NCBI GenBank assembly: GCA_017303935.1
Contig: JAFLBD010000001.1
Coordinates: forward strand, 558,001 to 622,000
Direction of reading: 5' to 3'
Origin: Armatimonadota bacterium
Lineage (GTDB): Bacteria > Armatimonadota > Fimbriimonadia > Fimbriimonadales > Fimbriimonadaceae
Length of the DNA: 64,000 bases
Position 1 is the first letter of the stretch. Every line of letters starts with the position of its first letter. Under the pieces are notes generated by a model, which had not been told where the DNA came from, did not search any database, and worked only from the letters and a program-made list of their open reading frames with translations. A program made the position numbers and the translations under genes. Positions 1-64,000 of this stretch are shown piece after piece.

Positions 1-765
1 ATGGTCGCCTTGTGGACGGAAACTCTGGAAGCAAGCTTCTGGAAGCCGCTCATGGGGACTCCTGCCAAAGACGGTGCGCCGGGTGTACCAGGGTTCTTCC
101 TGTACGCTCTGTTGATTCCTGTTGGCATCATGGGTTACATGGTGTTCAGCAAGAAGCATAACTGGATGAGCCGAATCCCGATTGGAATCATTCTTGGCTT
201 CTCGGGTGGACAACAACTCCAGGTGTTCTGGGGCGAGTACGGCCCGCAAATCCAAGATTCGATGCGGCCAGTTCTGCCGACTACTACAAGTTCGTTCTTC
301 GTTCCAAACGGTATTCAGCTATCGCAGAATTCGATCAATGAAATTGCGACTGGAACAGGGGTGCCTGCTCAGTTTGTGAGCACGATTGCGCAGAACGCAC
401 AACTGAAACAGTCGGACATCATCGCACTGGCACAAAACAACGGGCTGACGGTGGACCAAGTTAAGGGAGTCATTGCCGCAGTGCTTGGCAAGATCAACAG
501 TGAGATCTATTTCTCGCAGGCGATCAACAACGTGATCTACTTGGTCACGCTTCTTTCGGTGCTCAGCTACTTCCTCTTCAGCTTCAAGCAAGAAGGGAAA
601 CTCATCAGCGGCTTCACGCGGCTGGGGCGCTGGCTAATCATGGTTGGCTTCGGTGCCATCTTTGGCAGCACGGTCATGACGCGGTTCGCGCTACTCATCG
701 ACCGGTTGCAGTTTGTTCTCGTAGAATTCCTGAGAGACGGAATCCCAACCCTTTTCAGTCGCTAA
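1..765 (+). CDS. multi-pass membrane protein of unknown function
   Basis: I do not recognise a family. The reading frame is open from the first base of the window, so the true start may lie upstream and the ATG at position 1 may be internal. About four hydrophobic segments are visible, near residues 30-48, 55-72, 175-195 and 213-240. A polar, Gln/Asn/Ser-rich stretch (about residues 75-165) separates the two pairs and could be an extracytoplasmic or cytoplasmic loop. A strong hairpin follows the stop codon, so this is probably the last gene of its transcription unit. No catalytic motif was seen. Confidence 0.75.
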   Translation: MVALWTETLEASFWKPLMGTPAKDGAPGVPGFFLYALLIPVGIMGYMVFSKKHNWMSRIPIGIILGFSGGQQLQVFWGEYGPQIQDSMRPVLPTTTSSFFVPNGIQLSQNSINEIATGTGVPAQFVSTIAQNAQLKQSDIIALAQNNGLTVDQVKGVIAAVLGKINSEIYFSQAINNVIYLVTLLSVLSYFLFSFKQEGKLISGFTRLGRWLIMVGFGAIFGSTVMTRFALLIDRLQFVLVEFLRDGIPTLFSR

Positions 766-786
766 TCTAGCCTCAGAAAAGAACCG

Positions 787-816
787 AATCCCCGCGCCGT
801 TTTGGTCGCGGGGATT
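787..816 (+). terminator. Rho-independent-like terminator before recO
   Basis: A perfect 10-bp inverted repeat (AATCCCCGCG / CGCGGGGATT) with a 10-nt loop follows the upstream stop codon by about 20 nt. The T tract after it is short (CGTCTTT), so termination strength is uncertain. Confidence 0.6.
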
Positions 817-840
817 CGTCTTTGGTATGGTCACCGAAAC

Positions 841-1581
841 ATGAGCGAATCCAACATCACTGGCATCGTACTACGGCGCTGGGATGCGGGTGAATCGGAC
901 CGAAAGTTGAGCCTGCTCACCGAGGAGCACGGCCGGATGGAGGTGATTGCGAAAGGAGCCCGCAAGGGCAATTCGCGGTTGTCTGGGGTCACGGAGCCCC
1001 TGTCGGTTTGCTCGTTCGCGATTGCGGCAGGCAAGCATCGCTCATTCATCACACAGGCGCAGCCGCTGACTTCTTTTCCAGGACTGAGGACCGATTACAC
1101 CCGGTTAACCATGGCGATGAGCTTTGTCGAGTTGCTCCATGCCTTCGCACAGATCGATCAGGTCAACGCCGAGCTCTTCCAGCATGCCTGGATTGCACTA
1201 AAGGCACTAGAACTCCATGTGAAGCCGCTTGTCGCGCTGCTGTGGTCTGAACTCATTTTCATGAGCATCGAAGGGATTCTCCCGAGTTTTGATCACTGCG
1301 TCTTGGATGGACATCGACTCGTCGAGAATCCGGCATGGATTTCGGCGATGGCCGGTGGGCATATCGACTCGGCGCACTCCAACGAGTTCTCTGACAGACA
1401 ATTGGTTGACGCGGAGATATTGATCGGGCTGGCAAAGCTTTCCAAACTAGACCGCCCGCCATTGGCATTCAAAGCCGCATTAGCGTCGTTTGGCGTGCTC
1501 AGTGCGTTTTGGTACCATCACGCCCACAAAAACCTCCCGGCTCGCGAGGCACTGGCGCATCACCTCACGGAGTTGCAGTAA
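841..1581 (+). CDS. recO: DNA repair protein RecO
   Basis: The product is about 246 aa, a normal length for RecO. RecO binds single-stranded DNA and RecR and loads RecA during RecF-pathway recombination. The N-terminus (ITGIVLRRWDAGESDRKLSLLTEEHG) matches the RecO OB-fold: conserved redirected-growth phrase ESD-K---LT-E-G followed by KGARKGNSR. The C-terminal part is the helical domain; the zinc-ribbon cysteines of some RecO proteins are not evident. I chose the ATG at 841 over the in-frame upstream GTG because homologous sequence begins there and the terminator hairpin lies just before it. A TATGGT hexamer ends 9 nt before this ATG with no Shine-Dalgarno sequence, which would suit a leaderless transcript. 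The 3' end overlaps convergent pyrE by 17 bp. Confidence 0.9.
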   Translation: MSESNITGIVLRRWDAGESDRKLSLLTEEHGRMEVIAKGARKGNSRLSGVTEPLSVCSFAIAAGKHRSFITQAQPLTSFPGLRTDYTRLTMAMSFVELLHAFAQIDQVNAELFQHAWIALKALELHVKPLVALLWSELIFMSIEGILPSFDHCVLDGHRLVENPAWISAMAGGHIDSAHSNEFSDRQLVDAEILIGLAKLSKLDRPPLAFKAALASFGVLSAFWYHHAHKNLPAREALAHHLTELQ

Positions 1582-2137
1582 CTCGCGTGCCCGGCTTTGT
1601 GATTGGAATCTGGGCCAAGCTCTCCGGGACTTCATTCGGCGCGTAGCTGACCGCTTCCACATGGAACGAGGCAAAGAGTGGAGCACCGAAATCGATAGGT
1701 TTTGGCGCCCTGGAAATGAGAACTCCAACACCCTCAATCGTAGCGCCTTGCCCGCGCAGGGTTTCGATCACTTCGAAAATACTGGTTCCGGTAGTGAGGA
1801 CATCATCGACCACTAGGACTTTTGTGCCGGGCTCGAGAGTTTTGCCTCGCCGGAGCACCTTCTTGCCGTTTTCGGTTTCGACATAGATCGCGTCCAGTCC
1901 CATCAAGCGTGCCACCTCAAAAGCGATGATGATCCCACCCGTCGTTGGGCCAGCGACGTGTGTGATCCCTTTTCCTGAGAAATGATCCGCGATCGCCTGG
2001 CAAAGTGCGGTGAGCACTTTCGGCTGTTCGAGAACTCGAAACTTCTCGATGTAGGTATCGCTATGCCTGCCACTGGTGAGCAAAAAATGCCCCTTCAACA
2101 TCGCACCCGAATCCAACAAAACCTGCCCTAAATCCAT
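1565..2137 (-). CDS. pyrE: orotate phosphoribosyltransferase
   Basis: This enzyme converts orotate and PRPP to orotidine monophosphate in pyrimidine synthesis. The PRPP-binding signature VLVVDDVLTTGTS is present at about residues 107-119 and the orotate/phosphate-binding SGRHSDTYIEKF segment is near residue 23. The length of about 190 aa fits bacterial PyrE. The frame also opens with GTG one codon upstream (2140). I prefer the ATG at 2137 because AAAGG lies 7 nt before it. It starts 14 bp after the ccmF stop, so it is probably cotranscribed with ccmE-ccmF, a functionally unrelated pairing. Its 3' end overlaps recO. Confidence 0.92.
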   Translation of the reverse strand: MDLGQVLLDSGAMLKGHFLLTSGRHSDTYIEKFRVLEQPKVLTALCQAIADHFSGKGITHVAGPTTGGIIIAFEVARLMGLDAIYVETENGKKVLRRGKTLEPGTKVLVVDDVLTTGTSIFEVIETLRGQGATIEGVGVLISRAPKPIDFGAPLFASFHVEAVSYAPNEVPESLAQIPITKPGTRVTATP

Positions 2138-2151
2138 CACTTTGCCTTTGC

Positions 2152-4563
2152 TCAGCTAACCGCCGTTGGGACTTCGCTTTCAGCGGACTCCGGTGCCTTC
2201 GGCTCCTCGATCGCTGGGGTAGCGCTCTTGAGAGCAGCCCGCGCGTCTCTGCGCCGGAACCAAGCGGCGAGAAAGCCACCAAAGGTCATGATCCCTGCGC
2301 CCCACCAGACCATCCCGGTCATCGGCTTGTAGAAAATCTCGATCGGGAAGATTGGATTCTTGTAGTGGAGCTGGATTCTTACTGATTTGTCGGCGGCGTC
2401 CATCCCCATCAGATAGACAAAGTAGTCTCCGGATTCGGCAGGAATGCGAATCGGGCCGCTATCCGAGATCTCGAACTTCGGTGTGATGTGCGAAACCGAG
2501 CCATCGGGATTTTGGAACTCAAGGTGTGCTCCGAATTTCGTGCCCATCACCCCGACCTCGCCTTCGCGAGTCATCTTGACGAACTTGATCACGGTGCCCT
2601 CAAATTGCCGCTTTTCCCCAACTTTGAACGGCGTTTCGCCAGTCGCCTCAAACACCATCGGAAACACAGTGAAATAGAGGTCGTGGAGAGGGAAGTGCCG
2701 GATCGCTGGGCGAACTGTTGGACTTGGCTCCTCTCCATTGCGGCTCTCGGTGTAGAAGAGCACAGGATTCAGTTTGAAAGTTTGATCGCGACCTTCGAGC
2801 TTAAATCCAACTTGATTCTCTCGATCAAGCAAGGTAGAAGACATCTTGTCCAAGCTGACGCGGTAACCCAAGACGGTCGCCGGTCGACCGAGCTGAACTG
2901 TCGCTTCTTGCTTCTTTTCCATCCCACGCGAGATGATGAGCCCAAGGACGGTCATGATCACCCCAAAGTGAGTGAGGAACGAGCCGATGCTGGAGGGCGA
3001 CTTCTTGATCAGTTCTGCCGCGCGGACCAAGTTTGCCGAAAGTCCGAACAAGCAAACGCCAGCCAGGAAAAACACCCAGATTAGAGTAGGAACCTTGATG
3101 CCGAACGGAAAATTCGTCTGGTCGGCGGGAGTCAGAGACAGATCAAGCGGAATGAAACGAGTCAGCAGCATTCCAACTCCGATGAAACCGGAGGTGAGGC
3201 AAACGGTCGCGAACAGCCTCTGAGCCAATTCGCGCCCTTTAATGCCGCGCCAGCTCAGGTACGGGCCAATGCCCATCAGGATTACGGTTGGGATAAACAC
3301 CCAGGTGACCACCTTGTGATACAGCGCTTCTTCGACCACTTTCGGCTTTTGGCCCGCAATCGACATAAACAGCGGCACGCTCATCCCGATCGCGCTGACG
3401 AGACCTGTCGAAATCAATAATGTCGTCGCCGCGGAATAGGCGTTATGAAGATTGAGCCGTGTGACAGGTTCGCGCAGAGTTGAAGGTTGTTCGTTGCGCG
3501 TACCAAGTTTGTAGTAAACCGCGGATCCGACGAGCAATAGGATCGCACCTGCACCCATCGAAATGAGGAGTTGAAGTGCTGAACGATCCATCTCCGCGAA
3601 GGAGTGGACGCTCGAATCCCCTAAGAACCCGGACCGAGTCAAAAAGGTGCCGTAGATAAAGGAGATAAGGGCAAACGCGCCGAGGCTGGCGTTGAAAACT
3701 GTCCACTTCTTGCTGGTTGCCTGAACGAACAATCCGTGCATGAGCGCCGCGACGAGACACCAAGGAACCAATGCCGCGTTCTCAACCGGATCCCACATCC
3801 AAAATCCGCCCCATCCCAGCGTTTCGTACGCCCAGAATCCACCCATACACAGGCCAATGCCGGTGAGAGCCAAGGAAACAAGTGCCCAGGGTCGAATCAG
3901 TTGAACATAGGTGCTGAAGTCGCGCCTGAGGAACCCTGCGACGCCAAGTGCGTACAGAACTGTGAGCGAACCAAACCCGAGGAACATCACGGGTGGATGG
4001 ATCACCATCCACTTGTTGATCAATGCTGGGGTGAGGCCGGCGCCGTCCTCGGGCATTTTGCCGGCAAAGAAGGAGGCGACTTCGGCGGGTGGCTTCCAAA
4101 GTCTGAATGGAGACTCAAAAACGAGGATCGAAGACAGGCCAGCCAGAATCAATGAGTAGGCCGCTACGTATGCTCGCTGATAAACGCCTACGGAGCGAAG
4201 AGATAGGATTCCAAACAGCGCGGATGCGGATGCCCAAAGAAGGAAGCTGCCCTCCTGACCACCCCATGCGGCGGCAAGCCGTTTATCGAAGCTGAGCCAA
4301 TTGTCGCTGTGAGAAAAGACGTATTCGAACTGGTACTGCTTGTTGACGGTGAGCCAAATGAGCAAGCCCAGCGCCGAAATGATGCTGATGCATCCTCCAA
4401 CAAAAGCGGGGTTGGTGAGCCTTCGAGATTTAGCGAAAAATGAACTTACAAGAGCTAAAAGAAAAAGGCCCGTGGCGAACCACAAGAGCCCTCTCCCCGC
4501 CGCTTCCAGAATAGGTGTATTCGCCGGAAGCGGCGGCAGTTGAATTGTCGGATGGCTTTCCAT
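2152..4563 (-). CDS. ccmF: cytochrome c heme lyase subunit CcmF
   Basis: An 803-aa polytopic membrane protein of the heme handling protein family. CcmF receives heme from CcmE and ligates it to the CXXCH motif of apocytochrome c on the outer face of the membrane. The tryptophan-rich WWD-type domain is clear (WGGFWMWDPVEN, residues 251-262), as is the family motif WGGQEGSFLLW (about 100-110). Candidate heme-ligating His residues sit in the loops, for example in VIHPPVMFLG near residue 189. The C-terminal large periplasmic domain and final transmembrane segment are present. It starts 3 bp after the ccmE stop. ccmA-D and ccmG/H are not in the window. Confidence 0.95.
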   Translation of the reverse strand: MESHPTIQLPPLPANTPILEAAGRGLLWFATGLFLLALVSSFFAKSRRLTNPAFVGGCISIISALGLLIWLTVNKQYQFEYVFSHSDNWLSFDKRLAAAWGGQEGSFLLWASASALFGILSLRSVGVYQRAYVAAYSLILAGLSSILVFESPFRLWKPPAEVASFFAGKMPEDGAGLTPALINKWMVIHPPVMFLGFGSLTVLYALGVAGFLRRDFSTYVQLIRPWALVSLALTGIGLCMGGFWAYETLGWGGFWMWDPVENAALVPWCLVAALMHGLFVQATSKKWTVFNASLGAFALISFIYGTFLTRSGFLGDSSVHSFAEMDRSALQLLISMGAGAILLLVGSAVYYKLGTRNEQPSTLREPVTRLNLHNAYSAATTLLISTGLVSAIGMSVPLFMSIAGQKPKVVEEALYHKVVTWVFIPTVILMGIGPYLSWRGIKGRELAQRLFATVCLTSGFIGVGMLLTRFIPLDLSLTPADQTNFPFGIKVPTLIWVFFLAGVCLFGLSANLVRAAELIKKSPSSIGSFLTHFGVIMTVLGLIISRGMEKKQEATVQLGRPATVLGYRVSLDKMSSTLLDRENQVGFKLEGRDQTFKLNPVLFYTESRNGEEPSPTVRPAIRHFPLHDLYFTVFPMVFEATGETPFKVGEKRQFEGTVIKFVKMTREGEVGVMGTKFGAHLEFQNPDGSVSHITPKFEISDSGPIRIPAESGDYFVYLMGMDAADKSVRIQLHYKNPIFPIEIFYKPMTGMVWWGAGIMTFGGFLAAWFRRRDARAALKSATPAIEEPKAPESAESEVPTAVS

Positions 4564-4566
4564 TCT

Positions 4567-4944
4567 TTACGTAGTGGCTTTCTTTGCTTCGGCTTCGTAC
4601 TTCGACGGACACTTGATCAGCATGTCCGCAGCTTCAAATACGCCGTTTTGCATCTTGCCAATTACCACTACGCGCGTTGCTTCGCCCATGTTCGCTGGTG
4701 GATTGCCAGTATAAACTACAGGCATTGTCTTGCCAGATTCGTCCTTCAGCATGAAGGTCACGCGGCGCTGGCGCGGCTCAACGTTCAGTGATTCTTTGAT
4801 CATATCGCCAGCGACATGCAACCGATCACCGGTAGAGTGCTGTGCCTGTTCGATATTGACGTAGGGGCTTGCGTTGTTGACAAAGGTGTAAACCATGCCC
4901 GTAAGCGCAAGAGAACCGATGACTAAGGGTAACAAAAGTTTCAT
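4567..4944 (-). CDS. ccmE: heme chaperone CcmE, CxxxY variant
   Basis: A 125-aa membrane-anchored heme chaperone that carries heme from CcmC to CcmF. An N-terminal signal anchor (residues 4-22) precedes an OB-fold domain, including VAGDMIKESL and VVVIGKM segments typical of CcmE. The heme-attachment motif of classical CcmE is HxxxY; here the corresponding place reads C112-P-S-K-Y116, a CxxxY motif. This cysteine variant is known from the system I* machinery of some sulfate reducers and archaea. It is first in the operon ccmE-ccmF-pyrE. A divergent intergenic region of about 80 bp separates it from the next rightward gene. Confidence 0.9.
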   Translation of the reverse strand: MKLLLPLVIGSLALTGMVYTFVNNASPYVNIEQAQHSTGDRLHVAGDMIKESLNVEPRQRRVTFMLKDESGKTMPVVYTGNPPANMGEATRVVVIGKMQNGVFEAADMLIKCPSKYEAEAKKATT

Positions 4945-5028
4945 CGACAGTTCTATTTTACTTCAAATGTCCCCAAGTTCCTCCCAGAAAATGGAACGGA
5001 ATGGGCTAAAATGACGGTCAGATTCACT

Positions 5029-5592
5029 ATGATTTCTAAGCGCATCGTCACTATCGCCATCGGAGGGATGGGAATCCTCGCTGCTCTGGCATTTGGCCAG
5101 CCTGCAACGCCTGCGCAGCGCGAGGGCGTGGTCGCCAAGCCGATCTACAAAACCATGCATTTGGCCACCCGAGTCGGCACGTGCAAGATCATCGACAGCG
5201 AAGGCCGATTGGAAATCAACTTCACAGGATCACTTTTGATCAGCCAACTCAAAGGCAAGCATGTGATGACTGGGAAGTTCAGCAAAGAGTACGATGATCG
5301 TGGTCGTCTGCTCTATTACGGAACCGGAAAGGCGGTCATCACTGGCGAGTGGCGCGCAGTTCAATTTTTTGGCCGAGACTTTTCCGCCGTTTGGTTCGGC
5401 AGAGGTGTCGCTCGTGTCGGTGGTGAGTACGATAAGGACCTTAAGACAGGCGAAACTTGGTACGACGATCCTTCGTTCAAGATTGCCTGGCCAGCTCAAG
5501 GTCTGATGGAAATGCGGCTCCCAACGAACTTGCCAACAACCAACGGGCCAGAAGCCAAGCCGATCGTTCCTCGGCGCAAACCAACAACCTAA
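5029..5592 (+). CDS. exported protein of unknown function
   Basis: About 187 aa with a Sec-type signal peptide: basic MISKR, a hydrophobic core, and a likely cleavage after AFGQPATPA. The mature part is beta-rich and ends in a Pro/Thr/Arg tail. It could be an organic-solvent-tolerance or lipopolysaccharide-transport OstA-like beta domain (strands such as KHVMTGKFSKEYDDRGRLLYY), but that is only a guess. An in-frame ATG at 5011 gives six more residues. I prefer 5029 because a TAAAAT hexamer overlaps 5011 and the signal peptide then starts cleanly. It heads a four-gene operon, with the next gene 3 bp downstream. Confidence 0.75.
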   Translation: MISKRIVTIAIGGMGILAALAFGQPATPAQREGVVAKPIYKTMHLATRVGTCKIIDSEGRLEINFTGSLLISQLKGKHVMTGKFSKEYDDRGRLLYYGTGKAVITGEWRAVQFFGRDFSAVWFGRGVARVGGEYDKDLKTGETWYDDPSFKIAWPAQGLMEMRLPTNLPTTNGPEAKPIVPRRKPTT

Positions 5593-5595
5593 GCC

Positions 5596-6363
5596 GTGCT
5601 TAATCGTACGTTTTGCCACGTAAAGGGAATCGGCAAGGATACCGAGCGCGCTTTGTGGGCGCAAGGTTGCGATAACTGGAACACGTTTCTCGCGAATCCA
5701 AGCGAATTCTCAACCGGAGCAGCCCCAAAGGATTTCGCCGTATCTACAATCCAAAAGAGTGTTGACGCTTTCGAGGCGGGCAATCATCAGTTTTTCCAGA
5801 AGGCCTTGGGGACTCAAGAAGCTTGGCGAGCCTGGAGTTCATTTCAGAACTCCTGCGTCTATCTCGATATCGAGACCGACGGAGGTCAGACTGGCGGCGC
5901 AGTCACCATCATCGGGCTATATGACGGCAACCAGTTTCAAGTGCTCGTCAAAGACGACAATATCGAAGAGTTCCGAGACGTTATTTCGAAGTATTCGATG
6001 ATCGTCACCTTCTTCGGGACTGGTTTCGACTTACCGATGCTTCAAAAGCGATTCCGAGGGCTAGTTTTCGATCAGATCCATCTCGATTTGTGCTTTGCCT
6101 TGAAGCGGCTAGATTATCGCGGCGGGCTCAAGAAGATTGAACGCCAACTTGGAATTTCTCGGTCAAGCGAAGCCGATGGACTTGACGGTCGTGACGCGAT
6201 CCGGCTCTGGCGCGAGCACCTGCGAGGCTCTGAAACCGCGCTAGAAACTTTGGTCGCATACAACAGGGAAGACGTGGTCAACTTAGAAGTACTCGCACAG
6301 ATTGCGGTCGATGGCCTGACAAAACAAGCAATGTTCGGCACTGAATCTGCCGCGCGACCGTAA
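5596..6363 (+). CDS. YprB-like RNase H-fold 3'-5' exonuclease
   Basis: A 255-aa protein starting at GTG. The second half is a DEDDy-type exonuclease fold: D91-I-E93 (motif I, VYLDIETDGG), F-G-T-G-F-D145-L-P-M-L (motif II) and Y222-N-R-E-D226 (motif III), all acidic metal ligands present. The first about 80 residues contain a helix-hairpin-helix-like segment (VKGIGKDTERALWAQG). This arrangement matches the YprB/ribonuclease-H-like family, whose nucleic acid substrate is not well defined. It is 3 bp after the exported protein and 19 bp before the hydrolase, so the genes are probably cotranscribed. Confidence 0.85.
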   Translation: MLNRTFCHVKGIGKDTERALWAQGCDNWNTFLANPSEFSTGAAPKDFAVSTIQKSVDAFEAGNHQFFQKALGTQEAWRAWSSFQNSCVYLDIETDGGQTGGAVTIIGLYDGNQFQVLVKDDNIEEFRDVISKYSMIVTFFGTGFDLPMLQKRFRGLVFDQIHLDLCFALKRLDYRGGLKKIERQLGISRSSEADGLDGRDAIRLWREHLRGSETALETLVAYNREDVVNLEVLAQIAVDGLTKQAMFGTESAARP

Positions 6364-6382
6364 TCTCGGGTAAATCTTACAC

Positions 6383-7174
6383 GTGAATATTGAGCGGAAT
6401 GTCGTCTACGCGACCAAGGGCAGCCAAGAGCTTTCGGCTGACTTGTTTTTTCCTCCCCAATCGAAATCCGGCCCATTCGTTGTGTTTTTGCACGGAGGCG
6501 GATGGATCAGCGGGATGAGGGGAATGTACGAAGATGAGGCATTTTGGCTTTACACCCAAGGCATTCCTTCCGCGACCATCGATTACCGGTTGGCGCCTCT
6601 CAACCCTTTTCCGGCGAGTGTCGGTGACGTGCAAGATTTCATCTCGTGGGCACGCAAAAACCTTAAGAATTACAGGTTCGACCCCACGTACATCTTGGTC
6701 ATTGGCAACTCCGCCGGTGGTCATCTCGCCCTGATGTCTGCCTTGTGCGACACCTACTACGGTGATCTTGAGCCGTCCGCCCAGATCAAAGCCGACGGCG
6801 CGTTTGCGATGTGCCCAATCACCGACCTCACAGAACCGAGAAGTCAGCATTTTCCTATCAGTTGGCCATTCTTGGAGCAGTTTATGGGCTCTTTGGACGC
6901 CCCGGTAGAGCAGCTCCGCGCGGCATCGCCACTTTACAACGTATCCGAAACAGATTCCCCGATTGTGCTTTTGCACGGAACGGAAGACGATATCGTGCCT
7001 TGCGAGCAGAGCAAACGGCTTGCGGGTGCCCTAGAAGCGGTCGGTGTGCCGGTGACTCTAGACCTCTTGCCCGGCGAATCACATAGTTTCTCCTATGCAG
7101 GATGGATGCGAATTCGTGAGCAGTTCCTAAGCTTCATCCGCACTTTCGAAACTCCAACTGTTGGCGCGCAATGA
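6383..7174 (+). CDS. alpha/beta hydrolase (HSL/BD-FAE-like esterase)
   Basis: A 263-aa cytoplasmic serine hydrolase starting at GTG; no signal peptide is seen. The oxyanion-hole motif HGGGW is at residues 37-41, the nucleophile elbow GNSAGG places Ser110, and the acid and base are probably Asp203 (HGTEDDIVP) and His234 (GESHSFS). This is the hormone-sensitive-lipase/carboxylesterase-type arrangement, so a small ester or a kynurenine-formamidase-like substrate is possible. The substrate cannot be read from sequence. Its last 4 bp overlap the threonine aldolase start (ATGA), indicating translational coupling. Confidence 0.88.
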   Translation: MNIERNVVYATKGSQELSADLFFPPQSKSGPFVVFLHGGGWISGMRGMYEDEAFWLYTQGIPSATIDYRLAPLNPFPASVGDVQDFISWARKNLKNYRFDPTYILVIGNSAGGHLALMSALCDTYYGDLEPSAQIKADGAFAMCPITDLTEPRSQHFPISWPFLEQFMGSLDAPVEQLRAASPLYNVSETDSPIVLLHGTEDDIVPCEQSKRLAGALEAVGVPVTLDLLPGESHSFSYAGWMRIREQFLSFIRTFETPTVGAQ

Positions 7175-8190
7175 AGCCAGTTGATCTTAGAAGCGATACG
7201 GTCACAAGACCGACCGCTGCAATGATGTCCGCGATGGCAAATGCTGTCGTCGGCGATGATGTTCTGGGGGATGACCCGACGGTGATCGAGCTTGAACGGC
7301 TTTCGGCAGAAACGGTCGGGATGGAAGCGGCCCTGTTCCTTTGTAGTGGGACGATGGGCAATCAGATCGCCTTAGCCTGCCATACCGAAAGGGGCGATTG
7401 CGCGTTGTTCGAAGAGAACGCGCACATGCTCCAGTACGAAGTGGGCGGACCAGGAATCATCGCTCAAGTGGTCTGTAAGGGTGTGCCTAGCCACCTCGGA
7501 GTGCTCGATCCTGCCGATATCAAGAGCAGGATTATGGTGGGGAACTTGCACACTCCCGCGACGACGGTTTTGTGCATCGAGAACACAAATAATCGTGCTG
7601 GCGGAAGCGTGATTCCAATTGAAATCACCAATCAATACGCCGATATCTGTAAGTCAAGCGGAATGAAGTTGCACCTAGACGGGGCCAGGGTATTTAACGC
7701 CGCCGTCGCGCAAGGAATTACGCCGAAAGAGGTATGTACAGGTTTTGACTCGCTAAGTTTCTGTTTGAGCAAAGGCCTTGGTGCACCGGTCGGATCCGTA
7801 CTCTGTGGGACGGCGGAGTTTATCAATAGAGCCAAGAAATGGAGGAAGCGGCTCGGCGGAGGATGGCGTCAAGCTGGCTATCTTGCCGCGTGCGGAATCT
7901 ACGCGCTACAAAACAACATCGATCGGCTGGACGAAGACCATCGCCGCGCGAGGGCTCTGGCAGAGGGAATTCAAGGACTAAAGAATTTCAAGGTGGATTT
8001 GTCCGCGCAATCGACAAATTTTGTCATGGTCGAGTCCACCGAACCCGCAGTGGTGATTTGTAAGAAACTCGAAGCTCATGGAGTGCTTGCCCTACCGTTT
8101 GGCGAGCACAGAGTAAGGTGTGTGCTCCATCTCGACATCGACGACGCCGGTGTGGAGCACACAGTCAAAACGTTCCGCGAACTAAGCTAG
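7171..8190 (+). CDS. ltaE: low-specificity L-threonine aldolase
   Basis: A 339-aa PLP enzyme of fold type I that cleaves threonine or allo-threonine to glycine and acetaldehyde. The N-terminal DLRSDTVTRPT signature, the cofactor-contacting LHLDGARVFNA (Asp170) and the PLP lysine K201 in SFCLSKGLGAPVG are all present. The length is normal. It is coupled by ATGA to the upstream hydrolase and ends by overlapping the convergent aminotransferase by 9 bp. Confidence 0.93.
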   Translation: MKPVDLRSDTVTRPTAAMMSAMANAVVGDDVLGDDPTVIELERLSAETVGMEAALFLCSGTMGNQIALACHTERGDCALFEENAHMLQYEVGGPGIIAQVVCKGVPSHLGVLDPADIKSRIMVGNLHTPATTVLCIENTNNRAGGSVIPIEITNQYADICKSSGMKLHLDGARVFNAAVAQGITPKEVCTGFDSLSFCLSKGLGAPVGSVLCGTAEFINRAKKWRKRLGGGWRQAGYLAACGIYALQNNIDRLDEDHRRARALAEGIQGLKNFKVDLSAQSTNFVMVESTEPAVVICKKLEAHGVLALPFGEHRVRCVLHLDIDDAGVEHTVKTFRELS

Positions 8191-9441
8191 CATCGCGAGC
8201 AGTTCGGAAGTTTCAGCGACAGCTTCTCGGAAAATCTGCACTGCAGTTTCAATCTCAGCAGAAGAGATAATCAGCGGCGGCTCAAACCGAATCACTCGCG
8301 GATTGTTGAGCGTGTATGCGGCGATCAGACCTCGTTTGGTCATTTGACCGATCACCAATTCGCCGACTTCGTCTTGAGTGAATTCGACTCCGACCATCAG
8401 TCCCATTCCGCGCACTTCTGCGATCATATCCGGTTGGTCGAGCTTGACAGATTCAAGCTGGCGCATCAACTCGTTGCCGAGTTGTGCCGCACGTTCGCAG
8501 AGTCCTTCTTCTCGGGTGACCTTGATAGCCGCGATTCCGGCAGCGCAGGCTAGCGGATTGCCACCGAAGGTTGAGGTGTGCATTAACGGATTTTCGTCAA
8601 AAATCGCGGACCAGACTTCTTGGGTTCCCATCGTTGCACCGATCGGCATGACTCCTCCACCCAGTGCCTTTGCAAGCGTGATGATGTCCGGCTCGATACC
8701 TTCGTGCTCGCAGGCAAACATCTTTCCGGTTCGCCCCATCCCGGTTTGCACTTCATCAACAATGAGCAGTGCGCCGACCTCTCGGGTTTTCTTGCGGATC
8801 GCAGTCATGTATCCCGGAGGGGCAACGTGGATGCCGCCTTCGCCCTGCACGATTTCGATGATCACGGCCGCAGTCGTTTCGTCGATTTCACCGAGCATCT
8901 GGTCGGTGTCGCCGAACGGCACAAACGCTGCACCAGGCATCAATGCCCCAAATTTCTTGCGGTACTTTTCTCGCCCAGTGACGCTGAGTGCGCCAATGGT
9001 CTTTCCGTGATATCCGCCTTCAGTGGCGATGATCTTGGTACGGCCAGTTGCGCCTTTGGCGAACTTGAGAGCAGCCTCAACTGCTTCCGTTCCAGAGTTC
9101 GAGAAGAAGGTGTATTCGAGCCCTTTGGGAGACAAATCAGCGAGTAGCGAGGCGAGCTCGGCTTGAACAGGATTGAAAAACACCTTGCTAGAGAGCGGCA
9201 TCTTGTCGAGCTGGGACTTGACAGCATCCACAACCGCAGGGTGCCGGTGCCCAAGATTGAACACGCCATAACTGCCCAAAAAGTCGAGGAACTTCCGACC
9301 CTCGTGGTCATACAAATAGCAGCCTTCGCCTCGGATTTCGGTCCCAAAACCGGCAAAGTTCATGAGCTTGGCTAGGCTCGGATTGACGGCCTCGGCATAC
9401 TGCGAAACCACTTCAGCGTGAAAGCTATCCGCGTTCATCAT
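8182..9441 (-). CDS. class III PLP aminotransferase (ornithine/putrescine aminotransferase-like)
   Basis: About 419 aa. The fold type I class III hallmarks are present: SNSGTEAVEAALKFAK, EIVQGEGG, IVDEVQTGMGRTG with Asp229, and the PLP lysine K258 in ITLAKALGGGVMPIGA. The N-terminal pattern FLDFLGSYGVFNLGHRHPAVV resembles putrescine (PatA/YgjG) and ornithine-oxo-acid transaminases more than acetylornithine transaminase, but the amino donor is not certain. The frame is open further upstream to 9762. I start at 9441 (ATGATG) because the extra residues have no aminotransferase character and run through the promoter region and coding sequence of the divergent gene. Confidence 0.88.
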   Translation of the reverse strand: MMNADSFHAEVVSQYAEAVNPSLAKLMNFAGFGTEIRGEGCYLYDHEGRKFLDFLGSYGVFNLGHRHPAVVDAVKSQLDKMPLSSKVFFNPVQAELASLLADLSPKGLEYTFFSNSGTEAVEAALKFAKGATGRTKIIATEGGYHGKTIGALSVTGREKYRKKFGALMPGAAFVPFGDTDQMLGEIDETTAAVIIEIVQGEGGIHVAPPGYMTAIRKKTREVGALLIVDEVQTGMGRTGKMFACEHEGIEPDIITLAKALGGGVMPIGATMGTQEVWSAIFDENPLMHTSTFGGNPLACAAGIAAIKVTREEGLCERAAQLGNELMRQLESVKLDQPDMIAEVRGMGLMVGVEFTQDEVGELVIGQMTKRGLIAAYTLNNPRVIRFEPPLIISSAEIETAVQIFREAVAETSELLAMLA

Positions 9442-9573
9442 TCCATTATGACGTTCGGACCGGTTTCGCCCGTCGCAAAACAGTCCAAATTTCCGCAAGA
9501 TTTGAGCTAGAGAAGGAAGGTTAGACCGCCGATATTTAAGTTGGTTGACGCCAAATAGCTTGACTACGCAATT

Positions 9574-11205
9574 ATGATCACGACTCACGGACCGAACAAA
9601 CAAGGGATTAGTGGGTTTTCGTTGCGCCAAAGGCTCATGGTTTTGGTCACATTGGTGACCTTGATTTTTCTCTCTGCAGGGGTCATTTGGCAGAATTTTG
9701 AAGAGCAGCACATCGAAGATGTCGTTGCAGAATCGCAGCAAGGTCGTCTCGGTGCGACCCAACGACTGATCCAGATTTTTTCGAATTCACTTGAAGCGGT
9801 CGTCGCAAATGGCCTAAATCGTCCAGATCTCGGTCGAACTCGTCGGCTCGAAAAGGAAACTGAGTTTTTAAGGTCCGCAAAGCTCGCTTTTGCAGAAAAA
9901 GTCTGGCTCTTAAACGAAACTGGCGCGACTGCACAAGAAGCCAAGATTAATCCTTCCGTTGAACTTCAACTCCCACCTGGATTCCAAGACTTCGCGGCCA
10001 ACGTCATGTTGCCGACCGAGCGCCGTCAATTCCAATATCACGACAAAACCAATGGCCAAACGACGATCTATGTCGCGGCAAAGGCTGTTGACGGCCGAGT
10101 GATGGTGGCCGGACGTTCACTCGAAAATTCACTTCGCGGTGAACTAGAAGAAGGACTAGGAATACGTATTTCTGCTCGCGCTTTTGCGCCGCCAGACAAT
10201 CGGTTTGTGATCGATCGGAATGGAACGACGATTTATTACATTCCGCTCAGAAACTTTGACGGCTCGGTAACGAGCTCGTTGACGTGTATGGCACAAGAAA
10301 CATGGGTCGAGCGTCTTTTTGAACTGATTTCATACGTCTCAGCCGCGTTCTTGATCTTTTGCCTTTTGGTCATGGTTGCGATCGGAACGTTCGTGGTGCG
10401 GGCTGTCGTTCGTCCGATCACCGCCATCGGAACCGCGATCATTAAAGACGAGCCGCATCATCTCGACAACGTCGTCAAACGGAACGACGAATTGAGCCAA
10501 CTTGCCCGGGTCGCGATCGACTTCATCGACCAACGGCATGAATTGGTCCATTTGAACGAAGACCTTGAAGTCCGCGTGGGCGAGCGAACGAAGGAACTCA
10601 CCGAAGCATACGACTCGATCATTTTGGGTTGGTCGCGCGCGATGGATAGTCGAGACAAAGAGACCGAAGGCCACACACAGCGAGTTGCAGAGATGGCAGT
10701 CAAAATCGGCCGGGCGATGGGGCTTGACGAAGACGCTATCCAAATCCTGTACCGCGGCGCGCTACTCCACGATATCGGAAAAATCGGTATCCCAGACTCC
10801 ATCTTGTTGAAGCCAGGCAAGCTCACCGACGAAGAAATGGAAGTGATGAAGAGCCACACGCTTCTGGCGTACGAGATGCTCAAGCCGGTCAAATTCCTCG
10901 AAGAGAGCCTTTGCATACCGCTTTGTCACCACGAAAAATTCGACGGGACAGGATATCCGCTGGGCCTGAGCGCGGACCAAATCCCTCTTCTCGCCAGGAT
11001 TTTTGCAGTCGCTGATGTGTGGGACGCCCTGCGAAGTGACCGCCCGTATCGACGAAGCTGGTCCGAGCAAAAGACTCGCGAGCACATCATCCAGCAGTCA
11101 GGCACGCATTTCGATCCAATCGTGGTTGACGCCTATCTGCGCATAGAGCCAATCCCGCATCCGTCGGACGATCTATGGAATCAGATCGAACGTGACGCGG
11201 CTTAA
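9574..11205 (+). CDS. membrane sensor with HAMP and HD-GYP phosphodiesterase domain
   Basis: A 543-aa protein. One membrane segment (about residues 20-40), an extracytoplasmic sensor region, a second membrane segment (about 248-272), a HAMP linker and a short coiled coil (LNEDLEVRVGERTKEL) lead into an HD-GYP domain. The catalytic signature is intact: H399-D400-IGKIGIPD and HHEKFDGTG-Y461-P462. HD-GYP proteins hydrolyse cyclic di-GMP, so this is probably an environmental sensor lowering c-di-GMP, which would connect to the type IV pilus genes elsewhere in the window. The sensor ligand is unknown. It is divergent from the aminotransferase. Confidence 0.92.
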   Translation: MITTHGPNKQGISGFSLRQRLMVLVTLVTLIFLSAGVIWQNFEEQHIEDVVAESQQGRLGATQRLIQIFSNSLEAVVANGLNRPDLGRTRRLEKETEFLRSAKLAFAEKVWLLNETGATAQEAKINPSVELQLPPGFQDFAANVMLPTERRQFQYHDKTNGQTTIYVAAKAVDGRVMVAGRSLENSLRGELEEGLGIRISARAFAPPDNRFVIDRNGTTIYYIPLRNFDGSVTSSLTCMAQETWVERLFELISYVSAAFLIFCLLVMVAIGTFVVRAVVRPITAIGTAIIKDEPHHLDNVVKRNDELSQLARVAIDFIDQRHELVHLNEDLEVRVGERTKELTEAYDSIILGWSRAMDSRDKETEGHTQRVAEMAVKIGRAMGLDEDAIQILYRGALLHDIGKIGIPDSILLKPGKLTDEEMEVMKSHTLLAYEMLKPVKFLEESLCIPLCHHEKFDGTGYPLGLSADQIPLLARIFAVADVWDALRSDRPYRRSWSEQKTREHIIQQSGTHFDPIVVDAYLRIEPIPHPSDDLWNQIERDAA

Positions 11206-11229
11206 CCAATTTCGCCGTCTCCACTAGAG

Positions 11230-12249
11230 GTGGATCTCAACTTTATTCGACTTCGCTCCGAGCAGAACGAGCATCAGTTCCTGGCGCCCTACGCGGCGTT
11301 TGCCGACCAATCTGCAGGTCGCACGGTCAACGTCCCAGAAGATCCAATTCGAACTTGTTTCCAGCGCGACCGGGATAGAATCCTGCACTCAAAGTGCTTT
11401 CGGCGGCTCAAGCACAAGACACAAGTTTTTCTCGCTCCGAAAGGGGACCATTTTCGGACCCGGTTAACGCACACACTAGAAGTCGCCCAGATTTCGAGGA
11501 CGGTGAGCAGAGCGCTGCGCCTCAATGAAGACCTCACCGAGGCCATCGCATTAGGCCACGACGTAGGGCATCCTCCTTTTGGTCATGCCGGCGAAGCGGC
11601 CCTTGATCAAGCATTGCAAGTTCATTTCGAGAAAACTGGAGAAGGACCGGGTTCCTTTCGGCACTATGAACAATCCTATCGCCTTCTGGTGGAAGTTGAG
11701 AAACTGAACCTCTCCGCCGAGGTCCTGAATGGTATTCATGGGCATAGCAAGGGCGAGAAGGACTTGACTGCGGATGACGGAATTGCAAAGTCAAGCCTCG
11801 AATCCGCAGTGGTGCGAATTTGCGACCGGATTGCTTATCTCAACCACGATCTCGACGACGCGATTCGGTCCGGATTTATCGATTCAGTGCCGAGTCAATT
11901 CGCGCATTTGGGTGGAACACACGGTCACCGAATCAACGCGATGGTCACGTCATTGATTGCGGCAAGTGAAGGACTCCCGGAAATTCGGTTGCCTGATGAG
12001 ATGCTCGCCACGCTCAATGAACTCAAGGACTGGCTTTTTCAAAACGTCTACTACCGGTATCCCATTGAACTCCCCGAGATCAACAAGGCCAAAAACGTGG
12101 TGATTGAACTGTTTGACCAATACGTCCAACCTGGAAATCTGCCAGAAGGCTTCAGCGGTGTGTGGGGAGCAATCGATTACGTCTCCGGGATGTCCGATAC
12201 GTTCGCGATTCGAACCTTCGAGGAGCTACGCGTCCCCCGAGGGTTCTGA
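11230..12249 (+). CDS. dgt: dGTPase-like dNTP triphosphohydrolase
   Basis: A 339-aa HD-domain enzyme that removes triphosphate from dNTPs. The family N-terminus FQRDRDRILHSKCFRRLKHKTQVF is followed by metal ligands in LTHTLEVAQ and ALGHDVGHPPFGH (His110-Asp111) and a later Asp in NHDLDDAIRSG. The length places it in the shorter class 2 branch, whose nucleotide preference varies. It starts at GTG 25 bp after the HD-GYP gene, possibly cotranscribed. Its 3' end overlaps the convergent nuclease by 24 bp. Confidence 0.9.
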   Translation: MDLNFIRLRSEQNEHQFLAPYAAFADQSAGRTVNVPEDPIRTCFQRDRDRILHSKCFRRLKHKTQVFLAPKGDHFRTRLTHTLEVAQISRTVSRALRLNEDLTEAIALGHDVGHPPFGHAGEAALDQALQVHFEKTGEGPGSFRHYEQSYRLLVEVEKLNLSAEVLNGIHGHSKGEKDLTADDGIAKSSLESAVVRICDRIAYLNHDLDDAIRSGFIDSVPSQFAHLGGTHGHRINAMVTSLIAASEGLPEIRLPDEMLATLNELKDWLFQNVYYRYPIELPEINKAKNVVIELFDQYVQPGNLPEGFSGVWGAIDYVSGMSDTFAIRTFEELRVPRGF

Positions 12250-13014
12250 AGCTGGGACTTCAAATTCAGGGTGCTTCGTGCAGAGTTGGAAGAAGTCACA
12301 GTTTGGGCACATCGGTTTATACACCGGCACGATCGACTCAAAGTCTCGGTGCAAAATCTCAAGCCCAAGCTGGACGAGGTCGTTCTTGAATTCCTCGAGT
12401 TTCTCCGGGCTCAGAGTGGCCATGCCAGAACTCCCGGATCGTAAGGCAATGATTCTCGCCCTCACCGGTTGGTCTGGAAAGTGTGCTTTGAGGAGAAGTT
12501 GATAGCAACTCATCGCGAGGTCAAATTCAACTTCTTCGTCAGTGACCCCCATTCGGCCGCTCTTGTAATCCACCACTTCGAGCGTTAAATCGTCGTATTC
12601 ATCGACGCGGTCTAGGCGACCGATCAACACAAATTCTCCGAGGTCAGCTCGAAGCTGTTTTTCGACGAAAAGAACCCGAGCGTCAGAAGGTGTTGCCTGA
12701 GCGTGTTCGACGTAGTTGGCGACAATCGACTTGCCTTCGCTTAGCGCTTCTTGCATCTCTTGGGCGCTACCATATCCCGCCTCGATCCAAGAATCTTCCA
12801 GTGCGGCCACCGCTTGATGTACCGATTCCACGCCAGAATCTCCAGAATCGTGGAACCGCTGAAGGACGCGATGTAAGCTCGTGCCGAAGCTGAAATGACT
12901 CCTGGCGCGCATATACCAGCGCCCGCGCTCATCAATATAGGTCCACTTATAGCGGACCGGGCACGTGAGATAAGTAGAGATCTTGCTGGGGCTGAGGGTC
13001 GGCTTGCGTGCCAC
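12226..13014 (-). CDS. RecB-family PD-(D/E)XK exonuclease with Fe-S cysteines
   Basis: A 262-aa single-domain nuclease of the Cas4/AddB/RecB type. The nuclease core is IGRLDRVDEYDDLTLEVVDYKSG, with the Asp...Glu-x-x-Asp-Tyr-Lys pattern and a downstream QLLLKAHFP helix. One cysteine near the N-terminus (C18, TYLTCPVRYKW) and three at the C-terminus (C236, C239, C245 in CPNCDFFQLC) form the layout that binds a 4Fe-4S cluster in this family. Start codon GTG. Stand-alone members act in DNA processing, but the partner is not visible here. It overlaps the convergent dgt by 24 bp. Confidence 0.88.
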   Translation of the reverse strand: MARKPTLSPSKISTYLTCPVRYKWTYIDERGRWYMRARSHFSFGTSLHRVLQRFHDSGDSGVESVHQAVAALEDSWIEAGYGSAQEMQEALSEGKSIVANYVEHAQATPSDARVLFVEKQLRADLGEFVLIGRLDRVDEYDDLTLEVVDYKSGRMGVTDEEVEFDLAMSCYQLLLKAHFPDQPVRARIIALRSGSSGMATLSPEKLEEFKNDLVQLGLEILHRDFESIVPVYKPMCPNCDFFQLCTKHPEFEVPASEPSGDA

Positions 13015-13073
13015 GTTTGATTATGCACAGACCTCACTTACTGCGCGCAATGGCGGTAAACTTTCAATGAAAA

Positions 13074-13916
13074 ATGAAAATTCGATTAGGACACTCGCCA
13101 GATTCAGATGATGCCTTCATGTTTTGGGGACTCGCAAAGGGGCCAGTGAAGTCGGACTATCAATTCGAGCACATTTTGCGCGACATTCAGACTCTGAACG
13201 AATGGGCGATGGAAGGTCAGCTCGAATCCAGCGCGGTCAGCGTGCACGCCTTCGCCTACGTTGCCGATAAGTACGCACTCCTGCGACACGGTGGATCGTG
13301 GGGCGATAACTATGGCCCGATGATCGTGGCCAAAGAAGCCCTTAGCCTCGATGAACTCAAAGACACTGTCATCGCTGTTCCAGGAAAGCTCACGAGCGCG
13401 TTTCTTGAGCTCAATTTGTGGTGGGTCGAGAAGTATGGCGAGCGAGATTCGCTGAAGTTCGAAGTCGTGCCGTTCGACGAGATCATCCCGTCGATTCAAG
13501 AAGGCAAGTACCGCGCTGGCCTCATCATCCACGAAGGTCAGCTCACTTACAAGCGAGACGGCATGCACCTAATCGAGGACCTTGGCAAGTGGTGGATGGC
13601 TTCGACCGGACTTCCATTGCCATTGGGCGTGAACGTGGTTCGCAAAGACCTCGGCGAAGGTGCAGTCAATGAAGTCAGTCGCTGCATGCGCGAATCGATT
13701 CAAGCCGGGTTGGACAATCGCAAAGATGCTCTCGAATATGCGCTCACCTTTGCACGCGGCATGGACGAAGCAACGAGCGATGAGTTCGTCGGAATGTATG
13801 TGAACGAGCGAACCGTCGATATGGGCGACGAGGGCGTGAGGGCGATCCGCTTGCTCCTAAAGAAAGGCGCTGAAATCGGAATGGTGCCAGAAGTCGAGAT
13901 TGCCGTAGTCGACTAA
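13074..13916 (+). CDS. mqnD: 1,4-dihydroxy-6-naphthoate synthase (futalosine pathway)
   Basis: A 280-aa MqnA/MqnD-family protein that converts cyclic dehypoxanthinyl futalosine to 1,4-dihydroxy-6-naphthoate in menaquinone synthesis. The N-terminal LGHSPDSDDAFMFWGL is the MqnD form of the family signature. VSVHAFAYVADKYALLRHGGSWG and IIHEGQLTYKRDGMHLIEDLG with its histidine also match MqnD rather than MqnA. A TAAACT hexamer lies about 11 nt before the start. A strong terminator follows. It is separated from the rest of the mqn genes, none of which lie in the window. Confidence 0.92.
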   Translation: MKIRLGHSPDSDDAFMFWGLAKGPVKSDYQFEHILRDIQTLNEWAMEGQLESSAVSVHAFAYVADKYALLRHGGSWGDNYGPMIVAKEALSLDELKDTVIAVPGKLTSAFLELNLWWVEKYGERDSLKFEVVPFDEIIPSIQEGKYRAGLIIHEGQLTYKRDGMHLIEDLGKWWMASTGLPLPLGVNVVRKDLGEGAVNEVSRCMRESIQAGLDNRKDALEYALTFARGMDEATSDEFVGMYVNERTVDMGDEGVRAIRLLLKKGAEIGMVPEVEIAVVD

Positions 13917-13927
13917 GGGAGTCCAAA

Positions 13928-13969
13928 AAAGAAAAGGGGCGATCCGAAATCGGATCGCCCCTTTTCTTT
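13928..13969. terminator. bidirectional terminator between mqnD and pepF
   Basis: A perfect 19-bp inverted repeat with a 4-nt loop. The GC-rich core GGGGCGATCCG is flanked by A-rich and T-rich arms, so it has a T tract on both strands. It sits between the convergent ends of mqnD and pepF. Confidence 0.92.
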
Positions 13970-13979
13970 ATGCGATTGG

Positions 13980-15767
13980 TTAGCGAGTCAATTCAACGAA
14001 TTGATCGATTTCCTCGCAGATCGTCGCAAGGCTGCCCTCCCAAAACGCGGCTGTCGTGATGTCAATCCCAAATCCCTTGGCGAGAGTGGCGGCGTCAGAT
14101 AATCCTGTGCTCGCGAGCAGCGTGTCGTACCGGGCCTTGAACGCTTCAGGATCGTTTCGGTACACCGAATACAGCCCCAGCGAGAACAAGTGGCCGAACA
14201 TGTACGGGAAATTGTAGAAGCTACTATAACTATAGTAGTGTGGTTTCACCGCCCACATGTATGGGTGGCGATGGTTGCTGAGCCCTTCGCCATAAGTTTC
14301 TCCCTGCGCCCAGAGCATCAAGTCGCAGAGTTCTGATGGAGAAAGCGACCTCGAAGCCCTTTTCTCGAAAACAGCTTGCTCAAAGAGGAACCGGCTTGAA
14401 ATGTCAACCACGGTTTGAGCGGCGCGTTGAACACTTTGCTCCAGAATCGGCAGATTTTCTTCTGGGGAGCCGGTGGAAAGTGCTGCCTTCGTAATGATGG
14501 TCTCGCAGAAGATGCTGGCCGTCTCTGCAAGAGTCATTGGAGTCTGCTTTTGAAGCTCGGTTTTGCCGTGCAAGCAGAGATTGTGGTACGCATGCCCCAG
14601 CTCATGAGCCAAAGTGCTCACCGAACCAAAGGAAGGTTTCCAAGTCATCAAGATTCGGCTTTCGTCGGCACGCAATCCCATGCAGAATGCGCCATCCCGC
14701 TTGCCTGAGGCAGGAGCAGCGTCGATCCAGTTCTCAGCGTACGACCGGCGGGCAAAATCACCCATCTTGTCGGAATAAGTGCTGAACTGTTGGGCGACAA
14801 ACTCGGCACCTTCGTTGTACTGCCAGACTTTGGTGTCTTCACCGATCGGCGCGAAAATGTCAAACCAGTCCAGAGAATTGCTCTCGTTCACGAGCCTTGC
14901 CTTCGCCTTGAAATAGCGCCGGAATGCAGGGAAGGAATCTCGCGCGGCCCCCATCATGGCATCGAGCGTTGCCATATCCATGTTGCAGTTGAAAACGGTT
15001 CGGGCGAGGGCTGAATCCCATCCGCGGCGGGTGCAAAGGACATCCGTTTCACCCTTGATGGAATTCATCGCGGCCGCGAGCGGAACTTCAAACTGCTTCC
15101 AAGTTTCGAGCTCTGCGTGGTACGCGGATTCGCGAACTGAGCGATCTGGATCGTAGGCCATCGCACGGGCGACCGCCATAGGTTCGGTCTTACTCGTGCC
15201 ATTCGCCTCATACGTGACCATGATCTGCGAAGTCACATCACCGTGGAGTCGACCCCAAGCGCTTGAACCTGTTTCCATCAAATCCGCAGCGAGGTCTTCT
15301 TCGGCGGGAGACATTTGGTTATCGCCGAGTACCTTCATTTTGGTCAAGGCGTACTCATGGTCCTTCCCAACATTCGAATCCGAAACATATTGCTTGACGT
15401 CACATTGAGCAACGTAGGCGGCCAAGCGATTCTTGAGCTTCCTCAGGGTCGAATCCAGCTTCATCAGCTCGGACAACTTGGCTTGAGCAGTGGAGTCGGT
15501 CGCGTCGGTGGTCACAAATGCATAGATGTATGACCCAATTGTTTCAAAATCCGATTCGAAATCGTTGATCGCGACGATCGCAGTATCCAACCTGCTCGTG
15601 GAGCCAGACTTTTCGCCGCCAGAGCGAATGTCCTGCGAGTCGAAGAGTTCTTCGAGCTTTGACAATTTCACTTGACAAGCTTCGAATCCTGCGCGGAACT
15701 CAGAGGAATCCAAACCGGGGTAAACCACAGACATGTCCCATTTCGGGGCTGAAAGAACTTCGTTCAT
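13980..15767 (-). CDS. pepF: M3-family oligoendopeptidase F
   Basis: A 595-aa zinc metallopeptidase that degrades short peptides in the cytoplasm. The zinc motif HELGH is at residues 388-392, with the downstream Glu-containing helix (ASIFCETIITKAAL) supplying the third ligand. The N-terminal helical region and the C-terminal PHYYSYSSFYNFPYMFG segment are typical of PepF. No signal peptide is seen. It ends 10 bp from a bidirectional terminator and is divergent from the Lrp regulator gene. Confidence 0.92.
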   Translation of the reverse strand: MNEVLSAPKWDMSVVYPGLDSSEFRAGFEACQVKLSKLEELFDSQDIRSGGEKSGSTSRLDTAIVAINDFESDFETIGSYIYAFVTTDATDSTAQAKLSELMKLDSTLRKLKNRLAAYVAQCDVKQYVSDSNVGKDHEYALTKMKVLGDNQMSPAEEDLAADLMETGSSAWGRLHGDVTSQIMVTYEANGTSKTEPMAVARAMAYDPDRSVRESAYHAELETWKQFEVPLAAAMNSIKGETDVLCTRRGWDSALARTVFNCNMDMATLDAMMGAARDSFPAFRRYFKAKARLVNESNSLDWFDIFAPIGEDTKVWQYNEGAEFVAQQFSTYSDKMGDFARRSYAENWIDAAPASGKRDGAFCMGLRADESRILMTWKPSFGSVSTLAHELGHAYHNLCLHGKTELQKQTPMTLAETASIFCETIITKAALSTGSPEENLPILEQSVQRAAQTVVDISSRFLFEQAVFEKRASRSLSPSELCDLMLWAQGETYGEGLSNHRHPYMWAVKPHYYSYSSFYNFPYMFGHLFSLGLYSVYRNDPEAFKARYDTLLASTGLSDAATLAKGFGIDITTAAFWEGSLATICEEIDQFVELTR

Positions 15768-16031
15768 TACTGTAATGGTACAAGTTTTGGGTGTGGAATA
15801 AGTTCCCTTGGCGTCAAAGCCGCAAAATTCAGTTTTTTATTTCATCGAACAAACTGAGTTTGTCAAACATTCTGAAGTTATCTGGCGCGGGTGCATTGAA
15901 TTGTGCCGACTGCGAGCCACTAATCTAAATGTTGTTAATTTTTGAGAAAAAATCTTCCTGCCTGGAAGGCTTTTTGCTCCTTAGCGATATAGCGGCGTTG
16001 GTGTATATTCAGTTCTTAAATTCTTTTGTAT
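15768..16031. other. AT-rich divergent intergenic region
   Basis: About 264 bp between pepF (leftward) and the Lrp-family gene (rightward). It must hold both promoters, but I could not assign a convincing -35/-10 pair. The only structure I see is the hairpin at 15946-15975. Confidence 0.6.
15946..15975 (+). terminator. possible leader hairpin with T tract upstream of lrp-like gene
   Basis: CTTCC/GGAAG stem with a 5-nt loop, extended by A/T-rich arms with one mismatch and followed by TTTTT. It lies about 57 bp before the start codon of the Lrp-like gene. It could be an attenuator or the terminator of an unseen short transcript. Confidence 0.35.
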
Positions 16032-16514
16032 ATGGCTACCAAAAACAAAATCAGAGAGAAGTTGGACTCCATTGATTTCGAACTTCTGAAGCTCCTGCAG
16101 GATGACGGGAGAATCACGAACGCCGATTTGGCGAGGAAGGTGGATTTGTCGCCACCGAGCGTTTTGCAACGCGTTCGAAAGCTGGAGCAGCTCGGTGTGA
16201 TCGATCGCTTTGTTGCGATTCTCGATCCCGGCGCGCTCGATTTCCACATCATCGTGTTCGCGCAAGTGAGCCTCTCTCTGCATCAAGGCAAGCCAATCGA
16301 AGAGTTTCGGGTCGCTGTGGCGAAGATCCCCGAAGTGCTGGAGTGCTATCACGTCAGCGGAGAATTCGATTTTCTCTTGAAAATTTTGGTCGAGGACATG
16401 GCAGGATACGAAGCGTTTGTCCGCGAAAAATTGAGTCTGATACCAGGTATCGGCCGAATTCAAAGCTGTTTTGTGTTAGGAACAGCGAAACATTCGACGC
16501 AATTGCCGCTATAG
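16032..16514 (+). CDS. Lrp/AsnC-family transcriptional regulator
   Basis: A 160-aa regulator with an N-terminal winged helix-turn-helix (LDSIDFELLKLLQDDGRITNADLARKVDLSPPSVLQRVRKLE) and a C-terminal RAM/AsnC ligand-binding domain with the effector-contacting GEFDFLLKILVEDM segment. These proteins usually respond to amino acids and form octamers. The ATG at 16032 is chosen over a TTG two codons upstream because it gives a normal family N-terminus. The MarR-family gene starts about 23 bp downstream, so the two are probably cotranscribed. Confidence 0.92.
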   Translation: MATKNKIREKLDSIDFELLKLLQDDGRITNADLARKVDLSPPSVLQRVRKLEQLGVIDRFVAILDPGALDFHIIVFAQVSLSLHQGKPIEEFRVAVAKIPEVLECYHVSGEFDFLLKILVEDMAGYEAFVREKLSLIPGIGRIQSCFVLGTAKHSTQLPL

Positions 16515-16537
16515 CCTTCGGTATCATAAGCCAGAAC

Positions 16538-17032
16538 GTGAGCCGAGGGAAACTTTGTAAGGAGCATCTGCGGGCGTTTGAATCTTTGCTTCGGTCGCAT
16601 GCCGCGATCCTTCGAAGAATCGAACGTATGCTATCTCAACATGGATGTGTTGGGATGGATGTTTACGACACTCTATTAGCTCTGGAAGAAGCTCCGAATC
16701 AGCGTTTGACGATGTCTGAACTCGCAGACCGCGTGGTGCTGAGTCCGAGCGGTGTCACTCGCCTCGTCGACCGACTGGTCAAGCAGGGACTCGTTCAACG
16801 CGAAGCAAACCCAGATGACGGTCGAAGCTCTTTTGCAGCAATCACTCCGGCCGGATTGAACCTCCGCTTAGAGGTCTGGCCGCACCTACAGGACGCTCTG
16901 ACCCAAGAATTCGCCAGCAAGATTAGCCTCCAACAAGCAGATCAATTGAGCTGCATGCTCCGTCTCTTCCTGCAAGAAGGCGTGGGCACATCCATCTATA
17001 CCGAACAAGGTTCAAAGAAAGACGTTCGGTAA
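16538..17032 (+). CDS. MarR-family transcriptional regulator
   Basis: About 164 aa. The MarR winged-helix core is clear: MDVYDTLLALEEAPNQRLTMSELADRVVLSPSGVTRLVDRLVKQGLVQREANPDDGRSSFAAITPAG, including the wing DxRxxxxxxT. The frame is open back to 16343, but those residues overlap lrp in another frame. I chose GTG at 16538, the first start after the lrp stop; no clear Shine-Dalgarno sequence supports it, so the start is uncertain. Its target and ligand are unknown. The str-operon promoter lies immediately downstream. Confidence 0.88.
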   Translation: MSRGKLCKEHLRAFESLLRSHAAILRRIERMLSQHGCVGMDVYDTLLALEEAPNQRLTMSELADRVVLSPSGVTRLVDRLVKQGLVQREANPDDGRSSFAAITPAGLNLRLEVWPHLQDALTQEFASKISLQQADQLSCMLRLFLQEGVGTSIYTEQGSKKDVR

Positions 17033-17037
17033 CACCC

Positions 17038-17067
17038 TTGACACGATTGATGCGTGTCATTCATAAT
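17038..17067 (+). promoter_or_regulatory. sigma70-type promoter of the str operon
   Basis: TTGACA at 17038-17043 and CATAAT at 17062-17067 are separated by 18 bp, directly after the MarR stop codon. It is about 200 bp upstream of rpsL and is the strongest promoter match I found in the window. Confidence 0.75.
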
Positions 17068-17181
17068 CTCGCGTGGACTAAGGGTGCGTGCTAGTCGCGC
17101 ATTTGAAGTCTTTGGCTTAATTGGGAGGCAAAGCGAGTATTCCGGACGATCCGACGTTTGAACCGCAAGACCGAAAGGAAC

Positions 17182-17220
17182 GCCCTGCGCCCCAAGGAGC
17201 CTAGCCCAAGGGGTTTTTTG
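17182..17220 (+). promoter_or_regulatory. possible leader hairpin before rpsL
   Basis: A weak stem (CCCC at about 17190, GGGG at about 17210, with a 16-nt loop) is followed directly by six T residues, inside the roughly 200-nt leader of the str operon. It could be an attenuator. The stem is too short to be confident. Nothing else was recognised in the leader. Confidence 0.3.
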
Positions 17221-17264
17221 TTGGAAACCAGCCCCAAAAGGCAGTCAGTCAATTTGAGGATTAA

Positions 17265-17660
17265 ATGCCTACAGTAAATCAACTAGTACGTAATGGCCGC
17301 AAGACGGCAGCCGTGAAGTCGAAGTCACCGGCGCTCAAGTCGAACCCGTTTCGACGTGGCGTTTGCACGATCGTTCGAACCCAGACCCCGAAGAAGCCAA
17401 ACTCGGCACTTCGAAAGGTCGCTCGTGTTCGACTTACGAACGGAGTTGAAGTCACCGCTTACATTCCAGGCATTGGGCACAACCTGCAGGAGCACTCGGT
17501 CGTGCTCGTTCGCGGTGGTCGTGTCAAGGACCTCCCCGGTGTGCGCTACCACATCGTCCGCGGTGCCCAACAGACCGCTGGTACCAACAACCGTAAGCAA
17601 GGCCGTTCGAAGTACGGCGCCAAGAGGCCTAAGCCAGGCGCAGCGGCAGGTAAGAAGTAA
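17265..17660 (+). CDS. rpsL: 30S ribosomal protein S12
   Basis: A 131-aa protein of the ribosomal decoding centre. The start [12 protein letters not shown], the streptomycin-loop regions [17 protein letters not shown] and [25 protein letters not shown], and a basic C-terminal extension are all as expected. The lysines in which streptomycin-resistance substitutions occur elsewhere are present in wild-type form. First gene of the str operon, transcribed from the promoter at 17038. Confidence 0.98.
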
Positions 17661-17670
17661 GGAATAACAG

Positions 17671-18144
17671 ATGCCACGAAAAGGTCAAGCTCCAAAGCGA
17701 ATTGTCACTCCAGATCCTGTTTACAACAGCGAGATGGTCCAGCGGTTTATCAATCGCATGATGATCGGCGGCAAAAAGACTGTTGCCGAAAAGATTTTTT
17801 ACACCGCCATGTCCAACCTTGAAGAAAAGGCTGGCGTTCCAGCGCTCGAAGTCTTCGAGAAGGCCATGGCTAACGTCTTGCCAACCAACGAGGTTCGACC
17901 TCGCCGGGTTGGTGGTCAAAACTACCAGGTTCCAATGGAAGTTCGACCGGTTCGCCGACGCACACTCGCCCTCCGATGGCTCGTCGAGAATTCTCGAAAG
18001 CGAAAGGGTGAGAAGACGATGGTGGACAAGCTGACTGCTGAACTGTTTGATGCCTACAACGGCACCGGTTCTTCAGTTAAGAAGAAGGAAGACACCCATC
18101 GAATGGCAGACGCTAACAAGGCGTTCGCCCACTACCGATTCTAA
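17671..18144 (+). CDS. rpsG: 30S ribosomal protein S7
   Basis: A 157-aa primary 16S rRNA-binding protein that nucleates assembly of the 30S head. [10 protein letters not shown] and the conserved [24 protein letters not shown] and [18 protein letters not shown] segments identify it. It starts 10 bp after rpsL with AAGGA as Shine-Dalgarno sequence, and fusA follows 27 bp downstream. Confidence 0.98.
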
Positions 18145-18171
18145 TTTTTGTAAACGAAACAGAGAGTACGC

Positions 18172-20295
18172 ATGCCAAGATCCCACCCCCTAAATCTTTT
18201 AAGAAACATCGGTATCGCCGCCCACATTGACGCGGGCAAAACGACCACCACCGAGCGAATCCTGTATTACACCGGAAAGTCGCACAAGATTGGGGAAGTT
18301 CACGATGGCGCAGCCACCATGGACTGGATGGAGCAAGAGCAAGAGCGCGGTATCACCATTACCTCCGCTGCGACCTCCTGTTTCTGGCGAGGAAGCAACG
18401 GCGATAAGCCTGAGCACAAGATCAACATCATTGATACTCCTGGCCACGTTGACTTTACAGTCGAAGTTGAGCGCTCGCTCCGCGTCTTGGATGGCCTTGT
18501 TGCTGTTTATTGCGCAGTGGGTGGCGTGCAACCACAGTCGGAAACCGTTTGGCGCCAAGCCAACAAGTATAAGGTTCCACGAATCGCTTACATCAACAAG
18601 ATGGACCGACTCGGCGCCGACTTCTTCACCGTCGTTTCGCGAATGCGAGAGCGATTGGGTGCGAATGCTGCTCCGATTCAGATTCCGATTGGCGCAGAAA
18701 GCGACTACAAGGGCTACATCGACCTCATCACCATGCAGGCCACCATCTACAAGTCCGATGATGGCAAGGTGTTTGAAGTCGTTGACATCCCTGAAGATTT
18801 GCGCGGACTCGCAGCCGAATGGCGCGAGAAAATGATTGAGTCGATCGCAGACTACGACGAATCGATCATGGAGCGCTTCTTGGAAGGCGAAGAGATCAGC
18901 GAAGCCGATATCCGAACCGCTCTCCGAGCAGGAACTCTGGCCAACAAGATCGTGCCATGTATCTCGGGCTCGTCCTTTAAGAACAAGGGCGTTCAGTTCA
19001 TGGTCGACTGCGTTGTGGATTACCTCCCGTCGCCACTCGACGTGGGCGCAGTTCAGGGTGTTGATCCGAACACCGACGAAGATTTGGAGCGAAAGGCAGA
19101 CGACAAGGACCCATTCACCGCATTGGCGTTCAAGATCATGTCTGACAAGTACGTCGGCCGTTTGACCTTCATCCGCGTTTACTCGGGTGTCCTGAAGAAG
19201 GGTACTCCTGTTTCGGTCAGTTACCGAGAACCGCAAACCAACGAGTTCCGAACTCGAACCGAGCGAATCGGACGAATTTTGGAAATGCACGCCAATGATC
19301 GAAAGGACATTGACGAAGTGTATGCAGGCGAAATCGTCGGCGTGATCGGTCTGAACGACGTTCGAACTGGTTACACGATTGCGGATAACGACAAGCCAGT
19401 TTCGCTCGAATCGATCAAGTTCCCTGAGCCGGTCATTCAGATCGCTATCGAACCTAAGAGCCGAGCAGACCAAGAAAAGCTCGGTGCGAGCTTGCAGCGA
19501 CTGGCAGAAGAAGATCCAACCTTCCGAGTTTTCACAGACGTGGAAAGCAGCCAAACCATCATCAGTGGTATGGGCGAACTTCACCTTGAGATCATTGTGG
19601 ACCGACTCAATCGCGAGTTCGGTGTTCAGGCAAATCAAGGCAAGCCACAGGTCGCTTACCGAGAAACCGTCAAGCAAACCGTCAAGGCCGAAGGTCGATT
19701 TATTCGACAATCGGGTGGTTCGGGTCAGTATGGTGTCTGTACGATCGAAATGACCCCGCTCGAAGCTGGTCAAGGATTCGTTTTCGAGAACAAGGTCGTC
19801 GGTGGTTCGATTCCAAAGGAATACATCCCTGCGATCGAAAAGGGTGTCCGCGAAGCGATGCTCTCGGGCGTGTTGGCAGGATATCCGGTTGTTGACTTCA
19901 AGGTCGCCGTCACCGACGGTAGCTACCACGATGTCGACTCCAACGAAAACGCGTTTAAGCAAGCTGGAATTCTCGCTTTCCGCGAAGCTATGAAGAAGGC
20001 CAATCCAGTAATCAAGGAACCGATCATGCACGTGGAAGTCACCACTCCAGAGCAGAACATCGGTGACGTGATCGGAGACTTGAACAAGCGACGGGGCCGA
20101 ATCGAAGGTCAAGAAGCCAGCAGTGGCGGAACCGTTGTGGTGAATGCGCACGTGCCGCTTAGCGAAATGTTTGGTTATGTGACCACTCTTCGATCGCTAA
20201 CTCAGGGCCGCGCAACTCCAAACGTGACTCCTTCGCACTACGAAGAAGTCCCGAACAATATCGCTGCTGAAATCATCGCTAAATCCGCGAAGTAA
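18172..20295 (+). CDS. fusA: translation elongation factor G
   Basis: A 707-aa ribosomal translocase GTPase. The G1 motif [15 protein letters not shown], the G3 motif [21 protein letters not shown] and the G4 motif [10 protein letters not shown] are present, followed by domains II-V through to the usual C-terminus. Normal length. It is the third gene of the str operon and is followed by a terminator, so tuf is not simply read through. A long open frame on the opposite strand is a codon-bias artefact. Confidence 0.98.
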
Positions 20296-20310
20296 TAGCA
20301 CCGTAACCAG

Positions 20311-20345
20311 AGCCCGCTTGTGCAAAAGCACAGGCGGGCTTTTTG
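20311..20345 (+). terminator. terminator after fusA
   Basis: A 13-bp stem (AGCCCGCTTGTGC / GCACAGGCGGGCT, one G-T pair) with a 4-nt loop is followed by TTTTT. It separates the rpsL-rpsG-fusA unit from tuf. Confidence 0.92.
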
Positions 20346-20411
20346 CATTTGTCATCTAAGAATCAGGGGTGATTTGATGCTGTTTGATAAGGAATTAGCC
20401 CCAAAGAATCC

Positions 20412-20441
20412 TTGCAAATCGTAAGGGTCAGCGGGTACAAT
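20412..20441 (+). promoter_or_regulatory. promoter of tuf
   Basis: TTGCAA at 20412 and TACAAT at 20436 with an 18-bp spacer, located after the fusA terminator and about 90 bp before the tuf start. Confidence 0.65.
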
Positions 20442-20533
20442 TCCCCACAGTCGTTGATTGGGTGTTGGAGCTGGAGGCTCGCGATCCGCAAGCCGCTTTT
20501 TCCTGTCACGATAGTAAATTATTTGGAAAAGTA

Positions 20534-21766
20534 ATGGCAAGAGCTAAATTTGAAAGAACAAAGCCGCACGTCAACATCGGCACCATCGGACACGTCGACC
20601 ACGGTAAGACTTCGTTGACCGCAGCAATCACCGGTACCCTGGCTATGAAGGGTCTGTCGCAAAAGTTCGTCAAGTACGACGAAATCGACAACGCACCTGA
20701 AGAAAAGGCCCGCGGTATCACGATTAACATTTCGCACCAGGAATACGAAACCGATACGCGACACTACGCGCATGTCGACTGCCCTGGCCACGCCGACTTT
20801 ATTAAGAACATGATTACCGGTGCCGCTCAGATGGACGGCGCAATCCTCGTGGTTGCTTCCACTGACGGTCCAATGCCACAAACCCGAGAGCACATCCTTT
20901 TGGCTCGACAGGTTGGTGTGCCTCACATCGTGGTCTTCATGAACAAGGTTGACCTTGTTGATGACCCAGAATTGCTCGAACTCGTCGAGATGGAAATCCG
21001 CGAGCTGTTGAGCCGATACGGCTTCCCAGGCGATGACACTCCAGTCATCAAGGGTTCGGCAGTTAAGGCTATCGAAGCTCTGGAAGCTGGCAAGTCGATC
21101 GATGATCCTGCATTTGCACCAATCGTCGAACTGATGAACGCTGTTGACAGCTTCATCCCAACCCCAACTCGAGACAACGACAAGCCATTCTTGATGGCTG
21201 TCGAAGACGTGTTCACCATTACCGGTCGCGGTACTGTTGCTACAGGTCGTGTCGAGCGCGGTACGTTGAACGTCAACACTGAAGTCGAAATTGTTGGACT
21301 TTCCGAAGCTCCACGCAAGACGACCTGCACCGGTGTTGAAATGTTCCGCAAGTTGCTGGATAGCTGCCAAGCTGGCGATAACGTCGGATTGCTCCTTCGC
21401 GGTGTAGACCGAGACGATATCGAGCGCGGCATGGTTATCTGCAAGCCAGGTTCGATCAAGCCACACACCAAGTTCAAGGGCGAAGTTTACGTCTTGTCGA
21501 AAGAAGAAGGCGGCCGACACACCCCATTCGTTCCTGGTTACAAGCCACAGTTCTACTTCCGAACGACCGACGTTACCGGTACCATTGACGAAATCTTTAG
21601 CACCTCGGGTGATAAGGCTGAAATGTGTATGCCTGGCGACAACGTTCGAATGTCGATCTCGTTGTTGGACGACAAGCCAATCGCTATGGAGCAAGGCTCC
21701 AAGTTCGCTATCCGAGAAGGTGGCCGAACGGTTGGTGCAGGCGCCATCACCGAAATCATTGCGTAA
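20534..21766 (+). CDS. tuf: translation elongation factor Tu
   Basis: A 410-aa GTPase that delivers aminoacyl-tRNA to the ribosome. The N-terminus [26 protein letters not shown], effector loop [22 protein letters not shown] and NKVDLVDD are canonical. It is about 10-15 residues longer than the usual 394-400. The frame extends upstream to 20462, but the family start is the ATG at 20534. It has its own promoter and terminator. rpsJ, which follows tuf directly in some phyla, lies 10 kb away here. Confidence 0.97.
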
Positions 21767-21793
21767 GTTAGCTAGCTGACTTAAGCTAAACCG

Positions 21794-21827
21794 AAAATCC
21801 CCGGACACGATGTGCCCGGGGATTTTT
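21794..21827 (+). terminator. terminator after tuf
   Basis: An 11-bp stem (AAAATCCCCGG / CCGGGGATTTT) with a loop of about 12 nt is followed by a run of T, 27 bp after the tuf stop. Confidence 0.92.
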
Positions 21828-21872
21828 TGGTGATTTTGGTCGGCTGATATAGCGTAATCTAGCCGGAAGACC

Positions 21873-22298
21873 ATGAGCAATCTCACAACAATCCCGTATT
21901 TGATGTTTAATGGCCGATGCCAGGAAGCGATCGAGTTCTATCAATCCGCGATTGGCGCAGAACTCGAAATGATGATGCGCTTTAGCGATAGCCCAGAACC
22001 GATGCCGGAGGGCTCAATTCCTCCAGGCTTTGAGGACAAGGTGATGCACGCCTCTATCAAGGTAGGGAACTCGACCATCTGGCTCTCCGATGGCAACGAT
22101 ACCAAAACGGAATTCAAAGGATTCAGTATCTCAATAGGCTCGGATTCTGCAGCCGAACTTCATTCGATCTTCGACAAACTTGCCAATGGCGGAGAAGTCA
22201 TCATGCCGATGAGCAAGACCTTTTGGTCTGAGGCTTTTGGAATGGTCAAGGATAAGTTTGGGATCAGCTGGATGCTGGGAGTGAATTCACAATCATGA
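21873..22298 (+). CDS. VOC-superfamily (PhnB/YjdN-like) protein
   Basis: A 141-aa protein with the PhnB-like fold: IPYLMFNGRCQEAIEFYQSAIGAEL at the start and FWSEAFGMVKDKFGISWML at the end, the classic end-motifs of this family. Members belong to the glyoxalase/bleomycin-resistance superfamily and mostly lack a known substrate. Its stop overlaps the next start (ATGA), and the third gene repeats this, so all three form one translationally coupled unit. Confidence 0.88.
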   Translation: MSNLTTIPYLMFNGRCQEAIEFYQSAIGAELEMMMRFSDSPEPMPEGSIPPGFEDKVMHASIKVGNSTIWLSDGNDTKTEFKGFSISIGSDSAAELHSIFDKLANGGEVIMPMSKTFWSEAFGMVKDKFGISWMLGVNSQS

Positions 22299-22759
22299 GT
22301 CAGCGGTTAGAACTACGCTATAGCATTGACATCTCTGCGCCATCTGCCACAGTTTGGAAGGCGATCTGGACACCAGAACATTACGAAAAGTGGACGTCGC
22401 ACTTCCATCCAGGCTCCAGGTACGAAGGCACTCTTGCAGAAGGCGAGGTCATCCGATTTCTTGGCCCAACTTCTGAGAACGGTGAGAGCGGATTGGCCTC
22501 GAAAATTGTGAAGTGGGTACCAGATTCAGAGTGCTGGCTCTGCTCGTTAGGGTTGATTGTTGATGGTGAGATCGTCACCGAAGGTGAAGGCGCAGCAGAT
22601 TGGATTGATTCAAGGGAAGAGTACCGATTGGTTCAAAACGGCGACGTGTGCTCGTTCAACGTGCTTGTCGAATCGCCGGAAAGTATGCGCGAATATTTCG
22701 ATTCGGCTTGGGCAAAATCGTTGGCAGAGCTCAAGGGAATCGCGGAGTCGCTGGCATGA
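22295..22759 (+). CDS. SRPBCC (START-like) domain protein
   Basis: A 154-aa protein starting in an ATGA overlap with the VOC gene. The N-terminal beta strand and helix (LRYSIDISAPSATVWKAIWTPEHYEKWTSHFHPGS) are typical of the SRPBCC/AHSA1 hydrophobic-pocket fold. The specific ligand is unknown. VOC and AHSA1-like genes are often paired and are sometimes linked to ArsR-type regulators; no regulator is adjacent here. Confidence 0.82.
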   Translation: MSQRLELRYSIDISAPSATVWKAIWTPEHYEKWTSHFHPGSRYEGTLAEGEVIRFLGPTSENGESGLASKIVKWVPDSECWLCSLGLIVDGEIVTEGEGAADWIDSREEYRLVQNGDVCSFNVLVESPESMREYFDSAWAKSLAELKGIAESLA

Positions 22760-23232
22760 TTGACCGAATTCAGTTCAATCCAGAAACGGACTTGAAGATC
22801 GAGCGGATCGTGCCGATCACCCCCATGCAAGTCTACGAAGCATGGACGGTCCCAGCACTGATGGTGAAGTGGTTTACGCCTGCGCCCTGGAAGACTGTGG
22901 CAGCAGAAGTGGACGCACGGCCAGGAGGAAAGTGCGAAGTCACCATGCAGTCTCCAGAAGGTGAAACCCTACCGCCGATGACCGGCTGTGTGCTGCACGC
23001 CGATCCTGGCAAGGCGTACATTTTCACGAGTTGTCTCATGCCTGGTTTTCGCCCATCGCCCGAGCCAAACTTTACTGGCGCGATCCTCATTGAGCCCGCA
23101 GAAGGCGGCGCAAAGTACACCGCCATCGCAATGCACAAAGATAGCGCTGATCGCAATCAGCATGCAGAAATGGGATTTGAGGCCGGATGGAACGCCGCCC
23201 TAGATCAAATGATCGCGATGTACTCCGAGTGA
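22756..23232 (+). CDS. AHSA1-type SRPBCC domain protein
   Basis: A 158-aa protein, third gene of the trio, starting at the ATG in an ATGA overlap. The frame opens further upstream to 22648, but that part runs inside the previous gene. LKIERIVPITPMQVYEAWTVPALMVKWFTPAPWKT followed by DARPGGKCEVTMQSPEG is the signature of the Hsp90-ATPase-activator-homologue/AHSA1 family. It ends in ERP-like helix GFEAGWNAALDQMIAM. Function in bacteria is not established. Confidence 0.85.
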   Translation: MIDRIQFNPETDLKIERIVPITPMQVYEAWTVPALMVKWFTPAPWKTVAAEVDARPGGKCEVTMQSPEGETLPPMTGCVLHADPGKAYIFTSCLMPGFRPSPEPNFTGAILIEPAEGGAKYTAIAMHKDSADRNQHAEMGFEAGWNAALDQMIAMYSE

Positions 23233-23567
23233 CAAAAAATGGGCCGGAATAAGCAATTCCGGCCCTAGCGATGAGGAATGTTTTCCCGAGCAATATTGCG
23301 ATTGACTCATCAGGATTGTCGTTTCATTATCGAAGCTAATCCCGGCCGTAGGCTAAAGTCTGATTTTTGTCGCAAGTGCCTAAGCCAGAAGGCACATTGC
23401 ATCAAACTCTGCTTCCTTTTTCCGTGATCTGCTCAAGAAGAGGGAGGGTGAGAATCATTTGATACAGCAATTTTCATGAAGTTTTTCTCACCGTGTGGAT
23501 GGCATGATGAATTTTGCGAGCGGCCAGCAGTAGTCCACCATTTGCGCTAGACTACAACAAGTACTTC
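23233..23567 (+). promoter_or_regulatory. 335-bp leader region of the sigma/CHAT/subtilase operon
   Basis: No gene was seen. Three structures stand out. A hairpin lies at 23241-23265. A second hairpin lies at 23372-23400, built from GCAAGTGCCT and AGGCACATTGC. An 8-bp inverted repeat GGTGAGAA (23447-23454) / TTCTCACC (23485-23492) has a 30-nt centre and lies about 75 bp before the sigma-factor start. The last could be an operator. I could not assign a standard promoter; an ECF-type autoregulated promoter is possible. Confidence 0.45.
23241..23265 (-). terminator. hairpin with T tract on the minus strand
   Basis: A 10-bp perfect stem (GGGCCGGAAT / ATTCCGGCCC) with a 5-nt loop, 8 nt after the AHSA1 stop. 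On the plus strand the T tract is absent; on the minus strand it is followed by ATTTTTTG. It would therefore stop leftward transcripts better than rightward ones. Confidence 0.5.
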
Positions 23568-24206
23568 ATGGCATGGCTCGAACCTGAAACCGCACACATT
23601 CTGCTGAAAAGGGCAGGGCGCGGCGATACGCGTGCCTGGGAACAAATCGTTCGAAGCTATTCAAACTTGGTCTATTCGGTAGCACGCCAAGCGGGTCTCT
23701 CCCGCGAAGATTCTGAAGATGTCTATCAAGCGACTTTTATCGCCCTCCACAAGAATCTAGATCGAATCGAGCATGGGAGTCGGCTCAGCAGGTGGTTGGT
23801 CGTTACGGCTGGGCGCGAATCGGTGCGCATCTCTCGGCTACAACGCCGTACCACCAGTTCCGACGAAACTACAGAACTGCTAGAAGAGGTCATCCACCAA
23901 GATGAGCAAGCCACCGAGGCATTGATCCTGGATGGAATGCAATACGAAGCCGCATTTGCTGGATTTGAAGCACTGGATGAGCGATGCCGAAAGCTGCTTT
24001 CCGCCATCTTTTCGGACCATCCCACTTCATACGAGCAGATCTCTTCGGAACTCAACATCCCGCTCGGATCGATCGGTCCTACAAGAGCGAGATGCATCGA
24101 GAGCTTACGCAAAATTCTGCAAAAGAATCACTTTTTTGAGGAGGATGTATCAAGACGCCGTGGGCGAAACTCTATGAGGAGGAACTATGTTCAATCGCCC
24201 AAATGA
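23568..24206 (+). CDS. ECF-like sigma-70 family sigma factor
   Basis: About 212 aa from the ATG at 23568; the frame also opens at TTG 23514. Region 2 is seen in WEQIVRSYSNLVYSVARQAGLSREDSEDVYQATFIALHKNLDRI and the following WLVVTAGRESVRISRLQRR. Region 4 is FEALDERCRKLLSAIFSDHPTSYEQISSELNIPLGSIGPTRARCIESLRKIL, including the GSIGPTRARC recognition helix typical of the ECF groups that sit beside CHAT and protease genes. No anti-sigma factor with a zinc finger or membrane segment is adjacent. Its end overlaps the next gene by 20 bp. Confidence 0.9.
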   Translation: MAWLEPETAHILLKRAGRGDTRAWEQIVRSYSNLVYSVARQAGLSREDSEDVYQATFIALHKNLDRIEHGSRLSRWLVVTAGRESVRISRLQRRTTSSDETTELLEEVIHQDEQATEALILDGMQYEAAFAGFEALDERCRKLLSAIFSDHPTSYEQISSELNIPLGSIGPTRARCIESLRKILQKNHFFEEDVSRRRGRNSMRRNYVQSPK

Positions 24207-24720
24207 TCGCTTGGTTTCTATGGTAGAGGTTGCTCTGAACGAGCAGCCGATCTCAGTGTTGGGGAACGTTTCGCCAGCTGAACAACAACGGCTTGCTGGT
24301 TTGGGTGAGATTTGCCAGTTTCTACAACAACGCTTCGATACTCCGAGTGCCGACGCCTTGAACCGTGCAATCGGTACGATGATCGGTGGCCAGCGGGTGG
24401 CTCGCTGGGTCAAACCAATTGCCCCCAAATTGGCATTACAAGCTCGTTCTGCGTCTGAACAGCATTCTTTCAGCTTCGAAGACGAGGGGGTCAAGCTCCG
24501 GCTGGTCTACACACCGCTCCCGTTGGGCTGGGAAATCGTAGGCAAAGTGACCCCTGCAGATTCCTGTGTCTCCATCGACGATCAATCCATTGAAGTCGAA
24601 GCTTCAGGGCATTTTCGCTCGGAAGTTCGCGATCTTAACCATCCAGAACTCGTAATTAGCCGGCTCGATCAGCGAATTGAGGTAGCGAACGGGAGGCAAC
24701 TCCTCGATAATGCCGACTGA
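24187..24720 (+). CDS. orphan protein of the sigma/CHAT operon
   Basis: A 177-aa soluble protein with an ideal Shine-Dalgarno sequence (AGGAGGAACT before ATG) lying inside the end of the sigma gene. I do not recognise a database family. The first about 85 residues are helical and Gln/Ala-rich. The second half, from LRLVYTPLPLGWEIVGKV through VSIDDQSIEVEASGHFRSEVRDLN, looks like a beta-sandwich with an E-x-x-G-x-F turn reminiscent of carboxypeptidase-regulatory-like domains. It could be a regulator of the sigma factor or a CHAT substrate; both are inference. Its end overlaps the CHAT gene by 11 bp. Confidence 0.85.
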   Translation: MFNRPNDRLVSMVEVALNEQPISVLGNVSPAEQQRLAGLGEICQFLQQRFDTPSADALNRAIGTMIGGQRVARWVKPIAPKLALQARSASEQHSFSFEDEGVKLRLVYTPLPLGWEIVGKVTPADSCVSIDDQSIEVEASGHFRSEVRDLNHPELVISRLDQRIEVANGRQLLDNAD

Positions 24721-27304
24721 TCAAACCATAAAGAGGATTTTTGCGGCAAGCAGCCTTGCCGCGGCCCGAAAGTTGGTTCGGCAATCCGCTAGCCCGGAAT
24801 TCGCAAACGCAGCCTTTTCGGCACTTCTCGCTGAACTCGGCACAAAGCCGCAAAGGGCGAAGCTACTCGCAGATGCACTTTCCGAACTGCGATCCATTTC
24901 AGGGCTTCAGCACTTCGGTCATCGCGCGCGAGCAATTTCACTGCGGTTGCAAGGGAAGTGGTTGGCGAGTGTCCCCGAGTTCGAGAAGGCTGGCGAATTT
25001 GCGCCTGCCGATCTCGGCGCACTTTTTTCGGTAGGTGCCATTGATTCTTTGGCGCGGGCGGGTCGGACTAACCAGGCAACCAAGTATGGGGCAAATCTTT
25101 ACGAAAGATCGCTGGGCGGATCGGAAATCGGCTCCGGGCGAGTCGCGTTGAACACTGGTCATGCCTTTTCTTGGTACGACAACAATCTGCAAGCGGCAAA
25201 ATGGTACGAACGAGCGATCGCTCATTTTCGTGCTGCAGATTCAAAAGTGGATCTGGCTCAAGCACTTGTAGGGAAGTCGACGAGCTTGCTTGGCACCGAT
25301 TCTAGCGAGGCCATTTTCGAGGTTACGCGAGAGGCGATCAGCCTGTTTGAAGAGGCGGAGATGCCGTACTATGCCTCAATTGCCAGAATGAATCTCGCGG
25401 CGGCAGAGCGTCTTCGGGGAAATCTCGATGTCGCCCTCAGTGAACTGCTGAAGATCAAATTTCAATTTGACCGTGAAGACGAAGAAGCGTTTCGAGTTCT
25501 TCACGACCTTGCCGCGGTTTACGCCGCGCTCAACCTCCATGCAGAGGCCGAAGACTGCGCGCTGGAAGCACTCTCACTCCCTTGGGCAAAGGCAATGCCG
25601 GTACACCGTGGAGGATGTTGGCAAGAGATCGCGACAGCTCGCATCAACCAAGGCAATCTCCGCGAAGCGAAATCCGCTCTTTCAACGGCTAGAAGAATCT
25701 ATTCCGAGTACGGTGATCCGGTCTGGGTCGCTGAGGTCAACCGTATTGGTTTATCGCTCAAGACGAAATGGTCCAAGTCGGATTGGGCTTGCGCGGAAGA
25801 CGGAATCGCAGTAATCCAAAAAAAGCGACTCTCAAAGCTCATTGCGCCGCACTTTGTGCTGATGGCGGAGCGTGGCGATGTGCGGTCACTTCGCGCGCTT
25901 GGCAAGCTGAAAGACAGCAGCGAAGAGTGGAAGTTCCATTTACTATCGTCGCAGAGGGTAACTGGCGCAAAGAAAAGGCAATCTCAAGAACGAATGCTCG
26001 ATTCCATCTGGCAAGACCGGCTGAAGCTCCAAAGCCGAGTTTCGCTGATGAGCTACCTCGATGACAAAGTTGATGCAATCCAATCAGTCGTCGCAGATCG
26101 ACTATCGGAAGGAACGGAACAAGCGACGAAAGAAGCGATTCAAATCATCGTACAAGCTCGATCCATCGCGCTAGTTGACGAAGTCTTGCGCGCGAACAGT
26201 TCCCACGACCAAGAGATATTGTCTGAGCTCGAAAATCTAAGGGCCGAATTCGCAAAGGAAGCTGGTCCGGATGCAACGGAAGGAAAGCGTAAAGGCGTTA
26301 CGCTCGCCAGCAACGCCAATTTGCAACGGCGCTGGACCGAGGCCAGCATGCGGCTCGAATCCGTGTTGATTCCACGGTTCGAACTCCAGAGCCTGGATTC
26401 CACCGCGATCTATCTGGAAGCAAGGAACGATCTGTTTCAAATCTGCAATGGAACGGCCGCTAGGCTCAAGATCACAAAAGAACAACTGACCCAGAGGCTT
26501 CGCTGGCTCCACTTTGAACTTGGTGCTCCAGGACTCGGTTCGGAACCAGACCATTCAGCGCTATGTGAGATGATCGCTGAGTTGCAGGACTTGCTTCAAC
26601 TGAACCAGAATATCCACCAGATCGCTCCCGAAGGGATTTTCTGGAGTGTGCCATGGCAAGCACTTTGTCAAGACCATTTGGTGGGACACATTCTCTTGCC
26701 AGGGCGATCCGAATCCAGCGATACCGTGCTCAAGCAAGGCCGTGTCGTGATCTGGGTGCAAATGACTGACGAATTGCCACACGTCCGGGCGGAGCTTGAA
26801 GGATTGCTAGAAGTTTATCCAGATGCAGAAGTGTGCACGTCCGTGGCGCAAGCTCGGGATAGCCTGAACAATTCGGAGCCGATTCGAGCGCTTCATGTCG
26901 CGGCTCACGGGCACTATCGGCCCGCAAACCCGATGCTCTCTTCGATTGAATTTGAAGACGGCGAGCTGTTTGCAGCAGAAATTTCGCGCAGTCCTGCGCA
27001 AGTTGATTTGGCGGTGTTGGCAGCATGCCACTCGGGCGCACTCAGTACGGCCCACCGATTTGAACCCAACGGTCTTTGCAGAGCATTTTTGGCGCTAGGC
27101 GCGAAAAGTGTTTTCGCAGGTCAATGGGCGGTGGACGATCAAACTGCGCCTTTGTGGACGACTGTGTTTCACAAACAGCTCAAAAATGGGAAATCCGCCG
27201 TATACTGTGCACAAAGCGCGCAGAATGCAGTGAAAGCGGTCCGGCCGCACCCTTATTTTTGGGCATCGATTATTGAGTTCCGAGGATATATAAGTCAGAA
27301 ATGA
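24710..27304 (+). CDS. TPR-repeat CHAT (caspase-like) protein
   Basis: An 864-aa cytoplasmic protein without a signal peptide. Residues from about 70 to 380 are helical tetratricopeptide-type repeats (for example AKWYERAIAHFRA, AEDCALEALSLPW). A middle helical region follows, and the last about 200 residues form a CHAT domain, a clan CD cysteine peptidase fold related to caspases. The catalytic dyad is intact: H733 in LHVAAHGHYRP and C773 in LAVLAACHSG. The usual downstream motifs are also present: GLCRAFLALGAKSVFAGQWAVDD and PYFWASIIEFRG. TPRs probably sense a protein partner. Coupled by overlap to both neighbours. Confidence 0.93.
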   Translation: MPTDQTIKRIFAASSLAAARKLVRQSASPEFANAAFSALLAELGTKPQRAKLLADALSELRSISGLQHFGHRARAISLRLQGKWLASVPEFEKAGEFAPADLGALFSVGAIDSLARAGRTNQATKYGANLYERSLGGSEIGSGRVALNTGHAFSWYDNNLQAAKWYERAIAHFRAADSKVDLAQALVGKSTSLLGTDSSEAIFEVTREAISLFEEAEMPYYASIARMNLAAAERLRGNLDVALSELLKIKFQFDREDEEAFRVLHDLAAVYAALNLHAEAEDCALEALSLPWAKAMPVHRGGCWQEIATARINQGNLREAKSALSTARRIYSEYGDPVWVAEVNRIGLSLKTKWSKSDWACAEDGIAVIQKKRLSKLIAPHFVLMAERGDVRSLRALGKLKDSSEEWKFHLLSSQRVTGAKKRQSQERMLDSIWQDRLKLQSRVSLMSYLDDKVDAIQSVVADRLSEGTEQATKEAIQIIVQARSIALVDEVLRANSSHDQEILSELENLRAEFAKEAGPDATEGKRKGVTLASNANLQRRWTEASMRLESVLIPRFELQSLDSTAIYLEARNDLFQICNGTAARLKITKEQLTQRLRWLHFELGAPGLGSEPDHSALCEMIAELQDLLQLNQNIHQIAPEGIFWSVPWQALCQDHLVGHILLPGRSESSDTVLKQGRVVIWVQMTDELPHVRAELEGLLEVYPDAEVCTSVAQARDSLNNSEPIRALHVAAHGHYRPANPMLSSIEFEDGELFAAEISRSPAQVDLAVLAACHSGALSTAHRFEPNGLCRAFLALGAKSVFAGQWAVDDQTAPLWTTVFHKQLKNGKSAVYCAQSAQNAVKAVRPHPYFWASIIEFRGYISQK

Positions 27305-28497
27305 AGAATAGGATTGTCACCGCAGCACTGATGACCATCGCGACGAGCCAGTTCGCGTTTGGTGCCGGGAGCGTGATTGCTCGGCTTAGGCCGAACGTAG
27401 ATGAAGAGCAAGTGAAAATTGCACTTGGCTTGGGAATCGAGGATTCAACCCCGTTCGATCGATTCATATTGATCGAAGTTCCCGACACCTTCTGCGTCGA
27501 GAATGTCGAGGCGATGCTTGAAAATTTGAACCTTGCCGAATGGGCGACCGAGCAATGCGATATGTGCTCCCCAGGGCACAGTGAGGCACCCAAGAGCCAG
27601 GGCAGACTCGGTGGAAAGATCGCGGCTGTCTTTGGCAGTGCAGTCATGAACGAGCTGAACTCGACTCTCATGCAGCAGATTCGATATCAGTACACCCCGT
27701 TCACTTCATCGCAGCGAACTGTCCGGGTTGGCGTTCTTGATACAGGATTTTCTTCCCAATTTCCAAAGCTTTCAACCAGATTCGCCGCTAGCTACAACGC
27801 ATTTAACGGTGAGCATCGAGCGATTGACCAGCCAGAGCGAGTGGATTCGAATGGAAGTGGTACCTACGATGACGCGGTCGGCCACGGCACATTTGTGACC
27901 GGTTTGATTTTGGCTCTAGCTCCAAACGCGTCTATTGTCAACGTCAAAGTCGCGGATGCGGATGGAATTGCAACTTCTTGGTCCATCATCAAGGGGCTTA
28001 CATTTGCGAAAGCAAACGGCTGTGAAATCGTGAATCTCAGCTTCGGTTCGCTGGACGAAATTCCAGGTCTGGACAAAATGATCGACTGGTGCGATGAAAA
28101 CGGGATCACTGTTGTTGCACCGAGTGGGAATGACGCGCTTTCGAGACTGCTTTATCCTGCAAAAGAGGATAAGGTGATTTCTGTCGGGAGTGTTGACTCC
28201 AAAGATCGCAAATCTCCTTGGAGTAACTTCAGCAGTCGGTTGAAATTCTCTGCCCCAGGCGAAAACCTGGTCAGCACGTTCTGGGATGGTGACTTGGTGT
28301 CTTGGTCTGGAACTTCGTTCGCCAACGCCGTGGTCACCGGTGTGATCGCTGATCGAATGCGTTCGCTTCCGGTCCAGTCGTCACAAAACCTGCGACGATT
28401 CTTGTACCGACGTGGCGTCAACATCAATCCAGTTAATCCGAACTTCATTGATAAAGTTGGAGTTCGAATCGACTGGCCGCTGATGAATCAGCGCTAG
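27301..28497 (+). CDS. exported subtilisin-like serine protease (S8)
   Basis: A 398-aa protein with an N-terminal signal peptide (cleavage probably after QFAFGA), a prodomain-like region of about 100 residues, and an S8 catalytic domain. The triad is intact: D147 in VGVLDTGFSS, H195 in GHGTFVTG and S339 in WSGTSFANAVVTG. The prodomain contains an unusual CDMC pair preceding the catalytic domain. It starts inside the CHAT stop codon (ATGA), so the two proteases are made together although one is cytoplasmic and this one exported. Fourth and last gene of the operon. Confidence 0.94.
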   Translation: MKNRIVTAALMTIATSQFAFGAGSVIARLRPNVDEEQVKIALGLGIEDSTPFDRFILIEVPDTFCVENVEAMLENLNLAEWATEQCDMCSPGHSEAPKSQGRLGGKIAAVFGSAVMNELNSTLMQQIRYQYTPFTSSQRTVRVGVLDTGFSSQFPKLSTRFAASYNAFNGEHRAIDQPERVDSNGSGTYDDAVGHGTFVTGLILALAPNASIVNVKVADADGIATSWSIIKGLTFAKANGCEIVNLSFGSLDEIPGLDKMIDWCDENGITVVAPSGNDALSRLLYPAKEDKVISVGSVDSKDRKSPWSNFSSRLKFSAPGENLVSTFWDGDLVSWSGTSFANAVVTGVIADRMRSLPVQSSQNLRRFLYRRGVNINPVNPNFIDKVGVRIDWPLMNQR

Positions 28498-28509
28498 AAA
28501 CTTTGCGGA

Positions 28510-29946
28510 CTATCGACGATCGGGTACCAGCGCTCCGAGCAGGTACTCGATCACGTCCGCCGCAGAGTAACTCGTCTTGCCTTCTGGCACGAACTGCGCA
28601 ACCGAGTGGACCTCATCCCCTGCCGTCATGATCGGGAGTTCCTTTGTGCCGTCTTTACGCACTTGAGCCATACCAACGGTGGCCATAAGACCGTTGCAAA
28701 TGCACTTTCGTCCGCTGCACTCGGCAACATCGCCACCCTTTCGGACAAAGTCGTCAATCGGTTCGCTTGGGCATCGATAGCCTAGCTTGCCATTTTCCAT
28801 CTTGTACAGTTCGCGCAAGTATCCGAGGTCGCAAATTCGTTCGCGGTTCTCGTAAACCTTGGCTTGGGACAATGTGTTTTCTAGGCCAACGACCTTGAAA
28901 GGAAATCCGGTCGGTGAAGCAAGCGGATCGGTGTAAGTATGAACCTGTTGAGCCTGACTCTTTCGTAAGACCTCGTACTTCAGGTGCGGGTCGATTCCCG
29001 AATCGTCACAAAATGCGAACGCGGTGCCGACTTGAATTCCAGCAGCTCCTTGATCTTGAGCCTTTCGAAGTCCTTCGCGGGTTCCGTACGATCCTGCAAG
29101 CCAGAATGGTAGTCCGAGTTCGCGGAACTGCGCGAGGTCGGCCACGTCGCGTTCGCCATAAATCGGTTCGCCGATTTCATTGAGCTCCATCTTGCCCCGA
29201 GGTGGTGCGTTGTGCCCACCAGCGGTCCAGCCTTCGATCACAAAACCATCGACCTTGCCGGACGCCTTGCGCGAGAGCATGATCGCGAGCGATGCGCTCG
29301 ACACGATGGCAAGGAACATTGGTCGCTTGAGCTGCTGAATGCCAGCGGCGACAAATCCTCTTGGATCGAAGTGGGTCGCCCAGTTCTCGCCTGGTTCAGC
29401 GTTCGCGACATCTACTGGAAGTGATGCTGGCTCGAGCTTTGCGAGCTTATCCAGCGCACCGGGGATATGGCGCGGGATACCGGCACCCATCAAAACGTAA
29501 TCGACACCTGCCAACATCGCACCGTAGAGCGATGGGAGGGTCGGAACTTGAATCTTTTCAAGCAAGTTGATTCCGACAGGACCGTCGTGGCCCTGCTTGG
29601 CCAAAAACACCTCAACAAAATTTGCGACCGTAATGAGTTCTAAAAGCGATTGGCTCGGTTCAGCAGAAGGAAGCGGCTTGGATTTGTACGGCTCGTCTGG
29701 AGATTTTCCCCCAGCTACAAAATAGCGATCCCAAATGCGTTTCGCCATCTCAGGAATTGGGAAATGATCCAGCGCACGTTTTACGTGACCACCTAAATCA
29801 CCGTCTTGGAGCCGGCGAGTTATCACGAGATCGAGGGCAGTGCCGGAGACTACTCCGAGCTGTCCCTTCATCGAAACCGCACGAGCGAGGCGCCAATCGG
29901 ATACTGCGACGCCCATTCCACCTTGGATAATTTGTGGCAACGACAT
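28510..29946 (-). CDS. nitronate monooxygenase / PfaD-like flavin oxidoreductase
   Basis: A 478-aa FMN-dependent TIM-barrel protein. The N-terminus PQIIQGGMGVAVSDWRLARAVS and the FMN-phosphate segments EGWTAGGHNAPPRG and AGIQVGTAFAFC match the nitronate monooxygenase/2-nitropropane dioxygenase superfamily, which also holds PfaD-type enoyl reductases. It is longer than the usual about 330-360 aa. The extra C-terminal part carries a Cys-rich run (RCPSEP...CSGRKCICNGL) that could bind metal. The substrate is unknown. It converges with the subtilase gene and is divergent from the SPFH gene. Confidence 0.83.
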   Translation of the reverse strand: MSLPQIIQGGMGVAVSDWRLARAVSMKGQLGVVSGTALDLVITRRLQDGDLGGHVKRALDHFPIPEMAKRIWDRYFVAGGKSPDEPYKSKPLPSAEPSQSLLELITVANFVEVFLAKQGHDGPVGINLLEKIQVPTLPSLYGAMLAGVDYVLMGAGIPRHIPGALDKLAKLEPASLPVDVANAEPGENWATHFDPRGFVAAGIQQLKRPMFLAIVSSASLAIMLSRKASGKVDGFVIEGWTAGGHNAPPRGKMELNEIGEPIYGERDVADLAQFRELGLPFWLAGSYGTREGLRKAQDQGAAGIQVGTAFAFCDDSGIDPHLKYEVLRKSQAQQVHTYTDPLASPTGFPFKVVGLENTLSQAKVYENRERICDLGYLRELYKMENGKLGYRCPSEPIDDFVRKGGDVAECSGRKCICNGLMATVGMAQVRKDGTKELPIMTAGDEVHSVAQFVPEGKTSYSAADVIEYLLGALVPDRR

Positions 29947-30016
29947 GAAGCCTATAGCTTACTCGGTGAGGCAGGGCTGGATTGCAACGTAACACCACAA
30001 TTCTGCGTCTTTGTTG

Positions 30017-30949
30017 ATGGCGACAATGGAAAATATTGTAACGATCGTCTTATCTGTTCTGGGGGTCATCATCCTGTTCTCCGGGCTTTTCATCGTGCAG
30101 CAACAAGAAGTTGCTGTGATCGAGCGGCTCGGGAAATTTGTGAGAACCGCCGGTCCAGGACTCAACTTTAAGATTCCGCTCATCGAAAGCGTGCGTGGGA
30201 GGGTGTCTCTACAGGTTCGCGAACTCGATATCCCAGGCAAATTCAAGACGCGAGACAACAACTTCATCAGCGTTTTTGTCCGCGTCCAGTTCATCGTCAT
30301 TCCGACTTCTGTGTACGAAGCGTTCTATTTGCTCGCCAATCCGGCAGAGCAGATTTCGGCGTTCGTCAGCAACACCGTTCGGGCAAAAGTCGCGGACATG
30401 AACCTTGCAGATGTGTTCGCTCACCAAGACTCCATCGGTGAAGCGGTAAACATGCAACTGAGCACTCGAATGGCACAATTCGGATTCCAGATCACCAACT
30501 CGTTGGTCACCGAAATCATGCCCGCCGCCGAAGTTGTGGCAGCAATGAACAAAGTGCTTGAGACTGAAAACCTCAAGAAGGCCGCAGAAAACGAAGGTGA
30601 AGCTCACCGAATTCAGATGGTGAAGAAGGCCGAAGCGGAAGCCGAAAGCAAGAAACTCCAAGGTGAGGGAATTGCAAACCAGAGAATCGAGATCGCCAAA
30701 GGTATCAAGATCGCTGCAGAACTGATGCGCGAGGGGATGTCTGGCGCGGACGACCACGCGGTGATGCAACTACTGATCCTCAACCAGCATTACGATATGC
30801 TCAACAACATCGGTCAGAGCAACGCCAAGATCATGTTGGTGCCGTTCTCGCCGCAATCCGTCGAGGATCTTCAAAAGAGCATCGCAGGGATGTTTATGGG
30901 CGCCGAGGCCGCCGGTGGTGTTCCGGGCCCGAAGCCACCAAAAATATAA
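30017..30949 (+). CDS. SPFH/Band-7 (stomatin/HflC-like) membrane protein
   Basis: About 310 aa with one N-terminal membrane segment (VTIVLSVLGVIILFSGLFIV) and the SPFH domain (QQQEVAVIERLGKFVRTAGPGLNFKIPLIESV). A long helical region rich in Ala, Glu and Lys (ENEGEAHRIQMVKKAEAEAESKK) follows, which drives oligomerisation. Such proteins form membrane microdomain scaffolds or protease regulators. A NfeD partner is not adjacent. Several starts are possible (TTG 30011/30014, ATG 30017, ATG 30026); none has a strong Shine-Dalgarno sequence. Confidence 0.9.
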   Translation: MATMENIVTIVLSVLGVIILFSGLFIVQQQEVAVIERLGKFVRTAGPGLNFKIPLIESVRGRVSLQVRELDIPGKFKTRDNNFISVFVRVQFIVIPTSVYEAFYLLANPAEQISAFVSNTVRAKVADMNLADVFAHQDSIGEAVNMQLSTRMAQFGFQITNSLVTEIMPAAEVVAAMNKVLETENLKKAAENEGEAHRIQMVKKAEAEAESKKLQGEGIANQRIEIAKGIKIAAELMREGMSGADDHAVMQLLILNQHYDMLNNIGQSNAKIMLVPFSPQSVEDLQKSIAGMFMGAEAAGGVPGPKPPKI

Positions 30950-30967
30950 CGATCTTCCGTCAAAATT

Positions 30968-31008
30968 CGAGCCGTTCCGTGATTCTTCTGGAACGGCTCG
31001 ATTTTTTT
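30968..31008 (+). terminator. terminator after SPFH gene
   Basis: A perfect 11-bp stem (CGAGCCGTTCC / GGAACGGCTCG) with an 11-nt loop, followed by ATTTTTTT. Confidence 0.92.
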
Positions 31009-31061
31009 ATGTACGATCATTTTGCTGGGGCATCCTTTAGCCCTGGGTTGTGAGAATTGCA

Positions 31062-31979
31062 ATGAAATTTCGACTAATTACGTTAGCGTTAGGATTGAGT
31101 GTTTGTGGGTTGGCCTTTGCCGATCCAAGTTTCACCCGAAGTCACGGCGACACACTTTCTGCTCTCAAGAGCGATGCCGGGCTCGCTTGGACAGAAACCA
31201 AGTACGGCGTGAACTTCTACAAGGCGGCGACCGACCCAACCTTGTTCATAAATGCCATCAACTTTATCCCGGGCGTGTCGTGGGACCCGAATATCAATCT
31301 GAATACATCGACTTTCTTTTACGGTGATTTGGGTAGCGGATATTCCGGGCACACCTACGAATTGGGAACCGCAATCAATGGCGAAGCGAACTGGAATTTT
31401 GATGGAATCCTGCGGCGAAGCGGCGTTGTCAACAGCTCGGTGAATGCCGGACTGTACGATTTTCGGGTGGAGATTATTGGCGGGAACAGCGATACCGCAG
31501 AGGACGTTCTCGCATCCTTTGATAACTTCATCGAAGTTATTCCTTCGCTGACGGCCGAAGCGACGGCCACGATGAGTCCGGCTGCAATTGGTCCAAATCA
31601 AATCAGCCAGGCTTCTGTTGAATTCCACAATTCGAGCAATCGCGACATCAAAACAACGACTTGGTATGTCGCAGGATTTGGGCTCGGTGACCCAGGAAAT
31701 TCAGACCAGTTGGTCCTAGACAACTTCATCGGTAACTGGTTCAACCAGACCATCACTCCGAGTTCCAGCCGTCAAGACCTTCACTCCAGTTGGAAGGCAA
31801 CTCCGTCCAACGCTCCTGGTATCTACCAGGGCAATCTCGGCATCATCGGCGGAGCCTACGAAGGAGACTGGCATGGATGGAAGGCTTCCGGTTCTAGTCT
31901 CGAAGTGGTTCCAGAGCCTGCAACGATGCTAGCAGTTGGCTTGGGTATTGCTGGATTGTTGCGAAGGCGGCGAGCTTAG
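31062..31979 (+). CDS. PEP-CTERM sorting-domain exported protein
   Basis: About 305 aa with an N-terminal signal peptide (LITLALGLSVCGLAFA) and a C-terminal PEP-CTERM tripartite signal: VPEPATM, a hydrophobic helix, and a terminal RRRR cluster. Such proteins are processed by an exosortase and directed to the cell surface or exopolysaccharide. The mature region is Asn/Ser/Gly-rich and beta-like, with no known domain. No exosortase gene is in the window. The ATG at 31062 is preferred over the GTG at 31050. Confidence 0.88.
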   Translation: MKFRLITLALGLSVCGLAFADPSFTRSHGDTLSALKSDAGLAWTETKYGVNFYKAATDPTLFINAINFIPGVSWDPNINLNTSTFFYGDLGSGYSGHTYELGTAINGEANWNFDGILRRSGVVNSSVNAGLYDFRVEIIGGNSDTAEDVLASFDNFIEVIPSLTAEATATMSPAAIGPNQISQASVEFHNSSNRDIKTTTWYVAGFGLGDPGNSDQLVLDNFIGNWFNQTITPSSSRQDLHSSWKATPSNAPGIYQGNLGIIGGAYEGDWHGWKASGSSLEVVPEPATMLAVGLGIAGLLRRRRA

Positions 31980-32057
31980 CGGGTATCATATTCGGGTTGC
32001 GAGGTTGGGGACGAAAGCACGTGCTGCTTAGCCTGGAATTCGCGACTGAGAAAATTT

Positions 32058-32366
32058 ATGAAAGCACCTCGTGTAAGAATTCGCCTCCGAGCGTATGATC
32101 ATCGCGTGCTGGATCAGTCTGCTGAAAAGATTGCCGAAACCGCTCGACGGACTGGCGCTCGAATCAGTGGACCGATTCCACTGCCGACCAATTTGCGACG
32201 ATTCTGCGTTATTCGCGGTCCACACATCGATAAGGAATCGATGGAGCACTTCGAAATCCGCACTCACAATCGTTTGATCGATATTCACGATCCAACGAAC
32301 AAGACGATCGACGCATTGATGCGCCTTGATCTTGCTAGCGGCGTTGACATTCAGATCAAGACCTGA
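32058..32366 (+). CDS. rpsJ: 30S ribosomal protein S10
   Basis: A 102-aa protein of the 30S head, also the transcription antitermination factor Nus[36 protein letters not shown] and [13 protein letters not shown] are canonical. It stands alone: it is not followed by rplC-rplD and has its own terminator. It lies on the same strand as rpsL-rpsG-fusA-tuf, 10.3 kb downstream of tuf, with unrelated genes between. Confidence 0.97.
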
Positions 32367-32384
32367 TCTAAGTGGCATCAAAAC

Positions 32385-32425
32385 AAAAAGAACTCCCGGA
32401 TGATTCATTCCAGGAGTTCTTTTTG
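32385..32425 (+). terminator. terminator after rpsJ
   Basis: AAAAAGAACTCC pairs with GGAGTTCTTTTT across a loop, with one C-A mismatch followed by a 2-bp GG/CC extension. It ends in a T tract. It closes the single-gene rpsJ unit. Confidence 0.88.
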
Positions 32426-32460
32426 CATTTATGGAACATGGGTAATATACGGGACACCTT

Positions 32461-33117
32461 ATGCTTAAGAGCGACGACGTTTATTACACTGGCGAGCAAT
32501 CGGTAGGTCGACAAATGCGCCAAAAGCGCATGAAGCTCTTTCTGGATCTTCTTGAAAATGTGCCTAAGCCATGCCGAATTTTGGATGTTGGCGGCGAACC
32601 GAACTATTGGAAGGTCCTTGGTTTCCAAGTTGAGGGTGTCGAGATTGTTTGCATGAATCTCAATCCTCGAAACAGCGATTGGCCCAATGTAACTAGCGTG
32701 GCTGGTAACGCGATCTCAATGCCTGAGTATGCAGATCAATCCTTTGATATCGTGTACAGCAATTCGGTGATTGAGCACCTATTTACGACCGAAAATCAAT
32801 TCAAGATGGCTTCGGAAGTCCGCCGAGTTGGCAAGAGATATTTCGTGCAGACTCCGAATAAATACTTCCCGATAGAGCCTCATTTTCTTTTCCCGCTATG
32901 GCAATTCCTGCCTCGAGAGATGAGAATACGAATGATTCAAAAGCGTCGAGTGGGATTCGCAGGTCCAGCGTCGAGTAGAACAGAGGCTGAACAAATTGTT
33001 GACGAAATTTTGCTGATCTCCAAATCGGATTTTCAGAAAATGTTCCCAGACGGCACCCTGATCGTCGAGAAGTTCAAAGGCCTCTCGAAGTCATTTATGG
33101 TGTATCACGGGTTCTAG
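32461..33117 (+). CDS. class I SAM-dependent methyltransferase
   Basis: A 218-aa protein with the Rossmann-like SAM-binding pattern: motif I is ILDVGGEPNYWK, the acidic end of strand 2 is near MNLNPRN, and FDIVYSNSVIEHL forms motifs III-IV of the Methyltransf_11 group. The C-terminal part (LFPLWQFLPREMRIRMIQKRRVG) is like that of methyltransferases in polysaccharide or glycan clusters. The substrate is not predictable. Its stop codon overlaps the stop of the convergent gene by a shared CTAG. Confidence 0.87.
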   Translation: MLKSDDVYYTGEQSVGRQMRQKRMKLFLDLLENVPKPCRILDVGGEPNYWKVLGFQVEGVEIVCMNLNPRNSDWPNVTSVAGNAISMPEYADQSFDIVYSNSVIEHLFTTENQFKMASEVRRVGKRYFVQTPNKYFPIEPHFLFPLWQFLPREMRIRMIQKRRVGFAGPASSRTEAEQIVDEILLISKSDFQKMFPDGTLIVEKFKGLSKSFMVYHGF

Positions 33118-35510
33118 TTTCTGCCGGGAGCGGTCGGGAAATCCCAATTCAATCGCACGCCATCCGGTCGATAACCTGCCGGACTGAGCAGAATCGCATC
33201 GACGCTGAGCTTGCTCAATAAAGGCGGTTTCACCTCAATGGAGAGCTCTTGTGAACCTAACCCTAGGTTCACTTGGCCGAAGTTCACCCATCCAAAGTCT
33301 GCCCCATAGACGCTCTGTTTGCCACTTTGCGCGCCAAAGCTCTCGTTCAACAGGCGGACGTTGAGCGAACTGATCGCCCTACGATCACCATTCATCGCCA
33401 CCCAGATTTGGTGAACCCCTTCGAATCTCGGGCTCACGTTATAGGTTGCTTTGAAGACTCCTTCCAACGGCGTCAAGACGGTCTCGAGGCTGAGCGCCGA
33501 TCCGTTTGAAGCACCTGGCGATGAAATGATGTCGCTGAAGTTATGATTGCGGCTCGCCTCGGCTTCGATCCAAATGAATGGACTCAGAGAGCGGCGCAGC
33601 CGCTCCAATCGCACTCGCATGGCCTGGAACCCGCCACCAGGGTTCGTCTTCAACATCGTCGTTGCCTGGCGGAACGCCTCAATATCATCGGTGAGACTCT
33701 GCATGTTGGCTGGAAGGGCCGCGACGAGTCCGTTCAGTTCATTCATCGCCTCAGCGATGGCGATCTCGGGAACGGGAACCTCGGTCGTCAAAACCGAAAG
33801 CGGTTCGTCAAACGGGTCTAGTTCGATAATTCCTTTTTGAATCTTAAACGCAATTGGCCGGTTGTCAAGAGTCCGCACTTTGACGGACTTCGGATCAGAA
33901 AGCATCAGCTTGATCTTCTTCTTCGATTCCAGCGGCTTCGATGGCCAAAGAACGACCTGATCCCCCTCGTTTCCACGCATTCGATATCCGGCAAATGACT
34001 TCCCGAGGTCGATTCGATTTCCTTCGATGGGAGCGGGCAGCCACCAAGTCCCTCCGCCCAAACGCATGGGCTGGGCTGGATTTCGGGCAGATTCTGGGAA
34101 AGGCAGAACGCTGGTTCGGCTGGTCACCACGCTTCGCGCCTCGGCTCCAAGGTTATTCATGGAGGCGATCCAAGCCAAATCTTCTGCGGACTTTGGCGAG
34201 ACGAACCATCCTGACAGTCCCATGGTTGCGCTCTCTTCTACGATCGTCTGAATCAATCGTGGTCGATCATCTGATGCCGCCAGCTTAATGTCTTCCGCGT
34301 AAATCAATGGCGCGCTGGCCCATCGACTACCGGTACTGGCCGCGCGCGCAACGTTATCCAGAACTTCCAAAAAGCCATCGCCTTCCAGCATCACGCTGCA
34401 ACCCGATAACCCTGCCGCATTGCCCTCGTAAGGTCCGTTCCAACCCGCCCATCGTTGGATGACCGGGACATGCGCAATCTCTTGCAGATTTCGGCTGAGG
34501 TTGATGAATCGCCGGCGCAGGGTGGTCTGAAGCTCCTCTTGAATATCCGCCCAAACGCTACTCGAGCGGCTGTTGCATGAGTAGATTTGATCGGTATCTG
34601 GATCCCACAAATAATTGACCCCGCGCTTCGCCGACCAAAGTGGTACAAGCCGCGCGATCTGGCTGACCGCAGTGAAATCGGAAGCAGAGATGTTCCAAGC
34701 TTGTTCAAGTCGGCGCTGAGTGCCGTACTTCTGCTTCAATGAAGCCTCAAACTCCATCCTAAAACGTCGCGAAGTCGGGACAAACCTTGTATTAGCGTCC
34801 GGGAAGCTGAGCACCGTGCCCGCGGGATTGAAGATGCCTCGTAGACCTGGCTCATCGCCATACTGCTTGACCGCTGCCAAAAGTCGGTCGCGGTGAGCAT
34901 CAAACTTTTCCCAGGCGTCTACAAAAGTCGGGTGGGTGCCAATCGGGTAGACGAGGATGACAAACTCACCGGAGTGTGGCGGCACGATGCGCTCTCGAAG
35001 GTTGCCAGCAGGATCAATCTTGGCCTTGAAGTGCTTTGCGATCTGACCATTCGTCTCGCTGATCACCACCAGCGCGCTCTTGTAACCAGGCAGCTTGGCT
35101 TCTAGGTCCATCGGCCCCGTTATCCCAGTGAGGCGATAAGCTTCAGGAGAGACATCTACTCCTTCGCTGGTCGGTGCTTTGCTTTGGATCGTGAAGAAGA
35201 ATCTGGCGTCCGAATTCTGGAGTGCGGCCAACGTATCGGGCCAGGCTCTGCCATCAGCAGGCATCTCGATTAGCAGGTCTTTAACACCGGCTGAAAGAGT
35301 TGTCCGAACTTGCTCACCCGTGCCTTCGATTCTTGCTCCAAAAGGGGAATAGGATGCGTTGTTCCACACCAAACCGCCGACATCGGTGACCCCCCACGAT
35401 TTGGCGGGAGCGGTGGGAGTGGCAATGAGCGTCAAAATCGCGGCAAGAATCATCCGTTCGAGAATGCTACCTCTGAGAGGTTGACGCATGGGCCCGGTGG
35501 GTCGGTTCAT
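33114..35510 (-). CDS. exported GH42-like (beta/alpha)8 protein with C-terminal binding domain
   Basis: About 798 aa. A signal peptide ([23 protein letters not shown]) is followed by a small beta domain, then a TIM-barrel-like region resembling glycoside hydrolase family 42 in its [26 protein letters not shown] segment. A C-terminal beta-sandwich ([17 protein letters not shown] onward) resembles CBM6/CBM35-like modules. I could not identify the catalytic acid and nucleophile with confidence, so activity is uncertain. The start at 35510 is supported by AAAGGG 7 nt upstream. The divergent tkt gene starts only 24 bp away. Confidence 0.75.
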
Positions 35511-35534
35511 CGGGGTACCCTTTGCATCGTGGCG

Positions 35535-37514
35535 ATGGTGCAATCGGAACTCGATAATCTGTGTGTAAACGTAATTCGCGGCTTGGCGATAGACGCGGTG
35601 GAGAAGGCAAAGAGCGGCCATCCGGGTATGCCGATGGGATGCGCCCCGATGGCGCATGCTTTGTGGTCACGTCACCTAAAACACAATCCAAAGAACCCAA
35701 AGTGGTTCGATCGAGATCGGTTCATCTTGAGTGCTGGTCACGGCTCGATGCTGATTTACTCATTGCTTCATCTCACGGGCTACGACGTGACGATGGAAGA
35801 TATCCACCAATTCCGTCAGTGGGGAAGCCGGACTCCAGGACACCCTGAAAATACCCATACGCCCGGAGTCGAAATGGCCACTGGGCCGCTTGGGCAAGGA
35901 ATCAGCACATCCATCGGATTTGCGATAGCGGAGTCTTATTTGGCCGCTCGCTACAATCGGCCCGGCCACAACATTATCGATCACTTCACCTACGTGATCT
36001 GCTCCGACGGCGACCTCATGGAAGGCGTGGCGCAGGAAGCTTGCTCGCTAGCGGGCCATCTCGGCCTGGGCAAATTAATCTGCCTCTACGATGACAACAG
36101 CATCACTATCGACGGCAACACGAGTTTGAGCTTCACCGAAGACACCTCCAAAAAGTTTGAAGCGATGAACTGGCAAGTGCTTCATGTGGACGGGTTGGAT
36201 ATCGATCAAGTTTCGAGTGCAATCGATGCCGCGAAGTCCGAGTCCTCAAAGCCAACTTTGATCGTAGCCAAAACGATCATTGGGTTCGGAAGTCCAAACA
36301 AGGCTAATAGCGAGAAGTCGCATGGATCGCCGCTCGGCGCAGAAGAAGTCGTACTGACCAAACGTGCGCTCGGTCTGCCTGAGGATAAGACGTTCTGGAT
36401 CCCAAAGGAAGTGAGCGAGCAGATGTTGGGGGCCGTCGAAACCGGTGTAGCGGCAGAAACTGCTTGGACCGAAGCGATGAAAGCGTATTCTGCCAGCTTC
36501 CCAGCCGAACATGCAGAGCTATCGAAGTTGATCTCGGGCGAAGCGAGCTTGGAATCGCTCCTGGCGACGCCAGAATTCGACAAGCCGGTCGCCACACGCG
36601 GCGCAAATGGAGTCGCTGTCGCGGCAGTTGGAAATGACTTTGCCGGCCTCATCGGTGGCAGTGCGGACCTCACCAATAACGTCATGACCGAGATCAAGGG
36701 AGGCGGATGGTACTCCCCGCAGAATCGCGCCGGCCGAAACATCGCGTTTGGGATTCGAGAACACGCGATGGCAGCCGCCGCAAACGGTATCACGCTCCAT
36801 GGCGGCACCCGAGGAATGGCTGGTACGTTCTTTGTGTTCAGCGACTACTGCAGGCCATCAGTTCGCCTCGCTGCGCTGATGCATATTCCAACGATCTTCT
36901 GCTTCAGCCACGACTCTATCGGTTTGGGAGAAGATGGACCAACGCACCAGCCAGTAGAGCACCTGGCCGCTTGCCGAGCGATCCCGAACTGCAACGTCTT
37001 CCGTCCGGCGGATGCCAACGAGACTTTGGTAGCCTGGGCAATCGCCGCCACGGCAAAAGACTTCCCGAGTTTGATCGTGACCAGCCGCCAAAATTTGGAG
37101 ATTCATTCGCCCAAATTCGCAATGGATCATCCAGCGTTCAAGGGAGGATATGTACTCAAATCGGCGGAGAATCCGAAGCTGATCATCGTGGCCACGGGCA
37201 GTGAAGTCATGCTCGCGATGCAAGCCGCAAGTAGCCTAGAAGCTGAAGGCATTGCCACTCGCGTCGTCAGCCTGCCGTCGTGGTTCTTGTTCGAAAGGCA
37301 ATCAGATTCATACAAGTCTAGCGTCTTGCCAAAATCCATCCCAACACTCTCGGTGGAAGCTGGAACAACGATGGGCTGGGCAAAATATGCTTCAGCTCAC
37401 GTAGGGTTGGATCGGTTCGGCGCGAGCGCACCTGGCCCGGTCGCGATGGACAAACTTGGATTCAATGTCGAGAACGTCGTGGCTGAAGCCAAGAAGCTTT
37501 TTTCGAGCAATTGA
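35535..37514 (+). CDS. tkt: transketolase
   Basis: A 659-aa thiamine-diphosphate enzyme of the pentose phosphate pathway. [24 protein letters not shown], the ThDP-binding GDGD-like [38 protein letters not shown] and the pyrimidine-domain [15 protein letters not shown] and [19 protein letters not shown] are canonical. I start at the ATG at 35535; the longer open frame to 35310 runs antisense over the divergent gene and has no homologous character. The gap to that gene is 24 bp. Confidence 0.97.
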
Positions 37515-37574
37515 TTGAATTCCTAGTAATCCATCCATGATCGGTTCCGTCAATAGATGGAACCGAACAGTTGT

Positions 37575-38075
37575 ATGATTCGCCACCTTCTCGTTGGGCT
37601 GTTGTTGTTGCCAATGGCAGCACACACCGCGCAAACCGTCGATACGGGACCTAAGGTCTCGGCGCGACAACGGCTCATCCAGAAAATCGTCGACCTCACC
37701 AACGCCGAACGCGCCAGGTTCAACCTCACGCCGCTAACCTACGATAATCGACTAGAAAAGGCGGCTCAATGGATGGCCGAAGACATGGCGATTAATAACT
37801 ACTTTGACCACACCGATCACCAAGGTCGAACAATCGCGGAGCGTGTGCCGACCTTCGGATACAAGGGCTACCGAATCTTGCGAGAAAACCTGGCCGCTGG
37901 TCAACAATCGGAAGAAGAAGTGATCAAGGCTTGGATGGACAGTCCGCACCACCGAGAGGCGATTCTCTGCGACAAGTGCGAGCATATCGGGGTCGGGTTC
38001 TATTTCTCGGATTCATCCAAGTACAAATTGTATTGGGTGCAAGAGTTCGGCGCGCTTCTCCCAGGCGAAGATTGA
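37575..38075 (+). CDS. exported CAP/SCP domain protein
   Basis: A 166-aa protein with a signal peptide (RHLLVGLLLLPMAAHTA) and a CAP (SCP/PR-1/YkwD-like) domain. IVDLTNAERARFNLTPLTYDNRLEKAAQWMAEDMA, NNYFDHTDHQGRT and WMDSPHHREAIL carry the conserved His and Glu cavity residues. HIGVGFYFSDSSKYKLYWVQEFG ends the fold. Bacterial members are secreted and of unknown precise role. An in-frame ATG at 37557 would add six residues. A terminator shared with rpsD follows. Confidence 0.9.
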   Translation: MIRHLLVGLLLLPMAAHTAQTVDTGPKVSARQRLIQKIVDLTNAERARFNLTPLTYDNRLEKAAQWMAEDMAINNYFDHTDHQGRTIAERVPTFGYKGYRILRENLAAGQQSEEEVIKAWMDSPHHREAILCDKCEHIGVGFYFSDSSKYKLYWVQEFGALLPGED

Positions 38076-38090
38076 TCGATTTGAAATACA

Positions 38091-38128
38091 AAAAATCCCC
38101 ATCCGAAACCGGATGGGGATTTTGTTTT
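38091..38128. terminator. bidirectional terminator between CAP gene and rpsD
   Basis: A 14-bp stem (AAAATCCCCATCCG / CGGATGGGGATTTT) with a 4-nt loop, with A/T tracts on both sides, between two convergent genes. Confidence 0.93.
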
Positions 38129-38141
38129 GCTCGCTAAGAAA

Positions 38142-38750
38142 TTAACGAGCGTAGAATTCGATGACGGCCTGCTCCTTAAAGAAGCTTGGGAAGTCTTCGC
38201 GCTCTGGCAGAGCAATGATCTTGCCCTTCATGCCAGCGACATCCACTTCGATGTAAGCCGGAACTGCGGCACCTTCGTAGTGATTTTCGCGAGCCATCTT
38301 TTGGCTGGCTTCTCGCTCTCGAACGCTGACCACATCGCCGACGCGGAGGGTGTAGCTCGAGATGTTAACAATCTTGCCGTTTACACAGATGTGTCGGTGG
38401 CTGACCATTTGTCGAGCCTGGAAGATTGTCTTGGCATAGCCCAGTCGCCAAACAGCGGTGGAAAGTCGAAGTTCGAGCAGTCGCAAGAAGTTGAGACCGG
38501 AGTTACCGTGCATTCGATGTGCGCGGTCAAAGGTCAACCGGAACTGCTTTTCGAGCATGTTGTAGTAGCGTCGGATGATCTGCTTCTGGAGAAGCTGATC
38601 GCCGTATTCGCTGGTGCGCTTGTCCTTGTTGTTAGCGCCATGCTGACCGTTTGCGTATTGTCGCTTATTGCTTGGGCACTTTGCTTTGCCCCAAATGTTA
38701 AAACCGACTCTTCGGCAGATGTCGTTTTTTCGTCCTCTATAAGTTGCCAT
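38142..38750 (-). CDS. rpsD: 30S ribosomal protein S4
   Basis: A 202-aa primary 16S rRNA-binding protein. The start MATYRGRKNDICRRVG has a TAGGA Shine-Dalgarno sequence. The S4 RNA-binding domain LELRLSTAVWRLGYAKTIFQARQMVSHRHICVNGKIVNI is clear. The frame opens upstream to 38861, but the family N-terminus and the Shine-Dalgarno sequence select 38750. It is a single-gene unit, not in an rpsM-rpsK-rpoA operon. Confidence 0.97.
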   Translation of the reverse strand: MATYRGRKNDICRRVGFNIWGKAKCPSNKRQYANGQHGANNKDKRTSEYGDQLLQKQIIRRYYNMLEKQFRLTFDRAHRMHGNSGLNFLRLLELRLSTAVWRLGYAKTIFQARQMVSHRHICVNGKIVNISSYTLRVGDVVSVREREASQKMARENHYEGAAVPAYIEVDVAGMKGKIIALPEREDFPSFFKEQAVIEFYAR

Positions 38751-38942
38751 TTTTATCCTAATTGATCGGAATCGCAATGCAGAGGGCCACCGATTTGCGA
38801 GGTGCAGTGATCGGCGCGCATGGGCTAATTGAGGCCACTCGCGCGTGGATTCGCGTTCCAAAACACCCGAGGGCGCGTTGGAATCTGGAATTATGGCACA
38901 AACGTTCCGCAGAACTCAAATCAGCTCGTCTAAAATGGGCGT

Positions 38943-39956
38943 ATGCGCAAAATGCTCCTGTTGCTTCTTTGCGGAGGAATCCAATCTGCCATGGCGATCT
39001 CCCCTTCGGTTCGAAATATCAAGCTCGATGGACAGAGCGATTTTCAACTGATCAACGGAACTATGGTTTCAAAGTCGATCAATCCAGAAATCGCCTGGAA
39101 AGAGTGCGTGCCGAGCTGGGATGTCAGCGGCACTGAAAGTGGTGGAAGGATCGAAGTTTTCATCGAGACAGCGGGACGTACCTTCGGATTTGGGCATTGG
39201 TCAGCAAGTGTGGGACTTCAAAATCGATCCAGTCTGGCGGTTCAGAAGACGGACGCCGGCTACGTCGATACAGACACACTTCTGATGCTGGGAACCGGCG
39301 GCGAGCTCAAAGTGAAGGTGCGGCTTTTCCCAAATATCTTTGGAGATTTGCCGAAGCTCAACCATTTCCATCTTGCATTTTGGGCCTACGCTGCGCCGGC
39401 ATCAGCACGGCCTGCTCCGATCGCACCGCTCGACGTGCCAATTCGGGCCCAGGGCGACTATCCAGGCGGGAACGTGCTGTGCAGTCCGACAAGCGTGAGC
39501 ATGGTTCTGAGCTACTGGGCCAAGCAACTCAACCGGCCCGCGATCGACCATGACGTTCCTGCGGTCAAGGAGTGCGTGTTTGACCCGGCGTGGAACGGGA
39601 CAGGCAACTGGGCCTTCAATGCATCCTTCGCCGCGAGTCTTCCTGGGATTTCGGCGCACGTGGCCCGGCTCGAAAACGTCAGCCAGATCCGAGAACTTTT
39701 AGAAAAGGGAATTCCGGTCATCACTTCGGTGAGCTATGGCTTGCTCAAAGGTAAGCCTGCAAGGGACGACAACGATGGTCATTTAGTGGTCTTGGTGGGA
39801 GTAGATGCTCAAGGCAATTTGATCTTCAACGACCCAGGAAAGAAGCCAATCCGACTGACTTACGATTACGACGCGTTTGTCCGGGCTTGGGCGGTTTCAA
39901 ACAACACGGTGTACATCATCCATCCAGAACTTTGGAATTTTCCTGACCTACCGTAG
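38943..39956 (+). CDS. exported C39-like cysteine peptidase-fold protein
   Basis: A 337-aa protein with a signal peptide (MLLLLLCGGIQSAMA), a beta domain of about 130 residues, and a C-terminal papain-like C39_2 fold. C180 in VLCSPTSVSMVLSYW, H280 in NDGHLVVLVGV and D297 in FNDPG are the expected catalytic residues. It is therefore likely an active secreted peptidase or amidase of unknown target. TAAAAT ends 6 nt before the ATG with no Shine-Dalgarno sequence, pointing to a leaderless mRNA. It is divergent from rpsD. Confidence 0.85.
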   Translation: MRKMLLLLLCGGIQSAMAISPSVRNIKLDGQSDFQLINGTMVSKSINPEIAWKECVPSWDVSGTESGGRIEVFIETAGRTFGFGHWSASVGLQNRSSLAVQKTDAGYVDTDTLLMLGTGGELKVKVRLFPNIFGDLPKLNHFHLAFWAYAAPASARPAPIAPLDVPIRAQGDYPGGNVLCSPTSVSMVLSYWAKQLNRPAIDHDVPAVKECVFDPAWNGTGNWAFNASFAASLPGISAHVARLENVSQIRELLEKGIPVITSVSYGLLKGKPARDDNDGHLVVLVGVDAQGNLIFNDPGKKPIRLTYDYDAFVRAWAVSNNTVYIIHPELWNFPDLP

Positions 39957-40026
39957 ACGATATCGAAAAATCTTATAGGCACTTCGGCTCATTTCTCGCA
40001 ACCTTGGAACGTATAAACTGGTGCGT

Positions 40027-41646
40027 ATGAAAAAGCCGTGGGTGTGGATCACTTTGCTAATCGTCGCAGTGTGCGGTACCGGGGGGATTTTGGTGCCAAT
40101 GCTGCAGAAGCAAAAATTGGATGCGAGCAAGCCAAAAGTACAGACTGAGTACGAGGTGGCTGGCGGGACGATGAACGTCTCCGTGGTCGAATCAGGCACG
40201 ATTGATGCGATTCGGGTTGTCGAGCTAAAGAGCCGCGCCGCAGGAAAACTCTCAAAACTGCTCGTTGAAGAAGGCGACAAAGTTGGCGCAGGAGATCTGA
40301 TCGCGATCATTGATCCAACCGAAACCCGGCTCCAAGTTGAACAAAATAGCGCTCAATTGCGTGGCGCTGAAAGTGCTGTAGCGCGGCAAGAAATCGAAAT
40401 CGAGCAACGCCGAGCAACCGCTCAAACCACGTTGCAAAAAGCAAAGAGTCGATTGGCTCAGCTTGAAAGAGAGAATTCTGTTCAACCGGTTCTGACAAGT
40501 TCGGCGATTTCGAACGCTCAAGCAGCTTTGGATACGGCAAAGAAGCAACGCGATTTGTTGATCAACACAACCCAGCCAAACGAGCGCGCGGTTGTCCAAG
40601 CTGAATTGGAACAAGCAAAGTCCAACGCGAGCCTCGCCGAGAGCGAGTTGAAGAGGATGGAGACGCTCTACAGCCAAGAGTATGTGAGTTTGCGCGAAGT
40701 CGAAAATCAACGCACCCAAGTAGACATTGCGCGAAGCCGATTGGCCACCGCCCAAAAGAAGAGTGATTTGCTTCGTGCGCAACAATTGAACGAACGCGCT
40801 CAGGCAGATTCCCGCGTATTGCAAGCAACAGCGGACCTCAACAGCGCCAAGGCCAACGGTTCACAGGTTGATATCAAACGCCGCGACTTAGAACAAGCTC
40901 GCATTGCAGTCCGCGAAGCCGAAATTGCTATTCGAGACGTCGATGCTTTGATCGCAAGTAAGCGACAAGCGATGGCTCAAGCCGACCAAACTCGCTCGGT
41001 TCTGCGAGACAGCCAACGTCAACTCAGTGAAACAGAAATTCGTGCGCCGTACGCTGGGGTGATCACCAAGAAGCTGGTTCAAGAAGGGGAACTCGTGGCC
41101 AGCCTGAGCAGTTTCTCAAGCGGTACTCCAATCGCACGTCTCGAAGATCGAAGCTCGATGATCATCAAGCTCGAAATCAACGAAATCGATGTGGCGAAGC
41201 TCTCGGTCGGAATGCCTGCAAAGATTGTCGTTGACGCATTTCCAAACAAGGTCTTGAATGGATCGATCACCAAGGTTGCTCCAGCAAGGACTACTAGCAC
41301 GAATGCCACTGATACGGTCGTCCGCTATGAAGTCGAGGTGACGATCAAGGATCAGTTGGAAGAAATCAAGAGCGGGATGACCGCAAAGTGCACGATGGAA
41401 GTCCAGAATTTTGTCGCGAAGCACCGAGTTCCAGTGGACTTCGTCGAGAAATCCAACGGTAAGGCATTTGTCTACGTCGTCGGTGATAAGGCAAAACCAG
41501 AAGATCCAGGCACAAAGACAGAAATACAAATCGGAAAGGAATCGGCTTCTTTTATTGAAGTCGTCAGCGGGGTTACCACCGGCATGAAGCTTCGCCGACC
41601 ATCCTATTCCGGACCTAAGCGAGAGGGTGCTTCAATAACCGACTAA
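40027..41646 (+). CDS. MacA-like periplasmic adaptor (membrane fusion protein)
   Basis: About 539 aa. An N-terminal membrane anchor is followed by a lipoyl half (AAGKLSKLLVEEGDKVGAGDLIAIIDPTETRLQVEQ), a very long coiled-coil hairpin (about residues 100-320, rich in Gln, Glu and Lys), the second lipoyl half (ETEIRAPYAGVITKKLVQEGELV) and beta-barrel/membrane-proximal domains. It belongs to the HlyD/RND family and connects an inner-membrane transporter to an outer-membrane channel. A one-base overlap (TAATG) couples it to the permease gene. A TATAAA hexamer ends 9 nt before the ATG. Confidence 0.9.
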   Translation: MKKPWVWITLLIVAVCGTGGILVPMLQKQKLDASKPKVQTEYEVAGGTMNVSVVESGTIDAIRVVELKSRAAGKLSKLLVEEGDKVGAGDLIAIIDPTETRLQVEQNSAQLRGAESAVARQEIEIEQRRATAQTTLQKAKSRLAQLERENSVQPVLTSSAISNAQAALDTAKKQRDLLINTTQPNERAVVQAELEQAKSNASLAESELKRMETLYSQEYVSLREVENQRTQVDIARSRLATAQKKSDLLRAQQLNERAQADSRVLQATADLNSAKANGSQVDIKRRDLEQARIAVREAEIAIRDVDALIASKRQAMAQADQTRSVLRDSQRQLSETEIRAPYAGVITKKLVQEGELVASLSSFSSGTPIARLEDRSSMIIKLEINEIDVAKLSVGMPAKIVVDAFPNKVLNGSITKVAPARTTSTNATDTVVRYEVEVTIKDQLEEIKSGMTAKCTMEVQNFVAKHRVPVDFVEKSNGKAFVYVVGDKAKPEDPGTKTEIQIGKESASFIEVVSGVTTGMKLRRPSYSGPKREGASITD

Positions 41647-42872
41647 TGAACGTCTTTAGCGCCTTCCTGATCGCGTTGGACATGCTGCGCACGCATAAAA
41701 TGCGCGCATTCCTGACCATGCTCGGTGTGATCATCGGCGTGATGAGCGTTAGCATTATCGTTCTCACCTTGAGTGGGTTCCAAAGCTACATCGCGGGTCA
41801 ATTCTCCAAGATTGGATCGGACACGATCTATGTTTCTTACAATCCGAGGATGACCGATAACATGAGCGTCGGCAGTGTCGCTGGGCTCAAAAACACGGAT
41901 GTGGATTACATCATGTCCCGTGTTCCCGAAATTGAGCTTGCTTCCGGCTACCGCGAAGCAGGTTCTAGGGAAGTGAAGTGGAACAGTGAAAAGCTCAAGG
42001 ATGTTCGGGTCCAGGCGATTGATCAGAACTTTGTGACTCTCAACACAGTGGAGTTGGTGAAGGGAAGGTACATCAGCAAGCAAGACCAAGACCTTCGAAC
42101 GAGCGTCGCGCTAATTAGCGAAGACGTTGCCAAAAATCTCTTCCGCGATAAAGACCCTCTGGGGCAAACCGTCCAGATGGACGGACTCACGGTCGAAGTG
42201 GTCGGTATCACGAAAAACCTTGAGTTGATGGGTAACCGAAACTCGAAGGTGCTCTTTGTCCCGTTAAGTACCGCTCAAGATAAGTGGCTAGGTGGAGACA
42301 ACGTGGACCTATTGTTGATGCGCGCTCAGAAAGGGCTGAAGATCAACGATGTCATGGACAAAATTTGGCAAGCGTTGATGCTCAAATCAGGGAACCGACC
42401 GATTTACAACGTTGAATCAAGCGAAAACGTCCTGAAAATTTTCCAGACAATTCTCAGCACGATCGGTGTGATTTTTGCTGCGATTGCTGCTCTCTCGTTG
42501 CTAGTTGGCGGCATCGGCGTGATGAACATCATGCTAGTTTCGGTCACCGAGCGCACGCGCGAAATTGGTCTACGCAAGGCCGTGGGTGCTCGAAATGGTG
42601 CAATTCTTACCCAGTTCTTGATTGAATCCGCGACCCTCACTCTAGTAGGAGGATTGATCGGGATGGGGCTCGCTTGGATGTTAGGGCTGTTGATCACATT
42701 CGTGACGATGGTGAACAAATGGCCGAACGAGGGAGGGCTCTCGGCGCCATTTCCAGTCGGTCCAGCGGTAGGCGCCATGGTTTTCTCTGCCCTCATCGGA
42801 ATCGTGTTCGGCTTTTATCCGGCATACCGCGCGGCTCAATTGAATCCGATTGAGGCCTTGCGCGCCGAATAA
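41646..42872 (+). CDS. MacB-like ABC transporter permease
   Basis: A 408-aa protein with the MacB topology: an N-terminal membrane segment (MRAFLTMLGVIIGVMSVSIIVLTLSGF), a periplasmic MacB_PCD domain of about 200 residues, and three C-terminal membrane segments (FtsX domain, including LLVGGIGVMNIMLVSVTERTREIGLRKAVGA). It uses mechanotransmission rather than transport through the membrane. The ATPase domain found fused in MacB or encoded beside it in other operons is absent here and is not elsewhere in the window. Confidence 0.92.
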   Translation: MNVFSAFLIALDMLRTHKMRAFLTMLGVIIGVMSVSIIVLTLSGFQSYIAGQFSKIGSDTIYVSYNPRMTDNMSVGSVAGLKNTDVDYIMSRVPEIELASGYREAGSREVKWNSEKLKDVRVQAIDQNFVTLNTVELVKGRYISKQDQDLRTSVALISEDVAKNLFRDKDPLGQTVQMDGLTVEVVGITKNLELMGNRNSKVLFVPLSTAQDKWLGGDNVDLLLMRAQKGLKINDVMDKIWQALMLKSGNRPIYNVESSENVLKIFQTILSTIGVIFAAIAALSLLVGGIGVMNIMLVSVTERTREIGLRKAVGARNGAILTQFLIESATLTLVGGLIGMGLAWMLGLLITFVTMVNKWPNEGGLSAPFPVGPAVGAMVFSALIGIVFGFYPAYRAAQLNPIEALRAE

Positions 42873-42927
42873 AGGAATTTGCCTCATTCGACTTTCAAGA
42901 TTCGCAGAACTGTCGTAAGATAAAGCT

Positions 42928-43284
42928 GTGGGACCTCGTGGCCGCGCGTACTATTACAAGTTAGAAGGGATGGTGCCCGTACCTTGCAGTTGGTATGAGG
43001 CGGGGGTCCTCATGGCAGATTACAATGGGCGGTGCGTCGAACACACCGTTCTGAAGTCTGGCCACCGGATCAGCACGGCGTTCCTTGTATTCGACCACAA
43101 CTTGATGGGGCCGGGCGATCCAATTTTGTGGAACACGATCGTGACCGACCGAAATGGAAAAGAGCGGATTTATGGCAAGTATCGAAGCCTGATCCAAGCG
43201 AAAATCGGTCACAAAGCAGCTGTCGCTGTCATCGGACTTCTGGAGCGAAATGAAGAAAAAGATGGTAGCGAGGGCGGGAATTGA
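42928..43284 (+). CDS. small protein of unknown function overlapping tRNA-Met
   Basis: A 118-aa protein starting at GTG. I do not recognise a family. The sequence YYYKLEGMVPVPCSWYEAGVLMADYNGRCVEHT looks like a globular beta-rich protein, and the codon use is like that of its neighbours, so it is probably real. Its last 22 bp run antisense into the 3' end of the minus-strand tRNA. A TTTCAA-17-TAAGAT pair ends 6 nt before the GTG, so it may be transcribed alone and leaderless. Confidence 0.6.
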   Translation: MGPRGRAYYYKLEGMVPVPCSWYEAGVLMADYNGRCVEHTVLKSGHRISTAFLVFDHNLMGPGDPILWNTIVTDRNGKERIYGKYRSLIQAKIGHKAAVAVIGLLERNEEKDGSEGGN

Positions 43285-43338
43285 ACCCGCGACCTAAGGG
43301 TTATGAATCCTTCGCTCTGACCCCTGAGCTACCTCGCC
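43263..43338 (-). tRNA. tRNA-Met (CAT anticodon)
   Basis: A 76-nt cloverleaf with encoded CCA. Acceptor stem GGCGAGG / CCTCGCT (G-T at 1-72), D arm GCTC...GAGC, anticodon loop TTCATAA, T arm GCGGG TTCAATT CCCGC. The A31-C39 position of the anticodon stem is mispaired. The paired acceptor end argues against initiator Met; elongator Met or, less likely, Ile2 (with modified C34). The 3' end is overlapped by the convergent small gene. Confidence 0.93.
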
Positions 43339-43408
43339 TCGCGAGCGGTATTATGGCTTAATTCCTGGGCTTGTTGCAATGCCCTAGACTCTGGACAGTT
43401 CAACGAGC

Positions 43409-45637
43409 ATGGTTTCTACGGTAGTTTTTGCCCTTTGCGCCCTAGTAGCACAAGATCCTTTGGCGACGATGGATCAACTTGCTCGGGCGCGGGATGTGGC
43501 CACGCTCAATGACTTGACGCTCCCGGCGAACCGCAAGCCGGGGAACTTTGCATTCTTAACCACAAACGGAGTTTACGGCGGCGGTCAAAGCGGCTGGTCG
43601 GTGGAAGGGATGGTCACCCCTGTCACGAAAAGAAGTTTGGCCGTTTTTACCACCAACATTTCTTGTGAGGATATCGGCGAGCAGGTCTTTGAAATTCTGC
43701 CGAATGGTATTGGTGCAAAGATTCCAGAAACGGTCGACTTCGGATTGCAGACCAAGCACTACGACATGCAAATCGCCGTAGAACCTGCCGCCAAGACGGT
43801 CCATCTCGACGTCAAAACCAAGCTGGTTGTTGTCGGGAAAAAGCAGAAAGAAATCATCGTCAGGCTCGACCGTGCATTTCGCGTGGGGTCGGCAAAGATG
43901 GATGACCGACAGGTGCCCTTTGCTCAAGCCGGTGGAACGATTGTCGTGCCGATGCCCGATAAGAACGCCTTCACGATGGAGTTGAAGTATTCCGCCCGCC
44001 TCGAACCGGGCCAGCAAGAAGGGTCGGTTCAATCCGACGAAATGATGCTTGTTGGATCACAGTGGTGGCCAAGCATCGCGCGTCAAGCGGCCACCTCGAC
44101 GATTGAGATCATCGCGCCGAAAGATTGGAAATCCTATTCGCACGGCACCCGGAAATCGGTGAAGGTCGAAGGAGACGTGGCCCATACGATCTGGGAAAAC
44201 AGTTTGCCAATTGCGGTCTTTTCGGCAGCATCTGGTCAGTATCACGAGGTCAAGAAGGAGATTGGTGATGTCTGGATTTGGGCTGCAGGGATGGATACCA
44301 AGACCTCCGATTTGGAAATCCAAGTCGATGCAAACGGCGAGGTTGTGAAGTTTCTCTCAAAGTTCACTTCTTGGCCATATCCTGGATTTGGCTCTTTGAT
44401 CAGTTCTCGCTACGCTCCTGGCGCATTGGAGGGATACAGTTTTGCCACCTACGAAGAAGGATGGTTGCCAGAGGTCGAACCCCACGAGCCAGCTCACAGC
44501 CTTTGGGGCGGCGTCATTCCGAACAACTATTTGAAGTCACTCTGGAATGAAAGCTTTGCCACTTACTTCGAAAATCTGTACTTCCGAGACGGGGTGGATG
44601 GGAACAAGGTCGATTTGAAACTTTCTCAGCGAGAAATCGCTAGCGCGATGGGCAGCTATCGAGGGCTCTCGGCGATTTCTGCTGGCGTCGAATCTGGTCC
44701 TGCCGGATCAGGCATTGGCTATCGGCGCGGCGGGATCGTGCTCGATATGTTGGAAGCCGAAATCGGTTCTCCGGTGATGGTGGCGTCCATGAAAAGGTGG
44801 CTGAAAACTCATACACCGGGTCAACTCGGAGAATGGGAAGATTTCGAGAAAATTGTCACTTTGGAAGCCGAGCGCGATATGCGCTGGTTCTTTGATCAGT
44901 GGCTGCGAAAGCCCGGCTATCCGGTGATCGAGATGAGCGGGGTGAAGTCCGAATCTGACGATAAAAAATGGGTCGTATCGGGCGATATGCGCTTCTTGGG
45001 TCAGCCATACCGCGTTCGAATGGAGTGCCTAGTCAAGTACGCCGATGGCACCGAAGAGATTGTTCGGTTGCCGTTGAGCAAGGGGCTGACCACCGAACAA
45101 GTCAGTTTTGAAGTCGGCAAGAAGCCGGTTCAAGTGACCTTTGATCCTTGGTTCCGAATCTTGCGCAACGTGGACCAAACTTCAGTTCCCGAGAGTCTTT
45201 CTGGCAGCATGGATCGGTATCGAGGATGGGTGCATCAAGGTCAATCGGCACCATCGACGATCATGCGCCGACCTCCGCGAGAAACGGACGAGGAATTGCC
45301 CGAAGTTTTGGACCGAAAGCTGATCTATGGCGATCCGCGAAAGAACGCGAAGCTGTTGGCGCTTTGGAAAACAATGAAAGAGCCCCCAACTTTTGAAGGG
45401 GATTGGATCCTGTGGCGCGGGCAAAAGGTCAAGATTTCAGAAGGTGGGTTTGCTGGATTTGTCGATCTGCCCGAAGGCCGAAGGTGCATTGTCGCTTGTG
45501 GCACTGCGCGGCTTCGCCCGCGATTTGGTCACGCTACCTCGGCGCTGTTTGATAGCTTGGGGCAAGTAATCGCGGCGCGAAGCGAGCCCGCTAGAACCGG
45601 GCCTCTCAACTTCAATCTTGGGTTACCGACCAATTGA
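43409..45637 (+). CDS. M1-family metallopeptidase-like exported protein
   Basis: A 742-aa protein with a short hydrophobic leader (STVVFALCALVA). The zinc site of M1 aminopeptidases is intact: H359-E360-P-A-H363 and, 18 residues later, E381 in NESFATY. The exopeptidase GxMEN motif is only approximately present (PGALEGYSFATYEE), so aminopeptidase specificity may be altered. The C-terminal part, after about residue 560, is beta-rich and includes a Pro/Arg linker (RRPPRETDEELPEV) not typical of classical PepN. Overlaps the convergent nitrilase-family gene by 26 bp. Confidence 0.87.
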   Translation: MVSTVVFALCALVAQDPLATMDQLARARDVATLNDLTLPANRKPGNFAFLTTNGVYGGGQSGWSVEGMVTPVTKRSLAVFTTNISCEDIGEQVFEILPNGIGAKIPETVDFGLQTKHYDMQIAVEPAAKTVHLDVKTKLVVVGKKQKEIIVRLDRAFRVGSAKMDDRQVPFAQAGGTIVVPMPDKNAFTMELKYSARLEPGQQEGSVQSDEMMLVGSQWWPSIARQAATSTIEIIAPKDWKSYSHGTRKSVKVEGDVAHTIWENSLPIAVFSAASGQYHEVKKEIGDVWIWAAGMDTKTSDLEIQVDANGEVVKFLSKFTSWPYPGFGSLISSRYAPGALEGYSFATYEEGWLPEVEPHEPAHSLWGGVIPNNYLKSLWNESFATYFENLYFRDGVDGNKVDLKLSQREIASAMGSYRGLSAISAGVESGPAGSGIGYRRGGIVLDMLEAEIGSPVMVASMKRWLKTHTPGQLGEWEDFEKIVTLEAERDMRWFFDQWLRKPGYPVIEMSGVKSESDDKKWVVSGDMRFLGQPYRVRMECLVKYADGTEEIVRLPLSKGLTTEQVSFEVGKKPVQVTFDPWFRILRNVDQTSVPESLSGSMDRYRGWVHQGQSAPSTIMRRPPRETDEELPEVLDRKLIYGDPRKNAKLLALWKTMKEPPTFEGDWILWRGQKVKISEGGFAGFVDLPEGRRCIVACGTARLRPRFGHATSALFDSLGQVIAARSEPARTGPLNFNLGLPTN

Positions 45638-46451
45638 CACGATTGCGATCGTGCCAGTTCCGCACGTCATCCTGATTTCTTGCTAGGCTGAGAAGCTCGA
45701 AATCAAGTTCTGCAATAGCCACCGATTCGACGCTTAGCGGAGTTTCGGCTAGAATCGCCGATTCCGGAAATGGGGTGACACTCGGCGCAATGATCGCGCT
45801 CGATCCGTATGCGCTCGGCACCGGTTCTCGGTTGAGCCCTCCGACCAAACTCGCGTGAGCGACGAAAATCTGGTTCTCCACAGCGCGTGCAAGGCAAGAC
45901 CACCGAACGCGTTGGAACCCGCGCTGGGTCTCGGTGAACGCAGGAACAACGAGCAGTTCAACCCCAGCTTCGGCGTGTGCGCGGCCCGCTTCCGGGAACT
46001 CGCTGTCATAACAGATCAAGATGCCGACCTTTGGATTTGGCTGGGGTTTCAATCCGGTTTGGATCGACAATCCCCAATCTTCAGATTCGAATTGGGTCAT
46101 CTGGTTTTTGGGTTGCCGCACGATTTTGCCATCAGGGCTGTGCGTCGATGCCACATGTACGGGACCAGATTCTGTTTGAACGAAAGTTGTCCCAGCCACA
46201 ATTGTTTGATGGCTATTTCTGGCTGCATCCGTAGCCCAGAGTTCGAGTGAAGGAGTCAGTTCAGCTAATGCTTGAATCAATTCTCTTCCTTCTAATTGCG
46301 GGAAAAGCGAAGCGAGCTCAAGGCTGTGGCATTCAGGGAAAACGACCCAATCCGCTCCTTTGGACTGATCCAGCAGCGCATCGCAATGGCCCAAGAATTC
46401 TTGGACGCTAGAAACTGGCCGAATAGCGAAATTGACGACAGCGACAACCAT
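45612..46451 (-). CDS. carbon-nitrogen hydrolase (nitrilase superfamily)
   Basis: A 279-aa enzyme with the Glu-Lys-Cys triad: E40 in VVFPEC, K115 in RQPKNQMTQFE and C147 in GILICYDSEFPE. FTETQRGFQRVRWSCLARAVENQIFVAHAS is the usual dimer-core helix region. The variable substrate pocket prevents assigning amidase, nitrilase or omega-amidase activity; the family member is probably in the aliphatic amidase/beta-ureidopropionase group. It is divergent from the HD-hydrolase gene. Confidence 0.9.
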   Translation of the reverse strand: MVVAVVNFAIRPVSSVQEFLGHCDALLDQSKGADWVVFPECHSLELASLFPQLEGRELIQALAELTPSLELWATDAARNSHQTIVAGTTFVQTESGPVHVASTHSPDGKIVRQPKNQMTQFESEDWGLSIQTGLKPQPNPKVGILICYDSEFPEAGRAHAEAGVELLVVPAFTETQRGFQRVRWSCLARAVENQIFVAHASLVGGLNREPVPSAYGSSAIIAPSVTPFPESAILAETPLSVESVAIAELDFELLSLARNQDDVRNWHDRNRVNWSVTQD

Positions 46452-46480
46452 AGGACTTCCAGATTGTAGAATCTTTTGGA

Positions 46481-47038
46481 ATGAACCAGGATTGGATTAC
46501 CGCCGCGCTCGAGTTTGCGATCGAGAAGCACGCAGGCGACTTTCGCGACGGCGATGTTCCATTGCCATACATCAGCCATGTCATCGAAGTCGCAAACTTT
46601 GTGCGGTACATCGGCGGGGTGACCGATCCTGAGATGATTGCAGCCGCCTTTTTGCACGATGTCTTGGAGCATGGCGGGGCAACAATCGAAGAGTTGCAGG
46701 TTCATTTTTCGGAGCGAATTGTCGAGCTTGTCGGTCAATTGACCCGAACAGAACCTACCAAAGTGGGTCACCTCTCGAAAGATCAACTGCGCGATCTTCG
46801 TAGCGAACTGTTGCTTGAGGACATTGCCACCAGGATGGAACCGGACGCGCAAACCATCAAGTTGGCCGATCGCTTGAGCAATCTTATCTGTGCTCTGCAG
46901 ACTAGAAAGGGTGAGAAACGCAAGAGGTATCTCACCCAAACGGCAGCGATCCTAGAACGCATCCCTAGGGCCGTGAATCCGGCCCTTTGGGATGCAGTCG
47001 CGTCTATTGCGAAGCAGGGACTTGCTTCGATTCCTTAG
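46481..47038 (+). CDS. HD-domain, SpoT/Mesh1-like (p)ppGpp hydrolase-like protein
   Basis: A 185-aa single-domain HD protein. FAIEKHAGDFRDGDVPLPYISHVIEVANFV, AAAFLHDVLEHGGATIEEL and IKLADRLSNL correspond to the metal-binding His, His-Asp and Asp of the SpoT-type hydrolase domain. No synthetase, TGS or ACT domain is present, so it resembles small alarmone hydrolases. Actual substrate not certain. TAGAAT ends 8 nt before the ATG with no Shine-Dalgarno sequence. The 3' end overlaps terC by 35 bp. Confidence 0.83.
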   Translation: MNQDWITAALEFAIEKHAGDFRDGDVPLPYISHVIEVANFVRYIGGVTDPEMIAAAFLHDVLEHGGATIEELQVHFSERIVELVGQLTRTEPTKVGHLSKDQLRDLRSELLLEDIATRMEPDAQTIKLADRLSNLICALQTRKGEKRKRYLTQTAAILERIPRAVNPALWDAVASIAKQGLASIP

Positions 47039-48020
47039 GCGGGAACTTGATCGACGCGATCACCGAGATGATGAGGATCGCGGCGATGATACCGAGCGAT
47101 AGGAGCACAGGGAATTTGCCCCAATCTGGGAAGATCACCTTTTCGACATAGCCGTAGATCATCTTGCCACCCACGAACATCAGTACGAATGACAATCCGT
47201 AGCTGAGGTAGTGGAACAGGTTCAACAGGCCGCTCAGCGCAAAGTACAGCGATCGTAGACCGAGAATCGCGAACACGTTCGATGTGAACACGATGAAAGG
47301 ATCTTTGGTGATCGCGAAGATCGCCGGGATCGAGTCCACCGCGAACACAATGTCCGTAAATTCGATACTCACCAACGCGACGAACAGTGGGGTTGCCCAC
47401 AGCTTGCCGTCGATCTTTGTGAAGAACTTTTGGCCGACATAATCGGGTGTCACCGGAATGAGCTTGCTCACTAGTCGGTTGAGCGGGTTCTTGTCGGGCT
47501 GCATCTCCTTGTCCTTCACAACCAACATCTTGATGCCGGTGAGAATCAAGAACAAACCGAAAATGATCATGCTCCAGAAGAACTTTTCGAGGATGCTCGC
47601 GCCAAGTGCGATGAACACCGTTCGGAAGAAAAGCGCGCCGATAATGCCGTAGAACAGCACTCGGTGCTGGTATAGGGCGGGCACTTTGAAGTACGAGAAC
47701 ACCATCAAGAACACAAACAAGTTGTCGACACTGAGCGCCTTCTCGATGAGATAGCCCGTGAAGAACGCCGTACCTGCTTCTTGAGGGGTGTACTGACTAT
47801 TGGGGTAGATGTTGCCCCAAAACATGAAGATGCCAGCGTTGAAGACCAACGCAAGCGCGATCCAGACGCCACTCCAAATGAGGGCTTCTTTCATTTTGAC
47901 TTCGTGCGCCTTTCTGTTGAAGACACCGAGGTCGAGCCCGAGCATGGCGAGAACAAACGCCATGAACGAGCCCCAAATCCACATTGGAATACCAGCAAGT
48001 TCTTGCATGGCGTTAATCAA
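47004..48020 (-). CDS. TerC/Alx-family membrane protein
   Basis: A 338-aa protein with about nine membrane segments and the family's acidic motifs in segments: LGLDLGVFNRKAH, IEKALSVDNLFVFLMVFSYFKVP and VALVSIEFTDIVFAVDSIPAIFAITKD. TerC and Alx proteins export manganese or calcium. The start is TTG at 48020, with AGGAG 4 nt upstream; the next in-frame ATG (48008) is poorly spaced. It lies downstream of a manganese-type riboswitch and overlaps the zinc-ribbon gene by 8 bp, so both are likely manganese-regulated. Confidence 0.92.
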   Translation of the reverse strand: MINAMQELAGIPMWIWGSFMAFVLAMLGLDLGVFNRKAHEVKMKEALIWSGVWIALALVFNAGIFMFWGNIYPNSQYTPQEAGTAFFTGYLIEKALSVDNLFVFLMVFSYFKVPALYQHRVLFYGIIGALFFRTVFIALGASILEKFFWSMIIFGLFLILTGIKMLVVKDKEMQPDKNPLNRLVSKLIPVTPDYVGQKFFTKIDGKLWATPLFVALVSIEFTDIVFAVDSIPAIFAITKDPFIVFTSNVFAILGLRSLYFALSGLLNLFHYLSYGLSFVLMFVGGKMIYGYVEKVIFPDWGKFPVLLSLGIIAAILIISVIASIKFPPKESKQVPASQ

Positions 48021-48288
48021 AAATCTCCTCTAACCAGTTCTTCTTTTTCTTCTTGTATCCACGTCGATAATCGTCATCATCGTCGTAGCGATAGTCTTGT
48101 CGTGGAGCAGGAGGAATCTGGTTCGGGATTCGAGGAGCTGCAGGATTTGCGTCTACGGCTCGGCTCAGAATCTTGTCCAACTCGCCGCGGTCAAGCCATA
48201 CGCCGCGGCAGGAAGGGCAATAGTCAATTTCAACTCCAGATTTTTCAGACATCATCAGCTGGATGTCATTGCAAACGGGACATTTCAT
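48013..48288 (-). CDS. zf-TFIIB zinc-ribbon protein
   Basis: A 91-aa protein with MKCPVCNDIQLMMSEKSGVEIDYCPSCRGVWLDRGELDKIL, the zf-TFIIB zinc-ribbon motif (two CPxC pairs, 21 residues between). An Asp-rich run (YDDDDDY), a lysine cluster (YKKKKKNW) and a C-terminal LEEIF follow. The function of this family is unknown. It is the first gene after the riboswitch and overlaps terC. The acidic tail could bind divalent cations, which would fit manganese regulation. Confidence 0.9.
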   Translation of the reverse strand: MKCPVCNDIQLMMSEKSGVEIDYCPSCRGVWLDRGELDKILSRAVDANPAAPRIPNQIPPAPRQDYRYDDDDDYRRGYKKKKKNWLEEIFD

Positions 48289-48334
48289 TTTTGTTCACCT
48301 GTCGATCAATTGACTCCAGGATCATTTCAAAAAT

Positions 48335-48470
48335 GAAAAGACCCTCGCTATTCGAGATAGCGAAGGTCTTGCGTTGGTGAACCGGCCGGTCTTACGGACT
48401 GAGTGCCCTTCGGACGTAATGACGACGCGGCTCCCCTGATTGCTCAGGTGCTACTCCCCTTCGGAGTACA
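48335..48470 (-). ncRNA. yybP-ykoY (manganese) riboswitch with terminator
   Basis: On the minus strand the leader of the zinc-ribbon/terC operon contains AAGGGGAGTAGCACC, the hallmark of the yybP-ykoY aptamer. Paired arms (CCTGAGCAATCAGG) and a distal CCG...CGG helix follow. The expression platform is a strong hairpin with AAGACC/GGTCTT and TCGCTAT/ATAGCGA arms at about 48338-48370, followed by TTTTCATTTTTG on the minus strand, so control is probably by transcription termination. This class binds Mn2+ and controls mntP and TerC-type exporters. Confidence 0.85.
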
Positions 48471-48473
48471 ATG

Positions 48474-48482
48474 ATTATACCA
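48474..48482 (-). promoter_or_regulatory. extended -10 promoter of riboswitch transcript
   Basis: Minus-strand TGGTATAAT, an extended -10 element with a perfect TATAAT, lies a few nucleotides before the riboswitch aptamer. No good -35 hexamer is seen, which is usual for extended -10 promoters. Confidence 0.75.
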
Positions 48483-48542
48483 CATCTCGCGAAAAATAGT
48501 TCCACTTTGGCGGTGGTATTTGTCTGAGATGGAGAGAGCAAA

Positions 48543-49049
48543 TTACTTTTTCTTTTCCAAACCGTAAGCGATGGTGATCTCCGTAGTTGCTTCACTCGCT
48601 TTTTTGGAGATCGTGATGGCGAACTTAGAACCATCCTCGGCCTTTGACTCAGCCATGAAGTTCGTCGCGCCATTGGCCTCAAATTTGTTGAACTTGAGAT
48701 CCTTGACTTTCGCTGTATAGAAATCGGCAACCTTTTGAGGATCATCAGCTGTCGACCGGACGCTCATTGCACTTTGCTCGGTTGGAGAGTCCATCTTAAA
48801 GGCTCGACCTTCTACGTCCGTCGAACCGGGATAGAACGGCATATGCACGTCATCTTCGGTGACTTTAGTTCCTCCACCCATCGATGCAGATCCTCCATCA
48901 GGGGTTTGAACGTTCATGGAACCGTCGTCCTTGTTCACGGTCGCCTTTGTGCCATCCGCGGCGACAACTTCGGTGCTGCTTCCGCTGCCGCAGCCGAGGC
49001 CAGCGATCAGGATTAAGAATGATAGAGAGAGTAGTATTGGCGTTTTCAT
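48543..49049 (-). CDS. putative lipoprotein of unknown function
   Basis: A 168-aa protein with a type II signal peptide and lipobox (LIAGLGC, cysteine about residue 20). A Gly/Ser/Asp-rich region (including SASMGGGT) follows, then a globular part beginning FYPGSTDVEG and ending TTEITIAYGLEKKK. The FYPGS... pattern and KVADFYTAKV helix recall small lipoproteins with a KDG-like repeat, but I assign no function. Last gene of a probable minus-strand unit with the two small genes. Confidence 0.8.
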   Translation of the reverse strand: MKTPILLSLSFLILIAGLGCGSGSSTEVVAADGTKATVNKDDGSMNVQTPDGGSASMGGGTKVTEDDVHMPFYPGSTDVEGRAFKMDSPTEQSAMSVRSTADDPQKVADFYTAKVKDLKFNKFEANGATNFMAESKAEDGSKFAITISKKASEATTEITIAYGLEKKK

Positions 49050-49053
49050 AGTT

Positions 49054-49314
49054 TTATTTGTTTCGATATTGAATGGATTTATAGAGAGTAAAGACTGCGA
49101 CGACTCCGAGGACAGTCAGATCGTAAGGACCGTTTGGCTTGGGATTGTGCATCCGATGTCCGCTTGTACCTGTATGACGCTGGACCGCATTCCAACGGCC
49201 TCGCAATTGTTCAGAGCCGGGAAGTTGCATCGATTGTGCGGCAATGTAATAGCCACCGATGACGACACATGCAACGCAGATGCTGATGTTGAATGCAAAT
49301 GATTTCCAAAACAT
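49054..49314 (-). CDS. small membrane protein
   Basis: An 86-aa protein with two hydrophobic segments (FAFNISICVACVVIGGYYIAA and DLTVLGVVAVFTLYKS) flanking a polar loop of about 35 residues. The family is unknown. It is only 4 bp from the lipoprotein gene and 8 bp from the small ORF upstream, consistent with one operon. The composition of the loop is protein-like, but the gene is short and unsupported by a recognised domain. Confidence 0.55.
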   Translation of the reverse strand: MFWKSFAFNISICVACVVIGGYYIAAQSMQLPGSEQLRGRWNAVQRHTGTSGHRMHNPKPNGPYDLTVLGVVAVFTLYKSIQYRNK

Positions 49315-49322
49315 GATTCCGA

Positions 49323-49520
49323 TTACTCCGGCTGAATGTGAGGCACATCAGGAACGTCGTTACATTGCGAATCATCAAGGTACGGAACTTCATGATTCGA
49401 CGCACCAACCAAGCCTGAATGAGGTTGATTGAATTCCGCAAAGCCCGAGCGCGTTTGTGGCAACGGCATCCCGAGCACCGATTCAGAATCACCAAACTTG
49501 TCCTTATCGATTTCCCTCAC
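49323..49520 (-). CDS. small acidic protein, tentative
   Basis: A 65-aa ORF starting at GTG with an acidic, Pro/Asp-rich product (REIDKDKFGDSESVLGMPLP...). No domain and no convincing Shine-Dalgarno sequence. Support comes only from its position: it ends 8 bp before the small membrane protein start and fills an otherwise empty space after the large regulator gene. Confidence 0.35.
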   Translation of the reverse strand: MREIDKDKFGDSESVLGMPLPQTRSGFAEFNQPHSGLVGASNHEVPYLDDSQCNDVPDVPHIQPE

Positions 49521-49563
49521 ATTTCGAATCTTAGGATTTCATCGTAAGGAAAGCGTAAATTGG

Positions 49564-52266
49564 CTAAAAAATCTCTTCTTCGGGACCGAAAAACTCTATC
49601 AGCTCGTCCTTGTGAGCTTCTAGATCACTGCTCAACGAACGGCGAAGGAAGCGCACCATTTCTTGTTGAGTGAAGCTCGAACCATTCGCTTGCAATCTTG
49701 AAAACTGGACAACACCAAGCGCTTCGGTGGCATTTTGTTTGAATTCCTCCAGATTTCTGATGTCATCCGCATCTGTTATTGAACCAAAGTAAATATCGTA
49801 AATCGCAAGTGCAAGCCCCATGATCGGCACTGCTGTTTGAAATTCTCCCGAGCGTCCGAGGCTCAGGAATAAGTTCCAGAGCGGAAAATGGGCCGCTCGA
49901 ATTTCATGGATTTTGGCGTTTGCATAGAGGGAGCAGTAGAAATAGCCCCTGGCCAAGGACTCCTCATTAAGGAACCTCAGAACGCATCCAAACATATTGG
50001 CAGTCCGCCCTTGGTACCGCCGATTGCCAAGCGCCCGGCCAAGGTCGCGGCATCGGTACAAGACAGGAATGGCTTCCTCGTACCGGCCCGTGATGTAAAG
50101 CGATCGAGCTTCGGTGTAATTCAGCGCGGCAAGCTGGACCGAGTTTTGACTTTCCTGGAATAGCTCTTGCGCTAACTTGTGCGCGATTCGGCTAGGTTCC
50201 TCTTGCTTCGCCTCCAAGTAAAAATTGTAAAGGATATGCTGGGCCACACCGGCTGAAAGCACATCCTTCTTTTCTTGGAATCTTTCATATGCCATCAGCG
50301 CAAAGGTGTCCACCTCCCCCATTTGTTGCCTTTGGAGTCGCAGTTTTGCGATTCGCAGGCTTATCTCGGCGATGAGATCAGAATCTTGAACACTTTGCGC
50401 TTGCTGCAACATTTCCAGGAGTTCAGCATCTACCTTTTCAGCAGAAACTGGCTTCAAATAATGCAATTCCAGCACTCGGGCCAAGGCCCTGGATTTTGCG
50501 TGGTGCCGAATCATGTGTATCAAGGCAAAATCTGTTTGAAACACGCTCCAGTACCACTCGGTATCCAAAATGAGCTGGATGGCTTGATCAATTTCTCCTC
50601 GCTCTAACAAATCCAGCACTGCTCGAGTCATGTTCGACCACTCCGACTTCAGGAATTCAATCCAGTCGGCCTGATTGAGAAGCCCGAGGGAAGTGATCGG
50701 TTCGCTATTGCGACATGAGCGAGCTAAGGAAAGGTAGGTCTGGACAAACTGCAGGTTCGATTGGCTCGATCCTTGGAGTTTGTTGGCGAATTGCCGAATG
50801 TTCTCGGGAATCCAGTATCGAGTTGGTTCGGTGTCATAGGCCACGCGAACGAGCGTCACCCCGATCAGCTCTGAAAGATGGTCTAGATTCGCGCGCGAGT
50901 TAAAAGCACTTTCTGCAACTTCCCACCGAAACGTACCGGCGAAATTGGACAGTTCGCCCAACAATTCGCGGGATTCAGGAGAAAGCATCTCAATCGTAGA
51001 AGCCAGCGTGGCTTCTAGAGAGTAATGGCGTTCCTCTCTCGATTTGGATCGCGAAACGAGTAGGTGATGAGCATCGGCAAGTCGACTGACTATCATCTTT
51101 GGGCTCAATGCGTGAGACCACCTGGCACACAACTCAATGGATAGGGGATGCCCGTCCAATTGGATCAATACTTCGCGCATGTCTTCAAAGTTCTGCGGAG
51201 TGATCTGGAAATCGGCCCGAACCATCCGCGCGCGATCCAAGAATAGCTTCGCGGATTCGCAGTGAGTTGTGTTAATAATGTCGTCATCAAGCGATGGGAT
51301 GGACAACGACCTCAACCTAATTTCGCTGACACATTCATGCTTGAGCTCAATCCGGGAAGTGCATAGAAGCCGAAGCGTCGGAGCGGCTTCGAGGAGACTG
51401 GCGAGAACTCGAGCGGCATCCGCTGGGTCTATCTGCTCCAAATTATCGAGAATGAGTAACGTGGGGCGGCCTCCGAACGCAACTCTAAGCGTGTCCTCAG
51501 CCAAAGATTGACTCGCATCGGGAACGCCTAATCGCGCGAGAATAGCCTCTAGAATTGAGCTGGCTTGGTGAATATGAGCGAGGCCGACAAAATGAACGTC
51601 GCAGTTCTTTTGGGTGATTCCAAATTCCCGAGCGAGACGTGTTTTGCCGAGTCCGCCAAGTCCCGTGAGCACCACCCATCGCGTCCGTGTGAATTCGTCT
51701 TCGAGCTGACATAACTCAGAGCCTCTTCCAATGAACGAGTTGATAGAAGCAGGGACCGACTGCTTGAACTCCTCGGAGGATGTCGCGTGTTGTGCAGGCT
51801 TCAAAGTTACTGGCGACTTTTGGAGTTCGGCAAAGTCGACTCGGAACCTATGTTCTTCCAGCCACTCGTCGTAAATTCCTGGAAGCAGTTCACCGGCGAA
51901 TCGCTCTCTCGATTCATCTTCTCGACCGTCATCAAGTAGCTCAAATAACTCAAGCACATCACAACGGTAAGACTCTGGTCGAAGCTCAATAAAGGTGCGA
52001 TCGGCGAACAGCACGGACCCGGCCGGGATAAATGGGGGCTCTAATTGTCGCCTTAACGACGCCAATGCTTGCTTGAGCCTGTTTTTGGCGGATTCAATCG
52101 GGGCGTCGGGCCAGATTTGGTCGCAAAGTTCATCTCGAAGAATTCGTTGCCCAGGGCGCAAAGCGAGATAGCCCAAGAGAGCCAACACTCGCTTCGATTC
52201 AAAGCGGTCAATGACCTGACCATAGCCGGTGATTTTCGGCGTTCCAAGGAGTTCGACGCGCCACAT
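49564..52266 (-). CDS. SARP-like wHTH / STAND ATPase / TPR transcriptional activator
   Basis: A 900-aa cytoplasmic protein. Residues 1-95 form an OmpR/SARP-type winged helix (RVLALLGYLALRPGQRILRDELCDQIWP), followed by a shortened BTAD-like segment (100-150). A STAND NTPase follows: Walker A GLGGLGKTRL with K208, Walker B LLILDNLEQ with D274. The remainder is helical TPR-like. This is the AfsR/DnrI plus LuxR-MalT-like layout; it probably senses a ligand or protein via the repeats and switches nucleotide state. Its target genes are unknown; the minus-strand small genes downstream are candidates by position. Confidence 0.9.
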   Translation of the reverse strand: MWRVELLGTPKITGYGQVIDRFESKRVLALLGYLALRPGQRILRDELCDQIWPDAPIESAKNRLKQALASLRRQLEPPFIPAGSVLFADRTFIELRPESYRCDVLELFELLDDGREDESRERFAGELLPGIYDEWLEEHRFRVDFAELQKSPVTLKPAQHATSSEEFKQSVPASINSFIGRGSELCQLEDEFTRTRWVVLTGLGGLGKTRLAREFGITQKNCDVHFVGLAHIHQASSILEAILARLGVPDASQSLAEDTLRVAFGGRPTLLILDNLEQIDPADAARVLASLLEAAPTLRLLCTSRIELKHECVSEIRLRSLSIPSLDDDIINTTHCESAKLFLDRARMVRADFQITPQNFEDMREVLIQLDGHPLSIELCARWSHALSPKMIVSRLADAHHLLVSRSKSREERHYSLEATLASTIEMLSPESRELLGELSNFAGTFRWEVAESAFNSRANLDHLSELIGVTLVRVAYDTEPTRYWIPENIRQFANKLQGSSQSNLQFVQTYLSLARSCRNSEPITSLGLLNQADWIEFLKSEWSNMTRAVLDLLERGEIDQAIQLILDTEWYWSVFQTDFALIHMIRHHAKSRALARVLELHYLKPVSAEKVDAELLEMLQQAQSVQDSDLIAEISLRIAKLRLQRQQMGEVDTFALMAYERFQEKKDVLSAGVAQHILYNFYLEAKQEEPSRIAHKLAQELFQESQNSVQLAALNYTEARSLYITGRYEEAIPVLYRCRDLGRALGNRRYQGRTANMFGCVLRFLNEESLARGYFYCSLYANAKIHEIRAAHFPLWNLFLSLGRSGEFQTAVPIMGLALAIYDIYFGSITDADDIRNLEEFKQNATEALGVVQFSRLQANGSSFTQQEMVRFLRRSLSSDLEAHKDELIEFFGPEEEIF

Positions 52267-54298
<2,032 letters not shown>

Positions 54299-54331
54299 CC
54301 GATAAGGAAAGGGAGCTAGTTAGTTATTGTC

Positions 54332-55195
54332 ATGGCACAAAAGTTAGAAACCGATAAGGCGAAAAGTCTAAGAGAGATTTTTGCGAAGATCAGCGAGGTC
54401 GCTGTGTTGCCCCAAGTGGTGCACAAAGTGATCGAAATTTCTGATTCAGAGGATGGATCACCGGCAGATATTGAGAAGGCTGTCGAAATTGATCCAGGGT
54501 TCTGCACGAAGTTGATCGCCATGGCCAACTCTGCACAGTACTCCTTGCCTCGGCGAATCACGTCGATTCGCGAAGCATCCATGATGCTCGGTTTCAAGCA
54601 GATTCGAGAGCTTGCACTAAATGCTGGCGTGTTCGATTTCTTCGTAGGCAAGAACGATAAAGAAAGCCTTCGACGGCGAGACTGGTGGCGGCTTTCTGTC
54701 GACGTGGCCTCCATGTCGAAGTGGATTGCAAGCCAAGTAGGAATCAATCCTTATGAAGCCTATACGTGTGGACTCCTGCACATCTTCGGCAAAACGCTGA
54801 TCGATCAGTCGGATCCGACCGGATACGACAAGGTGATGTACGTCGTTCAGAAGGGGGCGCCCGAACGGCTTGCGGAGCGAACAATTTTTGCGGTTGACCA
54901 CGTGGATGTCGCGCAAGAGATGGCACGGTCATGGCGATTCCCAGAAGCTTTGGTAGAGGGAATCAACTACTTGGATGATCCCCGAGAGCGCGAAGTTGAA
55001 GCGCCATTGGCAGCAGTCGTGAACATTGGGTTCACGCTGGTGAATGTGGGACGATTTGGCAGGCCAGAAGATGGTCAAATGCCGCTTGCGAGTTGGGCGT
55101 TAGAGATCCTTCGAGTGGATTCGATGACGGCCGAGACCTGGGTTGAGCATGCTCACCAACAGTTTTTGAAAGGGGCTAACAAGCCTGCGGCTTGA
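54332..55195 (+). CDS. HDOD-domain protein
   Basis: A 287-aa protein with the HDOD fold (LREIFAKISEVAVLPQVVHKVIEISDSEDGSPADIEKAVEIDPGFCTKLIAMANS). HDOD lacks the catalytic HD metal ligands and usually acts as a signalling or regulatory module. Its location between pilB and pilT, 33 bp after the first and overlapping the start region of the second, suggests a role in pilus regulation or in the c-di-GMP network. No partner domain is fused. Confidence 0.9.
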   Translation: MAQKLETDKAKSLREIFAKISEVAVLPQVVHKVIEISDSEDGSPADIEKAVEIDPGFCTKLIAMANSAQYSLPRRITSIREASMMLGFKQIRELALNAGVFDFFVGKNDKESLRRRDWWRLSVDVASMSKWIASQVGINPYEAYTCGLLHIFGKTLIDQSDPTGYDKVMYVVQKGAPERLAERTIFAVDHVDVAQEMARSWRFPEALVEGINYLDDPREREVEAPLAAVVNIGFTLVNVGRFGRPEDGQMPLASWALEILRVDSMTAETWVEHAHQQFLKGANKPAA

Positions 55196-55221
55196 TGGCG
55201 AAAAAGGGAAAAAGGGAAAAC

Positions 55222-57240
55222 ATGTCTGGATTTGATTGGAAGAAATTGTCGTCGAACGGTGATGGGGAGCCAACTCCGCCACCTCAAGCACCGCCGACTC
55301 CTGAAGAATTGGCTGCCGCGGCTCCACCAGTGGTGAACTCGTCGGACTTGCCACCTACCGTGCCTCCAGTGGCACCACCGGCGGCATCGAGTCCGGCATC
55401 GAGCCCAGAGCTTAGCGACTTATTAAAGCGTTTGAGCGCTGCGCCGAAGCCAGCTGAAGCCGTTCAAGAGGCGTCGGCTCCACCAGCTCAAGCTGAAGAA
55501 GCTACTCCGCCGGCGAGTGCGCCAGCAGCCAAATCGGCGAGCGACATCTTCGGCGATTTACCGTTTGCCAAGCACGAAGAGCTTTTAGAAAAGGCGAAGC
55601 CAGGCGAAAAGCTTGAGAACCCCTATGCTTCGGCAACGGGTGCAAAAACCAAGTCTGATTCGATCGGCATGCCGTCCATCCAGCGACCAGAGATGTTGGA
55701 GATCGAGCCGCCTGTCGCCACACCAAAGGAATCGGCATTCGCATCTGCTCCTGAACCGACATCTGCAGCTAGCGATTTGCCACCGGTAACTCAAACGATC
55801 AATACGAATTTGCCACCACCAGGGATGACTGGATTGCCACCTGTTACGGCGGAATCAAAGCCTGAACCGGCTTTGCCATCCACGCCGCCGGTGACGAATG
55901 ACGGCTTCACTGCACCACCGCCAGTTGCTGCAGCACCTCCAGTGAGTTCAGCACCGCCTGTCAGCTCCACACCTCCGGTCGCTAACTCGGAACCGGCGTC
56001 GGATACGACTGACAAGGTCTTGAGCTTGTTTGCTAAGAAGGAAAACAAGGCGCCAGAGCCAGAAGTCGACCTTAACGACCTGAGCAGTTTGAATAGTGCG
56101 GATAGAAACGCCACATCATTTGATGCTCATAACGAAGGTCGCAACGTCAACGGTCGATACGATGGCGGTCAGTCCATTGCGGACATTCACATTGACGAAA
56201 TTTTGAGCATGGCCGTCGAACGACGGTGCTCGGACGTTCACTTTACGGTCGGACTCCCGCCGATGATCCGTGTTGACGGTGAAATGGCACCACTGCCGTA
56301 TGCCCCGTTGATGCCAGCTGACGTTCGAAGGCTGCTGTACGACACCATCGACGATGACAAGTTACAAAAGTTTGAGAACACTCACGAACTTGACTTTAGC
56401 TATCCGGTGAAGGGTTTAGGACGATTCCGTGTTAACATGTTCGTCCAGCGTGGAAGCGTCGGCGGCGTCATGCGTGTGATTCCTCAGAGAATTCCTGCTT
56501 TTGACGAACTCGGTCTGCCTCCAGTTATTCGCGAAATGAGCAAACGAACCAGCGGATTAATCCTGGTGACGGGCCCAACTGGTTCGGGTAAATCGACTAC
56601 GATCGCTTCGATGATCGACGACATCAACTCGACGCGCAAAGGGCACATCATGACGATCGAGGATCCGATCGAATACCTTCACGCTCACAAGATGTCGGTG
56701 ATCAACCAGCGCGAAATGCACAGTGATACATTTAGTTTCCACAATGCACTTCGAGCCGTACTTCGTGAAGACCCAGACATCATTCTCGTTGGTGAATTGC
56801 GTGACCTTGAAACAATTGAAGCGGCACTGACGCTCGCGGAAACTGGTCACCTTGTCTTTGGAACGTTGCACACTCGCAACGCACCTTCGACCATCGACCG
56901 AATCATCGACGTTTTCCCGCCAGAGTCTCAGGAACAGATTCGTGTGTTGCTCGCCAACACGATCGAAGGCGTTGTGTCGCAACAACTGCTCCCAAGACTA
57001 GGTGGTGGTCGCCGCGCTGCGATTGAGATCATGCTCGGATCGTCTGCTATCAAGAACTTGATCCGCGAAGGAAAGACTCACCAAATGCAGTCCATCATCG
57101 AAACTGGCGGAAAGGCCGGAATGCAGACAATGGACGCAAACCTGGCGGAGCTCTATAAGACAGGTCAAGTCGAGTTTGAAGAAGCGCTAATGCGCGCTAT
57201 CGACAAAGATAACTTTGGACGAATGGCGCGAGCTGCTTAG
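55222..57240 (+). CDS. pilT: PilT-type retraction ATPase with long Pro-rich N-terminal extension
   Basis: About 672 aa, whereas PilT is usually about 350. The core begins near residue 320 (DIHIDEILSMAVERRCSDVHFTVG) and is normal: Walker A TGPTGSGKSTT with K457, the Asp/His box, ELRDLETIEAALTLAETGHLVFGTLHT and the PilT-typical SAIKNLIREGKTHQMQSIIETG. Before it lies a low-complexity Pro/Ala/Ser/Val region with many PPV motifs. Start 55222 is preferred over 55195 because of the AAGGG Shine-Dalgarno sequence 5 nt upstream. PilT drives pilus retraction and twitching. Confidence 0.92.
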   Translation: MSGFDWKKLSSNGDGEPTPPPQAPPTPEELAAAAPPVVNSSDLPPTVPPVAPPAASSPASSPELSDLLKRLSAAPKPAEAVQEASAPPAQAEEATPPASAPAAKSASDIFGDLPFAKHEELLEKAKPGEKLENPYASATGAKTKSDSIGMPSIQRPEMLEIEPPVATPKESAFASAPEPTSAASDLPPVTQTINTNLPPPGMTGLPPVTAESKPEPALPSTPPVTNDGFTAPPPVAAAPPVSSAPPVSSTPPVANSEPASDTTDKVLSLFAKKENKAPEPEVDLNDLSSLNSADRNATSFDAHNEGRNVNGRYDGGQSIADIHIDEILSMAVERRCSDVHFTVGLPPMIRVDGEMAPLPYAPLMPADVRRLLYDTIDDDKLQKFENTHELDFSYPVKGLGRFRVNMFVQRGSVGGVMRVIPQRIPAFDELGLPPVIREMSKRTSGLILVTGPTGSGKSTTIASMIDDINSTRKGHIMTIEDPIEYLHAHKMSVINQREMHSDTFSFHNALRAVLREDPDIILVGELRDLETIEAALTLAETGHLVFGTLHTRNAPSTIDRIIDVFPPESQEQIRVLLANTIEGVVSQQLLPRLGGGRRAAIEIMLGSSAIKNLIREGKTHQMQSIIETGGKAGMQTMDANLAELYKTGQVEFEEALMRAIDKDNFGRMARAA

Positions 57241-57261
57241 TCACTCTGCATTTATGCAAGT

Positions 57262-57299
57262 AAAAGTGCTGGGATTCTCGTAGATTCCCAGCACTTTTT
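57262..57299 (+). terminator. terminator after pilT
   Basis: A 13-bp stem (AAAAGTGCTGGGA / TCCCAGCACTTTT) with an 11-nt loop and a following T, about 20 bp after the pilT stop. Confidence 0.92.
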
Positions 57300-57426
57300 G
57301 CATGCAACAGTAACAATACTTGCGAATATCAGCATAAAAACTGGATATTCCATGCGTCAATGGACTTCATACGTCGTCTAAAGATATGATTGTTTTGCCG
57401 TTTGGCAATTTTTTGTTTCGCACTCG

Positions 57427-58578
57427 ATGAAGAGGGTTGATATTGCGGTCGTGGGCGCTGGGATTCTGGGTCTTGCTCACGCCTATATGCTGTCCAAAAT
57501 GGGACTGGAAGTGGTGGTGTTCGAAAAGAACCCCGCTCCAAGTAGCTATTCCTCATTTAGTGACGGAATTATTTCGCCGTCCAAATTGGCTCCCAGCCCA
57601 GTGCGTAACCTGGCCAATCGATCCAGCGTTCTTTGGCGCGAAGTAATCGCAGAAATAGATGCTTGGATCAATCCATTCGGAGGCATTGCCCTCGCAACTG
57701 CTGAACTGGACATGGTGCTCTACCACGAGTTTGCAGAACGCCAAACTCAGGTCCATTCGAGCGCACAAGTCTTGCGAAATGAGCAAGTTTTCGAATTTGC
57801 GCCAATGGTCAATCAACAGTCCGTAATTGGCGGTCTGCACTTTACATCCGACTTTGCAATTGATCCAGGCGGATTCATTGCGGACCTCGTTGAACATCTT
57901 CGAACTCAGATGAATGTCGAGTTCTATTTCGGCACATTGGTGACTGGAGTCGACGATGGTTATGTTGGTAACGACGACGTGATGGTTCAGGCATCCGAAG
58001 TGATCGTTTGCGCTGGCATCGAGTACCAACCGCTTTTCACGGAAGTCTTTAAGAACGCAAAACTCGGCATCTCTGCTGTTCAGCAAATCCGCATAGAACC
58101 AACGGGCGAGAGGTTAGATACTGGTGCATTTTTACGATCACCGCTTTACACTTATCATGCTCCGAGCTTTGTCATCTGCCCATCGTTGCCGAAGTTTAGG
58201 AACGAAATTCTAGACCGTTTCAAAACTGAACTCGAATTTGGAATCGATCACTTTGCCACGCAATTGCGCCACGGAACAATCGTCATTGGCTCTTCTTATC
58301 GCGGCACTAATTCGAACACACTTCCCAGAGACGAAGAAGTTGACCGAGTCCTCCTAAATGCCAGCCGAAAAATAATTGACGACACGCAATATGAGGTTGT
58401 CGATCGAAGGATCTCGTTTGTTTCGACTGGCCCTGGTGGCCCGGTGAACGTCTTGCGCGTCAAGCCAAAGGTTCGGTTGGTGAACATCACCGGCGATCTG
58501 GGAACAACTCTTGCGTTCGCCGTAGCCGAAGATGTCGCTCTGGAAATTTTGGGCAAATCAGAATCTAATCTCGTGTGA
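57427..58578 (+). CDS. FAD-dependent oxidoreductase (DAO family, TIGR03364-like)
   Basis: A 383-aa flavoprotein. The N-terminal dinucleotide-binding motif DIAVVGAGILGLAHAYMLSKMGLEVVVFEKN and the C-terminal LVNITGDLGTTLAFAVAEDVALEIL close the FAD fold of the D-amino-acid oxidase family. The overall pattern resembles the clade sometimes seen near phosphonate-degradation genes, but no phosphonatase is adjacent here, so substrate is unassigned. It is a single gene with about 30 bp to the following GH20 gene, possibly cotranscribed. Confidence 0.83.
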   Translation: MKRVDIAVVGAGILGLAHAYMLSKMGLEVVVFEKNPAPSSYSSFSDGIISPSKLAPSPVRNLANRSSVLWREVIAEIDAWINPFGGIALATAELDMVLYHEFAERQTQVHSSAQVLRNEQVFEFAPMVNQQSVIGGLHFTSDFAIDPGGFIADLVEHLRTQMNVEFYFGTLVTGVDDGYVGNDDVMVQASEVIVCAGIEYQPLFTEVFKNAKLGISAVQQIRIEPTGERLDTGAFLRSPLYTYHAPSFVICPSLPKFRNEILDRFKTELEFGIDHFATQLRHGTIVIGSSYRGTNSNTLPRDEEVDRVLLNASRKIIDDTQYEVVDRRISFVSTGPGGPVNVLRVKPKVRLVNITGDLGTTLAFAVAEDVALEILGKSESNLV

Positions 58579-58609
58579 TCAACTGCCGGGGTTCGAACGT
58601 CCGTAGAAT

Positions 58610-61135
58610 GTGCTCGCCGGATTAGTCCTCGCAAATCTCATTTCGTCTTCCAATATGGGGGATTGGTCGTTCGATTACCAGTCCAGAAGCGGGCTGAAGG
58701 TCGTTGCATCGGATGTCAACATCGTCCAGGGATCGTTCTTCCAATACTACGCGCCAGGCTGGACCAAAGGCTATTACAGTTCCAACTGGGATGATCAGGT
58801 AATCACCCGAACTCCAGAAGGAACCCGGGTGACATTTGGCAACCCCAATTCCGCTGCAAGCGGCACAATCGATTTTCGTAGAGTCGGCAACGCGCTCATT
58901 GCGGAATATGAACTGGCCTGGAATTCCGATGATCCTTGCATGATCGAGGCTTCATTTGGCCATCTTTGGGCGCCGGCATTTCTTCAAGGCACTGTACAAA
59001 CGGCCGGGGTCACTGCGCGAACATTTACAAAGCCGCCGGTCCCGTCTGCAACGCCAGAAGCAAGGCAAATTGGCTCACCATCGAATCAATTCGCTTTCAA
59101 AAATCCTCTCTTGAATCTCAATGTATCGGTGAAAGGGGCCAATCCGCTGTTGTTCGATGCGAGACAATATTCGGGGGACTTTGCAGTCGGCAAACAACTA
59201 TGGTGGTTCGGGGACAGCGAGATTCCAGTCTCACGGTCCTTTCCTGCCAAATTCCGAGTCGAATACCAAATCGAAACCGCAAAGAGCTCTCCATCGCAAT
59301 CGGTCCCGGTCGAGGCGAAACCAAAGGTGGCCAATACGGCACTGGTGCCAGCAGAGACTAAATTGCCGCTGATCCCGAAGCCGAAATCTTACGCGAAGAG
59401 AAGCGGAACACCTCTCGCGATCTCATGGAAAAAGCCACAGTTGGGTCGCGATCAAATCACCGGTTGGGAGGCTGCAACCTCGTGGCTCAAGAGCCGATTT
59501 GAAGTCATTGAAAGCGCCGGAGTGCCGATCAGTTTCAAAAAGGATTCCTCAATAGTCAGCGAAGGATATCGCCTCAGCGTGGATTCAAAATCGGCAACCA
59601 TCACAGCAAGCGAACCTGCCGGATTTAAGTTTGGGCTGATGCGACTTGCCAACCTCACCTTTACTGAAAAGGGCAAGCTGAGCGTCGAACCATGCATTAT
59701 CGAGGATCGGCCGAGCATCCACTTCAGGGGGTTACATACCTTCGTCGGACCGCGAGCCATCGGCTATCAATCAAGGCTGATTCAGAATTTGATGAACCCG
59801 ATGATGATGAATCGGGTGGTGCTGCAATGCGAACGTACGGCTTGGGAATCAACTCCGGGGACGAACACCGGGATCACGATGTCAAAGCAGCAGCTCACCT
59901 CGCTGGTCACCAAATATCAAGAGGCAGGCATCCGTCCAATTCCGCTCATTCAGAGCTTTGGGCATATGGGCTGGCTCTTCGAAAATGGGAAAAACCTCGA
60001 CATCGCTTTGAACCCGCAAGTGCCGTTTACGATCGATCCGAACAAGCCGCGATCCCGCGAAGTTCTGGAGGGAATCTGGAATGAGGCTCTTGAGATTTTC
60101 AATCCCGATATCGCGCATTTTGGGCTCGACGAAGTGAACTTGAGAGGGATGTCGACAGACTCAAAAACGCTTACGAACTTGTGGCGAATCCATGTTCCGT
60201 GGCTCGCGTCGTATGCTCAAAAGAAGGGCGTCAAAATGATGCTGTGGGGCGACAATCTGCTTGCGCCCGGCCAGGCTCCCGATGCCACGAACGGAACCAA
60301 TCCTGAAGAGGCCAAGCGCCGAAGGGAGGTGCTGCCGAAAGGGGCGATCATCGCCGATTGGCACTACATCAACAACGCTGACCCAAAAATCTATCGCTCG
60401 ATTGATCTCTTTAAGTCTGAAGGTTTTGATGTCGTGGCGAGCACCTGGAACCGGCCACAAAACATTCAAGGGTTCTTTAAGGCAGCCGAACTCGCGGGCT
60501 CGGGCGCACTGCAGACCACATGGGCTGGTTACGAAAGCAATTTGGACAACATGCTCCGCGCAAGAACCCAGTTCTCTGCTTACGCTCTGGCAGCTGAGCA
60601 TGCTTGGAGTGGTGAAAAGCCCTCGTACGATCTGAACGACGCATTCAAGAGGCTTTACTTCGCGGAGCGTTTGCCGCTAAATCCTCGAAAGGGAAATCAT
60701 TGGATTCTCGGCAAAGTCGCCGAATCAAAACGAATCGGTAACGTGAATTTTGAGTTGTTAGAGCCTCTGAACTTTTATTGCCCTCTGACTGAGGTCGGGA
60801 AGAGCTCTCCGAAGATCAGGACGATAACCGTGGCTCCGCACCGCGCGAGTGCCTTCTCGATTGCATTTGAATCCAAATTTGCACTTGGAGACCATGACCA
60901 AATTGCGAGGGTCACCGTCATTCAGGCGTCGGGGCAAAAATCGGAATTCAAAGTGAACTATTGCACCCACGTGACCGCACCAGACGACTCACAAAAGCCA
61001 TTGGCTGCGTTTCAAGTTGAGAACATCGCCGCGCCGGTTTTCAAGCTCGAAACCAACTCCGAAATCAAGAGCATTGAAATCGAATGCACCAATCCTAGTT
61101 CCGGGCTGATTTTGCGCGGGATAACAACCTGGTAG
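58610..61135 (+). CDS. GH20-like beta-N-acetylhexosaminidase
   Basis: An 841-aa protein starting at GTG, with a short hydrophobic leader (LAGLVLANLISSS). Residues up to about 225 form a beta-rich accessory region. The GH20 core has an N-terminal GH20b-like domain and the catalytic barrel, where HFGLDEVN carries D507-E508 in place of the classical HxGGDE. RPSIHFRGLHTF and the aromatic WHYINN/STWNRPQN segments line the pocket. Probably cleaves GlcNAc-type sugars from chitin- or peptidoglycan-derived material. AmpG-like permease gene follows 31 bp later. Confidence 0.8.
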   Translation: MLAGLVLANLISSSNMGDWSFDYQSRSGLKVVASDVNIVQGSFFQYYAPGWTKGYYSSNWDDQVITRTPEGTRVTFGNPNSAASGTIDFRRVGNALIAEYELAWNSDDPCMIEASFGHLWAPAFLQGTVQTAGVTARTFTKPPVPSATPEARQIGSPSNQFAFKNPLLNLNVSVKGANPLLFDARQYSGDFAVGKQLWWFGDSEIPVSRSFPAKFRVEYQIETAKSSPSQSVPVEAKPKVANTALVPAETKLPLIPKPKSYAKRSGTPLAISWKKPQLGRDQITGWEAATSWLKSRFEVIESAGVPISFKKDSSIVSEGYRLSVDSKSATITASEPAGFKFGLMRLANLTFTEKGKLSVEPCIIEDRPSIHFRGLHTFVGPRAIGYQSRLIQNLMNPMMMNRVVLQCERTAWESTPGTNTGITMSKQQLTSLVTKYQEAGIRPIPLIQSFGHMGWLFENGKNLDIALNPQVPFTIDPNKPRSREVLEGIWNEALEIFNPDIAHFGLDEVNLRGMSTDSKTLTNLWRIHVPWLASYAQKKGVKMMLWGDNLLAPGQAPDATNGTNPEEAKRRREVLPKGAIIADWHYINNADPKIYRSIDLFKSEGFDVVASTWNRPQNIQGFFKAAELAGSGALQTTWAGYESNLDNMLRARTQFSAYALAAEHAWSGEKPSYDLNDAFKRLYFAERLPLNPRKGNHWILGKVAESKRIGNVNFELLEPLNFYCPLTEVGKSSPKIRTITVAPHRASAFSIAFESKFALGDHDQIARVTVIQASGQKSEFKVNYCTHVTAPDDSQKPLAAFQVENIAAPVFKLETNSEIKSIEIECTNPSSGLILRGITTW

Positions 61136-61166
61136 ATGATCGTGCTAAAGTGAATTTCACACTATC

Positions 61167-62795
61167 ATGAGTTCAATCGATCCGGCCAAACCTTCCCCGA
61201 CGGCTCTCCAGAAAGCGGCATACATTTCGCCTTGGCTCATCATTCCGGCGCTCTACTTTGCACAAGGTCTGCCAGGCACGATGGTGCAGCAGATGACCGG
61301 AATCATGCTGAAGGACCTCAAGATCGAGAACAAGGATCTTGCGGTGTTCACGGCATTGATTGGATGGCCTTGGACCCTTAAGATGTTCTGGGGAGCATTG
61401 GTTGACCGGCGGGACACCAAGCGGTCCTGGATCGTTTACACTCAGCTCGCAATCACGGCATGCATCGCTGCCGCCGCACTAACCATGCAGACGCCCGGAT
61501 GGCTGACTGGAATTCTGATTTCTTTCTTTGTCCTGGCGTTCCTCAGCGCCACCCACGATATCGCGGCGGACGGATTTTATCTTCTGGCGGTCAAGCCTGA
61601 GAATCATTCGTACTTCATCGGAATCCGATCGATGTTCTTCCGGCTGAGCGCGATCTTTACGACGAGTGGATTGGTGGCTGTTGCCGCAAACATGCAAAAG
61701 GCGGGGACGGCGCCGACCACCTCATGGTCCTATGCAATCTTGGCCGGGGCCGCGATCTACGGGTTGGTGATGGTCTATGACCTCAAGATGTTGCCGCGTC
61801 CTGAATCCGACGAAAAGCACTCCCCGATCAAGATCGGCGAACTGCTCTCACGGTTTGTTCAGATCGTCCTGTTGCTCGCGGCCCTGATCTTGATCGTGCG
61901 ATTGATTTATTGGACCCTAGGCCCGGTTGTTAGTCCATTGTTCGGCTACCAGTTCAATGACATGCTCGCCAAATTTGGGACGCCTCTGTTCTTCGAGAAA
62001 CTTGACCCGAATAATCCGTACTACGGCTACAAGTCTCTGGCCATGCCTGTACAGCTCGCCATCTCGCTCGGGACCATTCTGGTTGGAATGCTCGCCGGTT
62101 GGAACATGTGGACGAAGACCGGGATGCAAGAGCCAACAAAGATATTCTTTGACCGTCCAAAGATGTTCTGGGTGCTCTCGTTCATCCTATTCTTCCGCTT
62201 CGGCGAAGTGATGATCGGAACGATGAGCGGCCCGTTTCTCCAAGACCCGGCGGAGAAGGGTGGATTGGGCATTGATCTGGCTCAAGTAGGATTTATCAAC
62301 GGCACGGTTGGCGTGATCGCGCTGGCGCTAGGTGGAATTTTGGGAGGCGTTGTGATCGGGAAATTCGGCATCAAAAAGGCCCTTTGGCCGATGGTGATGG
62401 CGCTTAATATTCCGAATCTGTTTTACGTTTACGCCGCATTGACCAAGGTCAATCTTGAATTTGTTTATGGACTCATCGCCGTAGACCAGTTCGGCTATGG
62501 GTTCGGATTCTCGGCGTATATGGTGTACTTGTTGTTCCTTTGCCGTGGCCGCAAAATGGAGACCGCTGTGTACGCCATCGCAACCGGTCTGATGGTGCTC
62601 GGCGCAACGGTCGCTCGGCTTATCAGCGGAATGGTCTTTGACGTCGTCAAGTCGAACAACGCCACCAATCCGGCCGTGCACTACTCCACATTCTTCATCG
62701 TGGTGGTGATCTGCTCGATTCCCGGGATGCTAACTTTGCCGTTCATTCCGATGGAAGGTGAGGATATTAAGGAAGCTCCGGTCGACATTGACTGA
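61167..62795 (+). CDS. AmpG-like MFS permease
   Basis: A 542-aa major-facilitator protein with about 12-14 membrane segments. LIIPALYFAQGLPGTMVQQMTGIMLKDLKIENKDLAVFTALIGWPWTLKMFWGALVDRR is the AmpG/PAT-1 type N-terminus, and THDIAADGFYLLAVKPENHSYFIGIRSMFFR matches the conserved AmpG loop. AmpG imports muropeptides or anhydro-sugars. The hexosaminidase before it and serine hydrolase after it suit a peptidoglycan fragment recovery unit. A substrate other than muropeptides cannot be excluded. Confidence 0.88.
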   Translation: MSSIDPAKPSPTALQKAAYISPWLIIPALYFAQGLPGTMVQQMTGIMLKDLKIENKDLAVFTALIGWPWTLKMFWGALVDRRDTKRSWIVYTQLAITACIAAAALTMQTPGWLTGILISFFVLAFLSATHDIAADGFYLLAVKPENHSYFIGIRSMFFRLSAIFTTSGLVAVAANMQKAGTAPTTSWSYAILAGAAIYGLVMVYDLKMLPRPESDEKHSPIKIGELLSRFVQIVLLLAALILIVRLIYWTLGPVVSPLFGYQFNDMLAKFGTPLFFEKLDPNNPYYGYKSLAMPVQLAISLGTILVGMLAGWNMWTKTGMQEPTKIFFDRPKMFWVLSFILFFRFGEVMIGTMSGPFLQDPAEKGGLGIDLAQVGFINGTVGVIALALGGILGGVVIGKFGIKKALWPMVMALNIPNLFYVYAALTKVNLEFVYGLIAVDQFGYGFGFSAYMVYLLFLCRGRKMETAVYAIATGLMVLGATVARLISGMVFDVVKSNNATNPAVHYSTFFIVVVICSIPGMLTLPFIPMEGEDIKEAPVDID

Positions 62796-63819
62796 AATCG
62801 ATCTCGAATCATTGACGCGCCAGTGCGAATCTGCGGTGAAAGCCGGAGTTTTCCCTGGCGCATCATTCTGTGTGGGTACCGCCGATCGAGCTCATTTCGG
62901 CACAGTTGGATGTTTGGATTACCAGCATGGGCAGTCTGTTTCGAAGAGCACGATTTATGATCTCGCCAGCTTAACGAAACCGATCTGCACGACGACAAGC
63001 GCGATGTGCTTCTTTCAGGATGGGGCGTTTGGACTCGGTTCGGAAGTTCGAAATTGGATTCCAGAGTTCCACCACGGAGTGACGATTGGCCACTTGCTCA
63101 CGCACACTTCCGGGCTGCCCGCTCATCGCGATTTTTGGAAGTTAGAGGGAACTTCCGACGACCGGCTCAGAGCAGTTCTCTCCGAACCATTAGTGCGTGC
63201 CCCCGGCTCGGGCACTGAATACAGCTGTGTCGGCTTTATTGTCCTCGCCACGGTTCTCCAGCGCATCTCTGGCGAGGTCTATCCCGAATCCTGGACATGG
63301 CCGTTCTTCAGAATTTGTGAGGCAACAGGGATGGAGTTTCAATTCAACCCTCCGGCAAGTTTGAGCTTGCAGATTGCTCCGACCGAAGAAGGCACTCCGA
63401 TTGGAGTTGTGCATGACGAAAATGCACGCTCTTTGGGCGGAATTTCGGGCAATGCTGGCCTGTTCGGCACTGCTGAAGACGTCGCTCGGTTTGCCCAGCT
63501 GATTCTTCGAGGCGGGGAAGGGTTTATTCGCCCCGAGGTCATTCAAGGCTGGACCAAGCAGCAATCCGCCGATTCCACCCGTGCGCTCGGGTGGGACACT
63601 CATTCAGGTTCCAGCGACTCCAGCGCCGGCGCATTGTTTAGTCCCGAGAGCTTCGGGCACACGGGGTTCACCGGAACCTCCCTTTGGATTGATCCGAACC
63701 TAGGAATTTTTGCGGGATTGCTCACCAATCGGGTGCATCCAACACGCGAAAACACGGCGATCATCGAGTTCCGACGGAAATTTCACGAGTCGGTCGTTGA
63801 GTCGATCATCGGATGTTGA
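62788..63819 (+). CDS. beta-lactamase-related serine hydrolase
   Basis: About 343 aa. S61-L-T-K64 (LASLTKPICTTT) is the SxxK motif. The YxN motif is Y145-S-C rather than Y-x-N, and HTG near residue 295 replaces the KTG box, as in many esterase or DD-peptidase-like relatives (EstB/AmpH type). No signal peptide is seen, so it may act in the cytoplasm. The start is taken as TTG 62788, overlapping the AmpG-like gene by 8 bp; GTG 62758 is possible. The 3' end overlaps metH by 14 bp. Confidence 0.85.
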   Translation: MTEIDLESLTRQCESAVKAGVFPGASFCVGTADRAHFGTVGCLDYQHGQSVSKSTIYDLASLTKPICTTTSAMCFFQDGAFGLGSEVRNWIPEFHHGVTIGHLLTHTSGLPAHRDFWKLEGTSDDRLRAVLSEPLVRAPGSGTEYSCVGFIVLATVLQRISGEVYPESWTWPFFRICEATGMEFQFNPPASLSLQIAPTEEGTPIGVVHDENARSLGGISGNAGLFGTAEDVARFAQLILRGGEGFIRPEVIQGWTKQQSADSTRALGWDTHSGSSDSSAGALFSPESFGHTGFTGTSLWIDPNLGIFAGLLTNRVHPTRENTAIIEFRRKFHESVVESIIGC

Positions 63820-64000
63820 AGTACTTTGCGCTCGGGTGGTGCACGATGATCGCGCTGGTGCTCTGCTCGGGTACGAGCATAAATTCCTCGCTCAATTCGA
63901 TGCCAATCTTTTGCGGTTCCAGTAATTCGAATAGCTGCGCCTGATCTTCGAGATTTGGGCACGCAGGGTAGCCAAAACTGTACCGGCAACCCTGATATTT
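63806..64000 (-). CDS. metH: cobalamin-dependent methionine synthase, C-terminal fragment
   Basis: The last 64 codons of a minus-strand gene that continues beyond the window. Translated residues include CRYSFGYPACPNLEDQ, LLEPQKIGIELSEEFMLVPEQ and STSAIIVHHPSAKYF. These are the SAM-binding activation domain of MetH, where the R-x-S-x-G-Y-P-A-C-P motif and the E-x-S-T-S-A-I-I-x-H-H-P motif are diagnostic. The enzyme methylates homocysteine using methyl-tetrahydrofolate and B12. Its stop overlaps the convergent serine hydrolase gene. Confidence 0.92.
   Translation of the reverse strand, partial: KYQGCRYSFGYPACPNLEDQAQLFELLEPQKIGIELSEEFMLVPEQSTSAIIVHHPSAKYFNIR

Follow-up and report, generated by a model that had tools for sequence, protein, structure and literature searches.

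Layout of the four-gene locus

Four genes lie on the forward strand of the window (the whole stretch of 64,000 nucleotides that was analysed), in the order sigma factor, orphan, TPR-CHAT protease and subtilase, with successive ORF overlaps of 20, 11 and 4 bp. The first (23568-24206, +) encodes an ECF-type sigma factor of 212 aa, which matches Sigma70_r2 in Pfam (E=4e-10) and TIGR02937 (2e-20), and whose orthologs conserve a GSIGPTRARC motif. The second (24187-24720, +) encodes a protein of 177 aa that matched no Pfam family, here called the orphan, with the codon of its Arg87 at 24445-24447 (+). The third (24710-27304, +) and fourth (27301-28497, +) encode a TPR-CHAT protease of 864 aa and a subtilase (S8) of 398 aa. 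A re-check of the ORFs bore out the coordinates and overlaps of the preliminary description. Two promoter-like elements accompany these genes: TGTATCA-N15-CCCTCTT, located upstream of the sigma gene on the reverse strand (23438-23466, -) and reading away from it, and TGTATCA-N15-AACTCTA, located at the sigma-orphan junction (24146-24174, +) and ending 12 bp before the orphan ATG.

The CHAT domain of the third gene product scored 81 bits against a Pfam cut-off of 24 (E=1e-22), while TPR_12 was found just under its cut-off (E=3e-6). The structural model of this protein (pLDDT 88.6) shows helical repeats, and its top fold matches were Csx29 (Z 23.8) and separases (Z 22-23), with gingipains lower; the CHAT profile and the fold search also retrieved DdvA. 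The His733/Cys773 dyad is present in 58/58 complete copies of the protein, and none of the copies has a strongly hydrophobic N-terminus. By sequence and model the protein is a member of the TPR-CHAT family of clan CD, with predicted proteolytic activity, and its gene is the only CHAT gene of the window genome (2.56 Mb, 99% complete).

The subtilase contains a Peptidase_S8 domain (E=3e-31), aligns to subtilisin with a propeptide-like region, and has the triad D147/H195/S339, which is found in all complete copies. A signal-peptide-like stretch is present at the N-terminus of the Armatimonadota subtilases, so that export is predicted. Both the intact catalytic residues and the different N-termini of the two proteases, as first described for the window, extend to the copies from the rest of the phylum. 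The L090 and L093 subtilases carry a lipobox-like LALxGCGG at the N-terminus and may be lipoprotein-anchored. No signal peptide was seen in the subtilase of the actinomycete Nonomuraea (L098:992-2047), and this Actinomycetota copy may act in the cytoplasm. Elsewhere in the window (31050-31979) is a gene for an exported protein ending in VPEPATMLAVGLGIAGLLRRRRA, which we take to be a PEP-CTERM-like sorting signal.

Conservation of the gene set and of the promoter-like element

Of 291 Armatimonadota genomes, 53 have the same gene types together, at 58 loci in all and in two arrangements; the count refers to the fetched stretches and includes the window. All four genes are present in about 48 of the 58 loci. 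Several of the remaining loci end at contig ends, a few have their sigma gene elsewhere, and no subtilase was seen at the L094 and L096 loci. When the orphan alone was searched against 113 class genomes, it or weak relatives turned up in ten. Ten further class loci have sigma, orphan and CHAT genes in the window order (10/10), and at first pass the subtilase was found in nine of them, the tenth being on a contig that ends early. A CHAT profile run over the 291 genomes of the phylum yielded 38 additional stretches and a later orphan-profile search nine more. A second subfamily (L134-L142) has the order sigma-CHAT-orphan-subtilase, and its orphans are zinc-less. One CHAT frame (L140:4808-6446) is split into two overlapping ORFs, which could be an assembly frameshift or a decaying copy.

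A search for related loci with a single CHAT sequence found nothing, while the CHAT alignment retrieved seven, most of them labelled Armatimonadota. Among the CHAT matches on plasmids, only that of Nonomuraea (L098) had a sigma factor and a subtilase of the family alongside, which were not seen next to the matches from Azospirillum, Paraburkholderia, Bradyrhizobium, Streptomyces and Nostoc. The Nonomuraea locus shows a third order, subtilase-sigma-orphan-CHAT, and its orphan matches the family profile weakly (6.4 bits). Phage records yielded a single, partial match to CHAT. The association of the four gene types is far above chance, and the occurrence of the same four parts in three orders speaks for a functional unit and against a frozen neighbourhood. 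The preliminary description would have been refuted by a gene order restricted to close relatives, and this outcome was not observed: the module is spread over several Armatimonadota families and reaches an actinomycete. Its distribution is patchy: the profile search found no orphan in the remaining four genomes from the genus.

Scanning for fixed promoter words gave a weak signal, but a two-block search succeeded, recovering upstream of the sigma gene in the class loci a motif with a score of 108, against 51 for shuffled sequences, whose reverse reading is TGTATCA-N15-nnCTCTT. Of 28 class loci, 27 have the junction element, read in the direction of the orphan, at >=9/12 matches (6% of random windows), and it mostly ends 11-15 bp before the orphan ATG, whether or not it falls within sigma-coding DNA. 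It was also detected in 8/15 loci of the distant group (4% background) and in 0/9 of the second subfamily. The 2.56 Mb window genome contains a single exact match, that upstream of the sigma gene, and six sites with a single mismatch, one of which is the sigma-orphan junction; the total equals that of a reversed-pattern control, giving no sign of a wider regulon. On the plus strand the upstream copy reads AAGAGGG-N15-TGATACA and resembles an extended -10 site directed towards sigma, so this copy may act in either direction.

By its position, the junction element is probably a promoter recognised by the locus sigma factor, and as such it would drive the orphan, CHAT and subtilase genes in a sigma-dependent manner. 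The four genes had been regarded as being made together. Their overlaps are real, but a conserved promoter-like element precedes the orphan, and the sigma gene and the other three may also be transcribed separately.

Other genes were observed around the sigma gene in related loci. In eleven relatives (L013, L014, L016, L017, L020, L021, L022, L061, L073, L074 and L075) a small exported protein of ~125 aa, with no Pfam family, is encoded divergently to sigma, and in several of these its gene faces a copy of the promoter-like element; this gene was not found in the window genome. When the distant loci were searched for a sensor encoded between the sigma and orphan genes, only a lipoprotein was found, in two of them (L080:3447-4991 and L084:9353-10819); it starts with 'GVFVTDD...GYDKVWA', and a lipoprotein resembling it is encoded divergently next to sigma in the class loci L065 and L070.

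The orphan protein and its linker arginine

A profile built from 46 orphans was compared with all PDB sequences, and the sole match with E < 0.01 was the anti-sigma domain of RsiW (E=2.4e-4, positions 6-71). Across the phylum, the first 70 profile positions also match canonical anti-sigmas from the same genomes (L144-L147), whose genes immediately follow those of ECF sigmas and whose zinc motif is intact. Many orphan orthologs start with an HxxxCxxC or Hx4CxxC motif; the zinc ligands are kept in 26 of 57 family members, six members match zf-HC2 weakly (best 1e-3), and three members weakly match CarboxypepD_reg. The window orphan has no zf-HC2 match, and its ligand columns hold N27/S29/E32, so that the zinc ligands are absent. 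In some orphans, little of the N-terminal helical domain is left.

The AlphaFold model of the orphan (pLDDT 87.5) consists of four helices (residues 6-66), a low-confidence linker (about 67-92) and a beta domain (93-166). A fold search, which covered mainly residues 88-175, gave generic beta sandwiches with a best Z of 6.8 and no specific fold match for the beta domain. No transmembrane-like hydropathy was found in the orphan or its orthologs by a crude measure that also left one canonical anti-sigma below threshold; the orphan appears soluble.

Judged by these profile matches, the orphan is a member of the ZAS anti-sigma family, represented in the window by a copy without zinc ligands. The statement that no classical anti-sigma lies beside the sigma gene was therefore wrong at the family level, while the accompanying suggestion that the orphan fills this role looks right, given the RsiW match, the zf-HC2 matches of orthologs and the match to canonical anti-sigmas. 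Very probably, it is the anti-sigma factor of the locus sigma.

Arg87 is the only invariant residue across the 46 orphans and is located in the low-confidence linker. It is present in 57/57 copies, including those of the second subfamily and of Nonomuraea, usually flanked as aliphatic-R-(G/S/A). Such a solitary invariant residue, placed in a flexible linker that joins a putative sigma-binding domain to another domain and encoded beside a protease gene, suggests a cut site. The invariant arginine and the analogy with Csx30, the sigma inhibitor cut by Csx29, make it somewhat more likely than not that the CHAT protein cuts the orphan, and the earlier proposal of the orphan as a CHAT substrate looks right on the same basis. 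Cleavage precisely at Arg87 is a more tentative proposition, one that we hold as possible.

E695 is invariant in the locus CHAT proteins, but it is also common among CHAT domains in general and is not diagnostic. Arg is the favoured P1 residue of clan CD proteases such as gingipain R, MALT1 and separase (PMC4626109), and the P1-Arg-binding residue of separase, D2151, corresponds to Lys670 in Csx29 (PMC9729208). In alignments of the locus CHAT proteins the equivalent column is non-acidic, and Arg specificity by analogy with D2151 is not claimed. Since this column is non-acidic and Csx29 does not cut after Arg, Arg87 may instead serve docking or structure.

A proposed signalling circuit and its relation to known systems

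In the CRISPR-associated CASP/Craspase system, Csx29 cuts the sigma inhibitor Csx30 and thereby relieves CASP-sigma (PMC10028731; PMC9729208). The locus described here resembles this system (Csx29-Csx30-CASP-sigma/RpoE) in that the gene for a TPR-CHAT protein of the same fold (Z 23.8) has those of an ECF sigma factor and its putative inhibitor as neighbours, cutting of the inhibitor being the known feature of Craspase (PMC10028731, PMC9729208). We consider it somewhat more probable than not that the locus forms a self-contained sigma/anti-sigma/protease circuit, in which CHAT cuts the orphan to free sigma. At rest, the soluble orphan would use its N-terminal helical domain to keep the ECF sigma inactive. 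A cytoplasmic cue or partner, sensed by the TPR superhelix, would then activate the CHAT dyad, and the protease would cleave the flexible linker of the orphan, most likely beside Arg87, so that the sigma-binding and beta domains come apart. The freed sigma would transcribe the orphan, CHAT and subtilase genes from the junction promoter, with the orphan providing negative feedback, CHAT providing gain and the subtilase acting as the exported output. After cutting in Craspase, sigma still carries the N-terminal piece of Csx30 (PMC9729208), so cleavage alone may not release sigma, and the N-terminal piece of the orphan may need to be degraded further.

The module had been proposed as a two-protease signalling circuit for regulated proteolysis or for cell death or stress, with its own transcription factor. 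Linkage of the four genes across the phylum supports a regulated-proteolysis circuit that has a sigma factor of its own, but nothing found here speaks for cell death, and the two-protease part is only half supported, because the predicted exported subtilase is more simply read as the output of the circuit than as a second signalling step.

Other readings of the same genes were weighed. Genes for CHAT, subtilase and carboxypeptidase proteins occur alongside ECF54 sigmas, for which a review proposes proteolytic control without an anti-sigma (PMC8999054). Were the locus sigma ECF54-like in this sense, the proteases would degrade it to keep it inactive and the orphan would be an adaptor or scaffold of CHAT, a role in keeping with those orphans that lack most of the helical domain. 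We regard this as unlikely, since the orphan profile matches an anti-sigma domain and canonical anti-sigmas in the same genomes, and the subtilase is predicted to be exported, away from sigma. Catalysis itself could be dispensable for the switch: TPR superhelices bind proteins, and Csx30 docks on the CHAT part of Csx29 in the active and the inactive state of the protease alike (PMC10028731), so that TPR-CHAT might bind the orphan beta domain and either remove the orphan from sigma or stabilise the complex, with cleavage directed at another target such as a cell component. Arg87 could then be a docking residue, the separase P1-Arg pocket not being conserved in the locus CHAT proteins. The presence of His733/Cys773 in every complete copy points to catalysis under selection, however, and Arg87 lies in the low-confidence linker and not in the beta domain; a non-proteolytic switch of this kind seems quite unlikely to us.

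An anti-phage or cell-death module, with CHAT as executioner protease and the subtilase as toxic effector, is highly improbable. Although CHAT and subtilase proteins are known from defence systems, and weak PADLOC matches were obtained (BovA, 1e-6, and a 'subtilase' model, 7e-21), these matches are at the domain level, the subtilase resembles an ordinary secreted protease with a propeptide, phage records contained only the partial CHAT match, and the window genome has no Cas1 or RAMP gene.

The preferred reading, release of sigma by cleavage of the orphan, differs in several respects from the CASP arm of type III-E systems. Neither Cas1 nor RAMP proteins (Cas7-11/gRAMP) were matched in the 99% complete window genome, in which the controls were matched, so the locus occurs in a genome without Cas7-11 and CRISPR genes. 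The orphan has 177 aa and is ZAS-derived, unlike Csx30, whose published structure includes residues up to 560, and Csx30 was not among the sequence matches of the orphan or its fold matches (again mainly for residues 88-175). In addition, a predicted exported subtilase belongs to the four-gene set.

The likeness to the ECF54 sigmas of Actinobacteria, which have CHAT and subtilase genes beside them (PMC8999054), is one of gene context. The Nonomuraea locus (L098), with its sigma, orphan, CHAT and subtilase genes together, fits that context, but its gene order differs and its subtilase has no signal peptide. ECF54 was described without an anti-sigma, whereas the third component of the locus, encoded by the gene after sigma in the window, is here identified as one. 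The weak CarboxypepD_reg match of three orphans may explain the 'carboxypeptidase' label given to an ECF54 neighbour.

Anti-sigma function and a CHAT domain are also combined in DdvA of Myxococcus xanthus (PDB 8rot/8rw5), whose PDB name is that of a transmembrane anti-sigma factor. DdvA, a natural link between the two functions, is one transmembrane protein, while the anti-sigma and CHAT parts of the locus are predicted to be separate soluble proteins. As proposed for the locus, proteolysis of anti-sigmas such as RsiW and RseA frees an ECF sigma, and among solved structures the orphan family is nearest in sequence to the RsiW domain. Anti-sigmas of the RsiW/RseA type are membrane-spanning substrates of membrane-associated proteases; in the orphan no span was detected, and CHAT is predicted to be cytoplasmic.

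Given the ECF54 context (PMC8999054), the association of sigma, CHAT and subtilase genes is not new. In the literature searched there is no record of the Armatimonadota-wide set, the ZAS-derived third gene, the linker Arg or the junction element. A more doubtful idea is that of a CRISPR-free form of signalling, in which a separase-like TPR-CHAT protein activates sigma through cleavage, at the invariant linker Arg, of an anti-sigma that is soluble and in many cases zinc-less; this would be the widespread form, seen in Armatimonadota and in the ECF54 context, and the CASP arm would be a version captured by CRISPR.

TPR-CHAT proteases are best understood alongside CRISPR or gasdermins, and the locus represents a small chromosomal version free of CRISPR. 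It comes with a named candidate substrate, one predicted site of cleavage and a promoter-like element of known position, and with these parts the idea that CHAT proteases activate sigma factors by cutting anti-sigmas becomes directly testable. The orphan family could also provide the missing anti-sigma of ECF54-type loci, which have been described as having none (PMC8999054).
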